From NCBI RefSeq assembly GCF_018332655.1, contig NZ_BOQL01000082.1:1-64000 (forward strand): DNA of 64,000 nt. The letters run 5' to 3'. The notes below the pieces were generated by a model. It did not search any database. It was not told the DNA's origin and worked only from the letters and a program-made list of their open reading frames with translations. The stretch is from Actinoplanes auranticolor. Its GTDB lineage: Bacteria; Actinomycetota; Actinomycetes; Mycobacteriales; Micromonosporaceae. Positions 1 through 64,000 of the stretch are shown in pieces (positions within the stretch are counted from its first letter, which is position 1; each line of letters starts with the position of its first letter). A program made the position numbers and the translations under genes.

Positions 1-139
1 GCTGATGGTCCACGAGGTAGATGACCATGGCGGTCGCCTCCACCATCGGCGCGGCCCGCATGGCCATCTCCGGCAGATCCTCCGGCCTGGCGTGGTGCGA
101 CTGTCGCAGCAGCTGCCGCAACGACTCCAGACTGCTCAT
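1..139 (-). CDS. N-terminus of a signalling protein, cut by the window edge
   Basis: The gene starts at an ATG at 139 and runs off the left edge, so only about 46 residues are visible. They begin MSSLESLRQLLRQ and include the segment MVEATAMVIYLVDHQ, which resembles the first strand of the GAF domain found at the front of actinobacterial PP2C/SpoIIE phosphatases. The next gene (270-1337) is a GAF-HATPase protein on the same strand, which fits a shared signalling role. The family assignment is inference from a short stretch. Confidence 0.5.
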   Translation of the reverse strand, partial: MSSLESLRQLLRQSHHARPEDLPEMAMRAAPMVEATAMVIYLVDHQ

Positions 140-269
140 ACCGGCCTTCCGTCCTGGTGCCGTGGGTGGAGACAATCCTGCCCGTAGGGCGGGTCCCGAA
201 GCCTGCCGCGATCGGGCAGGCCCGGCCGCGGACCGCCGCATAGTCCCGGAGATGGATACTGCGAGATGC

Positions 270-1337
270 CTACGCGGTGATGCGCAGATCGGCCCAGACG
301 CGTTTTCCGATCTCGGAGTGCAGCCGGTGGACGCCCCATCTGTCGGCTATCGCGGCGATGAGATGCATACCGCGTCCGTTGGGCCGGTCGATGCGAGGTG
401 CTCGGATCGCGGGGCCGCGCGGATCGTTGTCGGCGGCGACCAGGCGTAGATGGTCACCGGTGTTGGACAATTGCGCCTCGCACAGCCCTCCGCCGTGCCG
501 GACGGCGTTGCTGAGCAGTTCGGTGAAGATCAGGTCCATGTCGTCGTACAGGTCTCGCCGGGGTTGATGCGTCAGGATCTCCGGCAGTGTGCGCCGAGCC
601 CAGTTGCGGCCGTCGGTGCTGATGGTGGCGGCACGCGGGTGCGGCGGTCGCCAGGCGGCGCTGCGCTGATCGCCGGTTCCCGGCGCTGGAGGTTCGGCGG
701 TGACCGTCGCGATGCGGGAAGCGTCGAGTGCCTCGGCGGCTGACCGGGCGAACTGTTCGGCGGCCAGCACCTCCTGCGGGGTGAACGGCTCGCGGGTGTC
801 GAGCTCACGCAGCAGGGTCATGGCGCCCAGCAGTGCGCCGGTCGAGGTGTACAGGGGCACGACGATGGAACTGGTGATTCCCAGCCGTTGAAACTGAGCC
901 ACCTGTTGCGGGTCGGTGATCGCGGCATGCACCATCGTCGGTGCGACGTGAGGCATGTAGCGGGTTTTGCCGGTGGCGGTGACACGTCCCGCGCCGTAGA
1001 CGTCGCCGGTGCGGACCGGTCTCTCGGCGGCCCATTGTCTGATGATCGGTTCACGCTCGGCGTCGCGGTGCCGCAGCGTGACCATTTCCAACAGCTCGCC
1101 GTCGATCGGCTGGGCCAGGCCGAGCTCGGCCAGCGGAACGGCCGTGCCGGCGCGCAGGGTCTCAACGACGGAGGCCCGCACGTGTACGGCACACCAGTCC
1201 GCCAGCACGGGGACGAGTTCGTCACCGAGCACGTCCGCGGTGGTGAACCAGTCGGTGGCCTTGTGCAGCCGTTGCCCGGTGGGAAAGGTTTCGGGAACTT
1301 CCGGTGGCACTGGACCTGCCGTGTCGTAGGAGTCCAT
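270..1337 (-). CDS. GAF domain plus HATPase_c anti-sigma/serine-kinase-like protein
   Basis: 355 residues. A GAF sensor domain covers roughly residues 40-205 (ending near FTPQEVLAAEQFARSAAEAL). A GHKL ATPase domain follows from about 235, with an N box (ELLSNAVRHGGG) and a G box (PNGRGMHLIAAIADRWG). There is no histidine-kinase phosphoacceptor helix, so this is the RsbW/SpoIIAB-like class that binds or phosphorylates regulatory partners rather than a two-component kinase. The ATG at 1337 is preceded by a GGCAAGGG ribosome-binding stretch. The neighbours (SpoIIE phosphatase, MEDS-HATPase protein) fit a partner-switching network. Its target cannot be read from the sequence. Confidence 0.85.
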   Translation of the reverse strand: MDSYDTAGPVPPEVPETFPTGQRLHKATDWFTTADVLGDELVPVLADWCAVHVRASVVETLRAGTAVPLAELGLAQPIDGELLEMVTLRHRDAEREPIIRQWAAERPVRTGDVYGAGRVTATGKTRYMPHVAPTMVHAAITDPQQVAQFQRLGITSSIVVPLYTSTGALLGAMTLLRELDTREPFTPQEVLAAEQFARSAAEALDASRIATVTAEPPAPGTGDQRSAAWRPPHPRAATISTDGRNWARRTLPEILTHQPRRDLYDDMDLIFTELLSNAVRHGGGLCEAQLSNTGDHLRLVAADNDPRGPAIRAPRIDRPNGRGMHLIAAIADRWGVHRLHSEIGKRVWADLRITA

Positions 1338-1786
1338 GCCCTTGCCTTTCGGCCAGGCGGCCGAGGCTTGCAGACAAACCTCGGTCGCGGTTCGCGGCCC
1401 TATGCTGACACGCGTCTACGATCTCGGACCAACGAGGGCAACCAACGCCGCGCGAAGGTGGGCCGAGTTCACAGTCGTCGGCCGGCTGTCACGACTGAGG
1501 CTCTGGCGGCCGCCGAGTCACGACGACGGTAGAGACGACGCAGTTGCACCGCCGGGCGGGGCCTCGTCTGCCAGGAGTCCTTCTCTGCTGCGGTCACGGG
1601 GCGCGCTGAGGCCGCTGCTTGTGCAAGCCATGACGCTGGCGATCGTCACCTTGATCACCGTGGTACCGCCAAGCCTGGTGATCAGCCGACGCCGGCCCGG
1701 GAGGACAGCTTGCGCGGTCGTCGGGGGCGCGCGATCCATAGCGGCACCCGGGCGCTGCTCCGCCCGGGTCCCACCTGTCGCCAGGG
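1338..1786. other. Intergenic region, no gene recognised
   Basis: This 449-bp gap lies between the start of the GAF-HATPase gene and the 3' end of the SpoIIE-type phosphatase gene. Short open frames exist on both strands, but none has a plausible ribosome-binding site together with GC-biased third positions or a recognisable domain. It presumably holds the promoter of the GAF-HATPase gene. I see no clear -10/-35 pair or strong hairpin. Confidence 0.5.
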
Positions 1787-3862
1787 TTACTGATCCAGCC
1801 CGCCGATGGCATCGCCGGCGGGTACCGCAATGACGAGCGCGGCGAGGTCGTCACGCAGGTTTGTGCCGAGATGGGTCCGGGTGCGTGAGAGCAGGGCGTC
1901 GGCGACGCCGGACGCGCTGACCTGGGGTGTGGAGATGATGGCGGCGATGTCGTCGGCGATGTCGGCGGGCTGACGTTCGTCGTGCGAGCCTGCGCCTTCG
2001 GTGAACCCGTCGGTGTAGCAGACGAGCGCGTCTCCGGGGGACAGCACCACGGTCTCGGCGCGTAGGTTGAGGCGTCGAGTGACGCCCAGCAGGGTGCCTC
2101 GGGCGATGCTCAGGCGAGTGCGGCCTGCCTGGTGGATGACCGGCGGAGGGTGCCCGGCGCAGGTCAGATGAACAGTGGCGCCGCCGTGCGCGGCGCGCTC
2201 GAGGACGCCGTAGGTCAGGGTGCAGAACCGGGCGTCGCCGATTCGTAGCAGGGCACGGTTCACCAGGGGGAGGACGTAGTCCGCTTCCGCTCGGTGCTGG
2301 GCGGCGGTCCAAATGGTGTGTCGCACGAGTCCGGTGACGGCGGCGGCTTCCGGTCCCTTGCCGCACACGTCGCCCAGCACGATGGCGTACCGGCCGTCGG
2401 GCAGCTCGAACACGTCGTAGAAGTCACCACCGATGCGGGTGCTGTCGCCGTGGGCCTGATAGCGCGCAGCCAGGTCCAGGCCGGTGATGTGCGGCAGCGT
2501 GGGTGGCAGAAGCGGCTTCTGCAGCGCTTCGGCGATGGTGACGCTCTGCTGGTAGAGCATGGACTGACGGATGCCCACGGCGATTTGACGGGCCATGGCG
2601 GGTAATGGGGCCAGGGTGTCGGGACCGGGAGATCCGCCGTGGAGCAGTCCGAGGATCCCGACCAGTTCATCGCCGCTGATCAGTGGGTAGCCGGCGAAGG
2701 AGTACCGCTCCGGAGTGTGGGCCCCCACAAGGGCTGGCTCGCTGATTATGGTCGGTTTCCGGTCGGTCCCGACATTGCCGATCAGGCCTTCGCCCATGGC
2801 GACGTCCGAGTGTGCCCGCAGGATGTCGTCTGCGGGCCCGGAGCTGGCCTGCAGAGAGAACGCGTCGCTGTCGCGGTGGTAGATCCAGATCGCCGTGGCG
2901 GCGAATCCGAGCTGGGCGGTGATGACGTTGCTGCACCGGCGCAGCGCCTGGTCCAAGGGCCCGGTCGCGGTCATGGCCGCGGCTACCTCCGCGGCGGTCA
3001 GGCTCTGCCGACTGTGTCGCAGGATCTGCCGCTGGTTCTCGACGGTCTCCGTCACGTCCTCGGCGATGACGAGTATGCGCGCGATCCCGGCGTCGTCGGT
3101 GATCCGCTGTCCGGTGAGGCGTAGCTGCCACCTACTGGTGTCGGCCTTGGTGAGGCTGAACGTGGCTGCGTGATCGCCGGCAAGCGGGCCGGTCATCTCG
3201 TCGTCTGGCCGGCCTGGTGCGCTCAGGCCCAGATGTGATGCCACCGCCGCGGGGTCGTCGAACAACTGGGTCACGTCGCTGCTCAGGCCGGCGGGCTCGG
3301 TGAGGCCGAGTAATCGACTGGCGCGGTCGTTCCAGGCCACGATCCTGCCGGCCAGGTCCGCCAGAACAACGCTGATGGGCGCTCGGGCGAGCATCTCACC
3401 GAACAGTCGTTCACCGACTCGGCGCTGTACGTTCGCACGACTCGCCATCAGCTGAGCCTGTGCGGTGGCACGGAGGTCTCGGTGGCGGCGTTCGTTTTCG
3501 ACGGCGGCGAACCGCTCGGCGATCAGGCCGTTGAGCTCGTCGAGCCGGTCGCGGGCAATGCGGACGACGTGCCGCCCGGCCATCAGCCCGAGGGGGTCGA
3601 TGCCGGCCGTCGGCGTGCCGCCGACGACGATGACGCTGATGCGGCTGCGGGCCGGCTGCAGCGCATGCACGACCGCGAAGGCATCGGCGGCGTCGGGGCC
3701 GACGACCACGACGGCGCAGTCAGGGTGGTGACCGTCGACCGGTTGGGTGACGGTTTCGACGGTGAGACCGCTCAGCGGGATCTGCAACACCTGGGTGTCG
3801 CCGTGCACAGCGGCGTCGACGACGACGGTCGGCAGGCCCGCCAGGACGATACGGCGTGACAC
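1787..3862 (-). CDS. PAS-GAF-SpoIIE PP2C-type phosphatase
   Basis: 691 residues from the GTG at 3862, preceded by GGAGGAC lying in the end of the upstream gene; a longer open frame upstream has no domain content. Order: an N-terminal 125 residues resembling a degenerate receiver fold, a short helical linker, a PAS domain (about 150-270, APISVVLADLAGRIVAWN), a GAF domain (about 290-445), and a SpoIIE phosphatase domain from about 465 with metal-binding motifs IGGDFYDVF and LGDVCGKG, then CYTDGFTEG. Such enzymes dephosphorylate STAS anti-anti-sigma proteins; the partner is not adjacent here. The gene starts 5 bp after the acyl-CoA dehydrogenase stop, so the two are almost certainly co-transcribed. 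Confidence 0.9.
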   Translation of the reverse strand: MSRRIVLAGLPTVVVDAAVHGDTQVLQIPLSGLTVETVTQPVDGHHPDCAVVVVGPDAADAFAVVHALQPARSRISVIVVGGTPTAGIDPLGLMAGRHVVRIARDRLDELNGLIAERFAAVENERRHRDLRATAQAQLMASRANVQRRVGERLFGEMLARAPISVVLADLAGRIVAWNDRASRLLGLTEPAGLSSDVTQLFDDPAAVASHLGLSAPGRPDDEMTGPLAGDHAATFSLTKADTSRWQLRLTGQRITDDAGIARILVIAEDVTETVENQRQILRHSRQSLTAAEVAAAMTATGPLDQALRRCSNVITAQLGFAATAIWIYHRDSDAFSLQASSGPADDILRAHSDVAMGEGLIGNVGTDRKPTIISEPALVGAHTPERYSFAGYPLISGDELVGILGLLHGGSPGPDTLAPLPAMARQIAVGIRQSMLYQQSVTIAEALQKPLLPPTLPHITGLDLAARYQAHGDSTRIGGDFYDVFELPDGRYAIVLGDVCGKGPEAAAVTGLVRHTIWTAAQHRAEADYVLPLVNRALLRIGDARFCTLTYGVLERAAHGGATVHLTCAGHPPPVIHQAGRTRLSIARGTLLGVTRRLNLRAETVVLSPGDALVCYTDGFTEGAGSHDERQPADIADDIAAIISTPQVSASGVADALLSRTRTHLGTNLRDDLAALVIAVPAGDAIGGLDQ

Positions 3863-3867
3863 GCCGG

Positions 3868-5025
3868 TCAGTCCTCCAGCAGGGGCTCGTCGAGCAGTGC
3901 GCGCCCCACCCAGGTCCGCAGGATGTCCGTGGTCGGTGACATGACGTGCGCCGCGCGACCGTCGCGCAGATAACGGTGCAGGTCGCTGTCGGTTCCGTAT
4001 CCGATTCCGCCGGCGAGGGTCATCACCTCGTTGGTGACCGTGTCGACGGTCTGCGCCACCTCGGCCTTCGCCGAGCACAAGGCCAGCAACGCCGCCGGGC
4101 CGGCCGACTCCGCCTCCTCGGCGGCGAAGTACAACAGCCGCCGGGTCCGCTCGACGGTGGCCCACAGGGTCCCGAGCCGGTGCTGCAGGACCGGGTGGGT
4201 CGACAGCTGCCGCCCGCTGTGGGTGTGACGCCGGCGCTTCAAATGCTCCCGGCCGGTCTCCAGGGCCGCCGTCGCCACGCCGAGATAGGTGCCGGCCATG
4301 GCCATCAGGAAGAACGGTGCGACGACGTTGAAGACGTACCAGATTTCGTCGCCCTCCTCGCCCAGCAGCCGAGAGGCGTCCAGCGGCACGTCGTGCATCT
4401 GCAGCGCGCGGGAGTCGTTGCCGCGCATCCCGAACCCGTGCCAGGCCGGGCCCCACTGCAGGCCCGGGGTCGCAGCGTCGAGGACCGCGACGGAGAAGCT
4501 GCCCGCGGCGGCCGGGGTCGCCGCCCGGACCAGATTGATGACGTACGAGTCGGCGTGCGTGGCGTTGGTGACAAAACTCTTGGTACCGGTGACCCGAAGA
4601 GTGTCACCGTCGGACTGCATGCGGCATTGCGGCAGCCAGAACTCACTTCCCGTGCCAGGCTCGGACAACGCCAGCGTACTCAGATGCTCACCAGCAGCGA
4701 TCGGGCGCAGGAACTCCTGCTCCTGCCGGACGGTCGCTTTGGCTCCCATCACAGCCGACGCGACCAGATGCATGCCGAAACAGATCGAAGTCGAGGCGCA
4801 CTGGCGGCCGATGATCTCCCCGACCCGCGCGACGGCCGACAAGCCGTGCCCGAGACCGCCGAGGCGTTCGTCGACGACCAGACCGCCCAGCTCGCGTTGC
4901 AGTTCCTTCAAACTCGCCTCGGGCCAGCGGCCCTCGCGGTCCACCACGCGGGCCTCGGCTGCGACGGTGCTGTCCGCTACCCGCTGCGCGGCGGCGATTA
5001 CGGCGCCAAGCTCCATCTTCGCCAC
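3868..5025 (-). CDS. Acyl-CoA/acyl-ACP dehydrogenase family protein
   Basis: 385 residues from the GTG at 5025, with GGGAGG six bases upstream. It has the usual three-part fold: N-terminal helical part, a central beta domain with the FAD/substrate loop (ALSEPGTGSEF and SFVTNATHADSYVI), and a C-terminal four-helix domain with MTLAGGIGYGTDSDLHRYLRD. Near the position where catalytic-Glu families carry a Glu-Gly-Thr loop, it reads VMSPTTDILRTW, so the catalytic base may lie elsewhere, as in acyl-ACP or biosynthetic members. It stops five bases before a SpoIIE-type phosphatase gene. Its substrate is unknown. Confidence 0.85.
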   Translation of the reverse strand: MAKMELGAVIAAAQRVADSTVAAEARVVDREGRWPEASLKELQRELGGLVVDERLGGLGHGLSAVARVGEIIGRQCASTSICFGMHLVASAVMGAKATVRQEQEFLRPIAAGEHLSTLALSEPGTGSEFWLPQCRMQSDGDTLRVTGTKSFVTNATHADSYVINLVRAATPAAAGSFSVAVLDAATPGLQWGPAWHGFGMRGNDSRALQMHDVPLDASRLLGEEGDEIWYVFNVVAPFFLMAMAGTYLGVATAALETGREHLKRRRHTHSGRQLSTHPVLQHRLGTLWATVERTRRLLYFAAEEAESAGPAALLALCSAKAEVAQTVDTVTNEVMTLAGGIGYGTDSDLHRYLRDGRAAHVMSPTTDILRTWVGRALLDEPLLED

Positions 5026-5500
5026 GTCACACCTCCCGGTACCGTCATGCCCACATGGTTGCTCGGCGTCAAGTATTCACCCACCGGGTCGCCGCGGCTC
5101 GGCGGGAGCGCTCCCGCGCGGCACTGCACCTGCCACGGCCGCGATCCACCGCGGGCTTGGCACACCGAGGTGTGACAAGGGCTGGGGCTCGTTCCTATTC
5201 CGCACCTCCCGGGTTTGACCTTTCTGACCCAGCGACGTGGCGATCACCGCATACCGACGGGCCATGGTGATGTCGGCGACGAGCGATTCGCGGGCCCGCG
5301 GGACGATGGTGAGCAGTTCGGTGGTAGAGGGATTGGGGTGTACCCGGCGCGGGTACCGCTGGACCGAGTCCGCCGACGCAGTGCCGTTCGGCCTGCACCG
5401 CTGGCGAGGGCGCGACCCGCGTACCCGCTATGGGAGGATTTGAGAAGATCACAATCATGACGCTTTGCGTACGGACCATAGCGGTTGCGATGGTCGTGCC
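5026..5500. other. Divergent intergenic region
   Basis: This 475-bp gap separates the acyl-CoA dehydrogenase (leftward) from the MEDS-HATPase gene (rightward) and must hold both promoters. No convincing small gene is present. An interrupted palindrome TACCCGGCGCGGGTA lies at about 5341-5355, its arms TACCC and GGGTA. The last 50 bases are less GC-rich (for example GAAGATCACAATCATGACG) and are the likeliest site of the rightward promoter. Confidence 0.4.
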
Positions 5501-6508
5501 ATGACCGTGGATCAAGCGGCCAGTCAGCACATGCCGAATTTCGTCCACAACGCGCTGATCATCAGTGCGGACCTCGACCTGCCGACCGTGCTGGGACCGG
5601 AGCTGCACCGTGCGGCGGCAATCTACGACGAGGTGTTGCTGGTCGTCGGCGCGAATACCCGCGCCGCGCTGGCCGGGTCTGCCGCGGAGGTGCCCAGTAA
5701 GGTGCTGAGCTGGGGTGACCCCGCCGCGTTCTACCAGCGGCTCGGTTCTGCGTACGAGAGGTTCCGCCGCTATCTCGCCGCACAGCACCAGGCCGGCCGC
5801 CGCGTGCACGTGATCGCCGAACCGGACGTGATCAGCGCCGTGGACTCCGGATCCCGCGCGGATCGGGTCGCGGCCTACCTGGCGTACGAAGCGGTCTGCA
5901 ACGACACGTACGCCCTCGGCGGGTCGGCAGTGACCTGCATCTGGGACCGCCGTGACCACGGCGACACCGTCATCGACGCGGTCCGGGCCACACACGCGTA
6001 CGAACTGACCCCGGCCGGATCGGCCCCGTCGCCGCACTACCTGCCGCCCGAGCGGTACCTGGCCGAACGGCGCGATCCGGGCCTGCGGCCGGTGCCCCCG
6101 CAGGTCGACCGCGACGTGACGCTGCACGAGGTCACCGAACTCAGCGGCCTGCGTTCGGCGATGAACACTTGGGCCGTCGGGCGCGGCTTCGCCGAGGAAG
6201 CGACAGAAGACCTCGTCGTGTCGGTGATCGAGGTGGCCACCAACGGACTGCGCCACGGCGGAGCTCCGGTCCGGGTCCGTGCCTGGCACCACCAGGACAC
6301 CCTGCTCGTCCAATGCGACGACGCCGGGAACCAGCCGATCCCGGCTACCGCCGGCTACTACCGCCCTCACCCGCTGACCGCAGCCGCCGGTGGCCGCGGG
6401 CTGTGGCTGGCACGCCAACTCGCCGACATGGTCACCGTCGTCTCGGAACCCGGCCGTACGACGGTTCGGCTGCACTTCCCGCAACAGCTCATGCAGCCGC
6501 CGGTGTAA
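5501..6508 (+). CDS. MEDS-domain plus HATPase sensory/anti-sigma protein
   Basis: 335 residues from the ATG at 5501. An in-frame TTG at 5465 would add 12 residues, and neither start has a strong ribosome-binding site. Residues 1-180 resemble the MEDS (methanogen/methylotroph, DcmR sensory) domain common in actinobacterial anti-sigma regulators, starting FVHNALIISADLDLP. The C-terminal 130 residues form a GHKL ATPase with an N box (EVATNGLRHGG) and a G box (GGRGLWLARQLADMV). It is probably an RsbW-like kinase or anti-sigma factor that binds a sigma factor or STAS protein in the cytoplasm. The ligand sensed by MEDS is unknown. Confidence 0.8.
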   Translation: MTVDQAASQHMPNFVHNALIISADLDLPTVLGPELHRAAAIYDEVLLVVGANTRAALAGSAAEVPSKVLSWGDPAAFYQRLGSAYERFRRYLAAQHQAGRRVHVIAEPDVISAVDSGSRADRVAAYLAYEAVCNDTYALGGSAVTCIWDRRDHGDTVIDAVRATHAYELTPAGSAPSPHYLPPERYLAERRDPGLRPVPPQVDRDVTLHEVTELSGLRSAMNTWAVGRGFAEEATEDLVVSVIEVATNGLRHGGAPVRVRAWHHQDTLLVQCDDAGNQPIPATAGYYRPHPLTAAAGGRGLWLARQLADMVTVVSEPGRTTVRLHFPQQLMQPPV

Positions 6509-6832
6509 CGCTGCCAGGCCCGCCACCAGCCCGCCGATACGTCCGGTACGGAGAAGGCGGACGGGTTGACGCTCGCGTCCCGGCCTCCTTGGCGCTTGGT
6601 GCAGGCTCGAGGTGCCGTCGGGCAGGGCGACCGTACCGGGGGTGCATGACCGAGCCAGTGCGGTCATCCCCGACCGGTCGGGCAGACGGGCGGGAGCGTT
6701 GAGCGGTCCAAGTCCCCGCCCTGGATCGCCGCGTTGGGCGCTGCCGAGCGGCGCGCCGACCGCGTTCAGGATGAGATCGATCGCGAGATCGCTCGGAGTG
6801 GACGGGATCTCGGTCGTCGGCCTTCGCTCTCG
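6509..6832. other. Intergenic region at the edge of a degraded zone
   Basis: 324 bp between the MEDS-HATPase gene and the remnant of a lipid kinase gene. A stretch at about 6735-6830 reads rightward as a charged helix (EIDREIARSGRDLG) without a start or a recognisable family. I regard it as possible debris, not a gene. No terminator-like hairpin was found directly after the MEDS-HATPase stop. Confidence 0.35.
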
Positions 6833-7240
6833 TCAGAATCCCGCCGTTTCGCGCACCCGGCCAGCTTGACCGCCCACGGCGCCGGCATCGTGGGCGAGGT
6901 CGGGATCGGTCGCGGGTTGCGGCACGCAGAACAGCAGGACCTCGGGCCGTACGCTGACCGTCAGGTTTCTGCCGGGGTCGATGAGGTCGCCGTCGAGCTG
7001 GCGGGGCTGGGCGCGCTTGCTGCGAATCTGTACGCGGGTGGCGGTGTAGGTCTCCATGCCGGGCACCGTCTGCTTGCGGCGCAGCACGCCCCAGCCGAGA
7101 GCGGCCCAGTGGCGCAGGGTCCGAGGGCTGAGGATGGCGACGTCCAGCAGTCCGTCGTCGGGTTGGGCGTCGTTGAGCTGCCGCATGCCGCCCTGCAGCC
7201 GGCCGACGTTGCCGACGATGACGGTGCGGGGCCGAGCTCG
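6833..7240 (-). pseudogene. Truncated diacylglycerol-kinase-like gene (C-terminal remnant)
   Basis: The leftward frame ending at 6833 encodes a C-terminal fragment of the YegS/DAGK lipid kinase family: TVIVGNVGRLQGGMRQLND, then PDDGLLDVAILSPRTLRHW and a last strand with LDGDLIDPGRNLTVSVRPE. It lacks the ATP-binding N-terminal two thirds. Just upstream, a further piece that fits the same family (TRVTLELG) is in another frame, so at least one indel is present near 7235. The fragment has no proper start. I call it a dead remnant, the first of several in this stretch. Confidence 0.65.
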
Positions 7241-7335
7241 AGCGTGACGCGGGTCAGCGATGCACCGGCTCCGCCAGCGGTGTGAAGGCCGACGGCTTCA
7301 CGACGACGGCGTTACCTGAGTACGCCTCACGAGCC

Positions 7336-7840
7336 GAAGCGGTGTTCCAAGCCGTGCCGGACGCTATTGTGGGTATCGATCAAGCGGTCTGATCCTGCTC
7401 GTGAACCCCTAGGCCGAGCGTCTGTTCGATTACGACTGCGACAAGCTGAGCAACCAGCCCATAGAGATCATCCTCCAGGAGGCGGCCAGCAGAGGGGTAT
7501 ACCCCGCGCGCCGTACGAACCACCTTGACAACGCAGATCACCCACGCCGCGCCGACGCCGCGGTGACGCTGGTCGGACAGCGGAAAGACGGCCGCGAGTT
7601 CCCCGCCGAAATCTGGCTGTCCGTCGTCGATACCCAGGACGGCCCAGTCGTCGCGGCGGCCGTCCATGACGTCAGCGTCCGCAAGGATGCCGAGGCGAAG
7701 TTCCGCTGGATGATCGAGGTTGCCCCGGACGCCATTCTGGGCGTCGACGCCGCGGGTTCCATCGAGTTGGTCAACGCCCAGTGTGAGCGCCTGTTCGGTC
7801 GTAGTCGTGACTCGGACGAGAGTTCTCGCTATGAACATCG
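7336..7840 (+). pseudogene. Broken PAS-PAS sensor gene (frameshift plus amber stop)
   Basis: Reading rightward from 7336 gives EAVFQAVPDAIVGIDQA, the start of a PAS domain. One base appears to be missing near 7385, and in the next frame the domain continues as GLILLVNP, a TAG at 7410-7412 where PAS domains usually carry Gln, then AERLFDYDCDKLSNQ. The same frame continues through RKDGREFPAEIWLS into a second PAS (MIEVAPDAILGVDAAGSIEL, then NAQCERLFGRSRD) that breaks off near 7840. Intact relatives are PAS-bearing histidine kinases or phosphatases. The frameshift, the nonsense codon and the truncation together mark a pseudogene. Confidence 0.75.
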
Positions 7841-7932
7841 GAACCGGCCGGGCACCTTGGGCGCCTTCGCCGGGTACCGGCCGGTGGCGCCGGCTGGAGC
7901 AGCCACGTCGCGAAGCCGTTACGCCGGTAGTG

Positions 7933-8064
7933 CGCCGCCGCCGTCGCGGTGGGCGCGCCCTGGGTGTAGCCGAGCCGTTCGCTCGCCTCCAGCACCGTCT
8001 CGCGCATTGCCGCCGCCACCGACTGCGGGCGACTGAGCACATTGGACAAAGTGCCCGTCGACAC
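7933..8064 (-). pseudogene. LacI-family DNA-binding domain remnant
   Basis: A leftward fragment of about 44 residues beginning VSTGTLSNVLSRPQSV and continuing to LEASERLGYTQGAPT matches the second half of a LacI helix-turn-helix and hinge. The first helices, normally just before VSTGT, and the whole sugar-binding domain are missing. Past about 7930 the frame becomes meaningless and overlaps the end of the PAS remnant on the other strand. It is a deletion product of a carbohydrate-type repressor gene. Confidence 0.65.
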
Positions 8065-8223
8065 CTCATCTTCAAGGCACCGCTCGGGACACGCCGCGCA
8101 TTGCCGCTTCGCTTCCGGCGCGGCGGCCCGACGGTGCGCGCAGCTGACGCAGACACGGCGAAGCCCAGCAGCTCCTGTACTGAGGAGGCGCTGGGCTCAC
8201 GTGCCATGCGCGTCAGTCGAAGA

Positions 8224-8685
8224 TCACCATTCTCGCCACTCGTCTGTAATCTCGTGACGAGTCATTCCATGGCGGCCGGCGAACGCGTCTACGTCGATCG
8301 CTGCACTGTCCAACACGCGCTCGATGTACGCGCACAGTTGTTCCCGCTCGCCGGTCTTGTACGCCGCTCCGTCGTACCGGGCGTTGACAACGTTCAGCGA
8401 CTTTACGGTGCGCTCGATGACGTCGAAGATTTCTTCGTCGGTCGCCGGTTCCCATCGATGGTCGACCAGGCCGACGACATCGGCCTCGAACCTGTCGAAC
8501 ACCTCTTCAGTGTCAGTGAGCATCTCCGTTGGGAACAACTTCGCTGCGAAGGCTTCGTTGGGGTCGAGGGTTCCCGCCGCCAGTTCGGCCACCTCTGCCG
8601 CCACGTTCTCCCGCCACCATGCCGTCGGCCGCTCCACCATGATCGGCAGGGTAGTACGTGCACCCGGCGTCTCCGGGATGCCCAA
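8224..8685 (-). CDS. Hypothetical acidic protein, candidate immunity protein
   Basis: 153 residues from a TTG at 8685; the ATG at 8640 (MVERPTAWWREN) is an alternative giving 138 residues, and neither start has a clear ribosome-binding site. The product is soluble, acidic and mostly helical (EEVFDRFEADVVGLVDH, EEIFDVIERTVKSLNVVN), with no signal peptide. I do not recognise the family. It lies downstream of the large secreted toxin gene on the same strand, separated by 287 bp with a strong inverted repeat. Small acidic genes in that position often encode the cognate immunity protein; here this is inference from position and composition only. Confidence 0.6.
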   Translation of the reverse strand: MGIPETPGARTTLPIMVERPTAWWRENVAAEVAELAAGTLDPNEAFAAKLFPTEMLTDTEEVFDRFEADVVGLVDHRWEPATDEEIFDVIERTVKSLNVVNARYDGAAYKTGEREQLCAYIERVLDSAAIDVDAFAGRHGMTRHEITDEWREW

Positions 8686-8725
8686 GTCCGGCGGCTTCTC
8701 GCCGCACGCCGGAGGTAGCCAGACC

Positions 8726-8785
8726 GCGGCCGGCTGGTCCGGGTCGTTCGTCCAGTGGAGCGCTCCACCTGGACCAGCCGGCCGC
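8726..8785. repeat. 15-bp perfect inverted repeat enclosing a 12-bp palindrome
   Basis: The arms are GCGGCCGGCTGGTCC (8726-8740) and its exact complement (8771-8785). The 30-base loop contains the palindrome TGGAGCGCTCCA (8756-8767), which extends with one bulge to GTCCAG and CTGGAC on its two sides, so two alternative hairpins could form. It lies between the toxin gene and its candidate immunity gene. It could act as an attenuator, a processing site or the trace of a mobile element. Confidence 0.75.
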
Positions 8786-8972
8786 AGCCTGAACGAACGG
8801 TGTCTGCGCGACGGGGTGCCACCAACTCCACCACCATGTCTCGATCATGGGAGAGATCCGGCAGACGATCTTGCTCCTCGCACCTGAGCATTGTGAGACC
8901 AGCAAACAGGCCGGGCCCTCGGCGGCGGGGCGATCTCCGCCGGGCCCACATCGACCTGGGGTACTGAGCGGG

Positions 8973-11882
8973 TCACTCGGGCAGCTGGATGGAGCCCGGA
9001 TCCCATCGCTTCGGGTCGAGCTGGTACTCCTCGTGCGTGACCTTGCCGTTCGCGTCGGTGCGGACCAGGATGTAGCGGACCCGGCCGTTGCGGATGGAGT
9101 CCTCGACGGCGGCCCGCAGCTCGGCATTCTGCTCGCCGGAGAGCGCCTCGCCGAGCTTCTTGTCGGTCTGCAGCAGATCCCGCAGGTACTCGGGACTCAT
9201 CTGCTGAGCCCGGACCTGCTTGCCGTTCGGATTTGCCGGGTCCGGCACCATGCGGTCGGTCAGCTTCCCGCCGACACCCTTGTCCTCAGTGATCACCGTG
9301 GTTCGCGAGGCGGGGTCGTACAGCGTCCGGTCGAGGAGGTTGGGCGCGCCCCGGACCTTCTCCCCGCCGCTGATCGGCACGGCGTCCGGGAAGAGCCGGT
9401 GCACCAGCAGGTCGGTGCCGGAGACGCCGAGCAGCTCGCTGGTCTCGCGCAGGCGGCGCAGCTCGACGGCCCACTCCGGCCCCTGCTCGGCGAGCAGTTC
9501 GAATTCCGCGTCGTCCAGGTACGGGCTGGCCTTCTCCAGGAACCGCACGAAGTCCGTGTCGCTGAACTGTCCCTCCTTGATCTTGATATCCGCCTGCTCC
9601 AGCTTGGCGGCGATGTCTTTCAGCTCGGCGCTCCAGGCTGCCCGGATGTCGGCGACCTGCTGTCGCCGGTCTGCCACGGCCTCGAGGAGCGCGTCGTCGA
9701 CGGGCGATTCGCCCGGCCGCACCCGGAGCAGGCTCGCCTTGCTCTCCGGTACCGGGAACCTCTCGATCTTGGAATCGCCAAGGGACGCGTACCGGCCGCC
9801 GCGCCGGAGGCTGCCGTCGGCGTGGCGCCAGGTGTCAACTGGATCGTGGAGCAGGTGGTCCTTGCCGTCCGGCGTGCGGTAGAGGTCCCGGCCGCTGGCG
9901 TCCTTGCCCACCGGGCCGTCGGGGAAGTCCTCCGCGCCGTACCTGACCGGCTTCGTGGCCGGATCCGTGGCCGGCTCGGCGCCGTCTTGCGCGTCCGCCG
10001 TGCGCGTGGTGTCGTCGAGGTCCGATCGGATCGGGTCGAGCGCCGGGTCGCCGAGCGGCCGGCGCCGGTCCCGGGGGCGGTCGGGCGCGGGCGTGTCCTG
10101 CGGCGTGCGGCCGGGGTCCGCGGCCGGGTCATCAGCGGTGCGCCGGGGCTCGAGAGGGCCGTCCGGGAGGCCGCCGGGCCGCGGTGCGGGTGGCGTGGGC
10201 TCCACCGGCCGGGTGACCGGGCTGTCGGGCCGCGCGCCAGGGGTGACCGGGCTGTCGGGTCGCACGCCAGGGGTGACCGGGCTGTCGGGTCGCACGCCGG
10301 GGGTGACCGGGGCGTCGGGTCGCACACCGGGCACGGCCGGGCCGTCGGGCCGCACGCCGGGGACGACCGGGGCGTCGGGCCGCACGCCGGGGAAGACCGG
10401 GTTGCCGACATCGTCCCCGTCCCCATCCGGGTCGGGCGCGTCCGGGTCTGGTGCCTCCGGGTCTGGTGCCTCCGGGTCGGGCAGCCCGGGGTCGGGCACG
10501 TCGCCGGGCCCGCCCGGCCGGGTGGGCAGCTGCGCCCCACCGCCGCCGCGCGGCAGGTCGGCGCCGCCACCACCGCGCGGGAGGTCGCCACCGCCGCCCA
10601 CGGTGACCGGCTGTTCGACCCGGCCGGGCAGCTCCGGCGCGTCCACCCCTCCGGGCCGGACCGGGGCCTCCGCCGGCGCCCCCGCGCCGACCAACGCCGG
10701 CTGCTCCACCCGGGCCGGCGCCGGGGGCGCCGGGGTCCGGGCGAGCGCGTCCGCGTCCGCCAACGCCTGCCGCAGCTCCGGACTGCCCCGCAGCACGTCC
10801 TGGAAGTGCAGGTCCACCTGCCGGGCCAGATCGGCGACGGTGGGCAGCCGGTCCAGCCTGCCCACCGTGGCGGTCAGGCTGGCGACGACCCGGCCCACGT
10901 CCGCGACCCGCCCGGCGACCCCGGCCGCCTGCGCGGTGCGGCCCGCCCCGGCCGCCGCCGTGCCGGCCCGCCCGGCCGCGGCCAGCTTGGCGGGCACCAG
11001 GAACGCCGTGACGAAGTTGAACGTGACCTGTCCGATCGCGCGGCCGGGATCCTCGGCCCACTTGTCCGCGGCGACGAAGTCAGCGCCGGCGGCGAGCCAG
11101 CCCTCCGCGGCCGTGCCCGGGTCGGTGATGGCGCCTCCGGTCACCGTCCACAGCCCGCCCCAGGAGGCCGTGAACGTCTCCCAGTCGAAGATGTTGACCA
11201 TGTCGAACGTGCCGGTGACCGCGCCCGCGGCGCCGTCCACCCAGAACCCGACGTTGTCCGACACCACGAAGTCCCACACGTCGGTGTACCAGGGGTAGTC
11301 GGGCGTCTCGGCGGTGCCCCACGGCCGGGCCGCGTCGGCGGGCAGAGCGGCGGCGTCGAAGCCGTACGCGTCCGGGTTGCCGCTGCCGTCGTCGGCGACC
11401 CACCGCGTGCCGCCGAAGAGGGCGTTGATCCGGTTGGCCGCCTGCCGTTCCGCGGCCGCCATCGCCGCCAGCCGGTTGTCCACCTGCCGGAGCAGGTCGT
11501 TGTTCTGATTCACCTTGGCCTCGTCGCCGCGCCAGTCGTCGTCGCCGGCGATCCCGGCGGTGAACGCCAGGGCCTCCGCACGCAGCCGCTCCAGGTCGGC
11601 GACGATCGGGCGCATCACCTGGACGTACTGGGTCAGCGCCGCGCCGACCTCCTGGATGTCGTCGGCGACCGCATCGGCGTCGTTGCGCACCCGCAGCGTC
11701 GCTCCGAACAGGTCGGCCGCCTCGGGGGCGTCGTAGAACGCGGCCAGCCCCTGCCAGGTGGCGTGCACGTCCTGCCCGGTGAGGCGGAAGTCGCTGCCGG
11801 CGGCGGTCAGCTCGTCCGCGTGCCGCTGCGTCGTCTCCAGGTTGCCGGTGAACTGAGGGATCCCGGCCGGGTTGATGGGCAC
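8973..11882 (-). CDS. Type VII-type polymorphic toxin with probable nuclease tip
   Basis: 969 residues from the GTG at 11882. Residues 1-150 are helical with a WxG-type turn (HATWQGLAAFYDAPE), as in WXG100/LXG leader domains exported by ESX-like systems; there is no Sec signal. Residues 150-400 form a conserved middle with hydrophobic helices. A Gly/Pro-rich linker follows, with six to seven decapeptide repeats (VRPDSPVTPG type). The C-terminal 190 residues carry TVITEDKGVGGK, then QQMSPEYLRDLLQ: the Glu-x-Lys and QQ...EYL pattern suggests a restriction-endonuclease-fold DNase or RNase. The DUF6507-type gene upstream ends one base before this start. The nuclease call is inference. Confidence 0.8.
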   Translation of the reverse strand: MPINPAGIPQFTGNLETTQRHADELTAAGSDFRLTGQDVHATWQGLAAFYDAPEAADLFGATLRVRNDADAVADDIQEVGAALTQYVQVMRPIVADLERLRAEALAFTAGIAGDDDWRGDEAKVNQNNDLLRQVDNRLAAMAAAERQAANRINALFGGTRWVADDGSGNPDAYGFDAAALPADAARPWGTAETPDYPWYTDVWDFVVSDNVGFWVDGAAGAVTGTFDMVNIFDWETFTASWGGLWTVTGGAITDPGTAAEGWLAAGADFVAADKWAEDPGRAIGQVTFNFVTAFLVPAKLAAAGRAGTAAAGAGRTAQAAGVAGRVADVGRVVASLTATVGRLDRLPTVADLARQVDLHFQDVLRGSPELRQALADADALARTPAPPAPARVEQPALVGAGAPAEAPVRPGGVDAPELPGRVEQPVTVGGGGDLPRGGGGADLPRGGGGAQLPTRPGGPGDVPDPGLPDPEAPDPEAPDPDAPDPDGDGDDVGNPVFPGVRPDAPVVPGVRPDGPAVPGVRPDAPVTPGVRPDSPVTPGVRPDSPVTPGARPDSPVTRPVEPTPPAPRPGGLPDGPLEPRRTADDPAADPGRTPQDTPAPDRPRDRRRPLGDPALDPIRSDLDDTTRTADAQDGAEPATDPATKPVRYGAEDFPDGPVGKDASGRDLYRTPDGKDHLLHDPVDTWRHADGSLRRGGRYASLGDSKIERFPVPESKASLLRVRPGESPVDDALLEAVADRRQQVADIRAAWSAELKDIAAKLEQADIKIKEGQFSDTDFVRFLEKASPYLDDAEFELLAEQGPEWAVELRRLRETSELLGVSGTDLLVHRLFPDAVPISGGEKVRGAPNLLDRTLYDPASRTTVITEDKGVGGKLTDRMVPDPANPNGKQVRAQQMSPEYLRDLLQTDKKLGEALSGEQNAELRAAVEDSIRNGRVRYILVRTDANGKVTHEEYQLDPKRWDPGSIQLPE
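10211..10390. repeat. 30-bp tandem repeats in the toxin linker
   Basis: Six consecutive 30-bp units encode the decapeptide series VRPDAPVVPG, VRPDGPAVPG, VRPDAPVTPG, VRPDSPVTPG (twice) and ARPDSPVT. They form a stiff Pro-rich linker between the export-associated part and the C-terminal effector domain. A shorter Asp-Pro repeat (PDPEAPDPDAPDPD) lies beside it at about 10430-10490. Copy number is likely to vary between strains. Confidence 0.8.
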
Positions 11883-11883
11883 G

Positions 11884-12198
11884 TCAACCGCCCACGGCGG
11901 TGGCGTTGGCCTGGGCCGTCGCGGCCATCTTGAGGTCGCCCTCGACGTACGCGGTGCTCGCCTCGACCGCCCCGGTCAGGATCCGCGCGGTCTGCTGGCC
12001 GACCGCGTCGATGGGGGCGGCCTTGTTCGCGGCGAAGCCGGCCAGCGCCGCCGCGACGATCTCGCTGCCACAGGAACCGGCGGCTCCGCTGAGCGCGCTG
12101 CCGGTCCGGCCGGCCGCCTCGTCGAAGCCCGCGGCCCGCTGACCGGTCCGACTGACCACACCGGACACGCCGGGCGGATCGATGTCCCACTTCGCCAT
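11884..12198 (-). CDS. WXG100/ESAT-6-like small protein, DUF6507 type
   Basis: 104 residues from the ATG at 12198 (MAKWDIDPPGVSGVV); an upstream in-frame start at 12234 would add a poor 12-residue leader. The product is a small Ala/Gly-rich helical-hairpin protein with Ser-Cys-Gly at the turn, resembling the DUF6507 family of ESAT-6-like proteins that accompany large type VII substrates in actinobacteria. It probably pairs with the N-terminal helices of the toxin for export. Its TGA at 11884-11886 lies one base before the toxin GTG, so the two are co-translated. The family name is from memory of the N-terminal WDI-PxGV signature. Confidence 0.75.
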   Translation of the reverse strand: MAKWDIDPPGVSGVVSRTGQRAAGFDEAAGRTGSALSGAAGSCGSEIVAAALAGFAANKAAPIDAVGQQTARILTGAVEASTAYVEGDLKMAATAQANATAVGG

Positions 12199-12355
12199 GA
12201 GGTCATGACGCCAGCCGGCGGCCGGGGGTGTCAAGGTGCCGGAACCGCGGCCGAGGCGGGCAGGACGCCCATTGAGCTGGGCTGACGGCGACGTTGGCCG
12301 GGCTGCGCGGCTGACCGGTACCGGCCACCGCGACGGTCACGACCGGCCGTCACCG

Positions 12356-12618
12356 TCACCAGCAGGACGGACCGGCGGGTGGTACGGCCGGCGCCAGTCT
12401 CTCGCCGACCAGCTTGAGGATCGTCACGCCCGGCGAGCGGCGCAACAGCCGCTTCAGCGGGAGCCGGAAGTCGGCCCGGTCCACCCGTCCGCTGCGGCAT
12501 ACGGTGCCGGTGTCCGCGTCGGCGAGCTCGATGACCACGTCGAGCCGTTCCCGGCCGGCGGTCGCCCCCAGGATCGCCAGTCCTCGCCGGTGTCCAGGGC
12601 CACGGAAAGCCCCGGCAT
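12356..12618 (-). pseudogene. Short unknown coding remnant with a frameshift
   Basis: A leftward ATG at 12618 (MPGLSVALDTGED) overlaps the TGA of another short leftward frame (ending PYERLGHAFDDL). After about 13 codons the sensible frame shifts by one base and continues LAILGATAGRERLDVVIEL, then LKRLLRRSPGVTILKLVGERL, to a stop at 12356. Third positions are strongly G/C throughout both pieces, as in real genes. I recognise no family. It lies just upstream of the DUF6507/toxin pair and may be a decayed accessory gene of that locus. Confidence 0.4.
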
Positions 12619-12695
12619 CACAGGTCGTCGAACGCGTGGCCCAGCCGCTCGTAGGGCGCTTCGAGGCGTACGAGGGGGCGGTGACGGGAGGCGTC

Positions 12696-13109
12696 ATGGA
12701 CGAGCGCACTGTGATCATCACCGGAGCCAGCGACGGCATCGGTGCGGCCGCCGCCGGACAACTCGCCGCCCAATGCGACAACGTCGTCCTGATCGGCAGA
12801 TCCGCCGAGAAGACCAGCACCCTGGCCCGCCGGCTGGGCGTGGCATACCACGTGGCCGACTTCGCCGACCTCCGGCAGGTCCGGCAGCTGGCCGCCGCGC
12901 TGCTCGACGCCTACCCGCGCATCGACGTGCTGGCGAACAATGCCGGTGGTCTCATGCGTTGCGTTCTTCTCCGGCCGGCCGCCGGATCGAATCGTCGGAA
13001 ACCGGGCCGCTGCCGGCGTGGGCGGAGTGCGGGCCGGCCCAAGCCGACCGGCAGCTGCGTCCCCTGCGGTTCATCTGGCCGCGACCTCGACGCCTCGTTC
13101 GCGGAATGA
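12696..13109 (+). pseudogene. Truncated short-chain dehydrogenase
   Basis: The ATG at 12696 has an excellent GGGAGG ribosome-binding site. The first 90 residues are a normal SDR Rossmann start: TVIITGASDGIGAAAAGQL, an Asp in VADFADLRQV, and IDVLANNAGGLM. After about 12960 the sequence turns into Arg/Pro-rich nonsense (RCVLLRPAAGSNRRK), so the catalytic Tyr-x-x-x-Lys half is lost. An intact relative would be about 280-310 residues; this frame stops after 137. A deletion or frameshift near 12960 has destroyed it. Confidence 0.75.
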
Positions 13110-13250
13110 CACACAGTGGACCGTGTCGGGGGCGGAAGGTCGGCCGGACCGGTGGACCGCGGCCAAGGGCGGACAAAACATTGACCATGGCTTATGTTCG
13201 GGTGGCTTGCGGACCAGACGGGGGTCCACACACATTGGACTGGAGTCGCT

Positions 13251-16200
13251 TTGTTCATCAGACATTTGCGCCGTTTTGTCGCTACGGCGGCTGCGGCGGC
13301 CCTGCTCGCGGGCCTGACGCCGGACGGGGCGATCGCCGCGCCGGCTCCGCCGCCGCCTCCTGCTCCGGCGCCGGCCGCCAAGGTGCCCGGGCAGTCACTC
13401 AAGGACCTTTTCAAGTATCCGTCGTTCGCGCCGAAGACGGCCCGGGCGGGTAGCACGGACGACGTCACGTACCAGTTGATGACCTGGTATGCCGAGGCGC
13501 ATGCCGATCCGGAGGTGCGGGAGGCCGCCGCGGCGGCGATCATCGCCGGAGATGCGGCGATCGCCGCGTTCATCGCGCCGAACGGCGGTTACAGCCAGGC
13601 GGTCAAGAAGGCCGAGCAGCGCCGGGTCAAGGCGGACCAGGCCCTGGTCGCCGAGATCAAGTTGCTGCGGGACACCGGCGGGCCGGTGTTCAACGCCGAG
13701 GTGGAACGCGTCCTCGCTCCGACGGCCAAGCCGCGGGACCGGGAGGCGTTCAAGGCGTACGGGGCGAAGATCTCCCGGGAACGCGACGCGGAGCTCACCC
13801 AGCGGCAGAAGGACCGGGCGGCCGAGTTGCGGGCCCGGGTGCAGCTGATCGTCGATTCGACCAACGACGCCGAGCACCCGAATGTGCACGCGGACGCGGT
13901 CGAGGCGCTGGCCGGCAACGATGCGGCGATCGCGGCTTTCCTGGAGAGCGGCCTCGTCATCGCCGGTGAGCTCGACGCGGAGGCGCGGGAAGAGCTGATC
14001 GCCGCGCAGGAGGCCGAGCTCAAGGCGATCGAGGATGCCGCCGACCTCGCCGTGCGTTCGCGCAAGGCCAACGACGCGCGGGCCGCCCTGATCCAGGCGC
14101 ACGGTGCCGGGCTGAGGGCGTTGAAGCAGTCGGCGAACGCGTTGACCAGCGGGGCGATCAACGCCCGGCGGGCCGCGCGGATCCTGGAGGCCCGGGGTCC
14201 GCTGCGCGACCTGGAAGCCGTCAAGGAGGCGGCCGCGATCAACCTGACCGACGCCCGTGACTTCGCCACGGAGGCGACGACCGCGGCGGCCCGGGCCACG
14301 ACCGCCGCCGACGTGCTGGTCAACGAGGCGAAGCTGGACTACGGCAAGGAGTGGGCCGAGCTGGCCCAGGGGCTGGCGCTGTCGGCCGAGGCCGCGCACC
14401 AGGCGACGCAGACCGCCGTACACGCGATCGACGCGACCATCGCCACGCACAAGGCCATCGGGCACGCCGACGAGGCCGCGAAGCGCGCCGAGCAGGCGGC
14501 GAAGTGGAAGCAGCAGGCCATCAAGCAGCGCGACACCGCCGAGAAGCTCGCCGCCGTCGCGAAGAAGGAGGCGGACGCCGCCGAGAAGGCCGCGGCGCGC
14601 GCGGAGGCGCACCGCCGGGCGACCGAGGCGAAGACCGCCGAGGCGTGGGAACACGCCCGCAAGACCGCCGAGCACAAGGCGGAGGCGCAGCGGCAGGCGG
14701 ACATCGCGGCGGATCAGCGGGAGATCGCCGAGGCCGAGCGGCAGAACGCCGCGGCGCACCTCGCCACCACGCAGGCCCAGGCGGCCGAGGCCGGTCGCAA
14801 GCGGGGGCTGGCCAAGGTGGACGAGGACAACGCCGCGGCTGAGCGGGCCCGCGCCGATGCGGCCGAGGGCCGGGCCGAGACGGCTCGGGACAACTCTCGT
14901 GACCGGGCCGAGCGGGCCCGGTCACTGCGGGACGCGGCGTTCGATGCGGCGGAGGAGCGCGATCTGCTGGCCATGCAGGCGCGATCGGCCGAGGCCGCCG
15001 CGGCGGCGCTGCCGGCCGGGCAGGACAAGGTGGAGGCCGAGGCCGCCGCGCGGGAAGCGCGGGCCGCGGCCAACAAGGCACAGCAGGACGCCGACAGCGC
15101 GAAGCGCAACGCCGATGACGCCACGGCTGCGGCGTCGCGGGCAGACGCGGCAGCAACCGAGGCCGAGCGTGCCTCGGCGCGTGCCCGGGCCGCCGCGGAC
15201 AAGGCGGACGCCGCCGCGGCGGCGTCGCGCCGGGCGGCCAGTGCCGCCGAGGCAGAGGCGGCCAGGACGCACCAGGCGGCTCAGGCGGCCCAGCGGCTGG
15301 CCGCTGCGGCGACTGCCGAGGAAGTCAAGGCGGCCAGGGCGTCGGAAGCCGCCGAGCGAGCGGCACGGGGTGCGGCGACCGCGGCGGTCAAGAGTCTGTG
15401 GGCGGCCGACCGGTCCTTCACCGAGGCGACCGCGGCAGCCAATGAGGCCGCGTCGGCCACTGTGCAGTCGGAGAACGCCTACCGGTCCGCGGCGGCCGCG
15501 CGTTCGTCGGCCACCGCGGCGCTGATCCCGGCGTCGGAGGCCGTGGAGCTGCTCGCTCCGTTCGCCCAGACCGATGTGAACGCCGACTTCGCGCGTCAGG
15601 TGGCCGATCTCGCCGTACAGATCAGCGAGGAGCAGGCCCTGGCCGCCGAAGCGCGGGCCGTCGAGGCCCAGAACGCGGCCGTGCGGGCCGGGCAGGCCGC
15701 GGAGGCCGCGCACCAGGACGCCAAGGAGGCCTATCAGGCGGCTGCGCGGGCGGCCGAACACGCCGCCGCGGCGGCGCGGGACAACGCCCGCGCGAAGCGG
15801 GCCATGCTGCGGGCCAAGGAACAGGGACGGCTGGCCCGGGCCTCGGCGGCGAGTGCGCGGGACGCGGACGCCCAGGCCAGACGGGACGCCCGGGACGCGC
15901 GGTCGGCGGCCAACCGGGCCACCGAGGACGCCCGGATCGCCGGGATGAGCGCCGACGAGGCCGAACGGCTCAGCACGAAGGCGCGCGGGCTGGCCGACCA
16001 GGCGCAGCGCGACGCCGACGCCGCCCAGGACTCCGCCCGCAAGGCCCAGGAGCACGCCGACGCCGCGGCCGAGTCGGCCACAGACGCCGAGAAGTATGCC
16101 GAGGAGACGGCCGAGCACGCGGAGAAGGCCAACCAGTACGCCGACGAGGCGCAAGCGGAGACGGCGCGGCTCGCGGCGGAGATCCGGGCGTCGGAGAACG

Positions 16201-17249
16201 CCGACCTCGACGCGGCGTTCGAACTCACCCCGGCGATGCTGGCCGACGCCAGGGACTACCTGACCACCGAGCAGTTCGCCTCGATCGAGCCGTTCATCGC
16301 CGCCTCCCGCGGTGACGTGTCGCAGTTCCTGACGCAGTACGGGCCGCAGCTCATCGGCGAGTTCTTCAACGTCGACGACATCAAGGCCTGTTTCAGCGGC
16401 AAGATCCTGTCCTGTCTGATCCTGGTAGCCGAGCAGCTCGGGCCGGTCCGGGCGTTCAAGGCACTGAAGCTGCTGTACAAGGCGACCAAGGCGGTGAAGT
16501 CCTTCTGGGACGCGGTCAAGAAGGCCCGCAAGGTCATCCGCAATGTCACCAAGAAGCTCGACGCCTGCCAGCAGGGCCTGATCAAGGACATCACGGGCGA
16601 TCTGGTCGGCGAGGCCATCGGGGCTGCCGGGGCCGCTGCGAAGGCTCGGGCGGCGGCCGCCGCGGGTCCGAAGAAGAAGTGCAAGGTCGACTTCCCCGAC
16701 GCCTGTGACGACGACTTCGCCGGCAAGGCGGGCCCCGCGGTGGGCCGGCGCAACGCTGCCGACAACCCTTGCGTGTGCGAGAAGCCGCGCGAGCAGAGGC
16801 ACCACTACCTCCCCCTGACCTTCGGCCGGCCGAACGGGGTGAGGGCCACCCTCTGCCCGGTGGATCTCAAGAAGCCGAACTCCCGGGACTCCATCAAGAA
16901 CGTGTTCGTCGTCGACTTCCCGAGCCCGATCCCGTTGGATGCCGAAGGCAAGTACACCTACAATCGAACGCACATTCTCGCCGACCGGTTCCGCGGGAAA
17001 CCGGCTACCGACAACCTGTTCACGGGATATCGGAAGATGAACATGGGCGGGATGAAGACGTGTGAGAACATCATGGCCACGCACCTCGGCAAAGGGGAGA
17101 TCATCATCTACAGCGGACAATTGCAGTACTCCCCGGCAACAGCGCAGAGGCCCTCTGGAATCCACATGACCGCCTACCTGAAGAAGAGCGGCAGGGTCTT
17201 GTTCAGCCTTCTCATTCCGAACACGCCTCAGTTGGGCACCGGATGCTGA
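13251..17249 (+). CDS. Secreted alanine-rich coiled-coil (ALF-type) polymorphic toxin with nuclease tip
   Basis: 1332 residues from the TTG at 13251, preceded by GGAG eight bases upstream; an ATG at 13194 would add 19 residues ahead of the signal peptide. The signal peptide (FIRHLRRFVATAAAAALLAG) ends near AIAAPAPP. ALF-like repeats follow (EAAAAAIIAGDAAIAAFI; VEALAGNDAAIAAFLESG), then some 700 residues of Ala/Glu/Arg coiled coil. A conserved pre-toxin segment (FNVDDIKACFSGKIL) precedes the C-terminal 160 residues, which carry HHYLPLTFGRP, YNRTHILADRFRG, ATDNLFTGYRKMN and MKTCENIM. This His...Asn...Glu layout resembles EndA/NUC1 non-specific endonucleases. The SMI1 gene overlaps its stop. Confidence 0.8.
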   Translation: MFIRHLRRFVATAAAAALLAGLTPDGAIAAPAPPPPPAPAPAAKVPGQSLKDLFKYPSFAPKTARAGSTDDVTYQLMTWYAEAHADPEVREAAAAAIIAGDAAIAAFIAPNGGYSQAVKKAEQRRVKADQALVAEIKLLRDTGGPVFNAEVERVLAPTAKPRDREAFKAYGAKISRERDAELTQRQKDRAAELRARVQLIVDSTNDAEHPNVHADAVEALAGNDAAIAAFLESGLVIAGELDAEAREELIAAQEAELKAIEDAADLAVRSRKANDARAALIQAHGAGLRALKQSANALTSGAINARRAARILEARGPLRDLEAVKEAAAINLTDARDFATEATTAAARATTAADVLVNEAKLDYGKEWAELAQGLALSAEAAHQATQTAVHAIDATIATHKAIGHADEAAKRAEQAAKWKQQAIKQRDTAEKLAAVAKKEADAAEKAAARAEAHRRATEAKTAEAWEHARKTAEHKAEAQRQADIAADQREIAEAERQNAAAHLATTQAQAAEAGRKRGLAKVDEDNAAAERARADAAEGRAETARDNSRDRAERARSLRDAAFDAAEERDLLAMQARSAEAAAAALPAGQDKVEAEAAAREARAAANKAQQDADSAKRNADDATAAASRADAAATEAERASARARAAADKADAAAAASRRAASAAEAEAARTHQAAQAAQRLAAAATAEEVKAARASEAAERAARGAATAAVKSLWAADRSFTEATAAANEAASATVQSENAYRSAAAARSSATAALIPASEAVELLAPFAQTDVNADFARQVADLAVQISEEQALAAEARAVEAQNAAVRAGQAAEAAHQDAKEAYQAAARAAEHAAAAARDNARAKRAMLRAKEQGRLARASAASARDADAQARRDARDARSAANRATEDARIAGMSADEAERLSTKARGLADQAQRDADAAQDSARKAQEHADAAAESATDAEKYAEETAEHAEKANQYADEAQAETARLAAEIRASENADLDAAFELTPAMLADARDYLTTEQFASIEPFIAASRGDVSQFLTQYGPQLIGEFFNVDDIKACFSGKILSCLILVAEQLGPVRAFKALKLLYKATKAVKSFWDAVKKARKVIRNVTKKLDACQQGLIKDITGDLVGEAIGAAGAAAKARAAAAAGPKKKCKVDFPDACDDDFAGKAGPAVGRRNAADNPCVCEKPREQRHHYLPLTFGRPNGVRATLCPVDLKKPNSRDSIKNVFVVDFPSPIPLDAEGKYTYNRTHILADRFRGKPATDNLFTGYRKMNMGGMKTCENIMATHLGKGEIIIYSGQLQYSPATAQRPSGIHMTAYLKKSGRVLFSLLIPNTPQLGTGC

Positions 17250-17794
17250 CGCTGGGTGACCTGGAGCGTGTCGCGCCGGCGCTGCTGGCTCATCGTTCGG
17301 CGACCGCGCGGCCCGTCGACTGGGAATTGCTGCGGACCGACCTGGGGATCACGTTCCCGTCGGACTACCGCGAGTACGTGGATCATTATCCGGCCCTGTC
17401 GTACGACGACTTCATGATGATCGTGGTGCCCGAACCGGGTAACGAGAGTGGTTACGCCCGGGGAGCGTTCGGGACACTCGAGATCATGACCCGCCTGGCC
17501 GAGCGCAACATGACGGAGGACTACACGTTCCATCCCCACGAGGGTGGGCTCTTTCCCTGGGGCGAATCCAACGAGGGCGACCTCTTCTTCTGGCGCAAGA
17601 ACGGCCCGGACCCCGACCGATGGCCGGTCGTCGTCCACACGTCGAACGGCGACTGGTGGGAACACGAGGGTGGCCTGGTGTCGCTGATGGTGGGCCTCAT
17701 CGACGGCTCGGTCGAGCATCTGGGCCTGCCGCCCGAGCCGGGACCGAACCCGACAGTCGATCTGATGGTGCCGGCTTCCGACAGCCAGGGATGA
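17243..17794 (+). CDS. SMI1/KNR4-family immunity protein
   Basis: 183 residues from the ATG at 17243, which overlaps the toxin stop (ATGCTGA), so the two are translationally coupled. The N-terminal half carries the SMI1/KNR4 pattern: VDWELLRTDLGITFPSDYRE (the LG..FP.DY core), then LFPWGESNEGDLFFWRKNG and WPVVVHTSNGDWWEHEGG. The SMI1 superfamily is a recognised immunity fold in polymorphic toxin systems, so this protein presumably binds and blocks the C-terminal nuclease of 13251-17249 in the cytoplasm. A strong hairpin follows at once. Confidence 0.9.
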   Translation: MLTLGDLERVAPALLAHRSATARPVDWELLRTDLGITFPSDYREYVDHYPALSYDDFMMIVVPEPGNESGYARGAFGTLEIMTRLAERNMTEDYTFHPHEGGLFPWGESNEGDLFFWRKNGPDPDRWPVVVHTSNGDWWEHEGGLVSLMVGLIDGSVEHLGLPPEPGPNPTVDLMVPASDSQG

Positions 17795-17800
17795 CCGTGC

Positions 17801-17840
17801 GACCCCTTCCCGGCCGGTGCTCACCGGCCGGGAAGGGGTC
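17801..17840 (+). terminator. Strong hairpin terminator after the immunity gene
   Basis: An 18-bp perfect stem: GACCCCTTCCCGGCCGGT at 17801-17818 pairs with its complement at 17823-17840 across a four-base loop. It starts seven bases after the immunity stop. No U-tract follows, which is common for actinobacterial terminators. Confidence 0.85.
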
Positions 17841-17875
17841 GCTCGCAGTGCGAACAAGCGGGTGAGAACCACAGC

Positions 17876-18070
17876 ATGCTGACGTATCCGGCCGTTCATA
17901 TGCCCGAACCGGGCAAGGAGAGCCAGTTCGTCACCGGGAGGGCGGCATGGTTTCGCTGCTCGTCGGTCTCATCGACGGCTCGGTCGAGCACCGGGGCCTG
18001 CAGGCGTCCGCGCCGGGGCCGAACCCCGAGTGTCGAGCTGATGGTGTCGGCTCCCGACAGTCAGGGATGA
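17876..18070 (+). pseudogene. Decayed tandem duplicate of the SMI1 immunity gene
   Basis: This stretch repeats the preceding immunity gene with several internal deletions. It keeps the start (ATGCTGACG), the segment coding YPA, the MPEPGKES block (PEPGNES in the intact copy), the SLLVGLIDGSVEH-coding block (intact: SLMVGLIDGSVEH) in a shifted frame, and the end VELMVSAPDSQG (intact: VDLMVPASDSQG). DNA identity is high over the last 110 bp, offset by 272-276 bp. The terminator is duplicated too. The remaining 64-codon frame cannot encode a folded SMI1 domain. Confidence 0.85.
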
Positions 18071-18699
18071 CCGTGTGACCCTCCCCGGCCGGTGCTCGCC
18101 GGCCGGGGAGGGGCCGCTCGCAGGCCGTCGAGCAGCAGGGTGCAGATGACGTCGAGTTCCTGCTCGATGCCCGGGTCCTTCCAGCCACCCGCGAGGCCGG
18201 GATGGTGGAAGCGGGTGGTGGCGGTGAAAACAGCACGGGCGGACTCGGCCGGATCGGCGCTGCGGAACGAGCCGTCGGCCATGCCGTCGGCGAGGATGGC
18301 TGCCAGCTGGCCCAGCAGGTCCGCCACGTGGTCGCGCGCCGCGCTGCTGTCCTCGGTGACCAGGATCTTGTACGCGGCGAACAGCTCCGGATCGTCGTGG
18401 GCCTTGGCCCGCTTCGAGGTCAGCAGGGCGGCGAGCCAGGAGCGTAGCCGCTGGGGCGCTGGGATCCCGGTGTCGCCCACGATGGCGGCCAGGCCATCGC
18501 GGTCACGGTTCAGCCAGCGCCGGGAGACCGCTTCGCGCAGCGCCGTCTTGGACGGGAAGTGCTTGTAGACGGCGGCATGGCTGACACCGAGCGCCTTGCC
18601 CACGTCGACCACCGTCGCCTTGGCCGGTCCGTGGCGACGCAGCACGTCCTCGGTGGCGGACAGGATCGTCTCCGCGTCCAGCGGCCCGCTCGTCCGCAT
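18061..18699 (-). CDS. TetR/AcrR-family transcriptional regulator
   Basis: 212 residues from the ATG at 18699. The N-terminal helix-turn-helix is typical: ILSATEDVLRRHGPAKATVV, then VGKALGVSHAAVYKHFPSKT. The C-terminal part is a helical ligand-binding domain (LAAYKILVTEDSSAARDHV-type region), close to the C-terminal TetR_C_33 style seen in YbiH-like members. The divergent gene (18836) encodes an NAD(P)-binding NmrA-like protein, the likely target. The last dozen residues (STGRGGSHGHP) are encoded by the antisense of the duplicated terminator, so this tail was acquired or changed by that duplication. Confidence 0.9.
   Translation of the reverse strand: MRTSGPLDAETILSATEDVLRRHGPAKATVVDVGKALGVSHAAVYKHFPSKTALREAVSRRWLNRDRDGLAAIVGDTGIPAPQRLRSWLAALLTSKRAKAHDDPELFAAYKILVTEDSSAARDHVADLLGQLAAILADGMADGSFRSADPAESARAVFTATTRFHHPGLAGGWKDPGIEQELDVICTLLLDGLRAAPPRPASTGRGGSHGHP
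18079..18112 (+). terminator. Duplicated terminator hairpin
   Basis: A 14-bp stem: CCCTCCCCGGCCGG at 18079-18092 pairs with 18099-18112. It is the second copy of the hairpin at 17801-17840 and carries compensating changes. It lies inside the 3' end of the leftward TetR gene, so its sequence also encodes that protein's last residues. Confidence 0.75.
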
Positions 18700-18791
18700 C
18701 AGGCGTGGTGGTTCGGCGAGGCGCGCATCGTCCGAGCGTACCGGTCATCACCGTCGCGGCCCTGATCCCGCCCAGGCTGAGTTGCAGGTTT

Positions 18792-18807
18792 CAGAATGTG
18801 TATTCTG
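18792..18807. promoter_or_regulatory. Candidate TetR operator and promoter
   Basis: The inverted repeat CAGAAT-GTGT-ATTCTG lies between the divergent TetR and NmrA-like genes, about 30 bp before the GTG at 18836. It stands out as AT-rich in GC-rich DNA. It is the best candidate for the TetR binding site, and its right half (TATTCT) could serve as a -10 element for the rightward gene. Confidence 0.5.
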
Positions 18808-18835
18808 TAACCCGTCGAGACGGAGGCGAGCAAAC

Positions 18836-19669
18836 GTGACCATTCTGGTGACCGGTGCCCGGGGACAGGTCGGCGCTGCGGTACTGAAGGAATTGCTGGA
18901 CGCCGGGGCGCAGGTCCGCGCGTCCAGCCGCACTCCGCGGCCGGGCGACTTCCCGCACGGCGTTGACGTGGTGCGGGCCGATCTCGCCGACCCGGCGACC
19001 CTGCCGGAGGCGCTGGCCGGAGTACGCAAGGTCTTCCTGTACGCCCATCCGGAGACGGGCGGCGAGTTCGCGGCAGCGGCGCGCCGGGCCGGCGTCGAGC
19101 ATGTGGTCCTGCTGTCCTCCTACTCGGTGCTGGCGCCGGACGCCGCCGCCAATCCGATCGGGCTGCGGCACCTCGCGGCGGAGCGGGCGCTGGAGGACGC
19201 CGGGTTCGGCCGGACGTTCGTGCGGCCCGGTTACTTCGCCACCAACTCCCTGCGCTGGCAGTCGATCCGGACCGAGCGGGTGTTGCGTACCGCCTTCCCG
19301 GACGCGACGACCGCGCCGGTCCACGAGCGTGACATCGCCGCGGTGGCAGCCCGGGCTCTGCTGGACGACACCCCGGGCGCCGCCTATCCCGTTCTGGGCG
19401 CGGGTCCGGTGACCATTCGTGACCAGGTCGCCGTGATCGCCGAGGCGATCGGCGAGCCTGTACGGCTGCAGGAGGTGGACGTCGACACGTACCGCGCCGA
19501 GCTGTTGATGCACCTGCCCCGGCCGCTGGTCGACATGGTGCTTCAGGCCCGGGGGAGCGTGCCGACGCTGCCCGCCGAGGTGGCCGTCGATGCCGTGCCC
19601 GAGCTCCTGGGCCGGCCCGCGCTGACCTTCGCCGCGTGGGCCCACGACCACGCCGGCGATTTCCGCTGA
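18836..19669 (+). CDS. NmrA-like NAD(P)-binding oxidoreductase
   Basis: 277 residues from the GTG at 18836, preceded by CGGAGGCGAG. It opens with the nucleotide-binding motif VTILVTGARGQVGAAVLKEL, continues with RADLADPATLPEAL and VEHVVLLSSYSVLAP, and has a C-terminal NmrA-type substrate domain. It lacks a standard Tyr-x-x-x-Lys pair, as is usual for the atypical SDR group (NmrA/QOR2-like, quinone reductase or redox sensor). The divergent TetR gene probably represses it. The substrate is unknown. Confidence 0.85.
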   Translation: MTILVTGARGQVGAAVLKELLDAGAQVRASSRTPRPGDFPHGVDVVRADLADPATLPEALAGVRKVFLYAHPETGGEFAAAARRAGVEHVVLLSSYSVLAPDAAANPIGLRHLAAERALEDAGFGRTFVRPGYFATNSLRWQSIRTERVLRTAFPDATTAPVHERDIAAVAARALLDDTPGAAYPVLGAGPVTIRDQVAVIAEAIGEPVRLQEVDVDTYRAELLMHLPRPLVDMVLQARGSVPTLPAEVAVDAVPELLGRPALTFAAWAHDHAGDFR

Positions 19670-19844
19670 TCATCTCCGTCGGCACCTTCGGATGCCCGGC
19701 ACCCGGATATCACGAAGGCGCGTGATGCCGGCGACGCCGTGGCGCACGACGATCGTTGCGGACCCGCGCCCGGGTGGTGCTGTCGCCCGGCCGCGCATCG
19801 GCCGGGCCGGGACAGTCCATCGTTTAACCACGCTAGGAGATCGA

Positions 19845-20579
19845 ATGGCTTTGAACGGCAGGACGGCGATCGTCACCGGAGCCTCACGCGGAATCGGACG
19901 GGCCATCGCCGAACGGCTGGCCCGGGACGGTTTCCGGGTGGTCGCCCACTACCAGCACAACAAGGAGGCGGCCGAGGCGGTCGTCCGCGGCATCGTCGAG
20001 AGTGGCGGTGAGGCCGCCGCGATCGGCGGTGACGTCTCCGTGGCCGCCGACGTCCGGGCGCTCTTCGAGTTCGCCGGCGCCCGGGGCGCCGGTGTCGACG
20101 TCGTCGTCAACAACGCCGGGGTACTGGTCGGCGGGCCCGTGCAGTACACCTCGGAGGAGGACTTCGACCGCGCGGTCGCGGTGAACTTCAAGAGCGTGTT
20201 CCTCTCGGCCCAGGAGGCCGTCAAGGTCCTGCCCGAGGGCGGGCGGATCATCAACATCGCTGCCGGGCTCCCGTCCGGGGCGGTGCCGATGCTCGGCGTC
20301 TACGGCGCCACCAAGGTGGCGGTCGAGGTGCTGACCCGTTCGCTGGCGCACCAGTTCGGCCCGCAGGGCATCACGGTGAACGCGGTGGCGCCCGGCCCCA
20401 CCGACACCGACATGCTCTCGCCCGACGCCCGGCAGAACCTCGACATGATCATCGGTGCCACGCCGCTGCGGCGCCTGGGCCAGCCGGCGGACGTCGCCGC
20501 CGTGGTCTCGTTCCTCGCCGGACAGGACTCCGCCTGGGTGACCGGGCAGACCCTGCACGCCGACGGAGGAATGCTGTAG
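19845..20579 (+). CDS. Short-chain dehydrogenase/reductase with Ser-to-Ala change
   Basis: 244 residues from the ATG at 19845, with AGGAG eight bases upstream. This is a classical SDR: cofactor motif TGASRGIGRAIAERL, NNAGVLVGG, catalytic YGATK, and C-terminal VTGQTLHADGGML. The residue 13 before the catalytic Tyr, normally Ser, lies in IINIAAGLPSG and is Ala (GCC). Close family members usually have Ser here, so activity may be altered or a nearby Ser may substitute. It follows the NmrA-like gene on the same strand after 175 bp and may share its physiology. Confidence 0.9.
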   Translation: MALNGRTAIVTGASRGIGRAIAERLARDGFRVVAHYQHNKEAAEAVVRGIVESGGEAAAIGGDVSVAADVRALFEFAGARGAGVDVVVNNAGVLVGGPVQYTSEEDFDRAVAVNFKSVFLSAQEAVKVLPEGGRIINIAAGLPSGAVPMLGVYGATKVAVEVLTRSLAHQFGPQGITVNAVAPGPTDTDMLSPDARQNLDMIIGATPLRRLGQPADVAAVVSFLAGQDSAWVTGQTLHADGGML

Positions 20580-20643
20580 GACCCGGCTCACCGCCGCGCT
20601 GAGCTTCCGGGCCCGGTGCCGGCACGACGAGAGGCGCTCGATC

Positions 20644-23487
20644 ATGCCAAGTCCCTTCCCGCTGGTGGGCCGCGACGACACCCAGGCCGCGCTCGACGGC
20701 GCACTGGAGGCGCTGGCCGGCGGCACGGGAGGGTGCCTGGTCATCGAGGGCCCGGCGGGGATCGGCAAGACCCGCGTTCTGACCGCCGCGGTCGGCGCGG
20801 CCGGCGAGCGGGGGATCACCGTCGCGGCGGGCCGCACCACCGAGCTGGACCGGGTGGCGCCGTTGACCACCTTCCTGGCGGCGCTGCGCACCTCGGTGCC
20901 GCCGGTGCTCGACGAGACCCGGATGGCCGACATCACCCGGCACCCGGACGCCAAGTTCTGGCTGGTGGACCAGCTCAGCGAGCGGGTCGAGCAGTTCTGC
21001 CGGGACCGGCCGCTGGTGATCGCGATCGACGACATCCAGTGGGTGGACGAGCTCACCTCGCTCGCGCTGCGGGTGATGGTGCCGGCGTTGCAGTCGTCCT
21101 CGGTGCTCTGGCTGCTCGCCCGGCGCTCGCACATCTCCCGCACCCCGGCCGCCGCGATGGTGGACTGGTTGATCGACGAGGGCGCCCGGTCGCTCCCGCT
21201 GGAGCCGCTGGACCCGCCGGCCGCGGCCCGGTTCTGCGTCAACGTGCTCGGCGCCCGGCCCGGGCCCGGCGTGCTGGCCCTGGCCGACGGCGCCGACGGC
21301 AACCCCTTCCTGCTCGAGGAGCTGCTGACCACCTTGCAGGCGACCGGCCGGATCCACCGGTCCGGCGGCCTCGCCGAGGTCTCCGAGGGTCCGCTGCCGG
21401 CCAGCTTCGTGACCACTGTGGACCGCCGGCTCAGCGAGCTGCCCGCCCACGTCCGCCGGCTGCTGGAGGTCGGTGCCGTGCTGGGCCGCCCGTTCACCCT
21501 GCACGAGGTGGCCGGCCTGCTCGCCCAGCCCACCGCCGAGCTGCTCGGAGCCACCCGCGACGCGGTGGACGCCGGCACGCTGATCGACAGCGGCAGCTCG
21601 CTGTGGTTCCGGCACAACCTCATCCGCGAGGCCGTCTACGACGGTCTTCCCGGATCCGCCCGGCAGGCCCTGCACCGGGAGGCGGTCACGGTCCTGCGCA
21701 ACGAGGGGCGCCCGGCGGCGGAGATCGCCGAGCACTTCGTGCACGGGGCGCAACAGGTCGACCCCCAGTCGATGGAGCTGCTGCGGGACGCCATCGACGA
21801 GGTCGCCCACTCCGCGCCCGGCGCCGCCGCCGACCTGATCATGCAGACTCTCGATCTGCTGCGCGGCGACGACCCGGGCCGGCTGCAGCTGATCGCGGAC
21901 GCTATCCGGCTGCTCGCCTCGGCCGGGCGGCTGGCCGAGGCGCAGAAGCTCGGCGACATCTACCTCAGCTGCGGACTGTCCGCGCCCGACGAGGCCGCGA
22001 TCCTGCTCGGCCTGGCCGAGGCGCTCAAGCACGCGGGTCAGGACCGCGAGGCGGTCGCGTACATCGAGCGGGCGCTGTGCCGCGAGGGCGTGCCGACCCC
22101 GGATCAGGCCCGCCTGCTCGGCGTTCAGGCCCACGGCCTGCTGCAGGTCGGCGAGCTCGACGCGGCCCAGCGGGCCGCGGCCGGGGCGGTCGAGCAGGGC
22201 GGGCTCAGTGGTACGCACTCAGCCGTGGTGCTGGGCGGTGCCGCGCAGAGTGCCGTCGCGTACGCCCGGGGTGAGCTCGACCTCGCCCTGCGCCACGCCG
22301 ACGACGCCGTGACCCTGGCCGACCGGGTCCGCGGCGAGGCACCGCACCGCCATCCGCGGCTCTGGCTGGGCCGGGCCCTGGTGGCCCTGGACCGTACGGA
22401 CCGCGCCGGCTACGTCTACGAGGCCGACCGCCGGATCGCCGACCAGCTCGGCACGGTGTGGTCGCGTCCGCTGTCCCAGCTGTTCCAGGCCGATCTGCTG
22501 CTCTCCACCGGTCAACTGGGCGACGCGGAGGCGGCGGCCGAGGCGGGCCTGCTCGCCGCCGAGCAGCTGGGCGCCACCGCGTGTGCCCCGGCGCTGCTCG
22601 CCACGCTCGCCCACCTGGCCGTACGCCGCAAGGACCAGACGGCGGCCCGGCGTCATCTCGACCGTGCCCGGCACTACCTCGACACGGGGGTGTGCGCCAC
22701 GGACGAGGAAGTGCAGTGGGAGACCGCGCTGTACCACGACGCCGACGGCCGGCCGGAAGCCGCGTTCGAGGCTCTCAGCAGCCTCTACCCGATCCTGGGG
22801 GACCGTCCCTACCTGCTCGTGCACGAACCGCTCGCCGCCGCGTCGCTGACCCGGTTCGCCCTCGCCGTCGGCGCGCGGCACGAGGCGGCGAGCGTCGTGG
22901 CCGCCGCCCGCCGGGTCGCCGACCGCAATCAGGGAGTGGTGTCGCTCAACGGTGCCGCGCTGCACGCCGAGGGCCTGCTGCACGACGACCTCGACGCCCT
23001 GCGCGCGGCCGTCACGGCGTACCGGACGAGCCCGCGTCCGCTGTGCCGGGCCTCGGCGCTGGAGGATCAGGCGGTCGCCGAGCGGTCGCGGGGCGACGAC
23101 GCGGCCGCGCCCGCCTTGTTCGAGCAGGCCCTGTCGTTGTACGCCGACGCGGGCGCGCACCGCGACGTCCAGCGTCTCCAGGGACGCCTGCGGCGGGCCC
23201 GGTCGGGCCGGCCGACGGGACGGGGGACGGCCCGCCGGCCGAAGAGCGGATGGGGCAGCCTCACGGAGTCGGAGCTGCGGGTCGTGCGCCTGGTGGCTCA
23301 GGGCCGGACCAACCGGGAGGTGGCGGCCGAGCTCTTCCTGTCCCGGCACACCGTGGACAGCCACATCCGCCACGCGTTCGCCAAGCTGCGGGTGTCCAGC
23401 CGGGTCGAGCTGACCCGGCTGGCGCTGGAGAACGACCGCGGGACCGCGTCGTCCTCCGACGGCCTCAGGCCGGCCGCGACACGATGA
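20644..23487 (+). CDS. LAL-type LuxR-family regulator with AAA ATPase domain
   Basis: 947 residues, the usual size for this family. An N-terminal STAND/AAA ATPase domain carries Walker A (GPAGIGKTR, about residue 38) and Walker B (VIAIDDIQWVDE). TPR-like helical repeats fill the middle, and a GerE/LuxR helix-turn-helix ends the protein (LTESELRVVRLVAQGRTNRE, then VDSHIRHAFAKLRV). The start ATG at 20644 follows GAGAGGCG. LAL proteins are ATP- and ligand-dependent activators of metabolic or secondary-metabolite genes. The 3' end overlaps the convergent MFS gene by 23 bp. The target is not evident. Confidence 0.92.
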   Translation: MPSPFPLVGRDDTQAALDGALEALAGGTGGCLVIEGPAGIGKTRVLTAAVGAAGERGITVAAGRTTELDRVAPLTTFLAALRTSVPPVLDETRMADITRHPDAKFWLVDQLSERVEQFCRDRPLVIAIDDIQWVDELTSLALRVMVPALQSSSVLWLLARRSHISRTPAAAMVDWLIDEGARSLPLEPLDPPAAARFCVNVLGARPGPGVLALADGADGNPFLLEELLTTLQATGRIHRSGGLAEVSEGPLPASFVTTVDRRLSELPAHVRRLLEVGAVLGRPFTLHEVAGLLAQPTAELLGATRDAVDAGTLIDSGSSLWFRHNLIREAVYDGLPGSARQALHREAVTVLRNEGRPAAEIAEHFVHGAQQVDPQSMELLRDAIDEVAHSAPGAAADLIMQTLDLLRGDDPGRLQLIADAIRLLASAGRLAEAQKLGDIYLSCGLSAPDEAAILLGLAEALKHAGQDREAVAYIERALCREGVPTPDQARLLGVQAHGLLQVGELDAAQRAAAGAVEQGGLSGTHSAVVLGGAAQSAVAYARGELDLALRHADDAVTLADRVRGEAPHRHPRLWLGRALVALDRTDRAGYVYEADRRIADQLGTVWSRPLSQLFQADLLLSTGQLGDAEAAAEAGLLAAEQLGATACAPALLATLAHLAVRRKDQTAARRHLDRARHYLDTGVCATDEEVQWETALYHDADGRPEAAFEALSSLYPILGDRPYLLVHEPLAAASLTRFALAVGARHEAASVVAAARRVADRNQGVVSLNGAALHAEGLLHDDLDALRAAVTAYRTSPRPLCRASALEDQAVAERSRGDDAAAPALFEQALSLYADAGAHRDVQRLQGRLRRARSGRPTGRGTARRPKSGWGSLTESELRVVRLVAQGRTNREVAAELFLSRHTVDSHIRHAFAKLRVSSRVELTRLALENDRGTASSSDGLRPAATR

Positions 23488-24889
23488 AGCGGGTCAGCAC
23501 CGCACCCAGCAGCGTGGCGCCGAGGGCGCACCACAGCGCCGCCGAGTAGCCCGAGACGAGGGCGTCGGCGGGGCTCAGGTCGCCGGCCACCGCTCGCGTC
23601 CGGCTGTCGGCCACCGCCGCGAGCACTGCCAGTCCCAGCGCGCCACCGGCCTGGTAGGTGGTGGTGGCCAGCCCGGCCGCCGCCCCGGCGATCGGGTCGT
23701 CGATGCCCATGGTGCACACGACGAACGACGAGACGATCGACATGCCGAGCCCGAACGCCCACACCGACGCGGGCACCACGAAGGCCACCACGATCGACCG
23801 TTCGTCGCTGAGCAGGGTGGCCCAGGCGGCGAGGGCGGCTGCCTGGATCAGCAGCCCGGCGGCGAGCGCGTTGTGCGGGCCGAACCGCAGCACCCGGGGG
23901 GCCACCTGGGTGCCGATCAGCATCGCCAGGGGCACCGGCAGGTAGATCAGCGCCGCGGAGAGCGAGTCGAAGTTGCGCACCTGCTGCAGGAAGAGCGTGA
24001 TGACGAAGAAGGTCGAGATCAGCACGGTCCCGACCAGCGTGAAGATCACGTTGCCGACCACGACGTTGCGCCGGTCGAACAGTGCGGTCGGCAGCAGCGG
24101 GGCGGCGGCCCGGCGCTGCCGTACGACGAACGCCACGATGAGCACCGCGGCCGCCGCGTACTCGGCGATGGTGAGCGCCGAGGTCCAGCCCTGGGCGCTG
24201 CCCCGGACCGTGGCGAGGATCAGCAGGATCAGCCCGCCGGTGGCGGCGACGGCGCCGAAGATGTCGAGGCGTTCCCGCGCGCCCCCGGGCGTGGCCGGCA
24301 GCAGCCGCAGGCTGGCGGCCAGCACGAACAGCCCGATCGGCAGGTTGATCAGGAAGATCCACTGCCAGGCGGCCGTGGTGAGCAGGCCGCCGAGCACCAG
24401 GCCGACCGGCGCGGCGACGCCGGCCATGCCGCTGAAGATGCCGATCGCCTTGTTGCGGTTCGGGCCCTCCGGGAAGATGTCGGTGATCAGCGCCAGCGCG
24501 GCGGGAGTGACGAGGGCGGCGCCCAGGCCCTGGAAGAGCCGGCTCACCACCAGCTGCCACGGCTCCGTGGAGGCCGCGCAGGCGAGCGAGAAGAGCGTGA
24601 AGACCACGACGCCGGCGATGAACAGCCGGCGCCGGCCGACGATGTCGGTGGCCCGCCCGGCCAGCAGCATGAAGCCCGCGAAGCCGACCAGGTACGCGTC
24701 CACCACCCAGGCGATCGTCGTGGGGGTGAAGCCGAGCGAGTCGCTGATGTGCGGCAGCGCGATGTTGACCGCCGAGGCGTCCATGACGGACATGAACTCG
24801 ATGAGCGCCAGGACCCAGAAGACGGCCCAGGGGCCGCGCCGGACGGCCGGGGGCGCCTGCGCCTTCGCGCCGACACTTGCAGGACTCAT
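23465..24889 (-). CDS. MFS drug transporter, DHA2 (14-TMS) family
   Basis: 474 residues from the ATG at 24889; an in-frame ATG at 24943 preceded by GAAGG is an alternative that adds 18 residues. About 14 hydrophobic helices are visible. Motif A lies between TM2 and TM3 (GRATDIVGRRRLFIAG). Motif C-like sequence (SGMAGVAAPVGLVLGGLLT) is in TM5, the mark of proton-coupled drug exporters such as QacA/EmrB-type pumps. It acts in the cytoplasmic membrane. The gene is convergent with the LAL regulator. A CCTGT...ACAGG inverted repeat at 24904-24928 just upstream could be an operator. Confidence 0.92.
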   Translation of the reverse strand: MSPASVGAKAQAPPAVRRGPWAVFWVLALIEFMSVMDASAVNIALPHISDSLGFTPTTIAWVVDAYLVGFAGFMLLAGRATDIVGRRRLFIAGVVVFTLFSLACAASTEPWQLVVSRLFQGLGAALVTPAALALITDIFPEGPNRNKAIGIFSGMAGVAAPVGLVLGGLLTTAAWQWIFLINLPIGLFVLAASLRLLPATPGGARERLDIFGAVAATGGLILLILATVRGSAQGWTSALTIAEYAAAAVLIVAFVVRQRRAAAPLLPTALFDRRNVVVGNVIFTLVGTVLISTFFVITLFLQQVRNFDSLSAALIYLPVPLAMLIGTQVAPRVLRFGPHNALAAGLLIQAAALAAWATLLSDERSIVVAFVVPASVWAFGLGMSIVSSFVVCTMGIDDPIAGAAAGLATTTYQAGGALGLAVLAAVADSRTRAVAGDLSPADALVSGYSAALWCALGATLLGAVLTRFIVSRPA

Positions 24890-25246
24890 CGGAGAACCCG
24901 CTTCCTGTTCCGAACTGAATGAGACAGGACCACCGCTGCTCATCCTTCGGGCGGTCCGGCCGCCTTTCATCACGCGTTGTCGTGATTTCACCGGCCGCCG
25001 GGTACGGCGGCGCGCGAGGAGATATCCCGGGAAGGCGGGATGACCGGTCCGAGCCCGGCACGAGATGGTTCTCGCCGGCCACCACGACCGGACAGTCCGA
25101 CGAAAGGCGCGCGCGATGGTTACGTTCTCCCACACGGTCCTCGTCAATGACGAGCGCGCCGACCATCCTGAGATCAAGCTCGGCGGCAAGCGCGTCCAGG
25201 ACCGGACGGTATCGCCGTGAGCCACGGCGATGCCGCCGGTCCGCTG
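24890..25246. other. Intergenic region between MFS gene and MarR remnant
   Basis: This 357-bp stretch holds the MFS promoter and no clear gene. A 34-codon rightward frame begins with ATG at 25116 (MVTFSHTVLVNDERAD) after AAAGG. It has no recognised family and is probably debris. Confidence 0.4.
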
Positions 25247-25600
25247 CTAGGAGTCGTCCCGCCGGTCCAGCTCCGCGATGTGCCCCAGCATCCCCTCGAC
25301 ACCCGCCGTCGCCCGCAGGGTCACGAGGCGCCGGTCCACGCTGTCCCGGACGCGCGTCACGTGCCCGGCCCTCTCCAGCCGGTTGAGCAGCGACGAGGTC
25401 GCGCCCGGCGTCAGTCGATGCGTCGGCTCAGAGCGGCCTGGGTCAGCGGCGTGCCGCGTTCCTCCGCCGACAGGATCTCCACCACGGCGTTGGCGTCGGT
25501 GGTGTGCAGGCCCATCCGCGTACCGAAATGCCGGCCGAGCTCGGCGAAGGCCACCCCGTGATCGCGCAGCCCGCCGAGCAGACGGTCTCTTTCCGGGACG
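25247..25600 (-). pseudogene. MarR-family regulator, frameshifted and 5'-truncated
   Basis: Reading leftward from about 25600 gives RDRLLGGLRDHGVAFAELG and TQAALSRRI of a MarR winged helix, then a TGA near 25412. One frame over the protein continues LTPGATSSLLNRLERAGHV, then RDSVDRRLVTLRATAGVEG, to a TAG at 25247. Restoring a single base in ATC-GACTG rebuilds the normal sequence RRIGLTPGATSSLLN. The start codon and first residues are also missing, because the 5' end is fused to a monooxygenase remnant. Both defects mark a pseudogene. Confidence 0.8.
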
Positions 25601-26244
25601 GCGGGCAGAACGTCGACGTGCGGGGCGCCGCCCGCGACGTCCTCGACCGGATGGGGCTCGAGGAGGCGGTACGCCGCCGGAGCACCACCGAGCAGGGCAC
25701 GAGCGTCCTCGACGGCAAGGGCCGCGTCATAGCGAGGTTCCCGGTCGAGGACCCGGACGGCCCCACCGCCGAGCTGGAGATCCTCCGCGGCGACCTGGCC
25801 CGGGTCATCCGCGGCGAACGGGGGCACCACCCGGGCCACCCTGGCCTTCACCGCCCGCGGGCAGAATCTCGCCGACCTGCCGCTGGACCAGGCGCGCGCG
25901 GCGCTGCGCAGCACCTTCCAGGACGCGGGCTGGCAGGCCGAGCGGGTCATGGCCGGCGGATACGTCCTGGCCGCCTGCCTCAGCCGGGCCGAGCCGACCG
26001 GCCTCGGCGCCGCGCTCACCCGTTACGAGGGATGGATGCGGCCCTGATCGCGGACGCGCAGAAGCTGCCGCCGGGCACGCCGGGGCTCTTGTACCCGAGG
26101 TCCCGGTCCGGTGTGCGGGCCGTACGGCTGGCGGCCCGCATCGGCAGCCTGGGCGTGCTCCGCAAGCTGACGTCCCGGATCGGTCACGTCGCCCGGACCG
26201 ACCAGCCCCTGCCGCCGATGAATCTCGAGCGGAACGTGCGGTGA
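25594..26244 (+). pseudogene. FAD-dependent monooxygenase, multiply broken
   Basis: Pieces of a TetX/PHBH-like monooxygenase are spread over two frames. RDGGQNVDVRGAARDVLDRM and EILRDDLARVI-like EILRGDLARVI come first. Then, one frame over, LAFTARGQNLADLPLDQARA and AGGYVLAACLSRAEPTGLG follow, and back in the first frame LIADAQKLPPGTPGLLYPRS and the C-terminus. The GxGxxG FAD-binding start (about 40 residues) is gone, and roughly 100 residues around the second FAD motif are deleted. The MarR remnant abuts it head to head. Confidence 0.8.
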
Positions 26245-26256
26245 ACGTGATCAGGC

Positions 26257-27171
26257 TCAGGTGAGCCTGACGTCGGGGACCCCGCCATCACCCCTTCCCG
26301 CAAGGGCTCCTTGACCGCTGTGATCGCGGGACGTCGCGGCCCACGTGGCGAGCAGTTCCAGGCCGTCGCCGGAGGGTGTGCCGGGCTCGGCGGAGTAGGT
26401 CACGACCGTCAGGTTGTCGTCGCCGGCCAGCTCGAGCACCTCGAACGCCAACTCCAGCTCGCCGATGGCCGGATGGCTGTACCGCTTCGTGCCGTGGCGG
26501 TGCACGTAGACGTCCTGGGCGGCCCACCAGCCGCGGAAGGGCTCGCTGCGCATCGACAGCTCGCCGATCAGGTTCATCAGCTGCCGGTCGTCCGGGTGCC
26601 GGGCGGCCGCGGTGCGCAGGGCCGCGACGGCGGAACGGGCCACCTGCGGCCACTGCGCGTAGAACGCCTGCGCGTGCGGGTCCAGGAACATGAACCGCAT
26701 AGAGTTCACCGGCCGGGCCGGGCTCGCGGTGACCATGGGCGCGTAGAGGGCCAGCCCGAGCGCGTTCCCGGCCAGGATGTCGAAGCGGTGGTTGCGCAGG
26801 AACGCCGGTACGCCCGTCATCGAGTCCAGCATCCGCCGGATCGCCGGGCGGATCTCGGGTGCCTTCTCGCGCCGGGGGCGGGCGGCCGGCCGGCCCGCGG
26901 CGCGAGCCAGATGGTGGAGGTGCGCGGTCTCGGTGTCGTCCAGCCGCAGCGCGCGGGCGATGGCATCCAGGACGCCGTCGGAGGCGCCGGCGAGGTTGCC
27001 GCGTTCCAGCCGGGTGTAGTACTCGACGCTGACCCCCGCGAGAGCGGCCACCTCACCGCGGCGGAGCCCGGCGACCCGGCGGCTGCCGTACGCGGGGATG
27101 CCCACCTGCTCCGGGCTCACCTTCGCCCGGCGGGAGCTGAGGAACGCGCGGACCTCGCTGCGGTTGTCCAT
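26257..27171 (-). CDS. XRE-family regulator with MmyB-like ligand domain
   Basis: 304 residues from the ATG at 27171. The N-terminal Cro/XRE helix-turn-helix reads RRGEVAALAGVSVEYYTRLE, then GNLAGASDGVLDAIARAL. The rest is the MmyB-like PAS-related domain (VPAFLRNHRFDILAGNALG, with MFLDPHAQAFYAQWP and SEPFRGWWAAQDV), proposed in the family to bind fatty-acyl ligands. It is divergent from two aldo/keto reductase genes, and this arrangement is common for MmyB regulators that control an adjacent oxidoreductase. The 139-bp spacer holds both promoters. Confidence 0.92.
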   Translation of the reverse strand: MDNRSEVRAFLSSRRAKVSPEQVGIPAYGSRRVAGLRRGEVAALAGVSVEYYTRLERGNLAGASDGVLDAIARALRLDDTETAHLHHLARAAGRPAARPRREKAPEIRPAIRRMLDSMTGVPAFLRNHRFDILAGNALGLALYAPMVTASPARPVNSMRFMFLDPHAQAFYAQWPQVARSAVAALRTAAARHPDDRQLMNLIGELSMRSEPFRGWWAAQDVYVHRHGTKRYSHPAIGELELAFEVLELAGDDNLTVVTYSAEPGTPSGDGLELLATWAATSRDHSGQGALAGRGDGGVPDVRLT

Positions 27172-27310
27172 GCACCCAGGCTAGGCACGCCGTCCGGCGC
27201 GAGGGGGTCCCTGGCGTTACCCCTTTGCGCAGGGTCTCCCGGCAGGATCCGTTTCGGCGCAGGCTCTCGGGATACGTCACTTGCTGTCCGGCCACCGAGA
27301 GGAACATTTC

Positions 27311-28189
27311 ATGACCACCGTCCCCAGCCTGACGCTGAACAACGGTGTCGGGATGCCCGCCATCGGACTCGGCGTCTTCCAGACCCCGCCGGAGGAGACC
27401 CGGGCCGCCGTCGCGGCCGCGCTGGCGACCGGCTACCGGCACATCGACACCGCCGCCGCCTACGGCAACGAGCGGCAGGTGGGCGAGGCCGTCGCCGGAT
27501 CCGGCGCCGCGGTCTTCCTGGAGACCAAGATCTGGATCAGCGACTACGGGTACGAAGAGACGCTGCACGCCTTCGACAAGAGTGCCGGCAAGCTCGGCGT
27601 CGACCGGATCGACCTGCTGATCCTGCACCAGGCGCTGCCCTCGGAGTTCGGCCGGACCCTCGGGGCGTACCGCGCGCTGGAGAAGCTGCTGGGCGACGGC
27701 AAGGTGCGCGCCATCGGTGTCAGCAACTTCATGGTCGAACACCTGCAGACCCTGCTGGACCGGGCCACGGTGGTGCCCGCGGTCAACCAGATCGAGGTCC
27801 ACCCCTACTTCCAGCAGCGCGACGTGCAGGATTTCGGGGCGCAGCACGGCATCCTCACCCAGGCGTGGGCACCGATCGGCGGCATCACGTTCTACCGCGA
27901 CAGCGGGCACACCAGCACGCTGCAGGACCCGGTGATCGGCGAGATCGCGAAGGCCCACGGCCGGACACCCGCGCAGGTCATGCTGCGCTGGCACCTGCAG
28001 CAGGGCCGCCAGGTGATCCCGAAGTCGACCAGGCCGCAGCGGATCGCGGAGAACGTCGACGTGTTCGGCTTCGAGCTCACCGGCGAGCAGCTCGCCGCGA
28101 TCGACGCCCTGGACACGGGCAGGCGCGGCGGCCCCGAGCCCGCCGAGGTCACCCTCGAGCGCTTCGGCCGCGAGATCCCCGAGTCCTGA
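27311..28189 (+). CDS. Aldo/keto reductase (2,5-diketo-gluconate reductase-like)
   Basis: 292 residues from the ATG at 27311, after GAGAGGAAC. It is a TIM-barrel NADPH reductase with the AKR tetrad: Asp and Tyr in [11 protein letters not shown], Lys in FLETKIW, His in LLILHQ. The cofactor-binding segment near the C-terminus is [18 protein letters not shown]. It belongs to the AKR5/DkgA-like group. It reads in the same direction as a second AKR 34 bp downstream, and the divergent MmyB regulator probably controls both. The physiological carbonyl substrate is unknown. Confidence 0.92.
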
Positions 28190-28223
28190 ACCACCCGACC
28201 CGCCAACCACACGGAGGACGATC

Positions 28224-29207
<984 letters not shown>

Positions 29208-29264
29208 CCCGCCACGCGGCCACCCGCCCCCTGAGCGGCGAGTTGATCTGGCAGGATCGCGCGC

Positions 29265-32200
29265 ATGATGCTGCGGCGCGCCCGGGGGGCGGCGGCTCTG
29301 CTGCTGGCCGTGGCCGGGGTGGCGCTGACCGCGGCGACGCTGCTGGCCGCGCTCACCGTGTACAGCGCGGCGGTGACCGAGGCCAGCGTGCGGACCGCCG
29401 TGGCCGCCGCCGATCCGGCCGAGCGCTCCATTCTGGTGCGCGGCACGGCCGGCGACGACCCGGCTGTGCAACAACAGCGGGACGCCGCGCTGCGCCGGTC
29501 GTTCGGCTCCGGGCTGGGTGGTGTGCCCGTCACGGTCGTCGGTGCCGCGTACGGCGTCGGCTGGGGGCTCGCCGAGCCGACCGGTGCGGTCCGGCCCGAC
29601 TCGACCGGGGTCGCGTACGCGTCGGTCCTGCACGTCGACGACCTTGCCGACCATGCGCGGCTGACCGCCGGCCGGTGGGCCGCCCCGGGGTCGTCACCGG
29701 CCCAGGCCACGCTGGCCGAGCCGGCCGCCCGGCTGCTCGGGCGCACGGTGGGGGACCGGATCCCGCTCACCGACCGCCGCACCGGGCGGGTGACCGAGGT
29801 GGTGGTGGCCGGAGTGTGGCGGCCGGTGGATGCCGGCGACCCGTACTGGCGGCTGATGCCGGAGGCCGCGACCGGCGTGCGGCCGCAGTCCGCGACCTAC
29901 GGGCCGCTGGTGGTCGACCGGGCCGACTTCGCGGCCGGCTTCGCCCCCTCCGCGTCCGCCGCCTGGCTGGTGACCCCGCAGCTGGACGCGACCACGCTGG
30001 ACGAGGTGAGCCGGGTCGCCGCCGCGGCGGCCGCGGCCGGGACGGGACTGCCGCCGCCGCGCGGGCTGGACGAGTCGGCGTCGGCCGAGACCGGCCTGCC
30101 CGCGCTCGCCGCCCGGCTGCCCCGCGCCGACCTGGTCGGCCGGTCCACGCTGGTCACCCCGGCGCTGTTGATCATCGTGCTGGCCGGGTACGGGCTGCTG
30201 CTCATGGCCGTGGTGCTCGCCGAGGACCGGCGCGGCGAGACGGCCCTGCTGCGGGCACGCGGTGCGTCGCGCGGCTGGCTGGCCGGGCTCGCCGTGCGGG
30301 AGGCGCTGCTGGTGGTGCTGCCCGCGGCGGCGTTCGGGCCGGTGCTGGCGTTCGGCCTGGTCGAGCTGGCGAGCCGGATTCCGGCCCTGGCCGCCGTGCT
30401 CGATCTGCGTCCCCGCCTCACCGCCTTCACGTGGCTGGTGGCGGCGGTGGCCGCGGCCGGGTGCGCGCTGGCCGTCGCGGGTCCGGCGGCGCGCCGTGGG
30501 CGCGCGTACGCCGCCGAGCTGGCCGCCCGCTCCCGGCCGCGCACCCGGTCGGCGGTGCTGCGCGCCGGCCTGGACGTGGTGCTGCTGGCCCTGGCCGTGC
30601 TGAGCTGGCTGCAGTTGCGTCAGTACGCGTCCCCGCTGTCGGGCGCGGGCTCGGGCGGCGCGCTGGGCATCGACCCGCTGCTCGCCGCGGCGCCGACGCT
30701 CGGAGTGATCGCCGGTGCCGTGCTCACGCTGCGGGTGCTGCCCCCGGCGGCGCGCCTCGGGGCCCGGCTCGCGGAACGGTCGGCCGACAGTGCGGCGGTG
30801 TTCGGGGCCTGGCAGGCCGGTCGCCGGTCGCACGCGGGCCCGATGGTCCTGGTGGCGCTGGCGGTCGCCGCGGGCACGGTGTCGTGGTGCCTGGCCGGCA
30901 CGTCCGAGCGCTCCGCGGCCGACCAGGCCGACCTGCGCGCCGGCGCCGACCTGCGGCTGGTCGAGAACGCCGGGGTCCCGCTGGCGGACCGGTCCGCCGC
31001 CCTCGCCGCGCTGCCGGGAGTGGCGACCGCGCTGCCCGGCGTGCGCACCAGCGTCTCCCTCGGCAGCGGCGGCGGCACGGGTGGCCTTGTCGCCCTGGAC
31101 GCGTCGGCCGGGCCGCGCGTGGTGCGCATCCGTGACGACATCGCCGGTGGCGACCCCGACGGCCTGTGGCGCACGCTGGCCGCCGCCCGGCCCGCCGGGG
31201 GCGAGGCCGAGGTGCCCGGCCGCGGCACCGTCACGACGGGTCCGGGGGTACGGACGACCGCCCTGTTCGCCGATCCGACCGGCCGGCAGGTGCGCACGCC
31301 GATCGAGCCGGACGCCACCGGCCGGTTCACCCTGGCGCCCCCGGCCGGCGGCTCGTGGCGGCTGGCCGGGTTCCTCGTCCAGGCGTCCGCCGCGGCGTCC
31401 GGGTCCACGGTGGACTGGCGGCTCGACGGCCTGGACGTGCCGCTGTCCGCGCCGCAATGGCAGCTGGCGGACCGGGAGTTCACCGAGCCGGTCGCGCACC
31501 CCCGGCCGGATGTCCTGACCGCGGCCTACCGGGTGCCCGAATCGGGCCGGGTGGACTTCGCGGTCGTGCCCGCCGTGGCCGCCACGCCGGTGCCGGTGGC
31601 GGTCACCCCCGCCGCGCTCGCCGAGCTGCGCCTGCGGACCGGGCAGACCACCACGCTCAACGTCGAGGGCGTCCAGGTGGACGTCAAGATCGCCGACACG
31701 ATCGCGGCGGTGCCCGGCACGGACGGCGGCCCCGCGCTGCTGGCCGACCTCCCGTCGCTCAACGCCCAGCTGCTCGGCCGGCGCGGCGTCGTCCCGGCGA
31801 TCCAGGAATGGTGGCTCGCCACCGGCGAGGACGCGCACGCCGCCGCGGCGAGCGCCGCGGCCCGGCTGGACGGCATCCAGGTCGTCGACCGGCGGGCGCT
31901 GGCCGCCGCCAGCAGCGACCCGTTCGGCGCCGGGGCCCGCGCGGCGCTCTTCGGAGCGGCCCTGGCCGCGCTCCTGCTGGCCGCCGTCGGCGTCGCGGTG
32001 GACGTGCAGGCCACCACCCGGCGGCGCGCGGGTGAGCTGGCGGTGCTGCACGCCCTCGGCGCGGGCCGGCGGCTGCTCACCCGCTCGCTGCTCGTGGAGC
32101 AGGCGTTCCTGACCGGGCTGGGCGCGCTCACCGGGCTGCTCACCGGCGTGCTCGTCGCGATCGCGGTGGCCCCGCTGCTGGTGCTGACGCCCGCCGCCGC

Positions 32201-32360
32201 GCGGCCGGTGCCGGTGGCGCTGCCGGCCATCGAGTGGCTTCGCGCCGCCGGTACGGGCGTCGTGCTCGTCGCCCTCGCCCTTGCCCTGACCGCGCTGGCC
32301 GCGGTCCGCATGCACCGCCGCCTCGTGGCGGCCCCGCCCACCTGGGGGCAGGACCAGTGA
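29265..32360 (+). CDS. FtsX/MacB-type ABC transporter permease
   Basis: 1031 residues from the ATG at 29265. An N-terminal membrane helix (AALLLAVAGVALTAATLLAA) is followed by a large extracytoplasmic domain. A cluster of helices follows near residues 300-500 (LLIIVLAGYGLLLMAVVLAE), then a second large external domain, and a last set of three helices (AALFGAALAALLLAAVGVAV onward). This duplicated FtsX layout is typical of large actinobacterial exporters or mechanotransmission permeases. It is the first gene of a four-gene operon: its TGA overlaps the GTG of the second permease (GTGA). The exported substrate is unknown. Confidence 0.88.
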   Translation: MMLRRARGAAALLLAVAGVALTAATLLAALTVYSAAVTEASVRTAVAAADPAERSILVRGTAGDDPAVQQQRDAALRRSFGSGLGGVPVTVVGAAYGVGWGLAEPTGAVRPDSTGVAYASVLHVDDLADHARLTAGRWAAPGSSPAQATLAEPAARLLGRTVGDRIPLTDRRTGRVTEVVVAGVWRPVDAGDPYWRLMPEAATGVRPQSATYGPLVVDRADFAAGFAPSASAAWLVTPQLDATTLDEVSRVAAAAAAAGTGLPPPRGLDESASAETGLPALAARLPRADLVGRSTLVTPALLIIVLAGYGLLLMAVVLAEDRRGETALLRARGASRGWLAGLAVREALLVVLPAAAFGPVLAFGLVELASRIPALAAVLDLRPRLTAFTWLVAAVAAAGCALAVAGPAARRGRAYAAELAARSRPRTRSAVLRAGLDVVLLALAVLSWLQLRQYASPLSGAGSGGALGIDPLLAAAPTLGVIAGAVLTLRVLPPAARLGARLAERSADSAAVFGAWQAGRRSHAGPMVLVALAVAAGTVSWCLAGTSERSAADQADLRAGADLRLVENAGVPLADRSAALAALPGVATALPGVRTSVSLGSGGGTGGLVALDASAGPRVVRIRDDIAGGDPDGLWRTLAAARPAGGEAEVPGRGTVTTGPGVRTTALFADPTGRQVRTPIEPDATGRFTLAPPAGGSWRLAGFLVQASAAASGSTVDWRLDGLDVPLSAPQWQLADREFTEPVAHPRPDVLTAAYRVPESGRVDFAVVPAVAATPVPVAVTPAALAELRLRTGQTTTLNVEGVQVDVKIADTIAAVPGTDGGPALLADLPSLNAQLLGRRGVVPAIQEWWLATGEDAHAAAASAAARLDGIQVVDRRALAAASSDPFGAGARAALFGAALAALLLAAVGVAVDVQATTRRRAGELAVLHALGAGRRLLTRSLLVEQAFLTGLGALTGLLTGVLVAIAVAPLLVLTPAAARPVPVALPAIEWLRAAGTGVVLVALALALTALAAVRMHRRLVAAPPTWGQDQ

Positions 32361-35053
32361 CCGCTCTGCTGCACCGCGCCCGCGCCTTCGCCGGTGGACT
32401 GGCCTTGCTCGCCGTCCTCGCCCTGGTGGCGTCCCTGCTGGTGAGCGGCGTGCCGAAGCTGGCCAACGGTTACACCGACGCGGGCCTGCGCGCGGACATC
32501 GTGCGGTTGCCGCACACCGCCCGCGACGTGACGTTCGGCAGCGTGCGCGCCCGCTTCCCGCTGGACCCCTCCGCCGATGTCGTCCGCGACGGCCCGGCCC
32601 GGCTCGACACCTACCGGCGGCAGCTCGGCGCGCCGCTGCCCGATCTGATCAGCGACCAGTGGTACACCGCGCGGGTCGGCCCCAACGGTGTGCGTACCAG
32701 CGGCGACGTCGCACCGTTCCTGGGCAACTGCACGCCGAGCCTGTCGGTGCGCACGCTGACCGGCGCCGACCAGGCGATCCGGATGGTCGAGGGCCGCCCG
32801 CCGGCCTCGGGCGGCACCGTCGAGGCGACGCTGGCCCGCCCGGCCGCCACGGCCATGAAGGTGCGGGTCGGTTCGACCTTCACCCTGACCGGCTCGTACG
32901 GCCGGGTGCCGGTGCAGGTGGTCGGCATCTTCGAGCAGAACGACCCGGGGGCGGCGATCTGGGCCGACATGCCGCTCACCCAGACGGCCTGCCCGAACCC
33001 GGACGACGGCGTCACCGTGCGGGCCGGCCTGCTCACCGACGACGCCGGCCTGCGGTTCGCCGCCGAGCGCACCGGCGACGTGGTGCACGAGTGGCGCTTC
33101 CGGATCGCCGAGGAACGTCTGACGGCCCCGGACGTGCCGGCGCTGGCCGCGGCCGTGGCAGCCGCCCGGCGCAGCCCACCGCCGCGGACGGCGCTGGTCA
33201 GCGGCCTCGAGGCCTCTCTGAGCCGCTTCACCGGCGAGCAGACCGCCGTCGCCGCGCTGCTGGCCGTCGTGCAGGCGGGCGTCCTGGCCACCCTGCTCGG
33301 GCTGATCGCGCTCGCGGCCGGGCTGGTCGTGGAGCGGCGCCGCGCCGAGTTCGCCCTGATCCGGGCCCGTGGTGGTGCCGCCGCGACCATCGGCGGCCGG
33401 CTGCTGGCCGAGACGGTGCTGGTCGTGCCCGCCGCCGTGCTCGCGGGCGCGCTCGCCGGGGCCCTGCTGCCCGGGCGGGCGCCCGCGTACGGCTGGCTGC
33501 CGTTGCTCGCGGTGGCCGCCGTGGCCACCTTGACCGCGCCGGTGCTGGCCACGGCGACGCAGCGGCATCCCACCTTCGCCGGGCGCCGCCGGGACCTCAC
33601 GCGCTCGCGTCCGTCGGCCCGGCGGTTCGTCGCCGAGGCCTTCGTCGTGCTCCTCGCCGTGCTCGGTGTGCTGCTGGTCCGCCGGCGCGGACTGGCCGCG
33701 ACCGACGGCGTGGACCCGTACCTGGTGGTGGTGCCGGTCCTGCTCGCGGTGGCGGTGGCGTTGATCGTCCTGCGGCTGTTGCCGTGGCCGCTGCGGCTGG
33801 CCGGGCGCCTGACCGCGCGGGCCCGGGGCGCTGTGCCGTTCCTCGGCCTGGCCGGGGCCGGCCGCGGCTCCCCGGTGCACACCGCGCCGCTGGCGGTGCT
33901 CGTCGTGGCCGTCGCCACCGGCGTCTTCACCGGCACGGTGACCGGCTCGATCGCCGACGCCCGCGACCGCGCGACGGACCAGGAGGTCGCCGGGGACGCC
34001 CTGATCACCGGGGCCGGGTTCGGGGCGGACACCGCGCGGACTCTGTCCGCTGTTCCCGGGGTGACGGCGGTGGCGCCGCTGTGGGTCGCCGGTGGCGCGC
34101 CGCTGCGCGCCGGCGGCGGCCAGACGCAGGGTCAGGTGCGCGTGCTCGTCGTCGACGGCCCGGCCGCCGAACGGGTGCTGCGCGACAGCGGCAGCAGCCT
34201 GCGCCTGCCGCCGGCCCTGATCCGGGCCGGCCGCGGCGGTGACGCCGTGCCCGCCCTCGTGTCACCCGACCTGGCCGCGCCGGTCGGCACCGAGGGCGCG
34301 GTGGACGTGCAGGGCACGCCCTACCGGTTCCGGGTCGCCGCGATCGCCGCCGAGGCGCCGGGGCTGGGCGTGGGGGCCCAGCGGTTCGTCGTGTTGCCGG
34401 CCCAGGCGTTGCCCGTCGCCGCGCAGCAGCCCTTGCGGTTCAACCGTTTCGTCGTCGCGGGCACCGGCGCGGATCCCGATGCGCTGCGCCGCGCCGGGGA
34501 CGCCGGGCAGCTCGCGTATCTGACCAGCGGGCTCGGCCGCGCGCCGGCCGACTGGGCGCTGCCGCCGACGACCGTCACGACGTGGCGCGCCCAGCGTGCC
34601 TCTCTGGAGGAAAGCGGCGTCAACCGGGTGCTCAGCTTCTCCTTCGCCGCGGGGGCCACGAGCGCGGTCCTGCTGGCGCTGCTGGCCGTCGCCTTCGCCG
34701 TGCTCGCCGGGGCGCCGGGACGCGGCGCCACGCTGTCGCGGCTGCGGACCCTCGGACTGTCCGCCGGCCAGGGGCGCAGGCTGCTGCTGTACGAGCTCGT
34801 ACCGCTGCTGATCGTCGCCCTGCTCGCCGGCGGCCTGGTCGGCGTCGCGCTCCCGCGGCTGCTCGGTCCCGCCCTCGGGCTGTCGGGGTTCACCGCGGGA
34901 GTGCCGGCCCGTGATCACATCGACCCGGCGCTGGTCGCCGCCGTGCTCGCCGCGGTGATCCTCGCCGTCGCCGCGGCGCTGCTGGTGGAGAGTGCCGCGA
35001 ACCGCCGGATGCGCCTGGGCGAGGCGCTGCGGCTCGGAGGGGAGTACGGATGA
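32357..35053 (+). CDS. Second FtsX-type ABC transporter permease
   Basis: 898 residues from the GTG at 32357, overlapping the previous stop by four bases. It has the same layout as its neighbour: an N-terminal anchor helix (GLALLAVLALVASLLVSGV), an external domain, a central group of helices (AALLAVVQAGVLATLLGLIA), another external domain, and C-terminal helices ending with RRMRLGEALRLGGEYG. The two permeases probably form the heterodimeric membrane core. The stop overlaps the ATG of the first ATPase (ATGA). External loops are rich in Ala/Gly/Asp, with few Cys. Confidence 0.88.
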   Translation: MTALLHRARAFAGGLALLAVLALVASLLVSGVPKLANGYTDAGLRADIVRLPHTARDVTFGSVRARFPLDPSADVVRDGPARLDTYRRQLGAPLPDLISDQWYTARVGPNGVRTSGDVAPFLGNCTPSLSVRTLTGADQAIRMVEGRPPASGGTVEATLARPAATAMKVRVGSTFTLTGSYGRVPVQVVGIFEQNDPGAAIWADMPLTQTACPNPDDGVTVRAGLLTDDAGLRFAAERTGDVVHEWRFRIAEERLTAPDVPALAAAVAAARRSPPPRTALVSGLEASLSRFTGEQTAVAALLAVVQAGVLATLLGLIALAAGLVVERRRAEFALIRARGGAAATIGGRLLAETVLVVPAAVLAGALAGALLPGRAPAYGWLPLLAVAAVATLTAPVLATATQRHPTFAGRRRDLTRSRPSARRFVAEAFVVLLAVLGVLLVRRRGLAATDGVDPYLVVVPVLLAVAVALIVLRLLPWPLRLAGRLTARARGAVPFLGLAGAGRGSPVHTAPLAVLVVAVATGVFTGTVTGSIADARDRATDQEVAGDALITGAGFGADTARTLSAVPGVTAVAPLWVAGGAPLRAGGGQTQGQVRVLVVDGPAAERVLRDSGSSLRLPPALIRAGRGGDAVPALVSPDLAAPVGTEGAVDVQGTPYRFRVAAIAAEAPGLGVGAQRFVVLPAQALPVAAQQPLRFNRFVVAGTGADPDALRRAGDAGQLAYLTSGLGRAPADWALPPTTVTTWRAQRASLEESGVNRVLSFSFAAGATSAVLLALLAVAFAVLAGAPGRGATLSRLRTLGLSAGQGRRLLLYELVPLLIVALLAGGLVGVALPRLLGPALGLSGFTAGVPARDHIDPALVAAVLAAVILAVAAALLVESAANRRMRLGEALRLGGEYG

Positions 35054-35994
35054 CCGAGGATCTCGCCGCTCTGGAACGCCGGGCCGAGCAGCGGGCGGCG
35101 GCCCGGGCCGGTGGCACCGACCGGCTGGCCGGGCACATCGTGTGCGACGGCCTGGTGCGGATCTACAAGACCGACGGTGTCGAGGTCGTCGCCCTGCAGG
35201 GCCTGGACCTCGTCGTCGACCGCGGGGAGCTGGTGGCCATCGTCGGCGCGTCCGGCTCCGGCAAGTCCACCGTGCTCAACATCCTGTCCGGGCTGGACGT
35301 GCCTACCGCGGGCGTGGCCCGGGTCGCCGGCTACGACCTGCTGAGCATGTCGGCCAAGAGCCGGCTCGCGTACCGGCGGCGGACGGTCGGCTTCGTGTGG
35401 CAGCAGACCGCGCGCAATCTGCTGCCGTACCTGAACGCGCGGGAGAACGTCGAGCTGCCGGTGCGGCTGGCCCGCGGCAGCCGCCGGGCCGCCCGGGCCC
35501 GCGCCGACGAACTGCTGGAGCTGGTCGGCCTGGCCGACCAGGCGGACCGGCGCCCGGCCCGCCTCAGCGGCGGCGAGCAGCAGCGCTGCGCCGTCGCCGT
35601 GGCGCTGGCCAACGACCCGGAGGTGCTGTTCGCCGACGAGCCGACCGGCGAGCTGGACGAGGCCACCGCGGTGGAGGTCTTCGGCGCGCTGCGCACCGTG
35701 AACGCCGAGCTGGGCGTCACCGTGGTGGTGGTGACCCACGACCGCAACGTCGCCGGTGAGGTGCGCCGGGCGGTCGCGATCCGCGACGGCCGGACGGCCG
35801 CGGAGGTACGCCGCTCGGCGCGCCGCGGCACCGACGGGGTGGAGGAGATGGTCAGCGAGGAGTACGCGGTGCTCGACCGCAACGGCCGCCTGCAGTTGCC
35901 GGCCGCGTTCGTCGAGGCGCTGACCCTGCGCGACCGGGTGCGGCTGACCCTGGAACCCGATCACGTGGCCGTGCGGCCCGGGGAGGAGCACTGA
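35050..35994 (+). CDS. ABC transporter ATPase with C-terminal AbrB-like domain
   Basis: 314 residues from the ATG at 35050. It is a LolD/MacB-type ATPase: Walker A GASGSGKST, Q-loop in GFVWQQTARN, signature LSGGEQQRCAVA, Walker B VLFADEPTGELD, and switch His in VVVTHD. After the ATPase core ends, about 60 extra residues follow. Their last part, YAVLDRNGRLQLPAAFVEAL and DRVRLTLEPDHVAVRP, looks like a SpoVT/AbrB swapped-hairpin fold. That domain usually binds DNA or mediates dimerisation. It shares its last base with the ATG of the next ATPase gene (TGATG). Confidence 0.9.
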   Translation: MTEDLAALERRAEQRAAARAGGTDRLAGHIVCDGLVRIYKTDGVEVVALQGLDLVVDRGELVAIVGASGSGKSTVLNILSGLDVPTAGVARVAGYDLLSMSAKSRLAYRRRTVGFVWQQTARNLLPYLNARENVELPVRLARGSRRAARARADELLELVGLADQADRRPARLSGGEQQRCAVAVALANDPEVLFADEPTGELDEATAVEVFGALRTVNAELGVTVVVVTHDRNVAGEVRRAVAIRDGRTAAEVRRSARRGTDGVEEMVSEEYAVLDRNGRLQLPAAFVEALTLRDRVRLTLEPDHVAVRPGEEH

Positions 35995-36671
35995 TGTCCG
36001 ACACGGTGGTCCGGGTGAGCGACCTGGGACGCGACTTCCCGGCCGGCGACGGCGTGGTGCACGCCGTACGCGGGGTGTCGTTCACGGTGGCGCGCGGGGA
36101 GCTGGTCGCCGTCCGAGGCCGGTCCGGCGCGGGCAAGTCGACCTTGCTCAACCTGATCGGCGGGCTGGACCGGCCCACCACCGGCCGGATCGAGGTGGCC
36201 GGGCGGGACGTCGGCGGGGCCTCCGAGCGGGAGCTGCTGGAGTTGCGCCGGACCACGATCGGCTTCATCTTCCAGTCGTTCGGGCTCATCCCGATCCTGT
36301 CCGCGGCCGAGAACGTCGGGGTGCCGCTGCGCCTGGCCCGGCGCCCGGCCGCCGAACGGGACCAGCGGGTGGCCGTGCTGCTGGAGCTGGTCGGCCTGGG
36401 CGCGCACGCGGAGCAACGGCCGTACGAGCTGTCCGGCGGCCAGCAGCAGCGGGTGGCCGTGGCGCGGGCGCTCGCCAACGAGCCGCTGTTGCTGGTCGCG
36501 GACGAACCCACGGGCCAGCTCGACTCGGACACCGGGCGGTCCATCATGGACCTGCTGCGGGCGGTGGTCGACGCGCACGGGATGACCGTGCTGGTGGCCA
36601 CCCACGACGCGAGCCTGATGGACCGGGCGGACCGGGTCCTCAGCCTGCGCGACGGCACCCTCGTCGACTGA
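35994..36671 (+). CDS. ABC transporter ATPase (LolD/MacB type)
   Basis: 225 residues, a minimal ATPase. Walker A is GRSGAGKST, the Q-loop is IGFIFQSFGLIP, the signature is LSGGQQQRVAVARAL, Walker B is LLLVADEPTGQLD, and the switch is LVATHDASL. It is the last gene of the operon at 29265-36671, followed by a strong terminator. With the AbrB-tailed ATPase it would give two non-identical ATPases for two non-identical permeases, a heteromeric exporter. Confidence 0.93.
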   Translation: MSDTVVRVSDLGRDFPAGDGVVHAVRGVSFTVARGELVAVRGRSGAGKSTLLNLIGGLDRPTTGRIEVAGRDVGGASERELLELRRTTIGFIFQSFGLIPILSAAENVGVPLRLARRPAAERDQRVAVLLELVGLGAHAEQRPYELSGGQQQRVAVARALANEPLLLVADEPTGQLDSDTGRSIMDLLRAVVDAHGMTVLVATHDASLMDRADRVLSLRDGTLVD

Positions 36672-36686
36672 CAGGTGACATGGGCG

Positions 36687-36720
36687 AAGCCCGGCCGATC
36701 GCAGCGGATCGGCCGGGCTT
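36687..36720. terminator. Bidirectional terminator between ABC operon and katG
   Basis: A 14-bp perfect stem: AAGCCCGGCCGATC at 36687-36700 pairs with 36707-36720 across a six-base loop, and TTCC follows on the plus strand. Convergent genes end 16 bp to the left and 19 bp to the right, so it can serve both. Confidence 0.88.
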
Positions 36721-36738
36721 TTCCGGGTCGTAGGAGGA

Positions 36739-39471
<2,733 letters not shown>

Positions 39472-39473
39472 TC

Positions 39474-39502
39474 AACATAGGTCCTTTTCTGGAATAGTTC
39501 AA
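39474..39502 (-). promoter_or_regulatory. furA promoter, predicts a leaderless message
   Basis: Leftward -35 TTGAAC (39502-39497) and -10 TATGTT (39479-39474) are separated by exactly 17 bp. The -10 ends six bases before the furA GTG at 39467, so transcription should start at or within a base or two of the start codon. The AT-rich spacer (ATTCCAGAAAAGG) is the likely FurA operator. Confidence 0.7.
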
Positions 39503-39511
39503 GTTTGGCGG

Positions 39512-40627
39512 TCAGCCGAGCGTGGCGGCGGCGTTCACCGCCATCTGCTGGTTGAGCTCGCAGGCGCGGGCCACCCCGATCGCGGCGGTGTCCTGCTCCC
39601 AGCCGCGTGGCAGCTCGACCGAGATGCCGCCGTGCTCGGCGACCCAGGAGGCGGTGGCCTCGGCGGTGCCGCCGGCGGCCTGGATCTTGGCGAGGGTGGC
39701 GGTCTGGAACTGGATCGGGTGTCCCGCGGCGGCGCCGGCGATCATGTGGTCGTACATGCCCTGGTAGTCGGGGCGGGCCTGCTCCAGCCCGCCGTCGGTC
39801 CGGCGGGCGATCAGCGAGTTGTTCTCCCAGACGCCGGACGTTCCCATGGTGGCCCGCTGGTGATCCATGAGCTCCACGGTGACCGCCGCGTCGGTCGCCA
39901 TCCGGCCGGTGGCGGGGTCGATGAACTGCCACGGGTTGTACGCCACCGAGGAGGTGATGCCCATGGGCGAGAACGCGTCGTGGTGCGCGGCGATCACTGT
40001 CTCCAGCGCCGCCCGGTCAGCCGCGGCGGTGTACCCGTTGGCGAGCGCCTGGTCCCGGTTGGCCGCCACGCCGAGCTGCTTGATGCACGGCTCGGCGAAG
40101 ACCGTGCAGGTGCCGGACACGGTCACCTCTCCCCAGAGCGGCTCGTCCCCCAGTGCGGCGGCCAGCTCGGGCAGGAAAGCGTTGTACGCGGCCAGGAACT
40201 CCTCCGCCCACCACACCGGCACGTCGTACCGGTCGGGCTCGACCGCGCCCGGGTCCTCCCAGTCGCGCATCGGCCCGCCGCCGAGCGCGAGCGCCCAGCC
40301 GGGGGACTGCCAGCCGGCCAGCAGGCGCAGCTTGAGCCGCTGATACCCGCGCTCGCGGGCGAGATCGGTCGCCGCCCGCAGCTTGAGCAGCGCCGCGCCG
40401 CTCAGGTCGCCGCCCGGCTCGGGCTGGGCCTCGGCCCAGGTGAGCGGCTGGACGAACCCGCGCAGCCGGCCCGCACTCACGTCGCGGACCAGCAGCGGAT
40501 CGCGGACCAGCAGACCGGTGACGCGTCCCCGCGGCGGCACGGCAGCAGCGAACGCTGGCGAGGTGGTGAGGCCCGCGGCGGCGAGCGGCACTCCGGCCGC
40601 GACGGTCAGGAATCCACGCCGGTTCAT
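39512..40627 (-). CDS. Tat-exported glycoside-hydrolase-like protein
   Basis: 371 residues from the ATG at 40627. The N-terminus MNRRGFLTVAAGVPLAAAGL and AFAAAV is a twin-arginine-style signal with a cleavage site near residue 28. The mature part reads like a TIM-barrel hydrolase: LRGFVQPLTWAEAQPEPGG, LKLRLLAGWQSPGWAL, WAEEFLAAYNAFLPELAAAL, LWGEVTVSGTCTVFAEP, TSGVWENNSLIARR and GHPIQFQTATLAK. The Glu residues in WGEVTVSG and WENNS are candidate acid/base and nucleophile. I cannot assign a GH family. Its stop lies 44 bp upstream of furA. Confidence 0.75.
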   Translation of the reverse strand: MNRRGFLTVAAGVPLAAAGLTTSPAFAAAVPPRGRVTGLLVRDPLLVRDVSAGRLRGFVQPLTWAEAQPEPGGDLSGAALLKLRAATDLARERGYQRLKLRLLAGWQSPGWALALGGGPMRDWEDPGAVEPDRYDVPVWWAEEFLAAYNAFLPELAAALGDEPLWGEVTVSGTCTVFAEPCIKQLGVAANRDQALANGYTAAADRAALETVIAAHHDAFSPMGITSSVAYNPWQFIDPATGRMATDAAVTVELMDHQRATMGTSGVWENNSLIARRTDGGLEQARPDYQGMYDHMIAGAAAGHPIQFQTATLAKIQAAGGTAEATASWVAEHGGISVELPRGWEQDTAAIGVARACELNQQMAVNAAATLG

Positions 40628-40732
40628 GCCCGGCGACGCTATCAGCCCGGATGCCGCCGCGAGGGGCACCCGTCCGGGTGCCCGGGGGTCGGAACCGGCG
40701 TGGCAGCGCCGGCCCAGTTCTAGGGTGGACGC

Positions 40733-40930
40733 ATGGACTACCAGGTCAGTGTCAACGTGGAGAAGATCGCGCAGTGGCAGGTACGCCTGAGCGGGCTCGC
40801 CGACGCGCACAAGGGACAGCCGATCGAGGCGCACCTGCGGGCGATCGCCGCTGAGCTGTACGCGGAGGTCCCGGAGGAGTGGTGGACCAGTCAGCCGGCG
40901 CCGCTGGACAACCGGGTCCGCAACACCTGA
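40733..40930 (+). CDS. Small conserved-looking hypothetical protein
   Basis: 65 residues from the ATG at 40733, preceded by AGGGTGG. The sequence begins MDYQVSVNVEKIAQWQVRL and ends with EVPEEWWTSQPAPLDNRVRN. It is acidic and mixed alpha/beta with no signal or membrane segment. Third positions are G/C-biased as in its neighbours, which supports a real gene. I do not recognise it. It is divergent from the Tat-exported protein, with 105 bp between them. Confidence 0.6.
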   Translation: MDYQVSVNVEKIAQWQVRLSGLADAHKGQPIEAHLRAIAAELYAEVPEEWWTSQPAPLDNRVRNT

Positions 40931-41290
40931 GACCGCCCGGCTTCTGAACCGGCGCGGGCCCGGTCGATCCACGGAGGAAGACCTGCGGTCCGCGCCTCTC
41001 CGGCTGTCCCCGACGTGCTCGTGACAGTCTTCAACGCCTTCCCGATCGGCCGTTCCCACCTGCGTGGATGAGGGCCCGGGAAGATTTCCGGCGTGTTTCC
41101 GTGCGGTGATCAACCGCCCCGCCGGATCCGGACTTTCTAGTTTGTAACCTTTACTTTCGTCGATGGCATACATAGATTGCTGTCATCTGACGAAAGTCAT
41201 CCCGGTTGCCGCGGAAAGCGGTGGCTCCACGGTAGACATTTCTCGATCTTCTGCACCCATCGACCGGTCGTGAACAGGTGGACGAGACGC
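40931..41290. promoter_or_regulatory. Long leader region upstream of the laccase operon
   Basis: This 360-bp gap has no gene. From about 41130 to 41200 it becomes unusually AT-rich (TTTGTAACCTTTACTTTCG, CATACATAGATTG). A perfect 9-bp inverted repeat, ACTTTCGTC at 41153-41161 and GACGAAAGT at 41189-41197, brackets this region 27 bp apart. That is the likely promoter and regulator-binding area of the operon starting at 41291. I cannot fix the -10 and -35. Confidence 0.55.
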
Positions 41291-42289
41291 ATGGAAGACA
41301 ACGTTGTCAGCTGGCCTCGGCAGAACTTCTCCCGGCGTTCGCTGGTCGTCGGGGGTGCCCTGGGCCTGACCTCCGCGGCCGGGGTCACGGCTGCGCTGCG
41401 CCCCGAGCCGGCCCGGGCCGCGGCCGGTGCCACCCGCAAGGTCACCATCTATGCGGAGGCGCTGCCGGGCGGGCTCTTCGGCTACGGGCTCGCCCCCGGC
41501 AAGGCCACCGTGCCGGGTCCGGTGCTGGAGATGTGGGAGGGCGACACCCTCGAGATCACCCTGGTCAACACCACTGACCAGCGGCTGTCCATCCACCCGC
41601 ACGGCGTCGACTACAGCACCGATTCCGACGGCAGCCCGTTCAACGCGTCCTTCAACAAGCCGGGGGAGACGCGCACCTACGTGTGGCGGTCGCGGGAGAT
41701 GTTCGCCGCCGAGGGCCGCCGGTTCATGCCCGGCAGCGCCGGCTACTGGCACTACCACGACCATGCGATGGGCACCGAGCACGGCACCGGCGGGGTCGCC
41801 AAGGGACTGTACGGCGCCCTGGTCGTCCGGCGCCGGGGCGACATCCTGCCCGAGAAGCAGTTCACCGTGGTCTTCAACGACATGATGATCAACAACCGGA
41901 TGGCGCCGAACACGCCGATGTTCGAGGCGAATCTCGGCCAGCGCGTCGAGTGGCTGGCCATCGGGCACGGCGGCACCTTCCACACGTTCCATCTGCACGC
42001 GCACCGGTGGGCCGACAACCGCACCGGCATGCTCGAGGGCCCCGCGGATCCGAGCCAGGTCATCGACAACAAGGACCTCAACCCGGGCAGCTCCTTCGGT
42101 TTCCAGGTGCTGGCGGGCGAGGGGGTCGGGCCCGGCGCCTGGATGTACCACTGCCACGTGCAGTTCCACTCCGACGGCGGGATGGCCGGGATCTTCCTGG
42201 TCCGCAACGCCGACGGGAGCATGCCACCCGGTGCCGAGGAGGCCATCCATCGCTTTCAGGGTCACGTCCACACAGCGCAGCACGGCTGA
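41291..42289 (+). CDS. Two-domain (small) laccase, multicopper oxidase
   Basis: 332 residues from the ATG at 41291. A Tat signal (SRRSLVVGGALGLTSAAG) directs folded, copper-loaded export. All four copper-ligand motifs are present: SIHPHGVDY, GYWHYHDHA, HTFHLHAHRW and YHCHVQFHSDGGM. The length and two-cupredoxin layout match streptomycete small laccase (SLAC/EpoA), which works as a trimer and oxidises phenols and other donors with reduction of O2 to water. It heads the secreted redox operon, with the next gene 18 bp downstream. Confidence 0.93.
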   Translation: MEDNVVSWPRQNFSRRSLVVGGALGLTSAAGVTAALRPEPARAAAGATRKVTIYAEALPGGLFGYGLAPGKATVPGPVLEMWEGDTLEITLVNTTDQRLSIHPHGVDYSTDSDGSPFNASFNKPGETRTYVWRSREMFAAEGRRFMPGSAGYWHYHDHAMGTEHGTGGVAKGLYGALVVRRRGDILPEKQFTVVFNDMMINNRMAPNTPMFEANLGQRVEWLAIGHGGTFHTFHLHAHRWADNRTGMLEGPADPSQVIDNKDLNPGSSFGFQVLAGEGVGPGAWMYHCHVQFHSDGGMAGIFLVRNADGSMPPGAEEAIHRFQGHVHTAQHG

Positions 42290-42307
42290 CGAGCAAGGGG
42301 GCTTGGG

Positions 42308-45300
42308 ATGAGACGAGGACTACTCCTGCGACGGGCACTGGCTGTGGCCGTGCTCATGGTGGGCCTGGTGCCCGCGACCGCGACCGTGGCTTCCGCCGCA
42401 CCGGCGAAGGCCGCGGCCGCGGCGGTGGAGGTGCTGGTCTTCCACGGGCCGGTCGCCGAACAGCAGGACCCGGTGGCCCGCGCGGCCCAGGCGATCAAGG
42501 AGCTCGGGCAGGCGGACGGCATCACCGTCACCGCGACCACCGACCCGGCGACGTTCACACCCGCCACGCTGGCCCGCTACCGCGCGGTGGTGTTCCTGTC
42601 CGCCGCGGGGGCCACGCTGAGCCGGCCCCAGGAAGCAGCCCTGCAGAGCTACGTGAAGGCGGGCAACGGTTTCGTCGGCATCGGCGACGCCGCGAGCGCG
42701 CAGCTGGACTCGGCCTGGTTCACCGGACTGATCGGCACCCGGCCCGCGGGCAGCGTCCCGGTCGCCGAGCCGGTCGCCAAGGTGACCGCGAGCGGGGAGA
42801 ACGCGCCCAACGAATCCAAGGAGAAGCTGAACGACGGTGACGCCAACACGAAGTGGCTGGTGCGGACCCCGACCGCCTGGGTCGCCTACGAGCTGAACAA
42901 GCCCACCGCCGTCACCGGATACTCGCTCACCTCCGCCAACGACTTCGTCGGACGGGACCCGAAGGACTGGACCCTGCAGGGCTCCACCGACGGCACGACC
43001 TGGTCCGATGTGGACAAACGGGCCGGGCAGACGTTCCCGGACCGTTTCGTGATGCGCAGGTTCGAGGTCACCGGCGCGGCCGAGTACAAGCACTACCGCC
43101 TGAACATCACCGCCAACGGCGGCGAACCGCTGATCCAGCTGGCCGAGCTGCGGCTGTTCACCGGCGCGACGACGGCACCTCAGCCGCCGGGCGTCAACGA
43201 GGCGGTCGTGGACATCCTGGACAGGCACCACCCGGCGACGAAGAGTCTGCCGACGACCGTCAAGCGCGCCGACCGCTGGTACAACTGGGATCCCAACCCG
43301 GTCGGCACCGTGCACACGGTGGCGCAGGTCGAGGAACGCTTCTACGACCCCGGTCCGAGCGCGAACGGCCCGTTCCACCCGGTCTCGTGGTGCCGCGACT
43401 ACGACGGCGGCCGTTCCTTCTACACCGGCATGGGCCACACCGAGGGCAGCTACGGCGAGTCCGCGTTCCGCACCCACCTGGCCGGCGCCCTGCGCTGGAC
43501 CACCGGCGTCGAACGCGGTGACTGCCAGGCCACCATCGCCGCCAACTACAAGGTCGAACGGCTCACCGCGGCCAACAAGACCGGCGAGCTCGACCAGATC
43601 GGCGAGCCGCACGGGCTGACCATCGCCGACGACGGCACCGTCTTCTACGTCGGCAAGGCCGCCTGCCCGACCGGGCCGGTGGTCGACTGGGCCGACCCCA
43701 AGGTCGGCCTGGGCTGCGGCACCATCCACTCGTACGACCCGAAGAGCAAGCAGGTCAAGCTGCTCACCACACTGCCGGTGATGGGCAACCGGGGCAGCGG
43801 CTCCGAGCTGGTCAAGAACGAGGAGGGTCTGCTCGGCATCGTGCCCGACCCCGCCTTCGCGACCAACGGCTGGCTCTACGTCTACTGGATGCCGCACGAC
43901 TCCATCGACCGGGAGAAGCGGATCGGTCAGCGGACCATCTCGCGGCTGACCTACGACAAGGCGACCCAGACCATCGACCAGGCGAGCCGCAAGGACCTGC
44001 TGCAGTTCCCGGTGCAGATCCACAGCTGCTGCCACGCCGGCGGCGGCATGGCTTTCGACAAGCAGGGCAACCTGTACGTCGGTTCGGGCGACAACAACTC
44101 GTCGGAGGGCTCGAGCGGCTACTCCGGCAACAACTGGACCGCCGAGTACCAGGGCGTCTCGTTCCAGGACGCCCGCCGGACGTCCGGTAACACCAACGAC
44201 CTCGCCGGCAAGATCATCCGGATCCACCCGGAGGCCGACGGTACGTACACGATCCCGGCCGGGAACCTGTTCCCGCCCGGCACGGCCAAGACCCGCCCGG
44301 AGATCTACGTGATGGGCGTGCGCAACATCGCCCGGCTCGCGATCGACCCGGAACGGCAGTGGCTGACCGCCGGCTGGGTCGGCCCCGACGCCGCGGCGCC
44401 CAGCCCCACGCTGGGCCCGGCCAAGTACGAGACCGCCACGATCATCACCTCGGCGGGCAACCAGGGCTGGCCGTACTGCATGGGCGACAAGCAGCCGTAC
44501 CGGGACCGCAGCAGCACCGACGCCACCGTCCTGACCGGCTGGTACGACTGCGACAACCTCAAGAACGAGTCGCCGCGCAACACCGGGCTGACCGACATCC
44601 CGCCGGCCCGCGACAACATGATCTGGTACGCGCCCGACGGCGGCGGACCGGTCTTCCCGGCCCGCGCCGACGGCAGCGGCATCCCCACCTACGTCAAGGC
44701 CGACGCCACCTACACCCAGCCGTACCTGCGCGGCGGCGGGCAGGCGATCATGTCCGGTCCGACGTACCACCGCGACCTGGTGGACACCGCCAGCGGCGTG
44801 GCCTGGCCGCAGTACTGGGACGACAAGTGGTTCATCGGGGACCAGTCCAACGCGGCGAACCGCGTCGCGGTCACCGTGGACCCGGCCGGGGTCCCGCGGC
44901 AGGCGCCGCCGGTCTTCGGTGAGTCGCTGCGGTCCATCATCCCGGGCGGCAACGGCGACACCCGGCTGCAGAGCTGGATGGACGCCAAGTTCGGCCCGGA
45001 CGGTGCGCTGTACCTGCTGGACTACGGCGGCGGCTTCTTCAGCCTGCATGCCAACCAGAAGCTGATCAGGATCACCTACCAGGGCGGCGCGCCGACCCCG
45101 GCACCCACCGCTTCCTCGGTCGCCGTGCAGAACAAGCCGCTGACCATCGCGTTCACCGGCTCCCGGTCCGGCGGACTGTCGTACCGCTGGGAGTTCGGTG
45201 ACGGCGGCACCTCGACCGAGGCCGACCCGCGCCACACCTACGCCAAGGTCGGCAAGTACACCGCCAAGCTCACGGTCACGTACGCCGGCGGTGAGACCGT

Positions 45301-46225
45301 GACGACGCAGACCGCTGTGACGGTCGGCTGCGCGACGCCGGACACCCGCACCACGGTGTGGGTGGATCAGACCGACACCGGGGTCCCGAACCGGACGGTC
45401 GGTGAGGGCTGCACCATCAACGACCTGATCGACGACGAGAGCAGCTGGGCGGACCACGACAGCTTCGTGCGGCACGTCACCGCGGTCACCCGTACGCTCG
45501 GGCTCACCGGCCGCGAAGCGGGCGCCCTGACCCGCGCGGCGGCCGGATCGGCCGTCGGCCGGCCCGGGCACAAGGGCTACGAGCCGCTGTACGACGGCAC
45601 CGCCCAGTCGCTGCTCGGCTGGGAGCAGGCGCCCAGCGGTCAGTTCACCATCCAGCCGGACGGGTCCCTGCGGGCCAGCGGCGGGCTGGGCATGCTCTGG
45701 TACACCAAACCGTTCGGCGACTTCTCCCTGAAGCTGCAGTTCCGTGACGTGGCACCGGGTACGGCCCGCGCCAACAGCGGCGTCTTCACCCGGTTCCCGG
45801 ATCCGCGCATCCCGCTCGACGAGCGCCCGCCGGGCAGTTGCGGCACCACGGGCTCGGCCCGGACCTCGCAGGCCTGGGTGGCCATCTACTGCGGGCACGA
45901 GATCCAGCTCTACGACGGCGACACCGGCGAACCGCAGAAGACCGGCTCGATCTACAACTTCGACCCGGTGACGCTCGCCGACGCCCGGGTCACCGCGAAG
46001 AACGTCTGGAACACCTACGAGGTCCGCGTCGTGGGCCAGCACTACACGATCCTGCGCAACGGCGTGGTCATCAACGAGTTCGACAACACGCCCGGCAAGC
46101 AGTCCTCCCGCGCCGGTGACCCGCCGACCGATCTGCGGCAGTTCACCAGCGGCTTCATCGGGCTGCAGAACCACAGCGACACCGACCTGATGGACTTCCA
46201 GAACATCCGGGTGAGGCCCCTATGA
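42308..46225 (+). CDS. Secreted ThuA / discoidin / sorbosone dehydrogenase / PKD / DUF1080 protein
   Basis: 1305 residues. Signal peptide: MRRGLLLRRALAVAVLMVGL to about residue 38. A ThuA-like amidotransferase fold (VEVLVFHGPVAEQQ, YVKAGNGFVGIGD) is interrupted by an F5/8-type C domain (LNDGDANTKWLV, DWTLQGSTDGTTW) and resumes at about 300 (RFYDPGPSANGPFHPVSWCR). A glucose/sorbosone dehydrogenase propeller follows (EPHGLTIADDGTVFYVGKA, HSCCHAGGGMAFD, DLAGKIIRIHPEADG). Then come a PKD domain (YRWEFGDGGTSTE), an unrecognised 75-residue Cys-pair domain (about 1007-1083) and a C-terminal DUF1080/3-keto-disaccharide hydrolase domain (YEPLYDGTAQSLLGWEQ). The stop overlaps the next ATG. Confidence 0.88.
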   Translation: MRRGLLLRRALAVAVLMVGLVPATATVASAAPAKAAAAAVEVLVFHGPVAEQQDPVARAAQAIKELGQADGITVTATTDPATFTPATLARYRAVVFLSAAGATLSRPQEAALQSYVKAGNGFVGIGDAASAQLDSAWFTGLIGTRPAGSVPVAEPVAKVTASGENAPNESKEKLNDGDANTKWLVRTPTAWVAYELNKPTAVTGYSLTSANDFVGRDPKDWTLQGSTDGTTWSDVDKRAGQTFPDRFVMRRFEVTGAAEYKHYRLNITANGGEPLIQLAELRLFTGATTAPQPPGVNEAVVDILDRHHPATKSLPTTVKRADRWYNWDPNPVGTVHTVAQVEERFYDPGPSANGPFHPVSWCRDYDGGRSFYTGMGHTEGSYGESAFRTHLAGALRWTTGVERGDCQATIAANYKVERLTAANKTGELDQIGEPHGLTIADDGTVFYVGKAACPTGPVVDWADPKVGLGCGTIHSYDPKSKQVKLLTTLPVMGNRGSGSELVKNEEGLLGIVPDPAFATNGWLYVYWMPHDSIDREKRIGQRTISRLTYDKATQTIDQASRKDLLQFPVQIHSCCHAGGGMAFDKQGNLYVGSGDNNSSEGSSGYSGNNWTAEYQGVSFQDARRTSGNTNDLAGKIIRIHPEADGTYTIPAGNLFPPGTAKTRPEIYVMGVRNIARLAIDPERQWLTAGWVGPDAAAPSPTLGPAKYETATIITSAGNQGWPYCMGDKQPYRDRSSTDATVLTGWYDCDNLKNESPRNTGLTDIPPARDNMIWYAPDGGGPVFPARADGSGIPTYVKADATYTQPYLRGGGQAIMSGPTYHRDLVDTASGVAWPQYWDDKWFIGDQSNAANRVAVTVDPAGVPRQAPPVFGESLRSIIPGGNGDTRLQSWMDAKFGPDGALYLLDYGGGFFSLHANQKLIRITYQGGAPTPAPTASSVAVQNKPLTIAFTGSRSGGLSYRWEFGDGGTSTEADPRHTYAKVGKYTAKLTVTYAGGETVTTQTAVTVGCATPDTRTTVWVDQTDTGVPNRTVGEGCTINDLIDDESSWADHDSFVRHVTAVTRTLGLTGREAGALTRAAAGSAVGRPGHKGYEPLYDGTAQSLLGWEQAPSGQFTIQPDGSLRASGGLGMLWYTKPFGDFSLKLQFRDVAPGTARANSGVFTRFPDPRIPLDERPPGSCGTTGSARTSQAWVAIYCGHEIQLYDGDTGEPQKTGSIYNFDPVTLADARVTAKNVWNTYEVRVVGQHYTILRNGVVINEFDNTPGKQSSRAGDPPTDLRQFTSGFIGLQNHSDTDLMDFQNIRVRPL

Positions 46226-47730
46226 TCCGCTTCTTCAAGGTGGCGCTGCTCGGCCTCCTGCTCGTGGTGTCCCCGGTGGCGGTCTCTCCGGCCGCCGCCG
46301 CGGGGACGCTGACCTGGACGGCCGACGACGACATCACCCGCTACAAGTCGGCGCCCGCCTCGGCGACGCCCGGGCCGACGACGATCGTCTTCGAGAACAG
46401 CGCGGCCACCGGCAACACCACCGGCATGCCGCACACGCTCACCTTCGACACCACCACCGAGGGTTACAACCATGATGTGAACCTGAACATCCTGGCCAGC
46501 CCCTTCGACACGAACAACGGCCGGCACCAGGCGACCGTCACCCTGACCCCGGGCAAGTACCGCTACTTCTGCTCGATCCCCGGGCACACCGCGATGGCCG
46601 GCGAACTCGTCGTCACCGACGGCGGCGGAGGCGGGGACACCACCGCCCCCACGGTCTCGGCGCAGGTCTCGGGGGAGCGGGACGCCGCCGGTGACTACCT
46701 GGGCAGCGCGACGGTGACGGTCTCCGCCTCCGATGCGGGGTCGGGTGTGGACACGGTCGAGTACCAGGTCGACGACACGAGCTGGACGCCGTACACGGCT
46801 CCGGTGCGGGTGACCGCGATCGGTGACCACTCGGTGCAGTTCCGGGCCACCGACAAGGCGGGCAACGTCTCGGCGGTCGGCTCGGTCGCCTTCACCGTGG
46901 TCGAGCCGGGGCCGGGGGAGGACACGACCCCACCGGTGGTCACGTCCCAGGTCACCGGTGACCGGAACACCGCCGGCCAGTACGTCGGCAAGGCCACGGT
47001 CACCCTCACCGCGACCGACGCGGAGTCGGGGGTGAAGACCATCGAGTACAACGTGGACGGTGGTGCCTTCGCGGCGTACACGGCGCCGGTTGTGGTCGGC
47101 ACGGCCGGGTCGCACATGGTGCACTTCCGGGCCACCGACGTCGCCGGCAACACCTCGGCCGAGCAGATGGTGAGCTTCACCGTGGTCGCGGCGCCGGTTC
47201 CGGACACCACGCCGCCGGTCACCTCGGCCGCGGTGCGTACCGAGGCGGACGGCAGCGCGGTCGTGACGGTCACGGCCACGGATGCCGGATCGGGGGTCGC
47301 CTCGATCGAGTACGCACTCGACTCGGGCGCCTGGACGGCGTACACGTCAGCGGTCGCCGTCCGGGCACCGGGCGCGCACACCCTGCGCTACCGCGCCACC
47401 GACGTGGCCGGGAACGCCGCGGCGGAGAAGTCAGTGACCTTCACGGTCGTGCCGCCCACCACCGGCGACTGCCCGGTCCCGGACACCCGCGCCACGGTGA
47501 TCATCGGCGACCAGGACACCGGGATCGCCAACGCCGACACCGGCAACGGCTGCACGATCAACGACCTGATCGCCGAGCACGCGAGCTATCCGACCCACGC
47601 CGCGTTCGTCCGGCACGTCGAGACGGTCACGGCGCCGCTGGTCGCCGCGGGCAAGCTCACCGCCCGCCAGCAGGGAACCATCGTGCGGGCCGCGGCCCGC
47701 TCCGACGTCGTCAAGGGAGTACAGCGATGA
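46222..47730 (+). CDS. Secreted cupredoxin with Ig-like repeats
   Basis: 502 residues from the ATG at 46222, overlapping the previous stop (ATGA). A signal peptide (IRFFKVALLGLLLVVSPVAV) ends near AAAAG. A plastocyanin-like domain (about 28-135) has type 1 copper ligands: His in GMPHTLTFD, then Cys, His and Met in YFCSIPGHTAM. Three OmpL47-type Ig-like repeats follow, each with the pattern ATD-GSGV-IEY-VD...YTAPV...FRATD.AGN. The C-terminal 85 residues (CPVPDTRATVIIGDQDTG onward) repeat the Cys-pair domain of the upstream protein. It is probably an electron carrier on or near the cell surface. Confidence 0.88.
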   Translation: MIRFFKVALLGLLLVVSPVAVSPAAAAGTLTWTADDDITRYKSAPASATPGPTTIVFENSAATGNTTGMPHTLTFDTTTEGYNHDVNLNILASPFDTNNGRHQATVTLTPGKYRYFCSIPGHTAMAGELVVTDGGGGGDTTAPTVSAQVSGERDAAGDYLGSATVTVSASDAGSGVDTVEYQVDDTSWTPYTAPVRVTAIGDHSVQFRATDKAGNVSAVGSVAFTVVEPGPGEDTTPPVVTSQVTGDRNTAGQYVGKATVTLTATDAESGVKTIEYNVDGGAFAAYTAPVVVGTAGSHMVHFRATDVAGNTSAEQMVSFTVVAAPVPDTTPPVTSAAVRTEADGSAVVTVTATDAGSGVASIEYALDSGAWTAYTSAVAVRAPGAHTLRYRATDVAGNAAAEKSVTFTVVPPTTGDCPVPDTRATVIIGDQDTGIANADTGNGCTINDLIAEHASYPTHAAFVRHVETVTAPLVAAGKLTARQQGTIVRAAARSDVVKGVQR

Positions 47731-48704
47731 GACGTACCGCCGCGAAGCTGGCCACCGTCACTGCCGTCGTCACCGCCGCGGCGCTGACGATCGCCCCCAC
47801 CAGCGCCAGCGCCGATCTGGTCACCCACTGCGTCGGCACCGGCGGCGCGGTCACCGTGCCGAACGACCTGCTGGTGCCGGCCGGTCAGTCGTGCGCGTTG
47901 ACCGGCACGACCATCACCGGCAACGTCAGCGTGGCCGCGGGCGCGAACCTCGTCGTGACCGGCGGCCGGATCAGCGGCGAGATCCTCATCGCCGCGGACG
48001 GTTACCTGGATGCCGGCACCACCACCGTCGGCGGCGGGATCGACCTGGCCTCCGGCGGTTACGGCGTGTTCCTCAAGGACACCGGAACCGGCTCGGTCAC
48101 GGTACGGCCCAAGGGATCCGCGACCAACGACAGCTTCCTGTTCGCGGAGAACGCGGCCATCGACGGCACGGTGACCGCGAGCGCGGGCGAGATCCGGCTC
48201 GACCGGAACACGGACGTGACCGGCAACGTCAGCACGACCGGCAGCTACTACACCGACGTGCACGACACCTTCGTCGACGGCACGCTGTCGGTGCTGAACA
48301 GCGCGACCGGAAGTGTGGTGTGCGGCAGCGCGGTCCGGGGCCGGACCACGTTCGCGGGCAACCTCGGTGGGGTGCAGCTGGGCCCGAACGGCACGCTCGA
48401 CGGGTGTGCCTCGGGCGGCTACTTCGGCCGCGACGTCAGCGTCACCAACACCACGGGCGGAGTGAACGTCGACGACAACATCATTGACGGGCAGCTGACC
48501 ACCACGTCCAACACGCCGGCGGCCAAGGTGGCGGCGAACAACCGGATCCGCGGCGGCGTCGCGGGGGACCAGGCAGCGGCGACGGCGCGGGTCTCGGCCA
48601 AGCGCAGCGTCCAGGAGCGCGAGGCGAAGGGCGAACAACGCGCCGAGGTGCGCAGGTCGTCGGCGGTCCAGGAGGCGGTAGCCGCGGGAGACGCCGGACT
48701 CTGA
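47727..48704 (+). CDS. Secreted beta-helix-like protein
   Basis: 325 residues from the ATG at 47727, again an ATGA overlap. The signal peptide (RRTAAKLATVTAVVTAAALT) ends near SASADL. The mature part is built of short repeats of the type ITGNVSVAAGANLVVTGGRI, GEILIAADGYLDAGT and DGTVTASAGEIRLDRNTDV, with regular Gly-Asn turns, which suggests a right-handed beta-helix. The C-terminal 60 residues are a charged, predicted helical tail (KRSVQEREAKGEQRAEVRRS). No catalytic motif is visible. As last gene of the operon it may be a scaffold or polymer-binding partner. Confidence 0.75.
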   Translation: MRRTAAKLATVTAVVTAAALTIAPTSASADLVTHCVGTGGAVTVPNDLLVPAGQSCALTGTTITGNVSVAAGANLVVTGGRISGEILIAADGYLDAGTTTVGGGIDLASGGYGVFLKDTGTGSVTVRPKGSATNDSFLFAENAAIDGTVTASAGEIRLDRNTDVTGNVSTTGSYYTDVHDTFVDGTLSVLNSATGSVVCGSAVRGRTTFAGNLGGVQLGPNGTLDGCASGGYFGRDVSVTNTTGGVNVDDNIIDGQLTTTSNTPAAKVAANNRIRGGVAGDQAAATARVSAKRSVQEREAKGEQRAEVRRSSAVQEAVAAGDAGL

Positions 48705-48726
48705 GCGGTACGCGGAACGAACCGCA

Positions 48727-48762
48727 CCGGGCCGGCCCCACCGCACCGCGGGGCCGGCCCGG
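48727..48762. terminator. Bidirectional terminator between redox operon and LPMO gene
   Basis: A 13-bp perfect stem: CCGGGCCGGCCCC at 48727-48739 pairs with 48750-48762 across a ten-base loop. The rightward operon ends 22 bp before it and the leftward LPMO gene ends 8 bp after it. Confidence 0.85.
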
Positions 48763-48770
48763 CCGGATTG

Positions 48771-49442
48771 TCAGCGACCGCTGAAGTTCACGTCGCTGCA
48801 GATGTAGTACGGCTGGTCGAGGTGGCTGGCCTGCCAGATGGTGTAGACCACGTGGCGCCCGGTGCGGGAGCCGGCGTTGACCTGTGCCGTGTAGTTACCG
48901 GCCGGGGCGATCCGGCCGGTCTGCGTCACCAGTTCCAGGCTGCTCCAGGTCAGCGGCTGCGTGAGCGGGTTGAAGCCCTGCCGGGTGATGTAGATCCGCA
49001 GGTAGTCGGCGCCGTGCCGGGCCTCGTCCTTCAGATTCAGCGTGAACTGGTTGCTCTTCTCGGCCGCGGTCCAGTTGCCGACCGCGTCCATCGCCGCGTA
49101 GCGCCCGCTCTGGGTACGCCCGCCGCTGCAGAGCTGACCGTCCGGGACCACGGCCTGGTGGTTGCCGCCGACGTTCTCCCGGTACAGACCGTTCCAGTTC
49201 CACATGGCGTTGGGGTCGGCCCGCCACGCCTGGTAACACATCGGATCCTGCGTCTCCATCTCCGGCGCCAGGTGCTTGCTGCCCCAGCGCTCGAGACACC
49301 CGTAGTTGCGCGACGGCGGGTCGACCACGGAACCGTGCGCCGAAGCCGGAGCGGCGAGCGCCGTGGACACCAGCGCGGCGGCAGTCGCGCCGACAGCCAG
49401 AGCGCGGAGCACCCACGAACGCCGTGAACGGGTTGTGAACAT
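48771..49442 (-). CDS. Lytic polysaccharide monooxygenase, AA10 family
   Basis: 223 residues from the ATG at 49442, preceded by GGGAGGCTTG. The signal peptide ends ...APASA, leaving His as residue 1 of the mature enzyme (HGSVVDPPSRNYGC). That N-terminal His is half of the copper histidine brace; the second His is likely in DEARHGADYLRIYITRQ. The C-terminal strands (GRHVVYTIWQASH, YYICSDVNF) match AA10 enzymes. It has no carbohydrate-binding module. The enzyme cleaves crystalline chitin or cellulose oxidatively and needs an electron donor and H2O2 or O2. A CebR/CelR box lies upstream. Confidence 0.93.
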   Translation of the reverse strand: MFTTRSRRSWVLRALAVGATAAALVSTALAAPASAHGSVVDPPSRNYGCLERWGSKHLAPEMETQDPMCYQAWRADPNAMWNWNGLYRENVGGNHQAVVPDGQLCSGGRTQSGRYAAMDAVGNWTAAEKSNQFTLNLKDEARHGADYLRIYITRQGFNPLTQPLTWSSLELVTQTGRIAPAGNYTAQVNAGSRTGRHVVYTIWQASHLDQPYYICSDVNFSGR

Positions 49443-49842
49443 CAAGCCTCCCAAATTGGACATTGACCGTCATCAATGTAAAGCGCGGCCGACCAGCCCG
49501 CAAGGCAAGTTCCGTAACAAGGCCGAAATATCCGCCAATAACTTCCGGTATCTGAAATCAATGTGGGAGCGCTCCCATCCATGATGCCGGTTGGTGGCGA
49601 CTGGTGCACCTTGGCAGCGGTATGGCCCGAATGGAGCTCGGCCCGAGCGGGTCGACTCCCGCGCAGCGACGCCGGATGATGAACCCGCCCAGCACTCCGA
49701 CGACGACCCCGAGTTCCAGGCACGTGCACTGGCGCTGATCACGGCGGCGGCCGGGAAAGGGCAGGCTTCCCACGGCAACGTCGCGTACCTGACGGATCGG
49801 GTGGCGGTGCCGACGAGCCGAAGTAAGGCGGCCGGCGCCGGA
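49443..49842. other. LPMO upstream region
   Basis: This 400-bp stretch holds the LPMO promoter and the perfect operator at 49564-49577. From 49443 to 49560 it is markedly AT-richer than its surroundings. A short imperfect repeat, ACATTGA and TCAATGT, sits at about 49460-49482, close to the start codon. Beyond 49600 I see no gene; the next recognisable sequence is a beta-galactosidase remnant. Confidence 0.5.
49564..49577. promoter_or_regulatory. CebR/CelR operator
   Basis: TGGGAGCGCTCCCA is a perfect 14-bp palindrome identical to the operator described for Thermobifida CelR and streptomycete CebR, the LacI-family repressors relieved by cellobiose. It lies 122 bp upstream of the LPMO start. 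Confidence 0.93.
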
Positions 49843-50106
49843 TCACCGGGTGACCGGACGGGCCGCGCCGAGGCTGCGGAACTCCATCCCGAAGGTGTAT
49901 CCCCGGTCGGCGGCCAGACGGTACTGCGGGAGCACGCCCGGACCGCAGGACGCGGAGCCGGGCCCGTTCTGCCCCAGGTCCACGTTGATGTGGACCAGGC
50001 TGGACGGCCGCAGCTCGTACGGGTGCCTCGCCGCGGCCAGGTCCGCACTGGTCCAGCGCCGCACGGTCAGCTCGAACGCCGGGCGCCCGGTGATGTGCAG
50101 GCGCCG
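49843..50106 (-). pseudogene. C-terminal remnant of a GH2 beta-galactosidase
   Basis: The leftward frame ending at 49843 contains RHPYELRPSSLVHINVDLGQ followed by NGPGSASCGPGVLPQYRL, the hallmark end of the beta-galactosidase small-chain domain. Only about 87 recognisable residues remain. The catalytic barrel and everything upstream are missing, and the sequence beyond 50106 is replaced by an unrelated rightward gene. It has no start of its own. Confidence 0.7.
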
Positions 50107-50196
50107 TTTGAAGGTCCGGGACCGGGGTATGCGCAGGCCCCGATCCCGAGCGGCAGCGGGCGCGGCAGCCGGGATCCGCGATGTCGAGGAGCGCCG

Positions 50197-50574
50197 ATGA
50201 CTATCGATAGCCCGGTGTCCGCCGCTGTCGCCGCTCTGCGCGGTCAGGAGATCAGCGCGGAGGCCCTCCGGACCGTCGCCGACGGGGTGAGCGCGCTGAT
50301 CCGCTATCTCAACCACGCGACGCAGCCGTGGTCGGCCCCGGCCGCGCTGCCCGCGACCGCCGACACTGCCCGCCTGATCGGCGCCCTGCACGAGATCACC
50401 CACCACCTGCACCTGACGCTGGAGCAGACCGGTGACCGCATCGCCGCCACCGGGCACGACAGCGAGGAGGCCCGCCGGGCAGCGGGGCATCTAGGGTCCG
50501 CCCACGAAGCGCTGCGCGAGGTGACCCGCCACCTCGCGCAGGCCCACGCCGCCGCCGCCCAGCTGTCCGGCTGA
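50197..50574 (+). CDS. Hypothetical helical protein
   Basis: 125 residues from the ATG at 50197, preceded by GAGGAGCGCCG. It is soluble and helical, with a His-rich centre (LIGALHEITHHLHLTLEQTG) and an Ala/His-rich C-terminus (REVTRHLAQAHAAAAQL). I do not recognise a family. It may be a small helical-bundle regulator. It is convergent with the STAS gene, and the stops are 10 bp apart. Upstream in-frame sequence is the antisense of a dead beta-galactosidase fragment and is not part of the gene. Confidence 0.65.
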   Translation: MTIDSPVSAAVAALRGQEISAEALRTVADGVSALIRYLNHATQPWSAPAALPATADTARLIGALHEITHHLHLTLEQTGDRIAATGHDSEEARRAAGHLGSAHEALREVTRHLAQAHAAAAQLSG

Positions 50575-50584
50575 GAGCCGGCGG

Positions 50585-50944
50585 TCAGCCGGTGGGCCGG
50601 GCAGCCGCCACCGCTTCGCCGACCGTGGCGTGCACCGGCAGGAGACGGTCCAGGTTGGTGGCCAGCAGCACCGCGGTCACCGCGGGCTGCACGCTCGCCA
50701 GATGCAGCCGCCCGCCGCGCGTGGTCGTCCTCTTGTGCAGGTCGACGAAGAGGCTCAGGCCACCGGAGTCGCAGAAGGCCACCGCGCCCAGGTCGAGCAC
50801 GAGCGACCGGGACCCGTCCTGGAGGGCCGCTTCGGCGGCGTCCTCGAGGGACTGCCGGCTGTCATGGTCGATCTCCCCGGCGGCGGACAACACCGTGACC
50901 GGGCCCTCGGTGGTCGCGCTGACCGTCAGAATCTGCTCCGTCAT
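50585..50944 (-). CDS. STAS-domain anti-sigma factor antagonist
   Basis: 119 residues from the ATG at 50944, which overlaps the stop of the phosphatase gene (ATGA). The STAS fold is clear: VTVLSAAGEIDHDSRQSLED, SLVLDLGAVAFCDSGGLSLF and RGGRLHLASVQPAV. The Ser in the CDSGG loop is the phosphorylation site of the SpoIIAA/RsbV class. The co-encoded SpoIIE phosphatase should dephosphorylate it, freeing it to bind an anti-sigma kinase; candidate kinases sit at 270-1337 and 5501-6508. Confidence 0.93.
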   Translation of the reverse strand: MTEQILTVSATTEGPVTVLSAAGEIDHDSRQSLEDAAEAALQDGSRSLVLDLGAVAFCDSGGLSLFVDLHKRTTTRGGRLHLASVQPAVTAVLLATNLDRLLPVHATVGEAVAAARPTG

Positions 50945-52194
50945 GACCGGGTATCGTCCTCTCGCGTCGCCTGTCCGGCTCGCGCCACCGTGTTCAGGGC
51001 CGCCGGCGTGGACCATTGCACCAGCATCAGGGTGGCGTCGTCGGCGGGCGGGCCGGACTGGTGGTCGACGACGGCGTGCGCGAGCCGGCGCAGGGTCTCC
51101 GGGGCCGGCAGGCCGGCGCGTTCGTGCTGCTCGGCCAGGTCGACGAGGCGGCCGAGCCCGAACCGGTCGCCGTCCGCGGTCCGGGCCTCGGTGACACCGT
51201 CGGTGTAGAGCAGCAGCCGGTCCTCCGGCTCGAGGATGTGCTCGGCCACCTCACCGGAGGGGTCCGTGATGCCCAGCGGCATGCGACCCGTCGCTTTGAG
51301 CTCCCGCACGAGCTTGCCGCCGCGCAACAACAGGGGCGGGGGATGCCCGGCATTGACGAAGCGCAGCCGCCCGGAGTCCAGGTCCAGCTCGGCGAGGACC
51401 GCGGTGGCGAAGCGGGTGTCCGGGAACTGCCCGGTCAGGGCGGCGTCCGCTGCACTCGCCTGCTCGGCCAGGTCACCGCCGGCGTTGCGGGTGGTCCGGA
51501 TCGCGGCGAGGGCGACCGCGCAGGCCAGACCGGCCCGCAGGCCACGGCCGACCGCGTCCAGGATCACCAGCTTCGCCGTGGTGTCGTCGAGGGCATAGTC
51601 GAAACCGTCGCCACCGACCTCGTAGCACGGCTGCAGGATGGCGCTCAGGGCCACGCGGTCGGTGCTGGAGGTCAGCGGCGGAAGGATGCGCCCCAGCAGC
51701 TCCGACGCCGTCGACATGGGCTGCGTCCGCCGGGTGCGGTCGATGTGGTCGCCGCGCCGGGAGATGGTGGCGACGAGATGCCCGACGAGGCCGGCGAGCA
51801 TTTCGCAGTGCCGGACGAACTCCTGCTGATCGGCGTCCGTCTTCCCGGACACCAGGAACTCGATCATGCCGAGCCGGTCGGTGCCGTCCAGCATCGGCAC
51901 CCACCACCGGCGTACGCCGTCGCGGCCGAGGCCCGCCATCGACTCGATCCGGGCGAAGGCGCGGCCCGGCAGCGAGCCGTCGACCGGCACCGGATCCGGG
52001 CTCTCCCCGCCGGGCTCGACCAGGGCCCGCAGCGCGACCTGCTCGTAGTCGACCAGCCAGACCCGGACCCGCAGGCCGAGCGGAGCGACCGCGGCATTGA
52101 GCGACAGGGGTACGTCCTCGGGTGTCCACAGATGCGAACGGTCCAGAATCGTCCGCAGCGCCGTGAACCACCGCAGTTGTTCCGGCTCACCCAT
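50941..52194 (-). CDS. SpoIIE-type PP2C phosphatase (RsbU-like)
   Basis: 417 residues from the ATG at 52194 (MGEPEQLRWFTALRTIL). The first 170 residues resemble a GAF-like sensor (LRVRVWLVDYEQVALRALVE, GRAFARIESMAGLGRDGV). The C-terminal 240 residues are a SpoIIE/PP2C domain with GGDGFDYALDDT, ILDAVGRGLRAGLACAVAL, FVNAGHPPPLLLRGGKLV and LLLYTDGVTEAR. The metal-binding Asp residues are present. It is translationally coupled to the STAS gene, a complete phosphatase plus antagonist pair of a partner-switching module. Confidence 0.92.
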   Translation of the reverse strand: MGEPEQLRWFTALRTILDRSHLWTPEDVPLSLNAAVAPLGLRVRVWLVDYEQVALRALVEPGGESPDPVPVDGSLPGRAFARIESMAGLGRDGVRRWWVPMLDGTDRLGMIEFLVSGKTDADQQEFVRHCEMLAGLVGHLVATISRRGDHIDRTRRTQPMSTASELLGRILPPLTSSTDRVALSAILQPCYEVGGDGFDYALDDTTAKLVILDAVGRGLRAGLACAVALAAIRTTRNAGGDLAEQASAADAALTGQFPDTRFATAVLAELDLDSGRLRFVNAGHPPPLLLRGGKLVRELKATGRMPLGITDPSGEVAEHILEPEDRLLLYTDGVTEARTADGDRFGLGRLVDLAEQHERAGLPAPETLRRLAHAVVDHQSGPPADDATLMLVQWSTPAALNTVARAGQATREDDTRS

Positions 52195-52317
52195 GCGCAC
52201 CAGCGTAGATCCCCTCCGGCGGGCCCGCCGGACGTTGCCGCCCGGCCCAGCTGGGGTCCGCGTGTCCGGTGGCCGATCTCTACCTGTCGATGACAGCGCC
52301 TGCCATGATGGCGCGCG

Positions 52318-53226
52318 ATGATCGAAGTGATCGGGTTGACCAAGTCCTACGGGCGGGTCCGTGCCGTCGACGACGTGACGTTCTCCGCCGTGCCCGGGCG
52401 GGTGACCGGCTTCCTCGGGCTCAACGGCTCCGGCAAGACCACGACGCTGCGGATGCTGCTGGGCCTGACCCGGCCGACGTCCGGCGTCGCGCTGATCAAC
52501 AAGGCGCCGTACCGGGAGCTGCGCCACCCGGCCCGGCAGGTCGGTGCCGTGCTGGAGCAGGGCATCAGCCATCCCGGGCAGAGCGGCCGGACCCACCTGA
52601 CGACGCAGGCGTTGCTCACCGGAGCCGACCGGGCCCGGATCGACCCGCTGCTGGCGCAGGTGGGCCTCGACGACGCCGCCGAACAGCGCTGCGGGGACTA
52701 CTCGCTCGGCATGCGCCAGCGGCTCGCGGTGGCGACCGCCCTGCTCGGGGACCCGTCGGTGCTGATCCTGGACGAGCCGGCCAACGGGCTCGACCCCGAG
52801 GGCATCGCCTGGCTGCGTGAGCTGCTGCGCGAGCACGCCCGCAACGGCGGCACGGTGCTGATCTCCAGCCACCTGCTGGCCGAGCTGGCCCAGCTCATCG
52901 ACGACGTCGTCATCATCGCGGACGGCACCGTGCGCTACGCGGCGCCGCTGGAGGAGCTGTACGGCTCGGCGTCGTCGCGGCTCCGGATCCGCGGCCGCGA
53001 CCCGCAACTGCTGTGGCGCGTGTTCGAGGAGGCCGGGGCGCAGGTCGACACCGACGGGCACGCCCTCGAGGTGACCGGGCTGACGGCGGAGGACGCGGGG
53101 GACATCGCCTTCGACGCCCAGGTACCGATCTACGAGCTGGCCACCGACGCCCCCAACCTCGAACAGATCTTCCTCGGCCTGGTCAGCGCCCCGGCACCCG
53201 CCGTCACCGAGGAGCCCGTCCGATGA
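52318..53226 (+). CDS. ABC-2 type transporter ATPase
   Basis: 302 residues from the ATG at 52318. It has Walker A GLNGSGKTTT, a degenerate signature (CGDYSLGMRQRLAVATALLG), Walker B VLILDEPANGLD and switch His ISSHLLAEL. A C-terminal extension follows, as in BcrA/NatA/YhaQ-type exporters of antibiotics or lipids. The stop overlaps the permease ATG (ATGA). The pair is small and has no adjacent regulator that points to a substrate; the convergent LacI gene is probably unrelated. Confidence 0.92.
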   Translation: MIEVIGLTKSYGRVRAVDDVTFSAVPGRVTGFLGLNGSGKTTTLRMLLGLTRPTSGVALINKAPYRELRHPARQVGAVLEQGISHPGQSGRTHLTTQALLTGADRARIDPLLAQVGLDDAAEQRCGDYSLGMRQRLAVATALLGDPSVLILDEPANGLDPEGIAWLRELLREHARNGGTVLISSHLLAELAQLIDDVVIIADGTVRYAAPLEELYGSASSRLRIRGRDPQLLWRVFEEAGAQVDTDGHALEVTGLTAEDAGDIAFDAQVPIYELATDAPNLEQIFLGLVSAPAPAVTEEPVR

Positions 53227-53825
53227 CCGCGGTGGTGCGCAGCGAGCTGTACCGCCTGGCGACGATCCGGTCCAGCGCGCTGTCGCTGGCGATCTTCACC
53301 TGCCTGGGCACGGTGCTCGGCATGATCGGCAGCGACTTCTGGGCGCTGCTCGCGGGCGTGGGCGCGTTCGGCTTCGGGGTCATCGGCGTCTCCCAGCACT
53401 TTCAGCACCGTACCGCCGTACTCCTCTATCTGGCCCGGCCCCGACGGGTCCGGGTCCTGCTCGCGCAGCTGGTCACCACCGTGATCGTCGGTTCCGGCTT
53501 CACCGCCGTCAGCGGCCTCATCGTGCTCATCCAGGGCAACCGCGAGCGCTACCTGATCACCCTGCTGGTCGCGCCGATCATGGCGGTGCTGGGCGCCGCC
53601 GCGGCGGCCATCGCGCGCAGCGCCACCATGCTGTTCATCGGCTTCGTGGCGTGGATCGTCTTCGTCGAGGCCATGTACGGCAAACTGCAGGAGCCGCTGC
53701 CGTTCTCCGCCTATCTGGACGCGGCGTCCGGCGACCGGCAGAAGCTGCTGATCCTGCTGGGCTGGACGCTGGCGACGATCATCGGTGCCGCCTTCGCGAT
53801 CCGCCGCGACCTCAACGGAGACTGA
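53223..53825 (+). CDS. ABC-2 type permease, short form
   Basis: 200 residues from the ATG at 53223. About five to six hydrophobic segments are visible (LSLAIFTCLGTVLGMIGSDF, WALLAGVGAFGFGVIGVSQ, LITLLVAPIMAVLGAAAAAI, FIGFVAWIVFVEAM, LLILLGWTLATIIGAAFAI). This fits a compact ABC-2 permease that would act as a homodimer with the upstream ATPase. Its 3' end overlaps the convergent LacI gene by 14 bp. Confidence 0.85.
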   Translation: MTAVVRSELYRLATIRSSALSLAIFTCLGTVLGMIGSDFWALLAGVGAFGFGVIGVSQHFQHRTAVLLYLARPRRVRVLLAQLVTTVIVGSGFTAVSGLIVLIQGNRERYLITLLVAPIMAVLGAAAAAIARSATMLFIGFVAWIVFVEAMYGKLQEPLPFSAYLDAASGDRQKLLILLGWTLATIIGAAFAIRRDLNGD

Positions 53826-54813
53826 CCACCGGCGCGGAACTCCCGCGCACCTGCAGGGCCGCGGGGAAGACACAGCGCCAGTACGGATCGGGCCGGCGTT
53901 CCACCAGCGCGCGGGTGGCCGCGGCCGCCATCAGCTCGACCGGCTGCTGGACCGACGACATCGGCGGCGTGCTGCACGCGGCGATGACGCTGTCGTCGAA
54001 GCCCACCACGGCGACGTCCTGCGGCACCCGCCGGCCGGCATCGGCCAATGCCTGCATCGCGCCGGTGGCCATCAGGTCGCAACCGGCGAAGATCGCATCC
54101 AGCTCCGGTTCCTCGCCCAGCAGGCGCCGGGTCATGTCGTAGCCGGCCTCGCGGCGGAACTTGCCGATCACCGAGATGTCGGGCAGCCCGAGATCGCGGA
54201 CGGCCCGCCGGTGCCCCTCACGCCGGCCGTCGGCGCAGGGATTACCCGCCTGCCCGTGCAGGGCGGCGATCCGCCGGCGGCCGCTCTCGTGCAGATGCCG
54301 GATCGCCGCGTACGCCCCGTCGGCGTTCTCCACATCGACGAACGGGATGCCCGGGGCGGACGGGCCCATCGACACCACCCGGTCGCAGCGCGCATAGAAC
54401 TCCGCGGCGAGCGCCGGCGTCACGTTGATGAGGATGACCCCCAGGCTCACCGTGGCGGCGATCCGGTCCAGCAGCGCGGCTGTGTCGGGCTTCTCGACCA
54501 CGTGGACGCGCAGCTGGGCGTTGGTGCCGGCCAGCTCCTGCAGGATCCCGGCGGTCACCCGGCCGTAGTACGGGCTGTTGCCGAAGACCGCGGCGTCGTC
54601 GACGACGATCAGCTCGACCACGTCACCGTGGCCGGAGGCCAGCGCCCGGGCCACCGGATCGGGCCGGTAGCCGAGCCGGGCGATCACCTGCCGGACGTGC
54701 TCACGGGTCTGCGGCGACACACCGGGGGCGTCGTTGATGACCCGGGAGACCGCTGCTTTGGACACGCCGGCCTCGGCGGCGACATCGGCCAAAGTCGGTC
54801 TTTTCGATGACAT
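53812..54813 (-). CDS. LacI-family transcriptional regulator
   Basis: 333 residues from the ATG at 54813. The N-terminal helix-turn-helix is PTLADVAAEAGVSKAAVSRV with hinge YRPDPVARALASG. The periplasmic-binding-protein-like core has IPFVDVENADGAYAAIRHL, AIFAGCDLMATGAMQALADA and VAVVGFDDSVIAACSTPPMS, so it is intact and ligand-responsive, probably to a sugar. No carbohydrate gene lies beside it. Nothing links it directly to the CebR/CelR box 4 kb away, and CebR-type repressors usually sit beside ceb genes, so it cannot be equated with CebR. Confidence 0.93.
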   Translation of the reverse strand: MSSKRPTLADVAAEAGVSKAAVSRVINDAPGVSPQTREHVRQVIARLGYRPDPVARALASGHGDVVELIVVDDAAVFGNSPYYGRVTAGILQELAGTNAQLRVHVVEKPDTAALLDRIAATVSLGVILINVTPALAAEFYARCDRVVSMGPSAPGIPFVDVENADGAYAAIRHLHESGRRRIAALHGQAGNPCADGRREGHRRAVRDLGLPDISVIGKFRREAGYDMTRRLLGEEPELDAIFAGCDLMATGAMQALADAGRRVPQDVAVVGFDDSVIAACSTPPMSSVQQPVELMAAAATRALVERRPDPYWRCVFPAALQVRGSSAPVVSLR

Positions 54814-54894
54814 CGGGCAACTATAGGAGGGTTGTCCCGCGGCCGTGGACCCATTTAGCGGCCGGATCTGCTTTCTGAGGGGCCGGGCGGGCGC

Positions 54895-55245
54895 TCAGCC
54901 GGCGGCGCTGCGCGGGGCGTACATGATCACGGCGACGCCGAGCAGGCAGATGCCGGCGCCGATGAGGTCCCAGCGGTCCGGGCGGAAGCCGTCCACCACC
55001 ATGCCCCAGGCGAGCGAGCCGGCGACGAAGACGCCGCCGTAGGCGGCCAGGATCCGCCCGAAGTTGGCGTCCGGCTGGAGGCAGGCGACGAAACCGTACG
55101 CCCCGAGAGCGATGACGCCGGCCGCTATCCACCACAGGCCGCGGTGCTCGCGCCAGCCCTGCCAGATGAGCCAGGCACCGCCGATCTCGGCGAGCGCCGC
55201 CAGGACGAAGAGCAGCAACGAGCGGATAATGATCACCTTCGGCAC
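54895..55245 (-). CDS. YnfA-family small membrane protein
   Basis: 116 residues from a GTG at 55245, with no strong ribosome-binding site. It has four membrane helices and the UPF0060/YnfA signature: [59 protein letters not shown] and the basic loop [14 protein letters not shown]. The family is related to small multidrug resistance pumps. It is the last gene of the leftward mercury-type operon, and related actinobacterial metal-resistance clusters often carry it. Confidence 0.9.
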
Positions 55246-55269
55246 GTTATCCGTACCCCGGGGTGGCCG

Positions 55270-55596
55270 TCACGTGGTCGCGCAGGAGCAGCTGTCGCCG
55301 GTACAACCGGCGCGGTGGCGCCCGCGGGCGGTCCACCACCAGGCGGCGCCCGCGAGGGCCGCGAGGGTGACGGCGATGCCCGGCATCCAGGCCGCGGCTA
55401 CGGCCCAGGTCGCGCCGGAGATCAGCCCGGCGGTCAGCAGGAGCGGGATGGCGCAGCAGGCCGCGCACGCAAGGCCGGCGAGGCTGGTCAGGCCGGAGGG
55501 CAGCAGCCGGCGGGCGCGGTTGACAAGGGTCGGCATCCGGCGGTTCTGTCGCGATGGTGGCGAATATTGGCGGGCGCCGGCGTTGATGATCGGCAT
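55270..55596 (-). CDS. MerF-like small Cys-rich membrane protein
   Basis: 108 residues from the ATG at 55596, which has the best ribosome-binding site (AGGAG). In-frame ATGs at 55536 and 55656 are alternatives created by a tandem repeat. The core has two membrane helices: SLAGLACAACCAIPLLLTAG, with a vicinal Cys pair in the first helix as in MerF/MerT, and MPGIAVTLAALAGAAWWW. The tail ends CTGDSCSC. In the Mer family such Cys pairs pass Hg(II) across the membrane. It lies downstream of a MerR gene. No reductase gene is nearby. Confidence 0.75.
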   Translation of the reverse strand: MPIINAGARQYSPPSRQNRRMPTLVNRARRLLPSGLTSLAGLACAACCAIPLLLTAGLISGATWAVAAAWMPGIAVTLAALAGAAWWWTARGRHRAGCTGDSCSCATT

Positions 55597-55800
55597 TGGA
55601 GGCTCCTGTCGCGGTGGTGGGGGAAGCCGGTGGGTGCGGTCAGCGTGGATCGGCATTCGGGGTTCCTGTCGCGGTGGGGGAGGAAGCCGGCGGGCACCAA
55701 CGGCGCGGATCGGGATTGAGGCCACTGCCCGGATCGGTGGTGGCGGGTCGGCACCGTTCAGCGTGGGTCGGCGTCAGGGCCTGCGGTCGCGATGGTGGCG
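55531..55800. repeat. 60-bp tandem repeat over a translation start region
   Basis: Four exact-period units (55531-55590, 55591-55650, 55651-55710, 55711-55770) and a fifth partial, diverged one inside the end of merR. Each leftward unit carries a ribosome-binding site and, in the three best copies, an in-frame ATGCCG start, encoding repeats such as MPIHADRTHRLPPPPRQEP. The fourth copy has lost the ATG (AAT). Confidence 0.88.
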
Positions 55801-56201
55801 AACGGGATCGGGCAGCAGGGCTGGGCCGCGCAGGTCACCAGGTCGTCGCAGCCGGCGTCGACCGCGGCGCGCAGGGTGTCGGCGATGATCCGCAGGTCGC
55901 TGATCTTCGCCTCCACCTCGGCGAGCTTGGCCTGCGCCCGGGCCTGCAACCCGGCGTCAGCGGCCCGTCCGTGCCGGTGCCGGCCGCTCTCCAGCAGGTC
56001 GGTGATCTCCTCGAGGGTGAAGCCGAGTCGTTGCGCCGCCTTGATCACCCGCAGCACGGTGACGGCCTCGGGCGGGTACATCCGGTGCCCGCCGAGGCTA
56101 CGGTCCGGCTCGGCGAGCAGACCTCGGCGTTCGTAGTAGCGCAGCGTCTGCAGGTTCACCCCAGCCGCAGCGGCGACCTCGCTGCTGCGCAGGGCGCTCA
56201 C
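55758..56201 (-). CDS. MerR-family metal-responsive regulator
   Basis: 147 residues from the GTG at 56201, overlapping the stop of the upstream gene (GTGA). The winged helix is typical (VAAAAGVNLQTLRYYERRGL, LGGHRMYPPEAVTVLRVIK). A long dimerisation helix (AKLAEVEAKISDLRIIADTL) and a C-terminal metal loop follow, with Cys residues in DAGCDDLVTCAAQPCCPIPF. The Cys pattern fits Hg(II)- or other thiophilic-metal-sensing members. It should control its own operon. Its 3' end is the source of the 60-bp repeat downstream. Confidence 0.9.
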   Translation of the reverse strand: MSALRSSEVAAAAGVNLQTLRYYERRGLLAEPDRSLGGHRMYPPEAVTVLRVIKAAQRLGFTLEEITDLLESGRHRHGRAADAGLQARAQAKLAEVEAKISDLRIIADTLRAAVDAGCDDLVTCAAQPCCPIPFATIATAGPDADPR

Positions 56202-56542
56202 GTTGCCATCCCGGCGACTGCCCGGCCGGCCAGCGCATCCAGTACGGCGACCTGAGCGGGCGGCACCTGGATGTCGAGGTTCACGGCTTCCTGCTCACCT
56301 TCACCTGATGTGGTGAAGGTGAACGTGAAGAACGCGCAGCACGAGCTCTCCCGGGCGGTGAGGTCGCGGGCAACCGGCTCGGCGGCCGGGTCGAGCCGCC
56401 ACCGCAGCACGGTGGGCGACAGCCGCCGCTGATCACGCAGCGCGGTGGCGAAGAGCTCGTCGAACTCGGCCAGCCGCAGCGGCTGGTCGACGGTGGGCAG
56501 GGTGCACGCCTCGGGCACCCACACCTGCTGTTCTGCGGTCAT
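56198..56542 (-). CDS. Conserved Cys-pair protein of the MerR operon
   Basis: 114 residues from the ATG at 56542. It is soluble and begins MTAEQQVWVPEACTLPTVDQ. A vicinal Cys motif lies in TARESSCCAFFTFTFTT. It has a short helical N-terminal half and a beta-rich end (NLDIQVPPAQVAVLDAL). Proteins of this kind commonly precede merR-like genes in actinobacteria. The Cys pair suggests metal binding or delivery, but no biochemical function is established from sequence. It overlaps merR by GTGA and is the first gene of the operon. Confidence 0.8.
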   Translation of the reverse strand: MTAEQQVWVPEACTLPTVDQPLRLAEFDELFATALRDQRRLSPTVLRWRLDPAAEPVARDLTARESSCCAFFTFTFTTSGEGEQEAVNLDIQVPPAQVAVLDALAGRAVAGMAT

Positions 56543-56605
56543 GGTCCGACGGTAAACCCGTACCTGGGTACCGGATGCAAGTCGAAGCGGCGGCGACCAG
56601 TCTCG

Positions 56606-56650
56606 GTGCGGTGCGGTGCGGTGCGGTGCGGTGCGGTGCGGTGCGGTGCG
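56606..56650. repeat. Pentanucleotide microsatellite (GTGCG) x 9
   Basis: Nine perfect GTGCG units lie between the start of the Cys-pair gene (56542) and the 3' end of the ArsR gene (56737). The period is not a multiple of three and the tract is non-coding. It sits about 65 bp upstream of the mer-type operon and could change promoter spacing by slippage. Confidence 0.92.
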
Positions 56651-56736
56651 GTGTGGGGTTGGGGGGCTCGCGCAGACGCGGGAATGGGGCGGGCGCGCGG
56701 GAGGGGGAAGGAGCGACGGCGGGGCGGAGCGGACGT

Positions 56737-57195
56737 CTAGGTGGGCGTGCGGTTGGAAGTGGGAGTGGGGGCGGGAGCGGGGGTAGAGGGGGGTCCGGGA
56801 GACGGGGCGGGCGCGGGACGCGGGGCGGGAGCGTGGTGGGCGGGGCGGTCGGTGACCCGGTGTTCGGCCGTCCGCAGGGCTTCGAGCACGAGGCGGCGGA
56901 CGTGTGGGTCTGTGACTGCGTACACCGAGCGGCGGCCGTCGCGGCGGGCTTGGACCAGGCCGGCGAGGCGGAGCTTGCCGAGGTGTTGCGACACGGCGGG
57001 GCGCGCTGCTCCCACCGCGCGGGTCAGCGCGGTCACGTCGCTCTCTGCTTCGACCAGGGCGGCCATCAGGCGCAATCTCGTGGCGTCGGCCAGCATCCCC
57101 AGGGTGATCGTCGCGGCCTCGATCACGGAGTCGCTCACCAGTGGTTCCTGCAGGTCACTGGCAGTTGCACCGTTGTCGCGTGCGTACATGAGCAC
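56737..57195 (-). CDS. ArsR/SmtB-family metalloregulator
   Basis: 152 residues from the GTG at 57195; the ATG at 57189 is an alternative. The winged helix is clear: GMLADATRLRLMAALVEAES, AVGAARPAVSQHLGKLRLAG and ARRDGRRSVYAVTD. There is no CxC motif in the recognition helix, so Zn(II)/Co(II)/Ni(II) sensing by the C-terminal alpha-5 type site (DPHVRRLVLEALRTAEHRV) is more likely than arsenic. The last 40 residues are an odd Pro-rich tail (APAPRPAPAPSPGPP). It is divergent from the CDF exporter, its probable target. Confidence 0.88.
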   Translation of the reverse strand: MLMYARDNGATASDLQEPLVSDSVIEAATITLGMLADATRLRLMAALVEAESDVTALTRAVGAARPAVSQHLGKLRLAGLVQARRDGRRSVYAVTDPHVRRLVLEALRTAEHRVTDRPAHHAPAPRPAPAPSPGPPSTPAPAPTPTSNRTPT

Positions 57196-57199
57196 ATAT

Positions 57200-57212
57200 T
57201 ATCCAGGGGATA
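57200..57212. promoter_or_regulatory. Candidate ArsR/SmtB operator
   Basis: The inverted repeat TATCC-AGG-GGATA lies in the 46-bp divergent spacer between the ArsR and CDF genes, next to an AT-rich stretch (CACATATTAT) that could hold the -10 elements. Binding there would repress both genes. Confidence 0.5.
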
Positions 57213-57241
57213 CACCGAGGACCAGGGGGCGAGGATCCGTG

Positions 57242-58456
57242 ATGGCCGACCATGAGCACAGCCACGCCCAGAGCCGCCACAACGACGGGCACTACGGCGG
57301 CGGCCATCACGACGACGGCCATCACGACGACGGCCATCACGACGACGGCCATCACGATGGCCACGACGACGGCTTCGGCGACCGCCGCCACCACGATCGC
57401 CACGACGAACACGGGCACCACGACAGCCACGACAACGACGGCCATCACCACGGTTGGTGGGAGCGGCTGCGTCACCGGATCACGCCGCATTCGCACGACA
57501 GCGCCGACAAGGTTGATTCCGCGCTCGAGTCCTCCCGTGAAGGTCTCCGTGCACTGTGGATCTCCCTGGTGGCGCTCGGCGTCACCGCGGCCCTGCAGGC
57601 CGTCGTCGTTGTGCTGTCCGGCTCCGTCGCGTTGCTCGGCGACACCCTGCACAACGTCGCCGATGCGCTCACTGCCGTACCTCTGGGTATTGCTTTTCTG
57701 CTCGGCCGCCGGGCCGCCACCCGGGCGTACACCTATGGTTTCGGCCGGGCCGAGGATCTGGCCGGCATCGTCATCGTCCTGGTGATCGCCGCTTCGGCGA
57801 TCGCCGCCGGCTGGACCGCCGTCCACCGGCTGGTGCATCCCCAGACCATGACGCACCTGCCGTGGGTGCTGGCCGCCGGCGTGATCGGCTTCCTCGGCAA
57901 CGAGCTCGTCGCCCGGTACCGGATCGGGGTGGGCCGGCGCATCGGGTCCGCGGCGCTGGTCGCCGACGGGCTGCACGCGCGCACCGACGGCTTCACCTCG
58001 CTCGCGGTCGTCCTTGCCGCCGCCGGTGCCTGGCTCGGCTGGCGCTGGGCCGACCCGGCCGTCGGCCTGGTGATCACGGCGGCGATCGCGTTCGTGCTCA
58101 AGGACGCGGCCCGGGAGGTCTACCGCCGGCTGATGGACCGGGTGGATCCGGAGCTCGTGGACAAGGCCGAGCAGTCGCTGCGGGCGGTCCCGGGCATCCG
58201 GGACGTGTCGGGGCTACGGCTGCGCTGGATCGGGCACCGGATGCACGCGGAGGCGGCCGTGGTGGTGGACGCGGACCTGAGCCTGCTGGCCGCGCACGAG
58301 ATCGCGGCGGACGCCGAGCATCAGCTGACCCATCAGGTTCCGCGGCTGACCGGCGCGACCGTGCACGTGGATCCGGCCAGCCACCCGGGCGACAGTCACC
58401 ACACCGACCTGTCCCACCACCGCCGCGACCGCCTCGCCGCGCCGGCCCGGAACTGA
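57242..58456 (+). CDS. CDF-family metal cation efflux protein with His-rich N-terminus
   Basis: 404 residues from the ATG at 57242, with GAGG seven bases upstream (a GTG at 57239 also fits). The first 80 residues are almost all His, Asp and Gly, probably a metal-binding cytoplasmic tail. Six membrane helices follow. The transport site has the Zn-type HxxxD pairs: LGDTLHNVADAL in TM2 and ADGLHARTDGF in TM5. The C-terminal cytoplasmic domain (RLMDRVDPELVDKAEQSLRA) is the CDF ferredoxin-like dimer. It is a proton-coupled exporter of Zn(II), perhaps Co(II). Confidence 0.93.
   Translation: MADHEHSHAQSRHNDGHYGGGHHDDGHHDDGHHDDGHHDGHDDGFGDRRHHDRHDEHGHHDSHDNDGHHHGWWERLRHRITPHSHDSADKVDSALESSREGLRALWISLVALGVTAALQAVVVVLSGSVALLGDTLHNVADALTAVPLGIAFLLGRRAATRAYTYGFGRAEDLAGIVIVLVIAASAIAAGWTAVHRLVHPQTMTHLPWVLAAGVIGFLGNELVARYRIGVGRRIGSAALVADGLHARTDGFTSLAVVLAAAGAWLGWRWADPAVGLVITAAIAFVLKDAAREVYRRLMDRVDPELVDKAEQSLRAVPGIRDVSGLRLRWIGHRMHAEAAVVVDADLSLLAAHEIAADAEHQLTHQVPRLTGATVHVDPASHPGDSHHTDLSHHRRDRLAAPARN
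57302..57346. repeat. 15-bp tandem repeat in the His-rich tail
   Basis: Three perfect copies of GGCCATCACGACGAC (57302-57316, 57317-57331, 57332-57346), with a partial fourth, encode Gly-His-His-Asp-Asp repeats of the CDF metal-binding tail. Copy number can change in frame. Confidence 0.9.
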
Positions 58457-58463
58457 CCTGACG

Positions 58464-59912
58464 GTGACGGATCGTGCACTGACGGATTCCGGACAGGACC
58501 CGGACCGGCGGCAGTGCCACGATCGGGACGTGGGGGACGAAGCTGTAGCCGAGCGGGGATCTACCGGCGACGCCGTGGTCATCGGGGCCGGCATGGCCGG
58601 CCTGGCCGCCGCGCGGGTGCTGGCCGACCGGTTCGCCCGGGTGACGGTGGTCGACCGCGACCACCTGCCGTCCGGACCGGAGAGCCGCCGGGGCGTGCCG
58701 CAGAGCGCCCACCCGCACGCCCTGCTCGCGGTCGGGCGGGACGCCCTGGAGAAGCTGTTCCCCGGGCTGACCGACGAACTCGTCGGGCTCGGGGCGCGGT
58801 GGATCGACGTGGCCCGCGACGCGTACGTCTGGCAGCTCGACGGGTACCGCGTCCGGGTGGACAGCGGCGTCACCATGCTCGCCGTGAGCCGGCCGCTGCT
58901 GGAGAGCTGCGTGCAGCGGCGGGTGCGGGCGCTGCCGGGGGTACGCGTTCTCGACGACACCGCGGTGGCCGGTCTCGTCGGCCGGTCCGGTGAGCGGGTG
59001 TCCGGAGTGACGCTGGCCGACGGCCGTGAGCTCGCGGCCGAGCTGGTGGTCGATGCCAGCGGGCGCGGCAGCCGCTCCGACCGCTGGCTGCGGGAGCTGG
59101 ACTTCCCCGTCCCGGCGGAGTCGGTGATCACCGTACGCGTGCACTACACGACCCAGCTCGTCCGCGGCCAGCCCGACTGCCTGCCCGGATCCGGGATGAT
59201 CGTGGTGGCCGAGACCCCGCCCGAGCAGTGCCGCTACGGCGCCGCCTTCTCCGTGGAGGGCGGCCGGTGGCTCGTCACCCTCGGCGGCTTCCACGGTGAG
59301 CAGGCGCCGACCGACCCCGAGGGTTTCCGGCGGTTCGCCGATGACCTGCCGGACGGCACGATCGCGCAGTTGCTGCGCACCGGCGAGCCGCTGACCGATC
59401 CGGTCGCCTACACCTATCCGGCCAGCCGGCGCCGCCACTTCGAACGGCTGCGCCGGATCCCGGCGGGCTACGTGGCCATGGGTGACGCGCTGTGCAGCTT
59501 CAACCCCGTGTACGGCCACGGCATGACGGTCGCCGCGCTGGAGGCGGTCACGCTGGGGGAGAGTCTCGATCGGCACCGCACCCCGGGCGTGGTGATGGCG
59601 CGCGACTTCTACCGCCGCAGCGCGAAGGTGATCGCCGTCGCCTGGGACATGGCCGCCGCGACCGACTTCGTCTATCCCGGGACGGAGGGTCCCAGGCCGC
59701 GGGGCCTGGCCCTGACGCACTGGTACCAGCGGCGGATCTTCCGGGCCCTCCATGTCTCGCCGGAGGTCATCAGGACCGTCGTCCGGGTGCAGCACCTGCT
59801 GGAGCCGGGGTCCGCGCTGCTGCGGCCGGCCATGGTCGTCAGAGTCCTCCGCGCGGCCCGCCGTGACCGGAAGGCGGTGGGCAGCGCTGCGGCCCGGCGA
59901 CCCATCCTCTAG
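58464..59912 (+). CDS. FAD-dependent oxidoreductase (PHBH/geranylgeranyl-reductase-like)
   Basis: 482 residues from the GTG at 58464, eight bases after the CDF stop; a GTG at 58530 (VGDEAVAERG) is an equally possible start. The FAD motif is AVVIGAGMAGLAAARVLADR with the usual Asp/Arg (TVVDRDHLPS). GVPQSAHPHALLAVGRDALE follows, and the second FAD motif is GYVAMGDALCSFNPVYGHGM. It resembles the epoxidase/hydroxylase branch of flavin monooxygenases. The HPHALL segment is typical of a broad actinobacterial subfamily of unknown substrate. Confidence 0.85.
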   Translation: MTDRALTDSGQDPDRRQCHDRDVGDEAVAERGSTGDAVVIGAGMAGLAAARVLADRFARVTVVDRDHLPSGPESRRGVPQSAHPHALLAVGRDALEKLFPGLTDELVGLGARWIDVARDAYVWQLDGYRVRVDSGVTMLAVSRPLLESCVQRRVRALPGVRVLDDTAVAGLVGRSGERVSGVTLADGRELAAELVVDASGRGSRSDRWLRELDFPVPAESVITVRVHYTTQLVRGQPDCLPGSGMIVVAETPPEQCRYGAAFSVEGGRWLVTLGGFHGEQAPTDPEGFRRFADDLPDGTIAQLLRTGEPLTDPVAYTYPASRRRHFERLRRIPAGYVAMGDALCSFNPVYGHGMTVAALEAVTLGESLDRHRTPGVVMARDFYRRSAKVIAVAWDMAAATDFVYPGTEGPRPRGLALTHWYQRRIFRALHVSPEVIRTVVRVQHLLEPGSALLRPAMVVRVLRAARRDRKAVGSAAARRPIL

Positions 59913-59921
59913 ATTCGGCGG

Positions 59922-60557
59922 ATGGCTCTGCTGCACCGTGCGAATCTGACCCCGTCCAAGCTCGAGCTGCTGGCCGGCTGGCTGCCCGGCCGAGCGTGGT
60001 TCGCCGGCCCGCTGGAGGCCGAGGTGGTCCGGGTCGCGGCCTTCCGTTTCGACGACCCGGCCGGCCGAGTGGGCCTGGAGACGATGCTGGTCCGCGCCGG
60101 TGACGGGCCGGTCCTGCAGGTCCCGCTGACGTACCGCGACGCACCCCTGGACGGCGCCGAGCAGTGGCTGATCGGCACGACCGAGCACTCCGCGCTGGGC
60201 CGCCGCTGGGTCTACGACGCCTGCGGTGACCCGGTCTACGCCGCGGAGCTGGCCCGGGTGATCCATGCCGGCGGCACCCAGGCCGAGGAGTACTTCGAGG
60301 TCGACGGCCGGCGCGAGACCCGGGCGCCGGCCATGACCGTCAGCGGCAGCGGGACCGGGGATGCCCCGGTCCCGGCCACCGGCACCGTGCACCGGGTCGT
60401 CGACGAGGACCCCACGGTGATCGTGACGGACGAGGTGGAACTGGCCGTGCTGCGCCACCTCGGCACCAGCCAGCGGGTCACCGGCCCGGTGCTGACCGGC
60501 ACCTGGGGCGACGAGCCGCTGCCCGTGCCGCTGGCTTACGCCACCCCGGCGCAGTGA
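59922..60557 (+). CDS. Stand-alone maltokinase N-terminal cap-like protein
   Basis: 211 residues from the ATG at 59922, ten bases after the FAD gene. The sequence KLELLAGWLPGRAWFAG, VAAFRFDDPAGRVGLETMLV and PLTYRDAPLDGAEQWLIGT resembles the N-terminal cap domain that precedes the kinase core in mycobacterial-type maltokinase (Pep2/Mak). No kinase core follows, so this is an orphan cap-domain protein. Such proteins are often misnamed branching enzymes in actinobacteria. The function is unknown. Confidence 0.7.
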   Translation: MALLHRANLTPSKLELLAGWLPGRAWFAGPLEAEVVRVAAFRFDDPAGRVGLETMLVRAGDGPVLQVPLTYRDAPLDGAEQWLIGTTEHSALGRRWVYDACGDPVYAAELARVIHAGGTQAEEYFEVDGRRETRAPAMTVSGSGTGDAPVPATGTVHRVVDEDPTVIVTDEVELAVLRHLGTSQRVTGPVLTGTWGDEPLPVPLAYATPAQ

Positions 60558-60605
60558 CCGGCGACCGATGCGGAGGACCCGGCCGGGCCCGGTGATCGCG
60601 GGCGG

Positions 60606-61730
60606 CTACTGAGCCACCACCCGGTCCCCGGTCAGCTGTAGCAGGCGCAGCGGGATCGCGTCCGCCATGGCCTGCATCCCGGCGTCGTTGGGGTGCAGGT
60701 GGTCGCCGCTGTCGTGGCGCGGGAGCAGGCGCAGCGGCTGGGCCGGGTCGCGGACGGCCCGGTCGAAGTCGATCACGCCGTCGTACTCGCCGCCGGTGCG
60801 GATCCACCGGTTGACCGCGGCGCGCTTGGCCTCGTTCTCCGCGCTGTAGTAGCCGGCGATCGTGGTGTCCTGGAACGGCGTCAGGGTGGCGCCGATGATC
60901 CGCAGGCCCCGTTCGTGGGCCCGGGCGATCAGTTGCCGGTGCCCGTTGATGATCTCCTCGGCGGTCACCGTCTCGGACGGCGGGGCCAGCGACGTCGGCT
61001 GGCCGATGTCGTTGATGCCGAGCAGCACGATCACGGCCCGGGCACCCGGCTGGGCGAGCACGTCACGGTCGAAGCGGCTCAGCGCGCTGTCGCCGAAGAG
61101 CGGCCCGATGCCGGAGAACGGGGTGCCGGCCACCGTGTTGCCGTCGTGCAGCAGCCGGTTGCCGCCGATGCCCTTGTTGAGCGCGCCGAGGTGCCGCAGC
61201 GGGGCCTGCGCCTGCAGCCGGCGGGCCAGGAAGTCCGGCCAGCGGTGGTCGGCGGCGGTGCGCTGCGGCAGGTGGATGCTCACGACGAGATCGGACAGCG
61301 CCGGTACGGGTAGCGTCACCGGATCGCTCAGCGCGGGGGCGCCGGGCGGGACGCTGAACGAGGACCGCCCGCCGAAGGTGAGCCTGCGGTCGGTTCCGGG
61401 CAGGAGCTGAGAACCACCGGCGCTGCGGGCGATGCGCGCTTCACCGATCACCAGCGGCTCGGTGCCGTACTCGTTGGACAGCCGCACCCGCAGCGACCGG
61501 CCCGCGATGCTGGTGTGCACGATCTGGCGCAGGGTCTGGTTCTCGAACACGGTCTGCGGCATCGGCGGGGTCGCCGCGCCGGTCACGGCGGTGCTCCAGG
61601 TGCCGGTCCAGGTGGCCGGGCGGTCGGCCGCGACGGCCGAGCCGGTCATGAGGGTCGCGACGCCGAACGTCGCCACGGTGGCGGTGATCAGGCGCGGGAG
61701 CCTGGTGGTGGATGCTGTCATCGTCGACAC
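60606..61730 (-). CDS. SGNH/GDSL hydrolase-family protein lacking the nucleophile block
   Basis: 374 residues from the ATG at 61730. A signal peptide (LPRLITATVATFGVATLMTG) ends near AVAADRP. The N-terminal jelly-roll-like part (WTGTWSTAVTGAATPPMPQT, RLSNEYGTEPLVIGEARI) and later blocks are normal: Gly in LNKGIGGNRLL, GxND in VIVLLGINDIG, and Asp/His in GDHLHPNDAGM. Block I, the GDS motif with the catalytic Ser, is absent. Sequence runs from SIHLPQRT straight to AADHRWPDFLARRLQ, which in relatives are separated by about 60-70 residues containing GDSITDG. An in-frame deletion is likely near 61255. Confidence 0.85.
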   Translation of the reverse strand: MSTMTASTTRLPRLITATVATFGVATLMTGSAVAADRPATWTGTWSTAVTGAATPPMPQTVFENQTLRQIVHTSIAGRSLRVRLSNEYGTEPLVIGEARIARSAGGSQLLPGTDRRLTFGGRSSFSVPPGAPALSDPVTLPVPALSDLVVSIHLPQRTAADHRWPDFLARRLQAQAPLRHLGALNKGIGGNRLLHDGNTVAGTPFSGIGPLFGDSALSRFDRDVLAQPGARAVIVLLGINDIGQPTSLAPPSETVTAEEIINGHRQLIARAHERGLRIIGATLTPFQDTTIAGYYSAENEAKRAAVNRWIRTGGEYDGVIDFDRAVRDPAQPLRLLPRHDSGDHLHPNDAGMQAMADAIPLRLLQLTGDRVVAQ

Positions 61731-61788
61731 CTCCCTGTCCGGACCAGCCCAGCTCAGCCCCGTCCGGGTGTCAAGGCATCGACGGTCG

Positions 61789-62400
61789 TCAAGATGAGCG
61801 GCTCACGCTCAGGGCAGCCGCCAGCTGGTCCGACCACGCGCGGACGACCCGGGCCCGGCGCCGGGAGTCGTCGGTGAGGACGTCGGCCAGGGCCAGGCCC
61901 CGGGCCAGGTCGAGGGTGGCCTGGATGAGACCCCGGACAGCCGGGTCGCTGTCGTCCACCCGGAGCAGCCGTACGGCCCGCCGGTGCACGCCGCGGGCGA
62001 AGTGCCGCTCCAGCGGGACCACCGCGGCCCGCAGCTCGGGGTCGGCGGCGGCCACGGTCCACACCTGCAACGCGGCCCGGAACAGCTCACCGCCGATCGC
62101 GTCGACCAGGCCGGTCACCACCGCATGCACCCGGTCGGGGCTCGAACCCCCGGGGTCGGGCAGCGCGTCGAGCAGCGCCGCCCGCTCCTCGAACATGGCC
62201 TCCAGCGCGGCCAGGATGAGCGCCTCCCGGGTCCGGAAGTGGTGCTGCACGGCCCCGCGGCTGATCCCGGCCTCGGCCGCGATGAAGGCCACCGTCGAGA
62301 CCTCCCACCCGTGCCGGGCCAGGCTCCGGATGGTCGTCTCCAGCAAGCGCCGGCGCGTCTCCCGCGAGCGGTCCTGCTTGGGCGCGGAGTCGTCAGCCAT
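61789..62400 (-). CDS. TetR-family regulator
   Basis: 203 residues from the ATG at 62400. Helix-turn-helix: TRRRLLETTIRSLARHGWEV, then IAAEAGISRGAVQHHFRTRE. The C-terminal ligand domain is helical. It overlaps the carboxylase gene by eight bases, which places it in the same transcript. TetR genes joined to acyl-CoA carboxylase genes often regulate branched-chain amino-acid or fatty-acid breakdown clusters and sense acyl-CoAs; here this is inference from position. Confidence 0.92.
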   Translation of the reverse strand: MADDSAPKQDRSRETRRRLLETTIRSLARHGWEVSTVAFIAAEAGISRGAVQHHFRTREALILAALEAMFEERAALLDALPDPGGSSPDRVHAVVTGLVDAIGGELFRAALQVWTVAAADPELRAAVVPLERHFARGVHRRAVRLLRVDDSDPAVRGLIQATLDLARGLALADVLTDDSRRRARVVRAWSDQLAAALSVSRSS

Positions 62401-64000
62401 CCCCGGCCGCCGCCACCACCGCCAGCGGCGTGCCCTGGCTGACCTGACGGCCGACCGGGACCGGCAGCTCCGTCACCGTGCCGTCCGCCGGGGCGCGCAC
62501 CACGTGCTCCATCTTCATCGCTTCCAGCCAGATCAGCGCCTGCCCGGCCACGACGGCCTCACCGATCCGGACGTCCGTGCGCACCACCGTGCCGGGCATC
62601 GGCGCCACCAGGGCGCCGGCCGGCAGCTGGGCCGACGGGTCGGTGAAACGCGGCACCCGGCGCAGCTCCAGCGAGCCCTGAGGCCCGTCGACGACCACCC
62701 GATCGGCAAAGCGTCCCACCGTCCACCGGCGGCGGACCCCGTCGAGGTCGAGCACCACCGCGTCAGCCGTCGCGTCCACCAGCACGACGTCGTCCCGGCC
62801 GGGCACCTCCAGGCCGTCGCGGCCGAAGCGGTACCGCACCTCGATCTCGGTGTCGCCGACGGCGTAGCGACGGCTGCGGTAGCCGACCGGGATGTTGCGG
62901 AAGCCGCGGGCCAGCAGCGGCACCAGCGCGGCGTCGGACAGTGCGGCGACCAGGGCGCCGAGGGCCGGGTCCAGCCCGGTGCCGGCGGTCAGCGCGGCCG
63001 GCGGATGGTCGGTGTAGAAGCCGGTCCCGGCGGTGCCGGCCAGGAACTGCGGGTGCAGCAGGCTGGCGACCAGCAGGTCCCGGTTGGTGGCCACCCCGTG
63101 CACGCGGGCGCGGCGCAGGGCGGCGGCGAGCTGCCGGGCCGCGGCCTCACGGGTTGACGCGTACGCGATGACCTTCGCCAGCATCCCGTCGTAGTGGGTG
63201 CCGACCACGCTGCCGTCCACCACTCCGGAGTCGAGGCGGATGCCGTCCAGCCCGGCGCGCTCGAAGCGGGCCGTCACGCCGGGGGCGTCGAAGGTGACCA
63301 CGGTGCCGGTCTCCGGGCGCCAGTCGTCGGCGGGGCTCTCGGCGTACAGGCGGGCCTCGACGGCGTAGCCGGTCATCGCCGGCTCCGCACCGCTGAGCCG
63401 GTGGCCCGCGGCGACGTCGAGTTGCAGGCCGACCAGGTCGGTGCCGGTGACGCACTCGGTCACCGGGTGCTCGACCTGCAGGCGGGTGTTCATCTCCAGG
63501 AACCAGAAGTCGCCGTTGGCGGCGGCGATGAACTCCACCGTCCCCGCGCCGCGGTAGTCGACCGCGGCTGCGGCCTTCCGGCCCGCCGCGAGCAGGCGTT
63601 CGCGCAGGTCACCGCCGATCCGCTCGACCAGCGGCGCGGGCGCCTCCTCGATCACCTTCTGGTGCCGGCGCTGCAGCGAGCACTCCCGTTCGCCCAGCGC
63701 CCAGACGGTGCCGTGGGCGTCGGCCATGATCTGCACCTCGACGTGGTGCCCCTCGTCCAGGTAGCGCTCGCAGAAGACGGTGGGATCGCCGAACGCGGCA
63801 CCGGCCTCCCGCGCCGCGGACGCGACAGCCGCGGGCAGCTCGGCCAGGGTGCGCACGATCCGCATGCCGCGCCCGCCGCCGCCGGCCGACGCCTTGACCA
63901 GGACGGGCAGTTCGGCCTCGGTGACGGCGTCCGGATCGAGCAGGTCGAGCACGCTCAGGCCGGCCGCCGCCATCCGGCGCTTGGACTCGATCTTGGAGCC
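62393..64000 (-). CDS. Acyl-CoA carboxylase alpha subunit (biotin carboxylase/BCCP), partial
   Basis: The visible 535 residues are the C-terminal part; the gene enters from the right edge. The first visible residues (GSKIESKRRMAAAGL) belong to the biotin carboxylase domain. It continues with the ATP-grasp Gly-rich loop (KASAGGGGRGMRIV), catalytic ECSLQRRHQKVIEEAP and FLEMNTRLQVEHPVTE. A linker domain follows, then the biotinyl domain with the biotin-Lys motif EAMKMEH. This is the fused form used by propionyl-, methylcrotonyl- or acetyl-CoA carboxylases. The substrate depends on the beta subunit, which lies outside the window. Confidence 0.95.
   Translation of the reverse strand, partial: GSKIESKRRMAAAGLSVLDLLDPDAVTEAELPVLVKASAGGGGRGMRIVRTLAELPAAVASAAREAGAAFGDPTVFCERYLDEGHHVEVQIMADAHGTVWALGERECSLQRRHQKVIEEAPAPLVERIGGDLRERLLAAGRKAAAAVDYRGAGTVEFIAAANGDFWFLEMNTRLQVEHPVTECVTGTDLVGLQLDVAAGHRLSGAEPAMTGYAVEARLYAESPADDWRPETGTVVTFDAPGVTARFERAGLDGIRLDSGVVDGSVVGTHYDGMLAKVIAYASTREAAARQLAAALRRARVHGVATNRDLLVASLLHPQFLAGTAGTGFYTDHPPAALTAGTGLDPALGALVAALSDAALVPLLARGFRNIPVGYRSRRYAVGDTEIEVRYRFGRDGLEVPGRDDVVLVDATADAVVLDLDGVRRRWTVGRFADRVVVDGPQGSLELRRVPRFTDPSAQLPAGALVAPMPGTVVRTDVRIGEAVVAGQALIWLEAMKMEHVVRAPADGTVTELPVPVGRQVSQGTPLAVVAAAGDG

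Follow-up and report, generated by a model that had tools for sequence, protein, structure and literature searches.

An in-frame 201-bp deletion has probably inactivated an accessory secreted SGNH/GDSL esterase gene in Actinoplanes auranticolor

A secreted esterase gene of the SGNH/GDSL family in Actinoplanes auranticolor was found to lack a stretch of 201 bp that encodes the catalytic serine block in its orthologs. We consider it likely that a real and probably young in-frame deletion has inactivated this accessory gene, leaving a null allele and not an evolved pseudoenzyme. This reading was preferred because no other genome showed the deletion, no clear change of rate was detected, and three intact paralogs are present in the same genome. 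The event most likely represents the ordinary loss of a gene and not the appearance of a novel type of protein.

Locus and reading frame

The gene lies on the minus strand of contig NZ_BOQL01000082.1, within a stretch of 64,000 nucleotides that is called the window here. The list of open reading frames and the translation placed the frame at 61730 to 60606, with the stop at 60606 and 374 open codons from a GTG at 61730. Because this GTG, which would give a protein of 374 residues, overlaps a Shine-Dalgarno-like AGGGAGG (61730-61736, minus strand), the ATG at 61721 appears to be the likelier start; with this putative start, the deleted gene, as defined by its frame and translation, orthology and synteny, would occupy 60606-61721. 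The candidate AGGGAGG, read by inspection, is located eight bases upstream of the ATG, and a DNA alignment revealed that its position relative to the start is conserved in the closest ortholog.

This ortholog was identified in a search of 67 genomes of the genus and belongs to Actinoplanes (Amorphoplanes) nipponensis NBRC 14063 (G035; 2918-4216, minus strand). The two loci share five genes in identical order, which were named by inspection as FAD-dependent oxidoreductase-like, hypothetical, GDSL, TetR and biotin carboxylase-like, and the GDSL proteins are 79.5% and 84.3% identical on the two sides of the gap. The TetR-type regulator frame (61789-62400, minus strand) is located upstream of the esterase gene on the same strand and is 95% identical in A. 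nipponensis; it overlaps by 8 bp the biotin carboxylase-like frame (62393-63973, minus strand), which is 89% identical. The esterase gene is probably the last gene of a TetR-containing operon, and since it lies last behind the TetR frame on the same strand, its loss should leave the upstream genes undisturbed. An open frame of 786 codons was also observed on the minus strand at 58098-60458, antisense to the FAD-oxidoreductase-like gene and the next gene; it is probably an effect of high GC.

The predicted product, encoded on the minus strand throughout, starts with a signal peptide region recognized by inspection from its hydrophobic core and AVAA end (61620-61721), which is followed by an N-terminal β-sandwich (CBM-like) domain without its last three strands (61260-61616). 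After the deletion junction, the remaining SGNH domain (60639-61247) lacks β1 and the nucleophile. The extent of the sandwich was taken from the alignment and its strands from a model of the ortholog.

The 201-bp gap

The protein passes from LPQRT through AAD directly to HRWPDF (...SIHLPQRT-AAD-HRWPDFLARRLQ...), and the junction reads ACC GCC GCC GAC (T-A-A-D) at 61248-61259 on the minus strand. The spacing between RT and HRW was 3 residues in the window protein and 70 in the aligned A. nipponensis ortholog, which leaves the window protein a net 67 residues (201 bp) short. Four more orthologs of the genus showed spacings of 70, 70, 70 and 104 residues, and the alignment revealed that the block was also retained in the other two of the seven. 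The ortholog stretch facing the gap contains VVTFGDSITDG, and the catalytic Ser of block I, missing from the window protein, was present in all seven genus orthologs. The alignment therefore bore out an earlier note on this DNA, which had named no strand, had placed a gap near 61255 and had expected 60-70 residues including GDSITDG at this point in homologues.

The same note had described blocks II, III and V as intact, and we found all three: the oxyanion-hole Gly of block II (GIGGNR), aligned with that of the orthologs, the Asn of block III (GxND; GIND), and the Asp-x-x-His of block V (DHLHP, within DSGDHLHP). The Pfam profile PF13472 still matched at 81.7 bits (cut-off 32.9; 1.2e-22), beginning only at profile position 14, and an NCBIfam search returned no family. 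Judged by the Pfam match, the protein is a member of the SGNH/GDSL family by descent. The case is a caution for enzyme mining: despite the loss of the nucleophile, the product is still identified as a GDSL esterase by a profile search.

When the gene was aligned globally with the ortholog at the DNA level, the gap appeared as two parts of 144 and 57 bp, separated by a 7-nt island, GCCGCCG. We rejected the corresponding two-step deletion; a single 201-bp event is simpler because the left edge of the ortholog in genome G016 (ACC GCC GCC G), joined to the common right edge (AC CAC CGC), reproduces the window sequence with zero substitutions. As the edges join without substitution, the codon created at the junction may account for the private N161D change.

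It could also be argued that the organism still has the 201 bp and that they were dropped in the assembly, which is a draft of 142 contigs; the restriction of the deletion to one genome and the intact remainder of the gene would both agree with such an error. However, the junction is clean, it preserves the frame and it lies well inside the contig (at about 61 kb of 95 kb), and the longest exact word common to the gap edges was 6-7 nt in all five orthologs tested. Because shared words of at most 7 exact bases are far too short to be collapsed by an assembler, an assembly or sequencing error is unlikely. No ortholog-grade copy of the missing block was found elsewhere in the genome, where the two matches were intact paralogs (43% and 50%).

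Distribution of block I among orthologs and paralogs

Block I with its Ser was kept at all 29 genus loci examined, 22 of which were of the GDSITNG type, and in 33 of 33 homologs from named genomes (checked by pattern in 26 and by eye in 7); none of these loci and homologs showed the same deletion. The type of the window gene (GDSITDG) is sparse, and it is accessory in the genus as judged by sequence identity, because among the matches listed only 8 of the 67 genus genomes, the window included, had a match of at least 73% identity. The same genome holds three intact paralogs, two on contig C44 and one on contig C79, of which one is of the GDSITNG type. Loss of the gene would have been tolerated because it is sparse in the genus and these three paralogs remain.

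A family search covering 300 genomes gave no convincing second case among the matches listed, as judged by match coordinates. The matches starting at query positions 120-146 look like the LVVSIHLP strand of the window protein aligned onto the VVxFGDS strand of intact proteins. If strains sharing the deletion were found, it could be used for dating the gene loss; the case has no bearing on a long-standing question.

A match from the genus search, in genome G048 (C22:101681-102715), ran straight across the junction and was considered as a parallel loss; it was rejected, as GDSITNG is kept and a different stretch is missing, which marks a separate lesion. In this homolog (C22, about 101.8-102.8 kb), the N domain has lost its end right before an intact VAFGDSITNG, and the matched stretch contains an in-frame stop. 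In the ortholog of genome G054, the linker that joins the N domain to block I is extended by 34 residues made of tandem repeats (RPASGVSAAD...). The repeats fall within the stretch deleted in the window, and this insertion suggests that the linker is prone to indels. In a Bacillus homolog, GSSIANG replaces GDSITDG, with the Ser retained and the Asp changed.

Age of the loss and selection

Outside the gap, the gene (GC3 of 0.952) contains no stops and no frameshifts. The alignment has 67 columns with a conservation of at least 90% among its other rows; the window gene lost 10 of them in the gap and showed a single substitution in the remaining 57. The earlier description of an open frame, a signal peptide that is normal by sequence and no wider decay is in agreement with these counts.

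The selection tests, from which residues before 36 were excluded, revealed a pairwise dN/dS of 0.40 between the window gene and the A. nipponensis ortholog, and a similar value of 0.44 between the two intact orthologs of G035 and G016. None of the relative-rate tests, for which four outgroups were used, was significant (p 0.43-1.0), and their power was low; with G016 as the outgroup, lineage-only amino-acid changes numbered 23 versus 17 (p 0.43). At otherwise conserved sites, 14 changes were found in the window gene and 5 in the ortholog, and one of the 14 (residue 161) is located at the junction. This skew points toward relaxation in the window gene, although it is only suggestive. The conserved remainder of the gene would fit a loss late on the branch and would also fit continued constraint, the tests being weak.

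An alternative is an evolved pseudoenzyme, in which the secreted protein would have lost the nucleophile block but would still serve a non-catalytic function as a binder or decoy. The signal peptide, the oxyanion-hole Gly and Asn and the Asp-His pair are all still conserved, the conserved columns outside the gap are nearly unchanged, and no clear excess of amino-acid changes was present. However, the changes at conserved sites lean to the window gene, in the direction of relaxation, and conservation of the inactive form across lineages was not observed, as it was seen in one genome only and in none of the 29 loci of the genus and 33 homologs from named genomes; we therefore regard this alternative as quite improbable. 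The earlier note had left the choice between a pseudoenzyme and a very recent in-frame deletion. Its second option was sustained by the single genome, the kept frame and the spared conserved sites, and the first found no positive support. For a young null allele, the open frame would reflect recency plus a 1-in-3 chance of frame retention, and not selection for a new function.

Predicted structural consequences

The intact ortholog was modeled with AlphaFold2 at a pLDDT of 91.8 for the best model (87.5-91.8 over five models), and we mapped the missing stretch onto it. The stretch comprises strands 170-174, 187-189 and 195-202 of the N-terminal sandwich, followed by strand 207-213 (β1) and the nucleophile turn. 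By this model, a single in-frame deletion of 201 bp would take more than the serine block, removing three N-domain strands and the central strand β1 of the SGNH sheet together with the nucleophile loop.

The best model of the window protein had a pLDDT of 85.9, and the other four had values of 74.4-75.9. In this protein β1 is absent and β2 has lost its strand assignment; a short strand modeled at 24-28 falls within the signal peptide and is probably an artefact. The best structural matches of both models were the polyvinyl alcohol esterase 9kr0 and the acetyl xylan esterases 7tog/7toj. Against 9kr0, the ortholog model showed a Z-score of 59.4 (382 aligned residues, rmsd of 2.1) and the window model a Z-score of 37.0 (317 aligned residues, rmsd of 1.9). 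The two domains of the best window model are thus placed close to the intact fold (rmsd of 1.9 over 317 residues), a placement toward which the input alignment of intact homologs biases the prediction. The product would be unable to form the serine-oxyanion active site, and poor folding or degradation is probable.

The predicted loss of β1 and of three N-domain strands also speaks against a pseudoenzyme. A secreted SGNH pseudoenzyme with a stable fold, in which the SGNH sheet would either dispense with β1 or borrow the preceding N-domain strand LVVSIHLP and which would be retained to bind the substrate of the operon, is very improbable.

A further alternative is a hydrolase that is still active through another serine, such as that of a GDS triplet at about residue 213 (FGDSALSRFDRD) or the Ser of LVVSIHLP. 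The triplet and further serines do exist in the window protein, and the earlier statement that no GDS motif is present was accurate for block I but not for the whole protein. As a moved nucleophile, however, the triplet was rejected, since it is also conserved in the intact orthologs alongside their genuine block I. Moreover, in the model it is located just before a helix, outside the β1 loop, and no strand clearly substitutes for β1, so that activity through another serine is improbable in the extreme.

Comparison with known systems

Plant GDSL proteins of the At1g54030 kind differ in architecture from the window protein. In PMC4757993, plant GDSL proteins without block I or its Ser, such as At1g54030, are termed pseudoenzymes, which provides a precedent for that alternative; At1g54030 carries a Ser/Gly change, whereas the window case is a 201-bp deletion in one bacterial genome that also took structural strands. 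Among the papers listed in literature searches, no bacterial GDSL protein without block I was found, the available portion of an SGNH review (PMC9487903) names no such member, and a search on SGNH/GDSL pseudogenes with the catalytic serine returned a fish gene.

The acetyl xylan esterases PbeAcXE and CspAcXE (FjoAcXE-like; PDB 7tog/7toj) resemble the window protein in their N-terminal CBM-like domain, C-terminal SGNH domain and block V DxLHP, as described in PMC9105624. According to the same paper, their nucleophile motif, by which FjoAcXE-like acetyl xylan esterases are recognized, is GNSI, whereas the intact Actinoplanes orthologs have GDSI and the window protein, without block I, has neither. 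In PbeAcXE, the ligand occupies the domain interface, where residues of both domains hold it (PMC9105624). As mapped on the ortholog model, the window gap affects the serine loop as well as the N-domain strands that come last; by analogy with this relative, in which binding takes place between the two domains, a retained binding role is doubtful.

The polyvinyl alcohol esterase 9kr0/9kqz, so named in its entry title, was among the best solved sequence matches of the window protein and the ortholog and was the best by fold; a literature search on 9KR0 found no publication. It shares the two-domain arrangement of a β-sandwich and an SGNH fold, but it is a complete enzyme of about 40% identity, while the window protein lacks the nucleophile region. 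The closest known counterpart is the A. nipponensis NBRC 14063 ortholog, which matches the window gene in synteny, in identity flanking the gap (79-84%), in its signal peptide and in blocks II, III and V, and which differs in having a 70-residue stretch with GDSITDG where the window protein has 3 residues.
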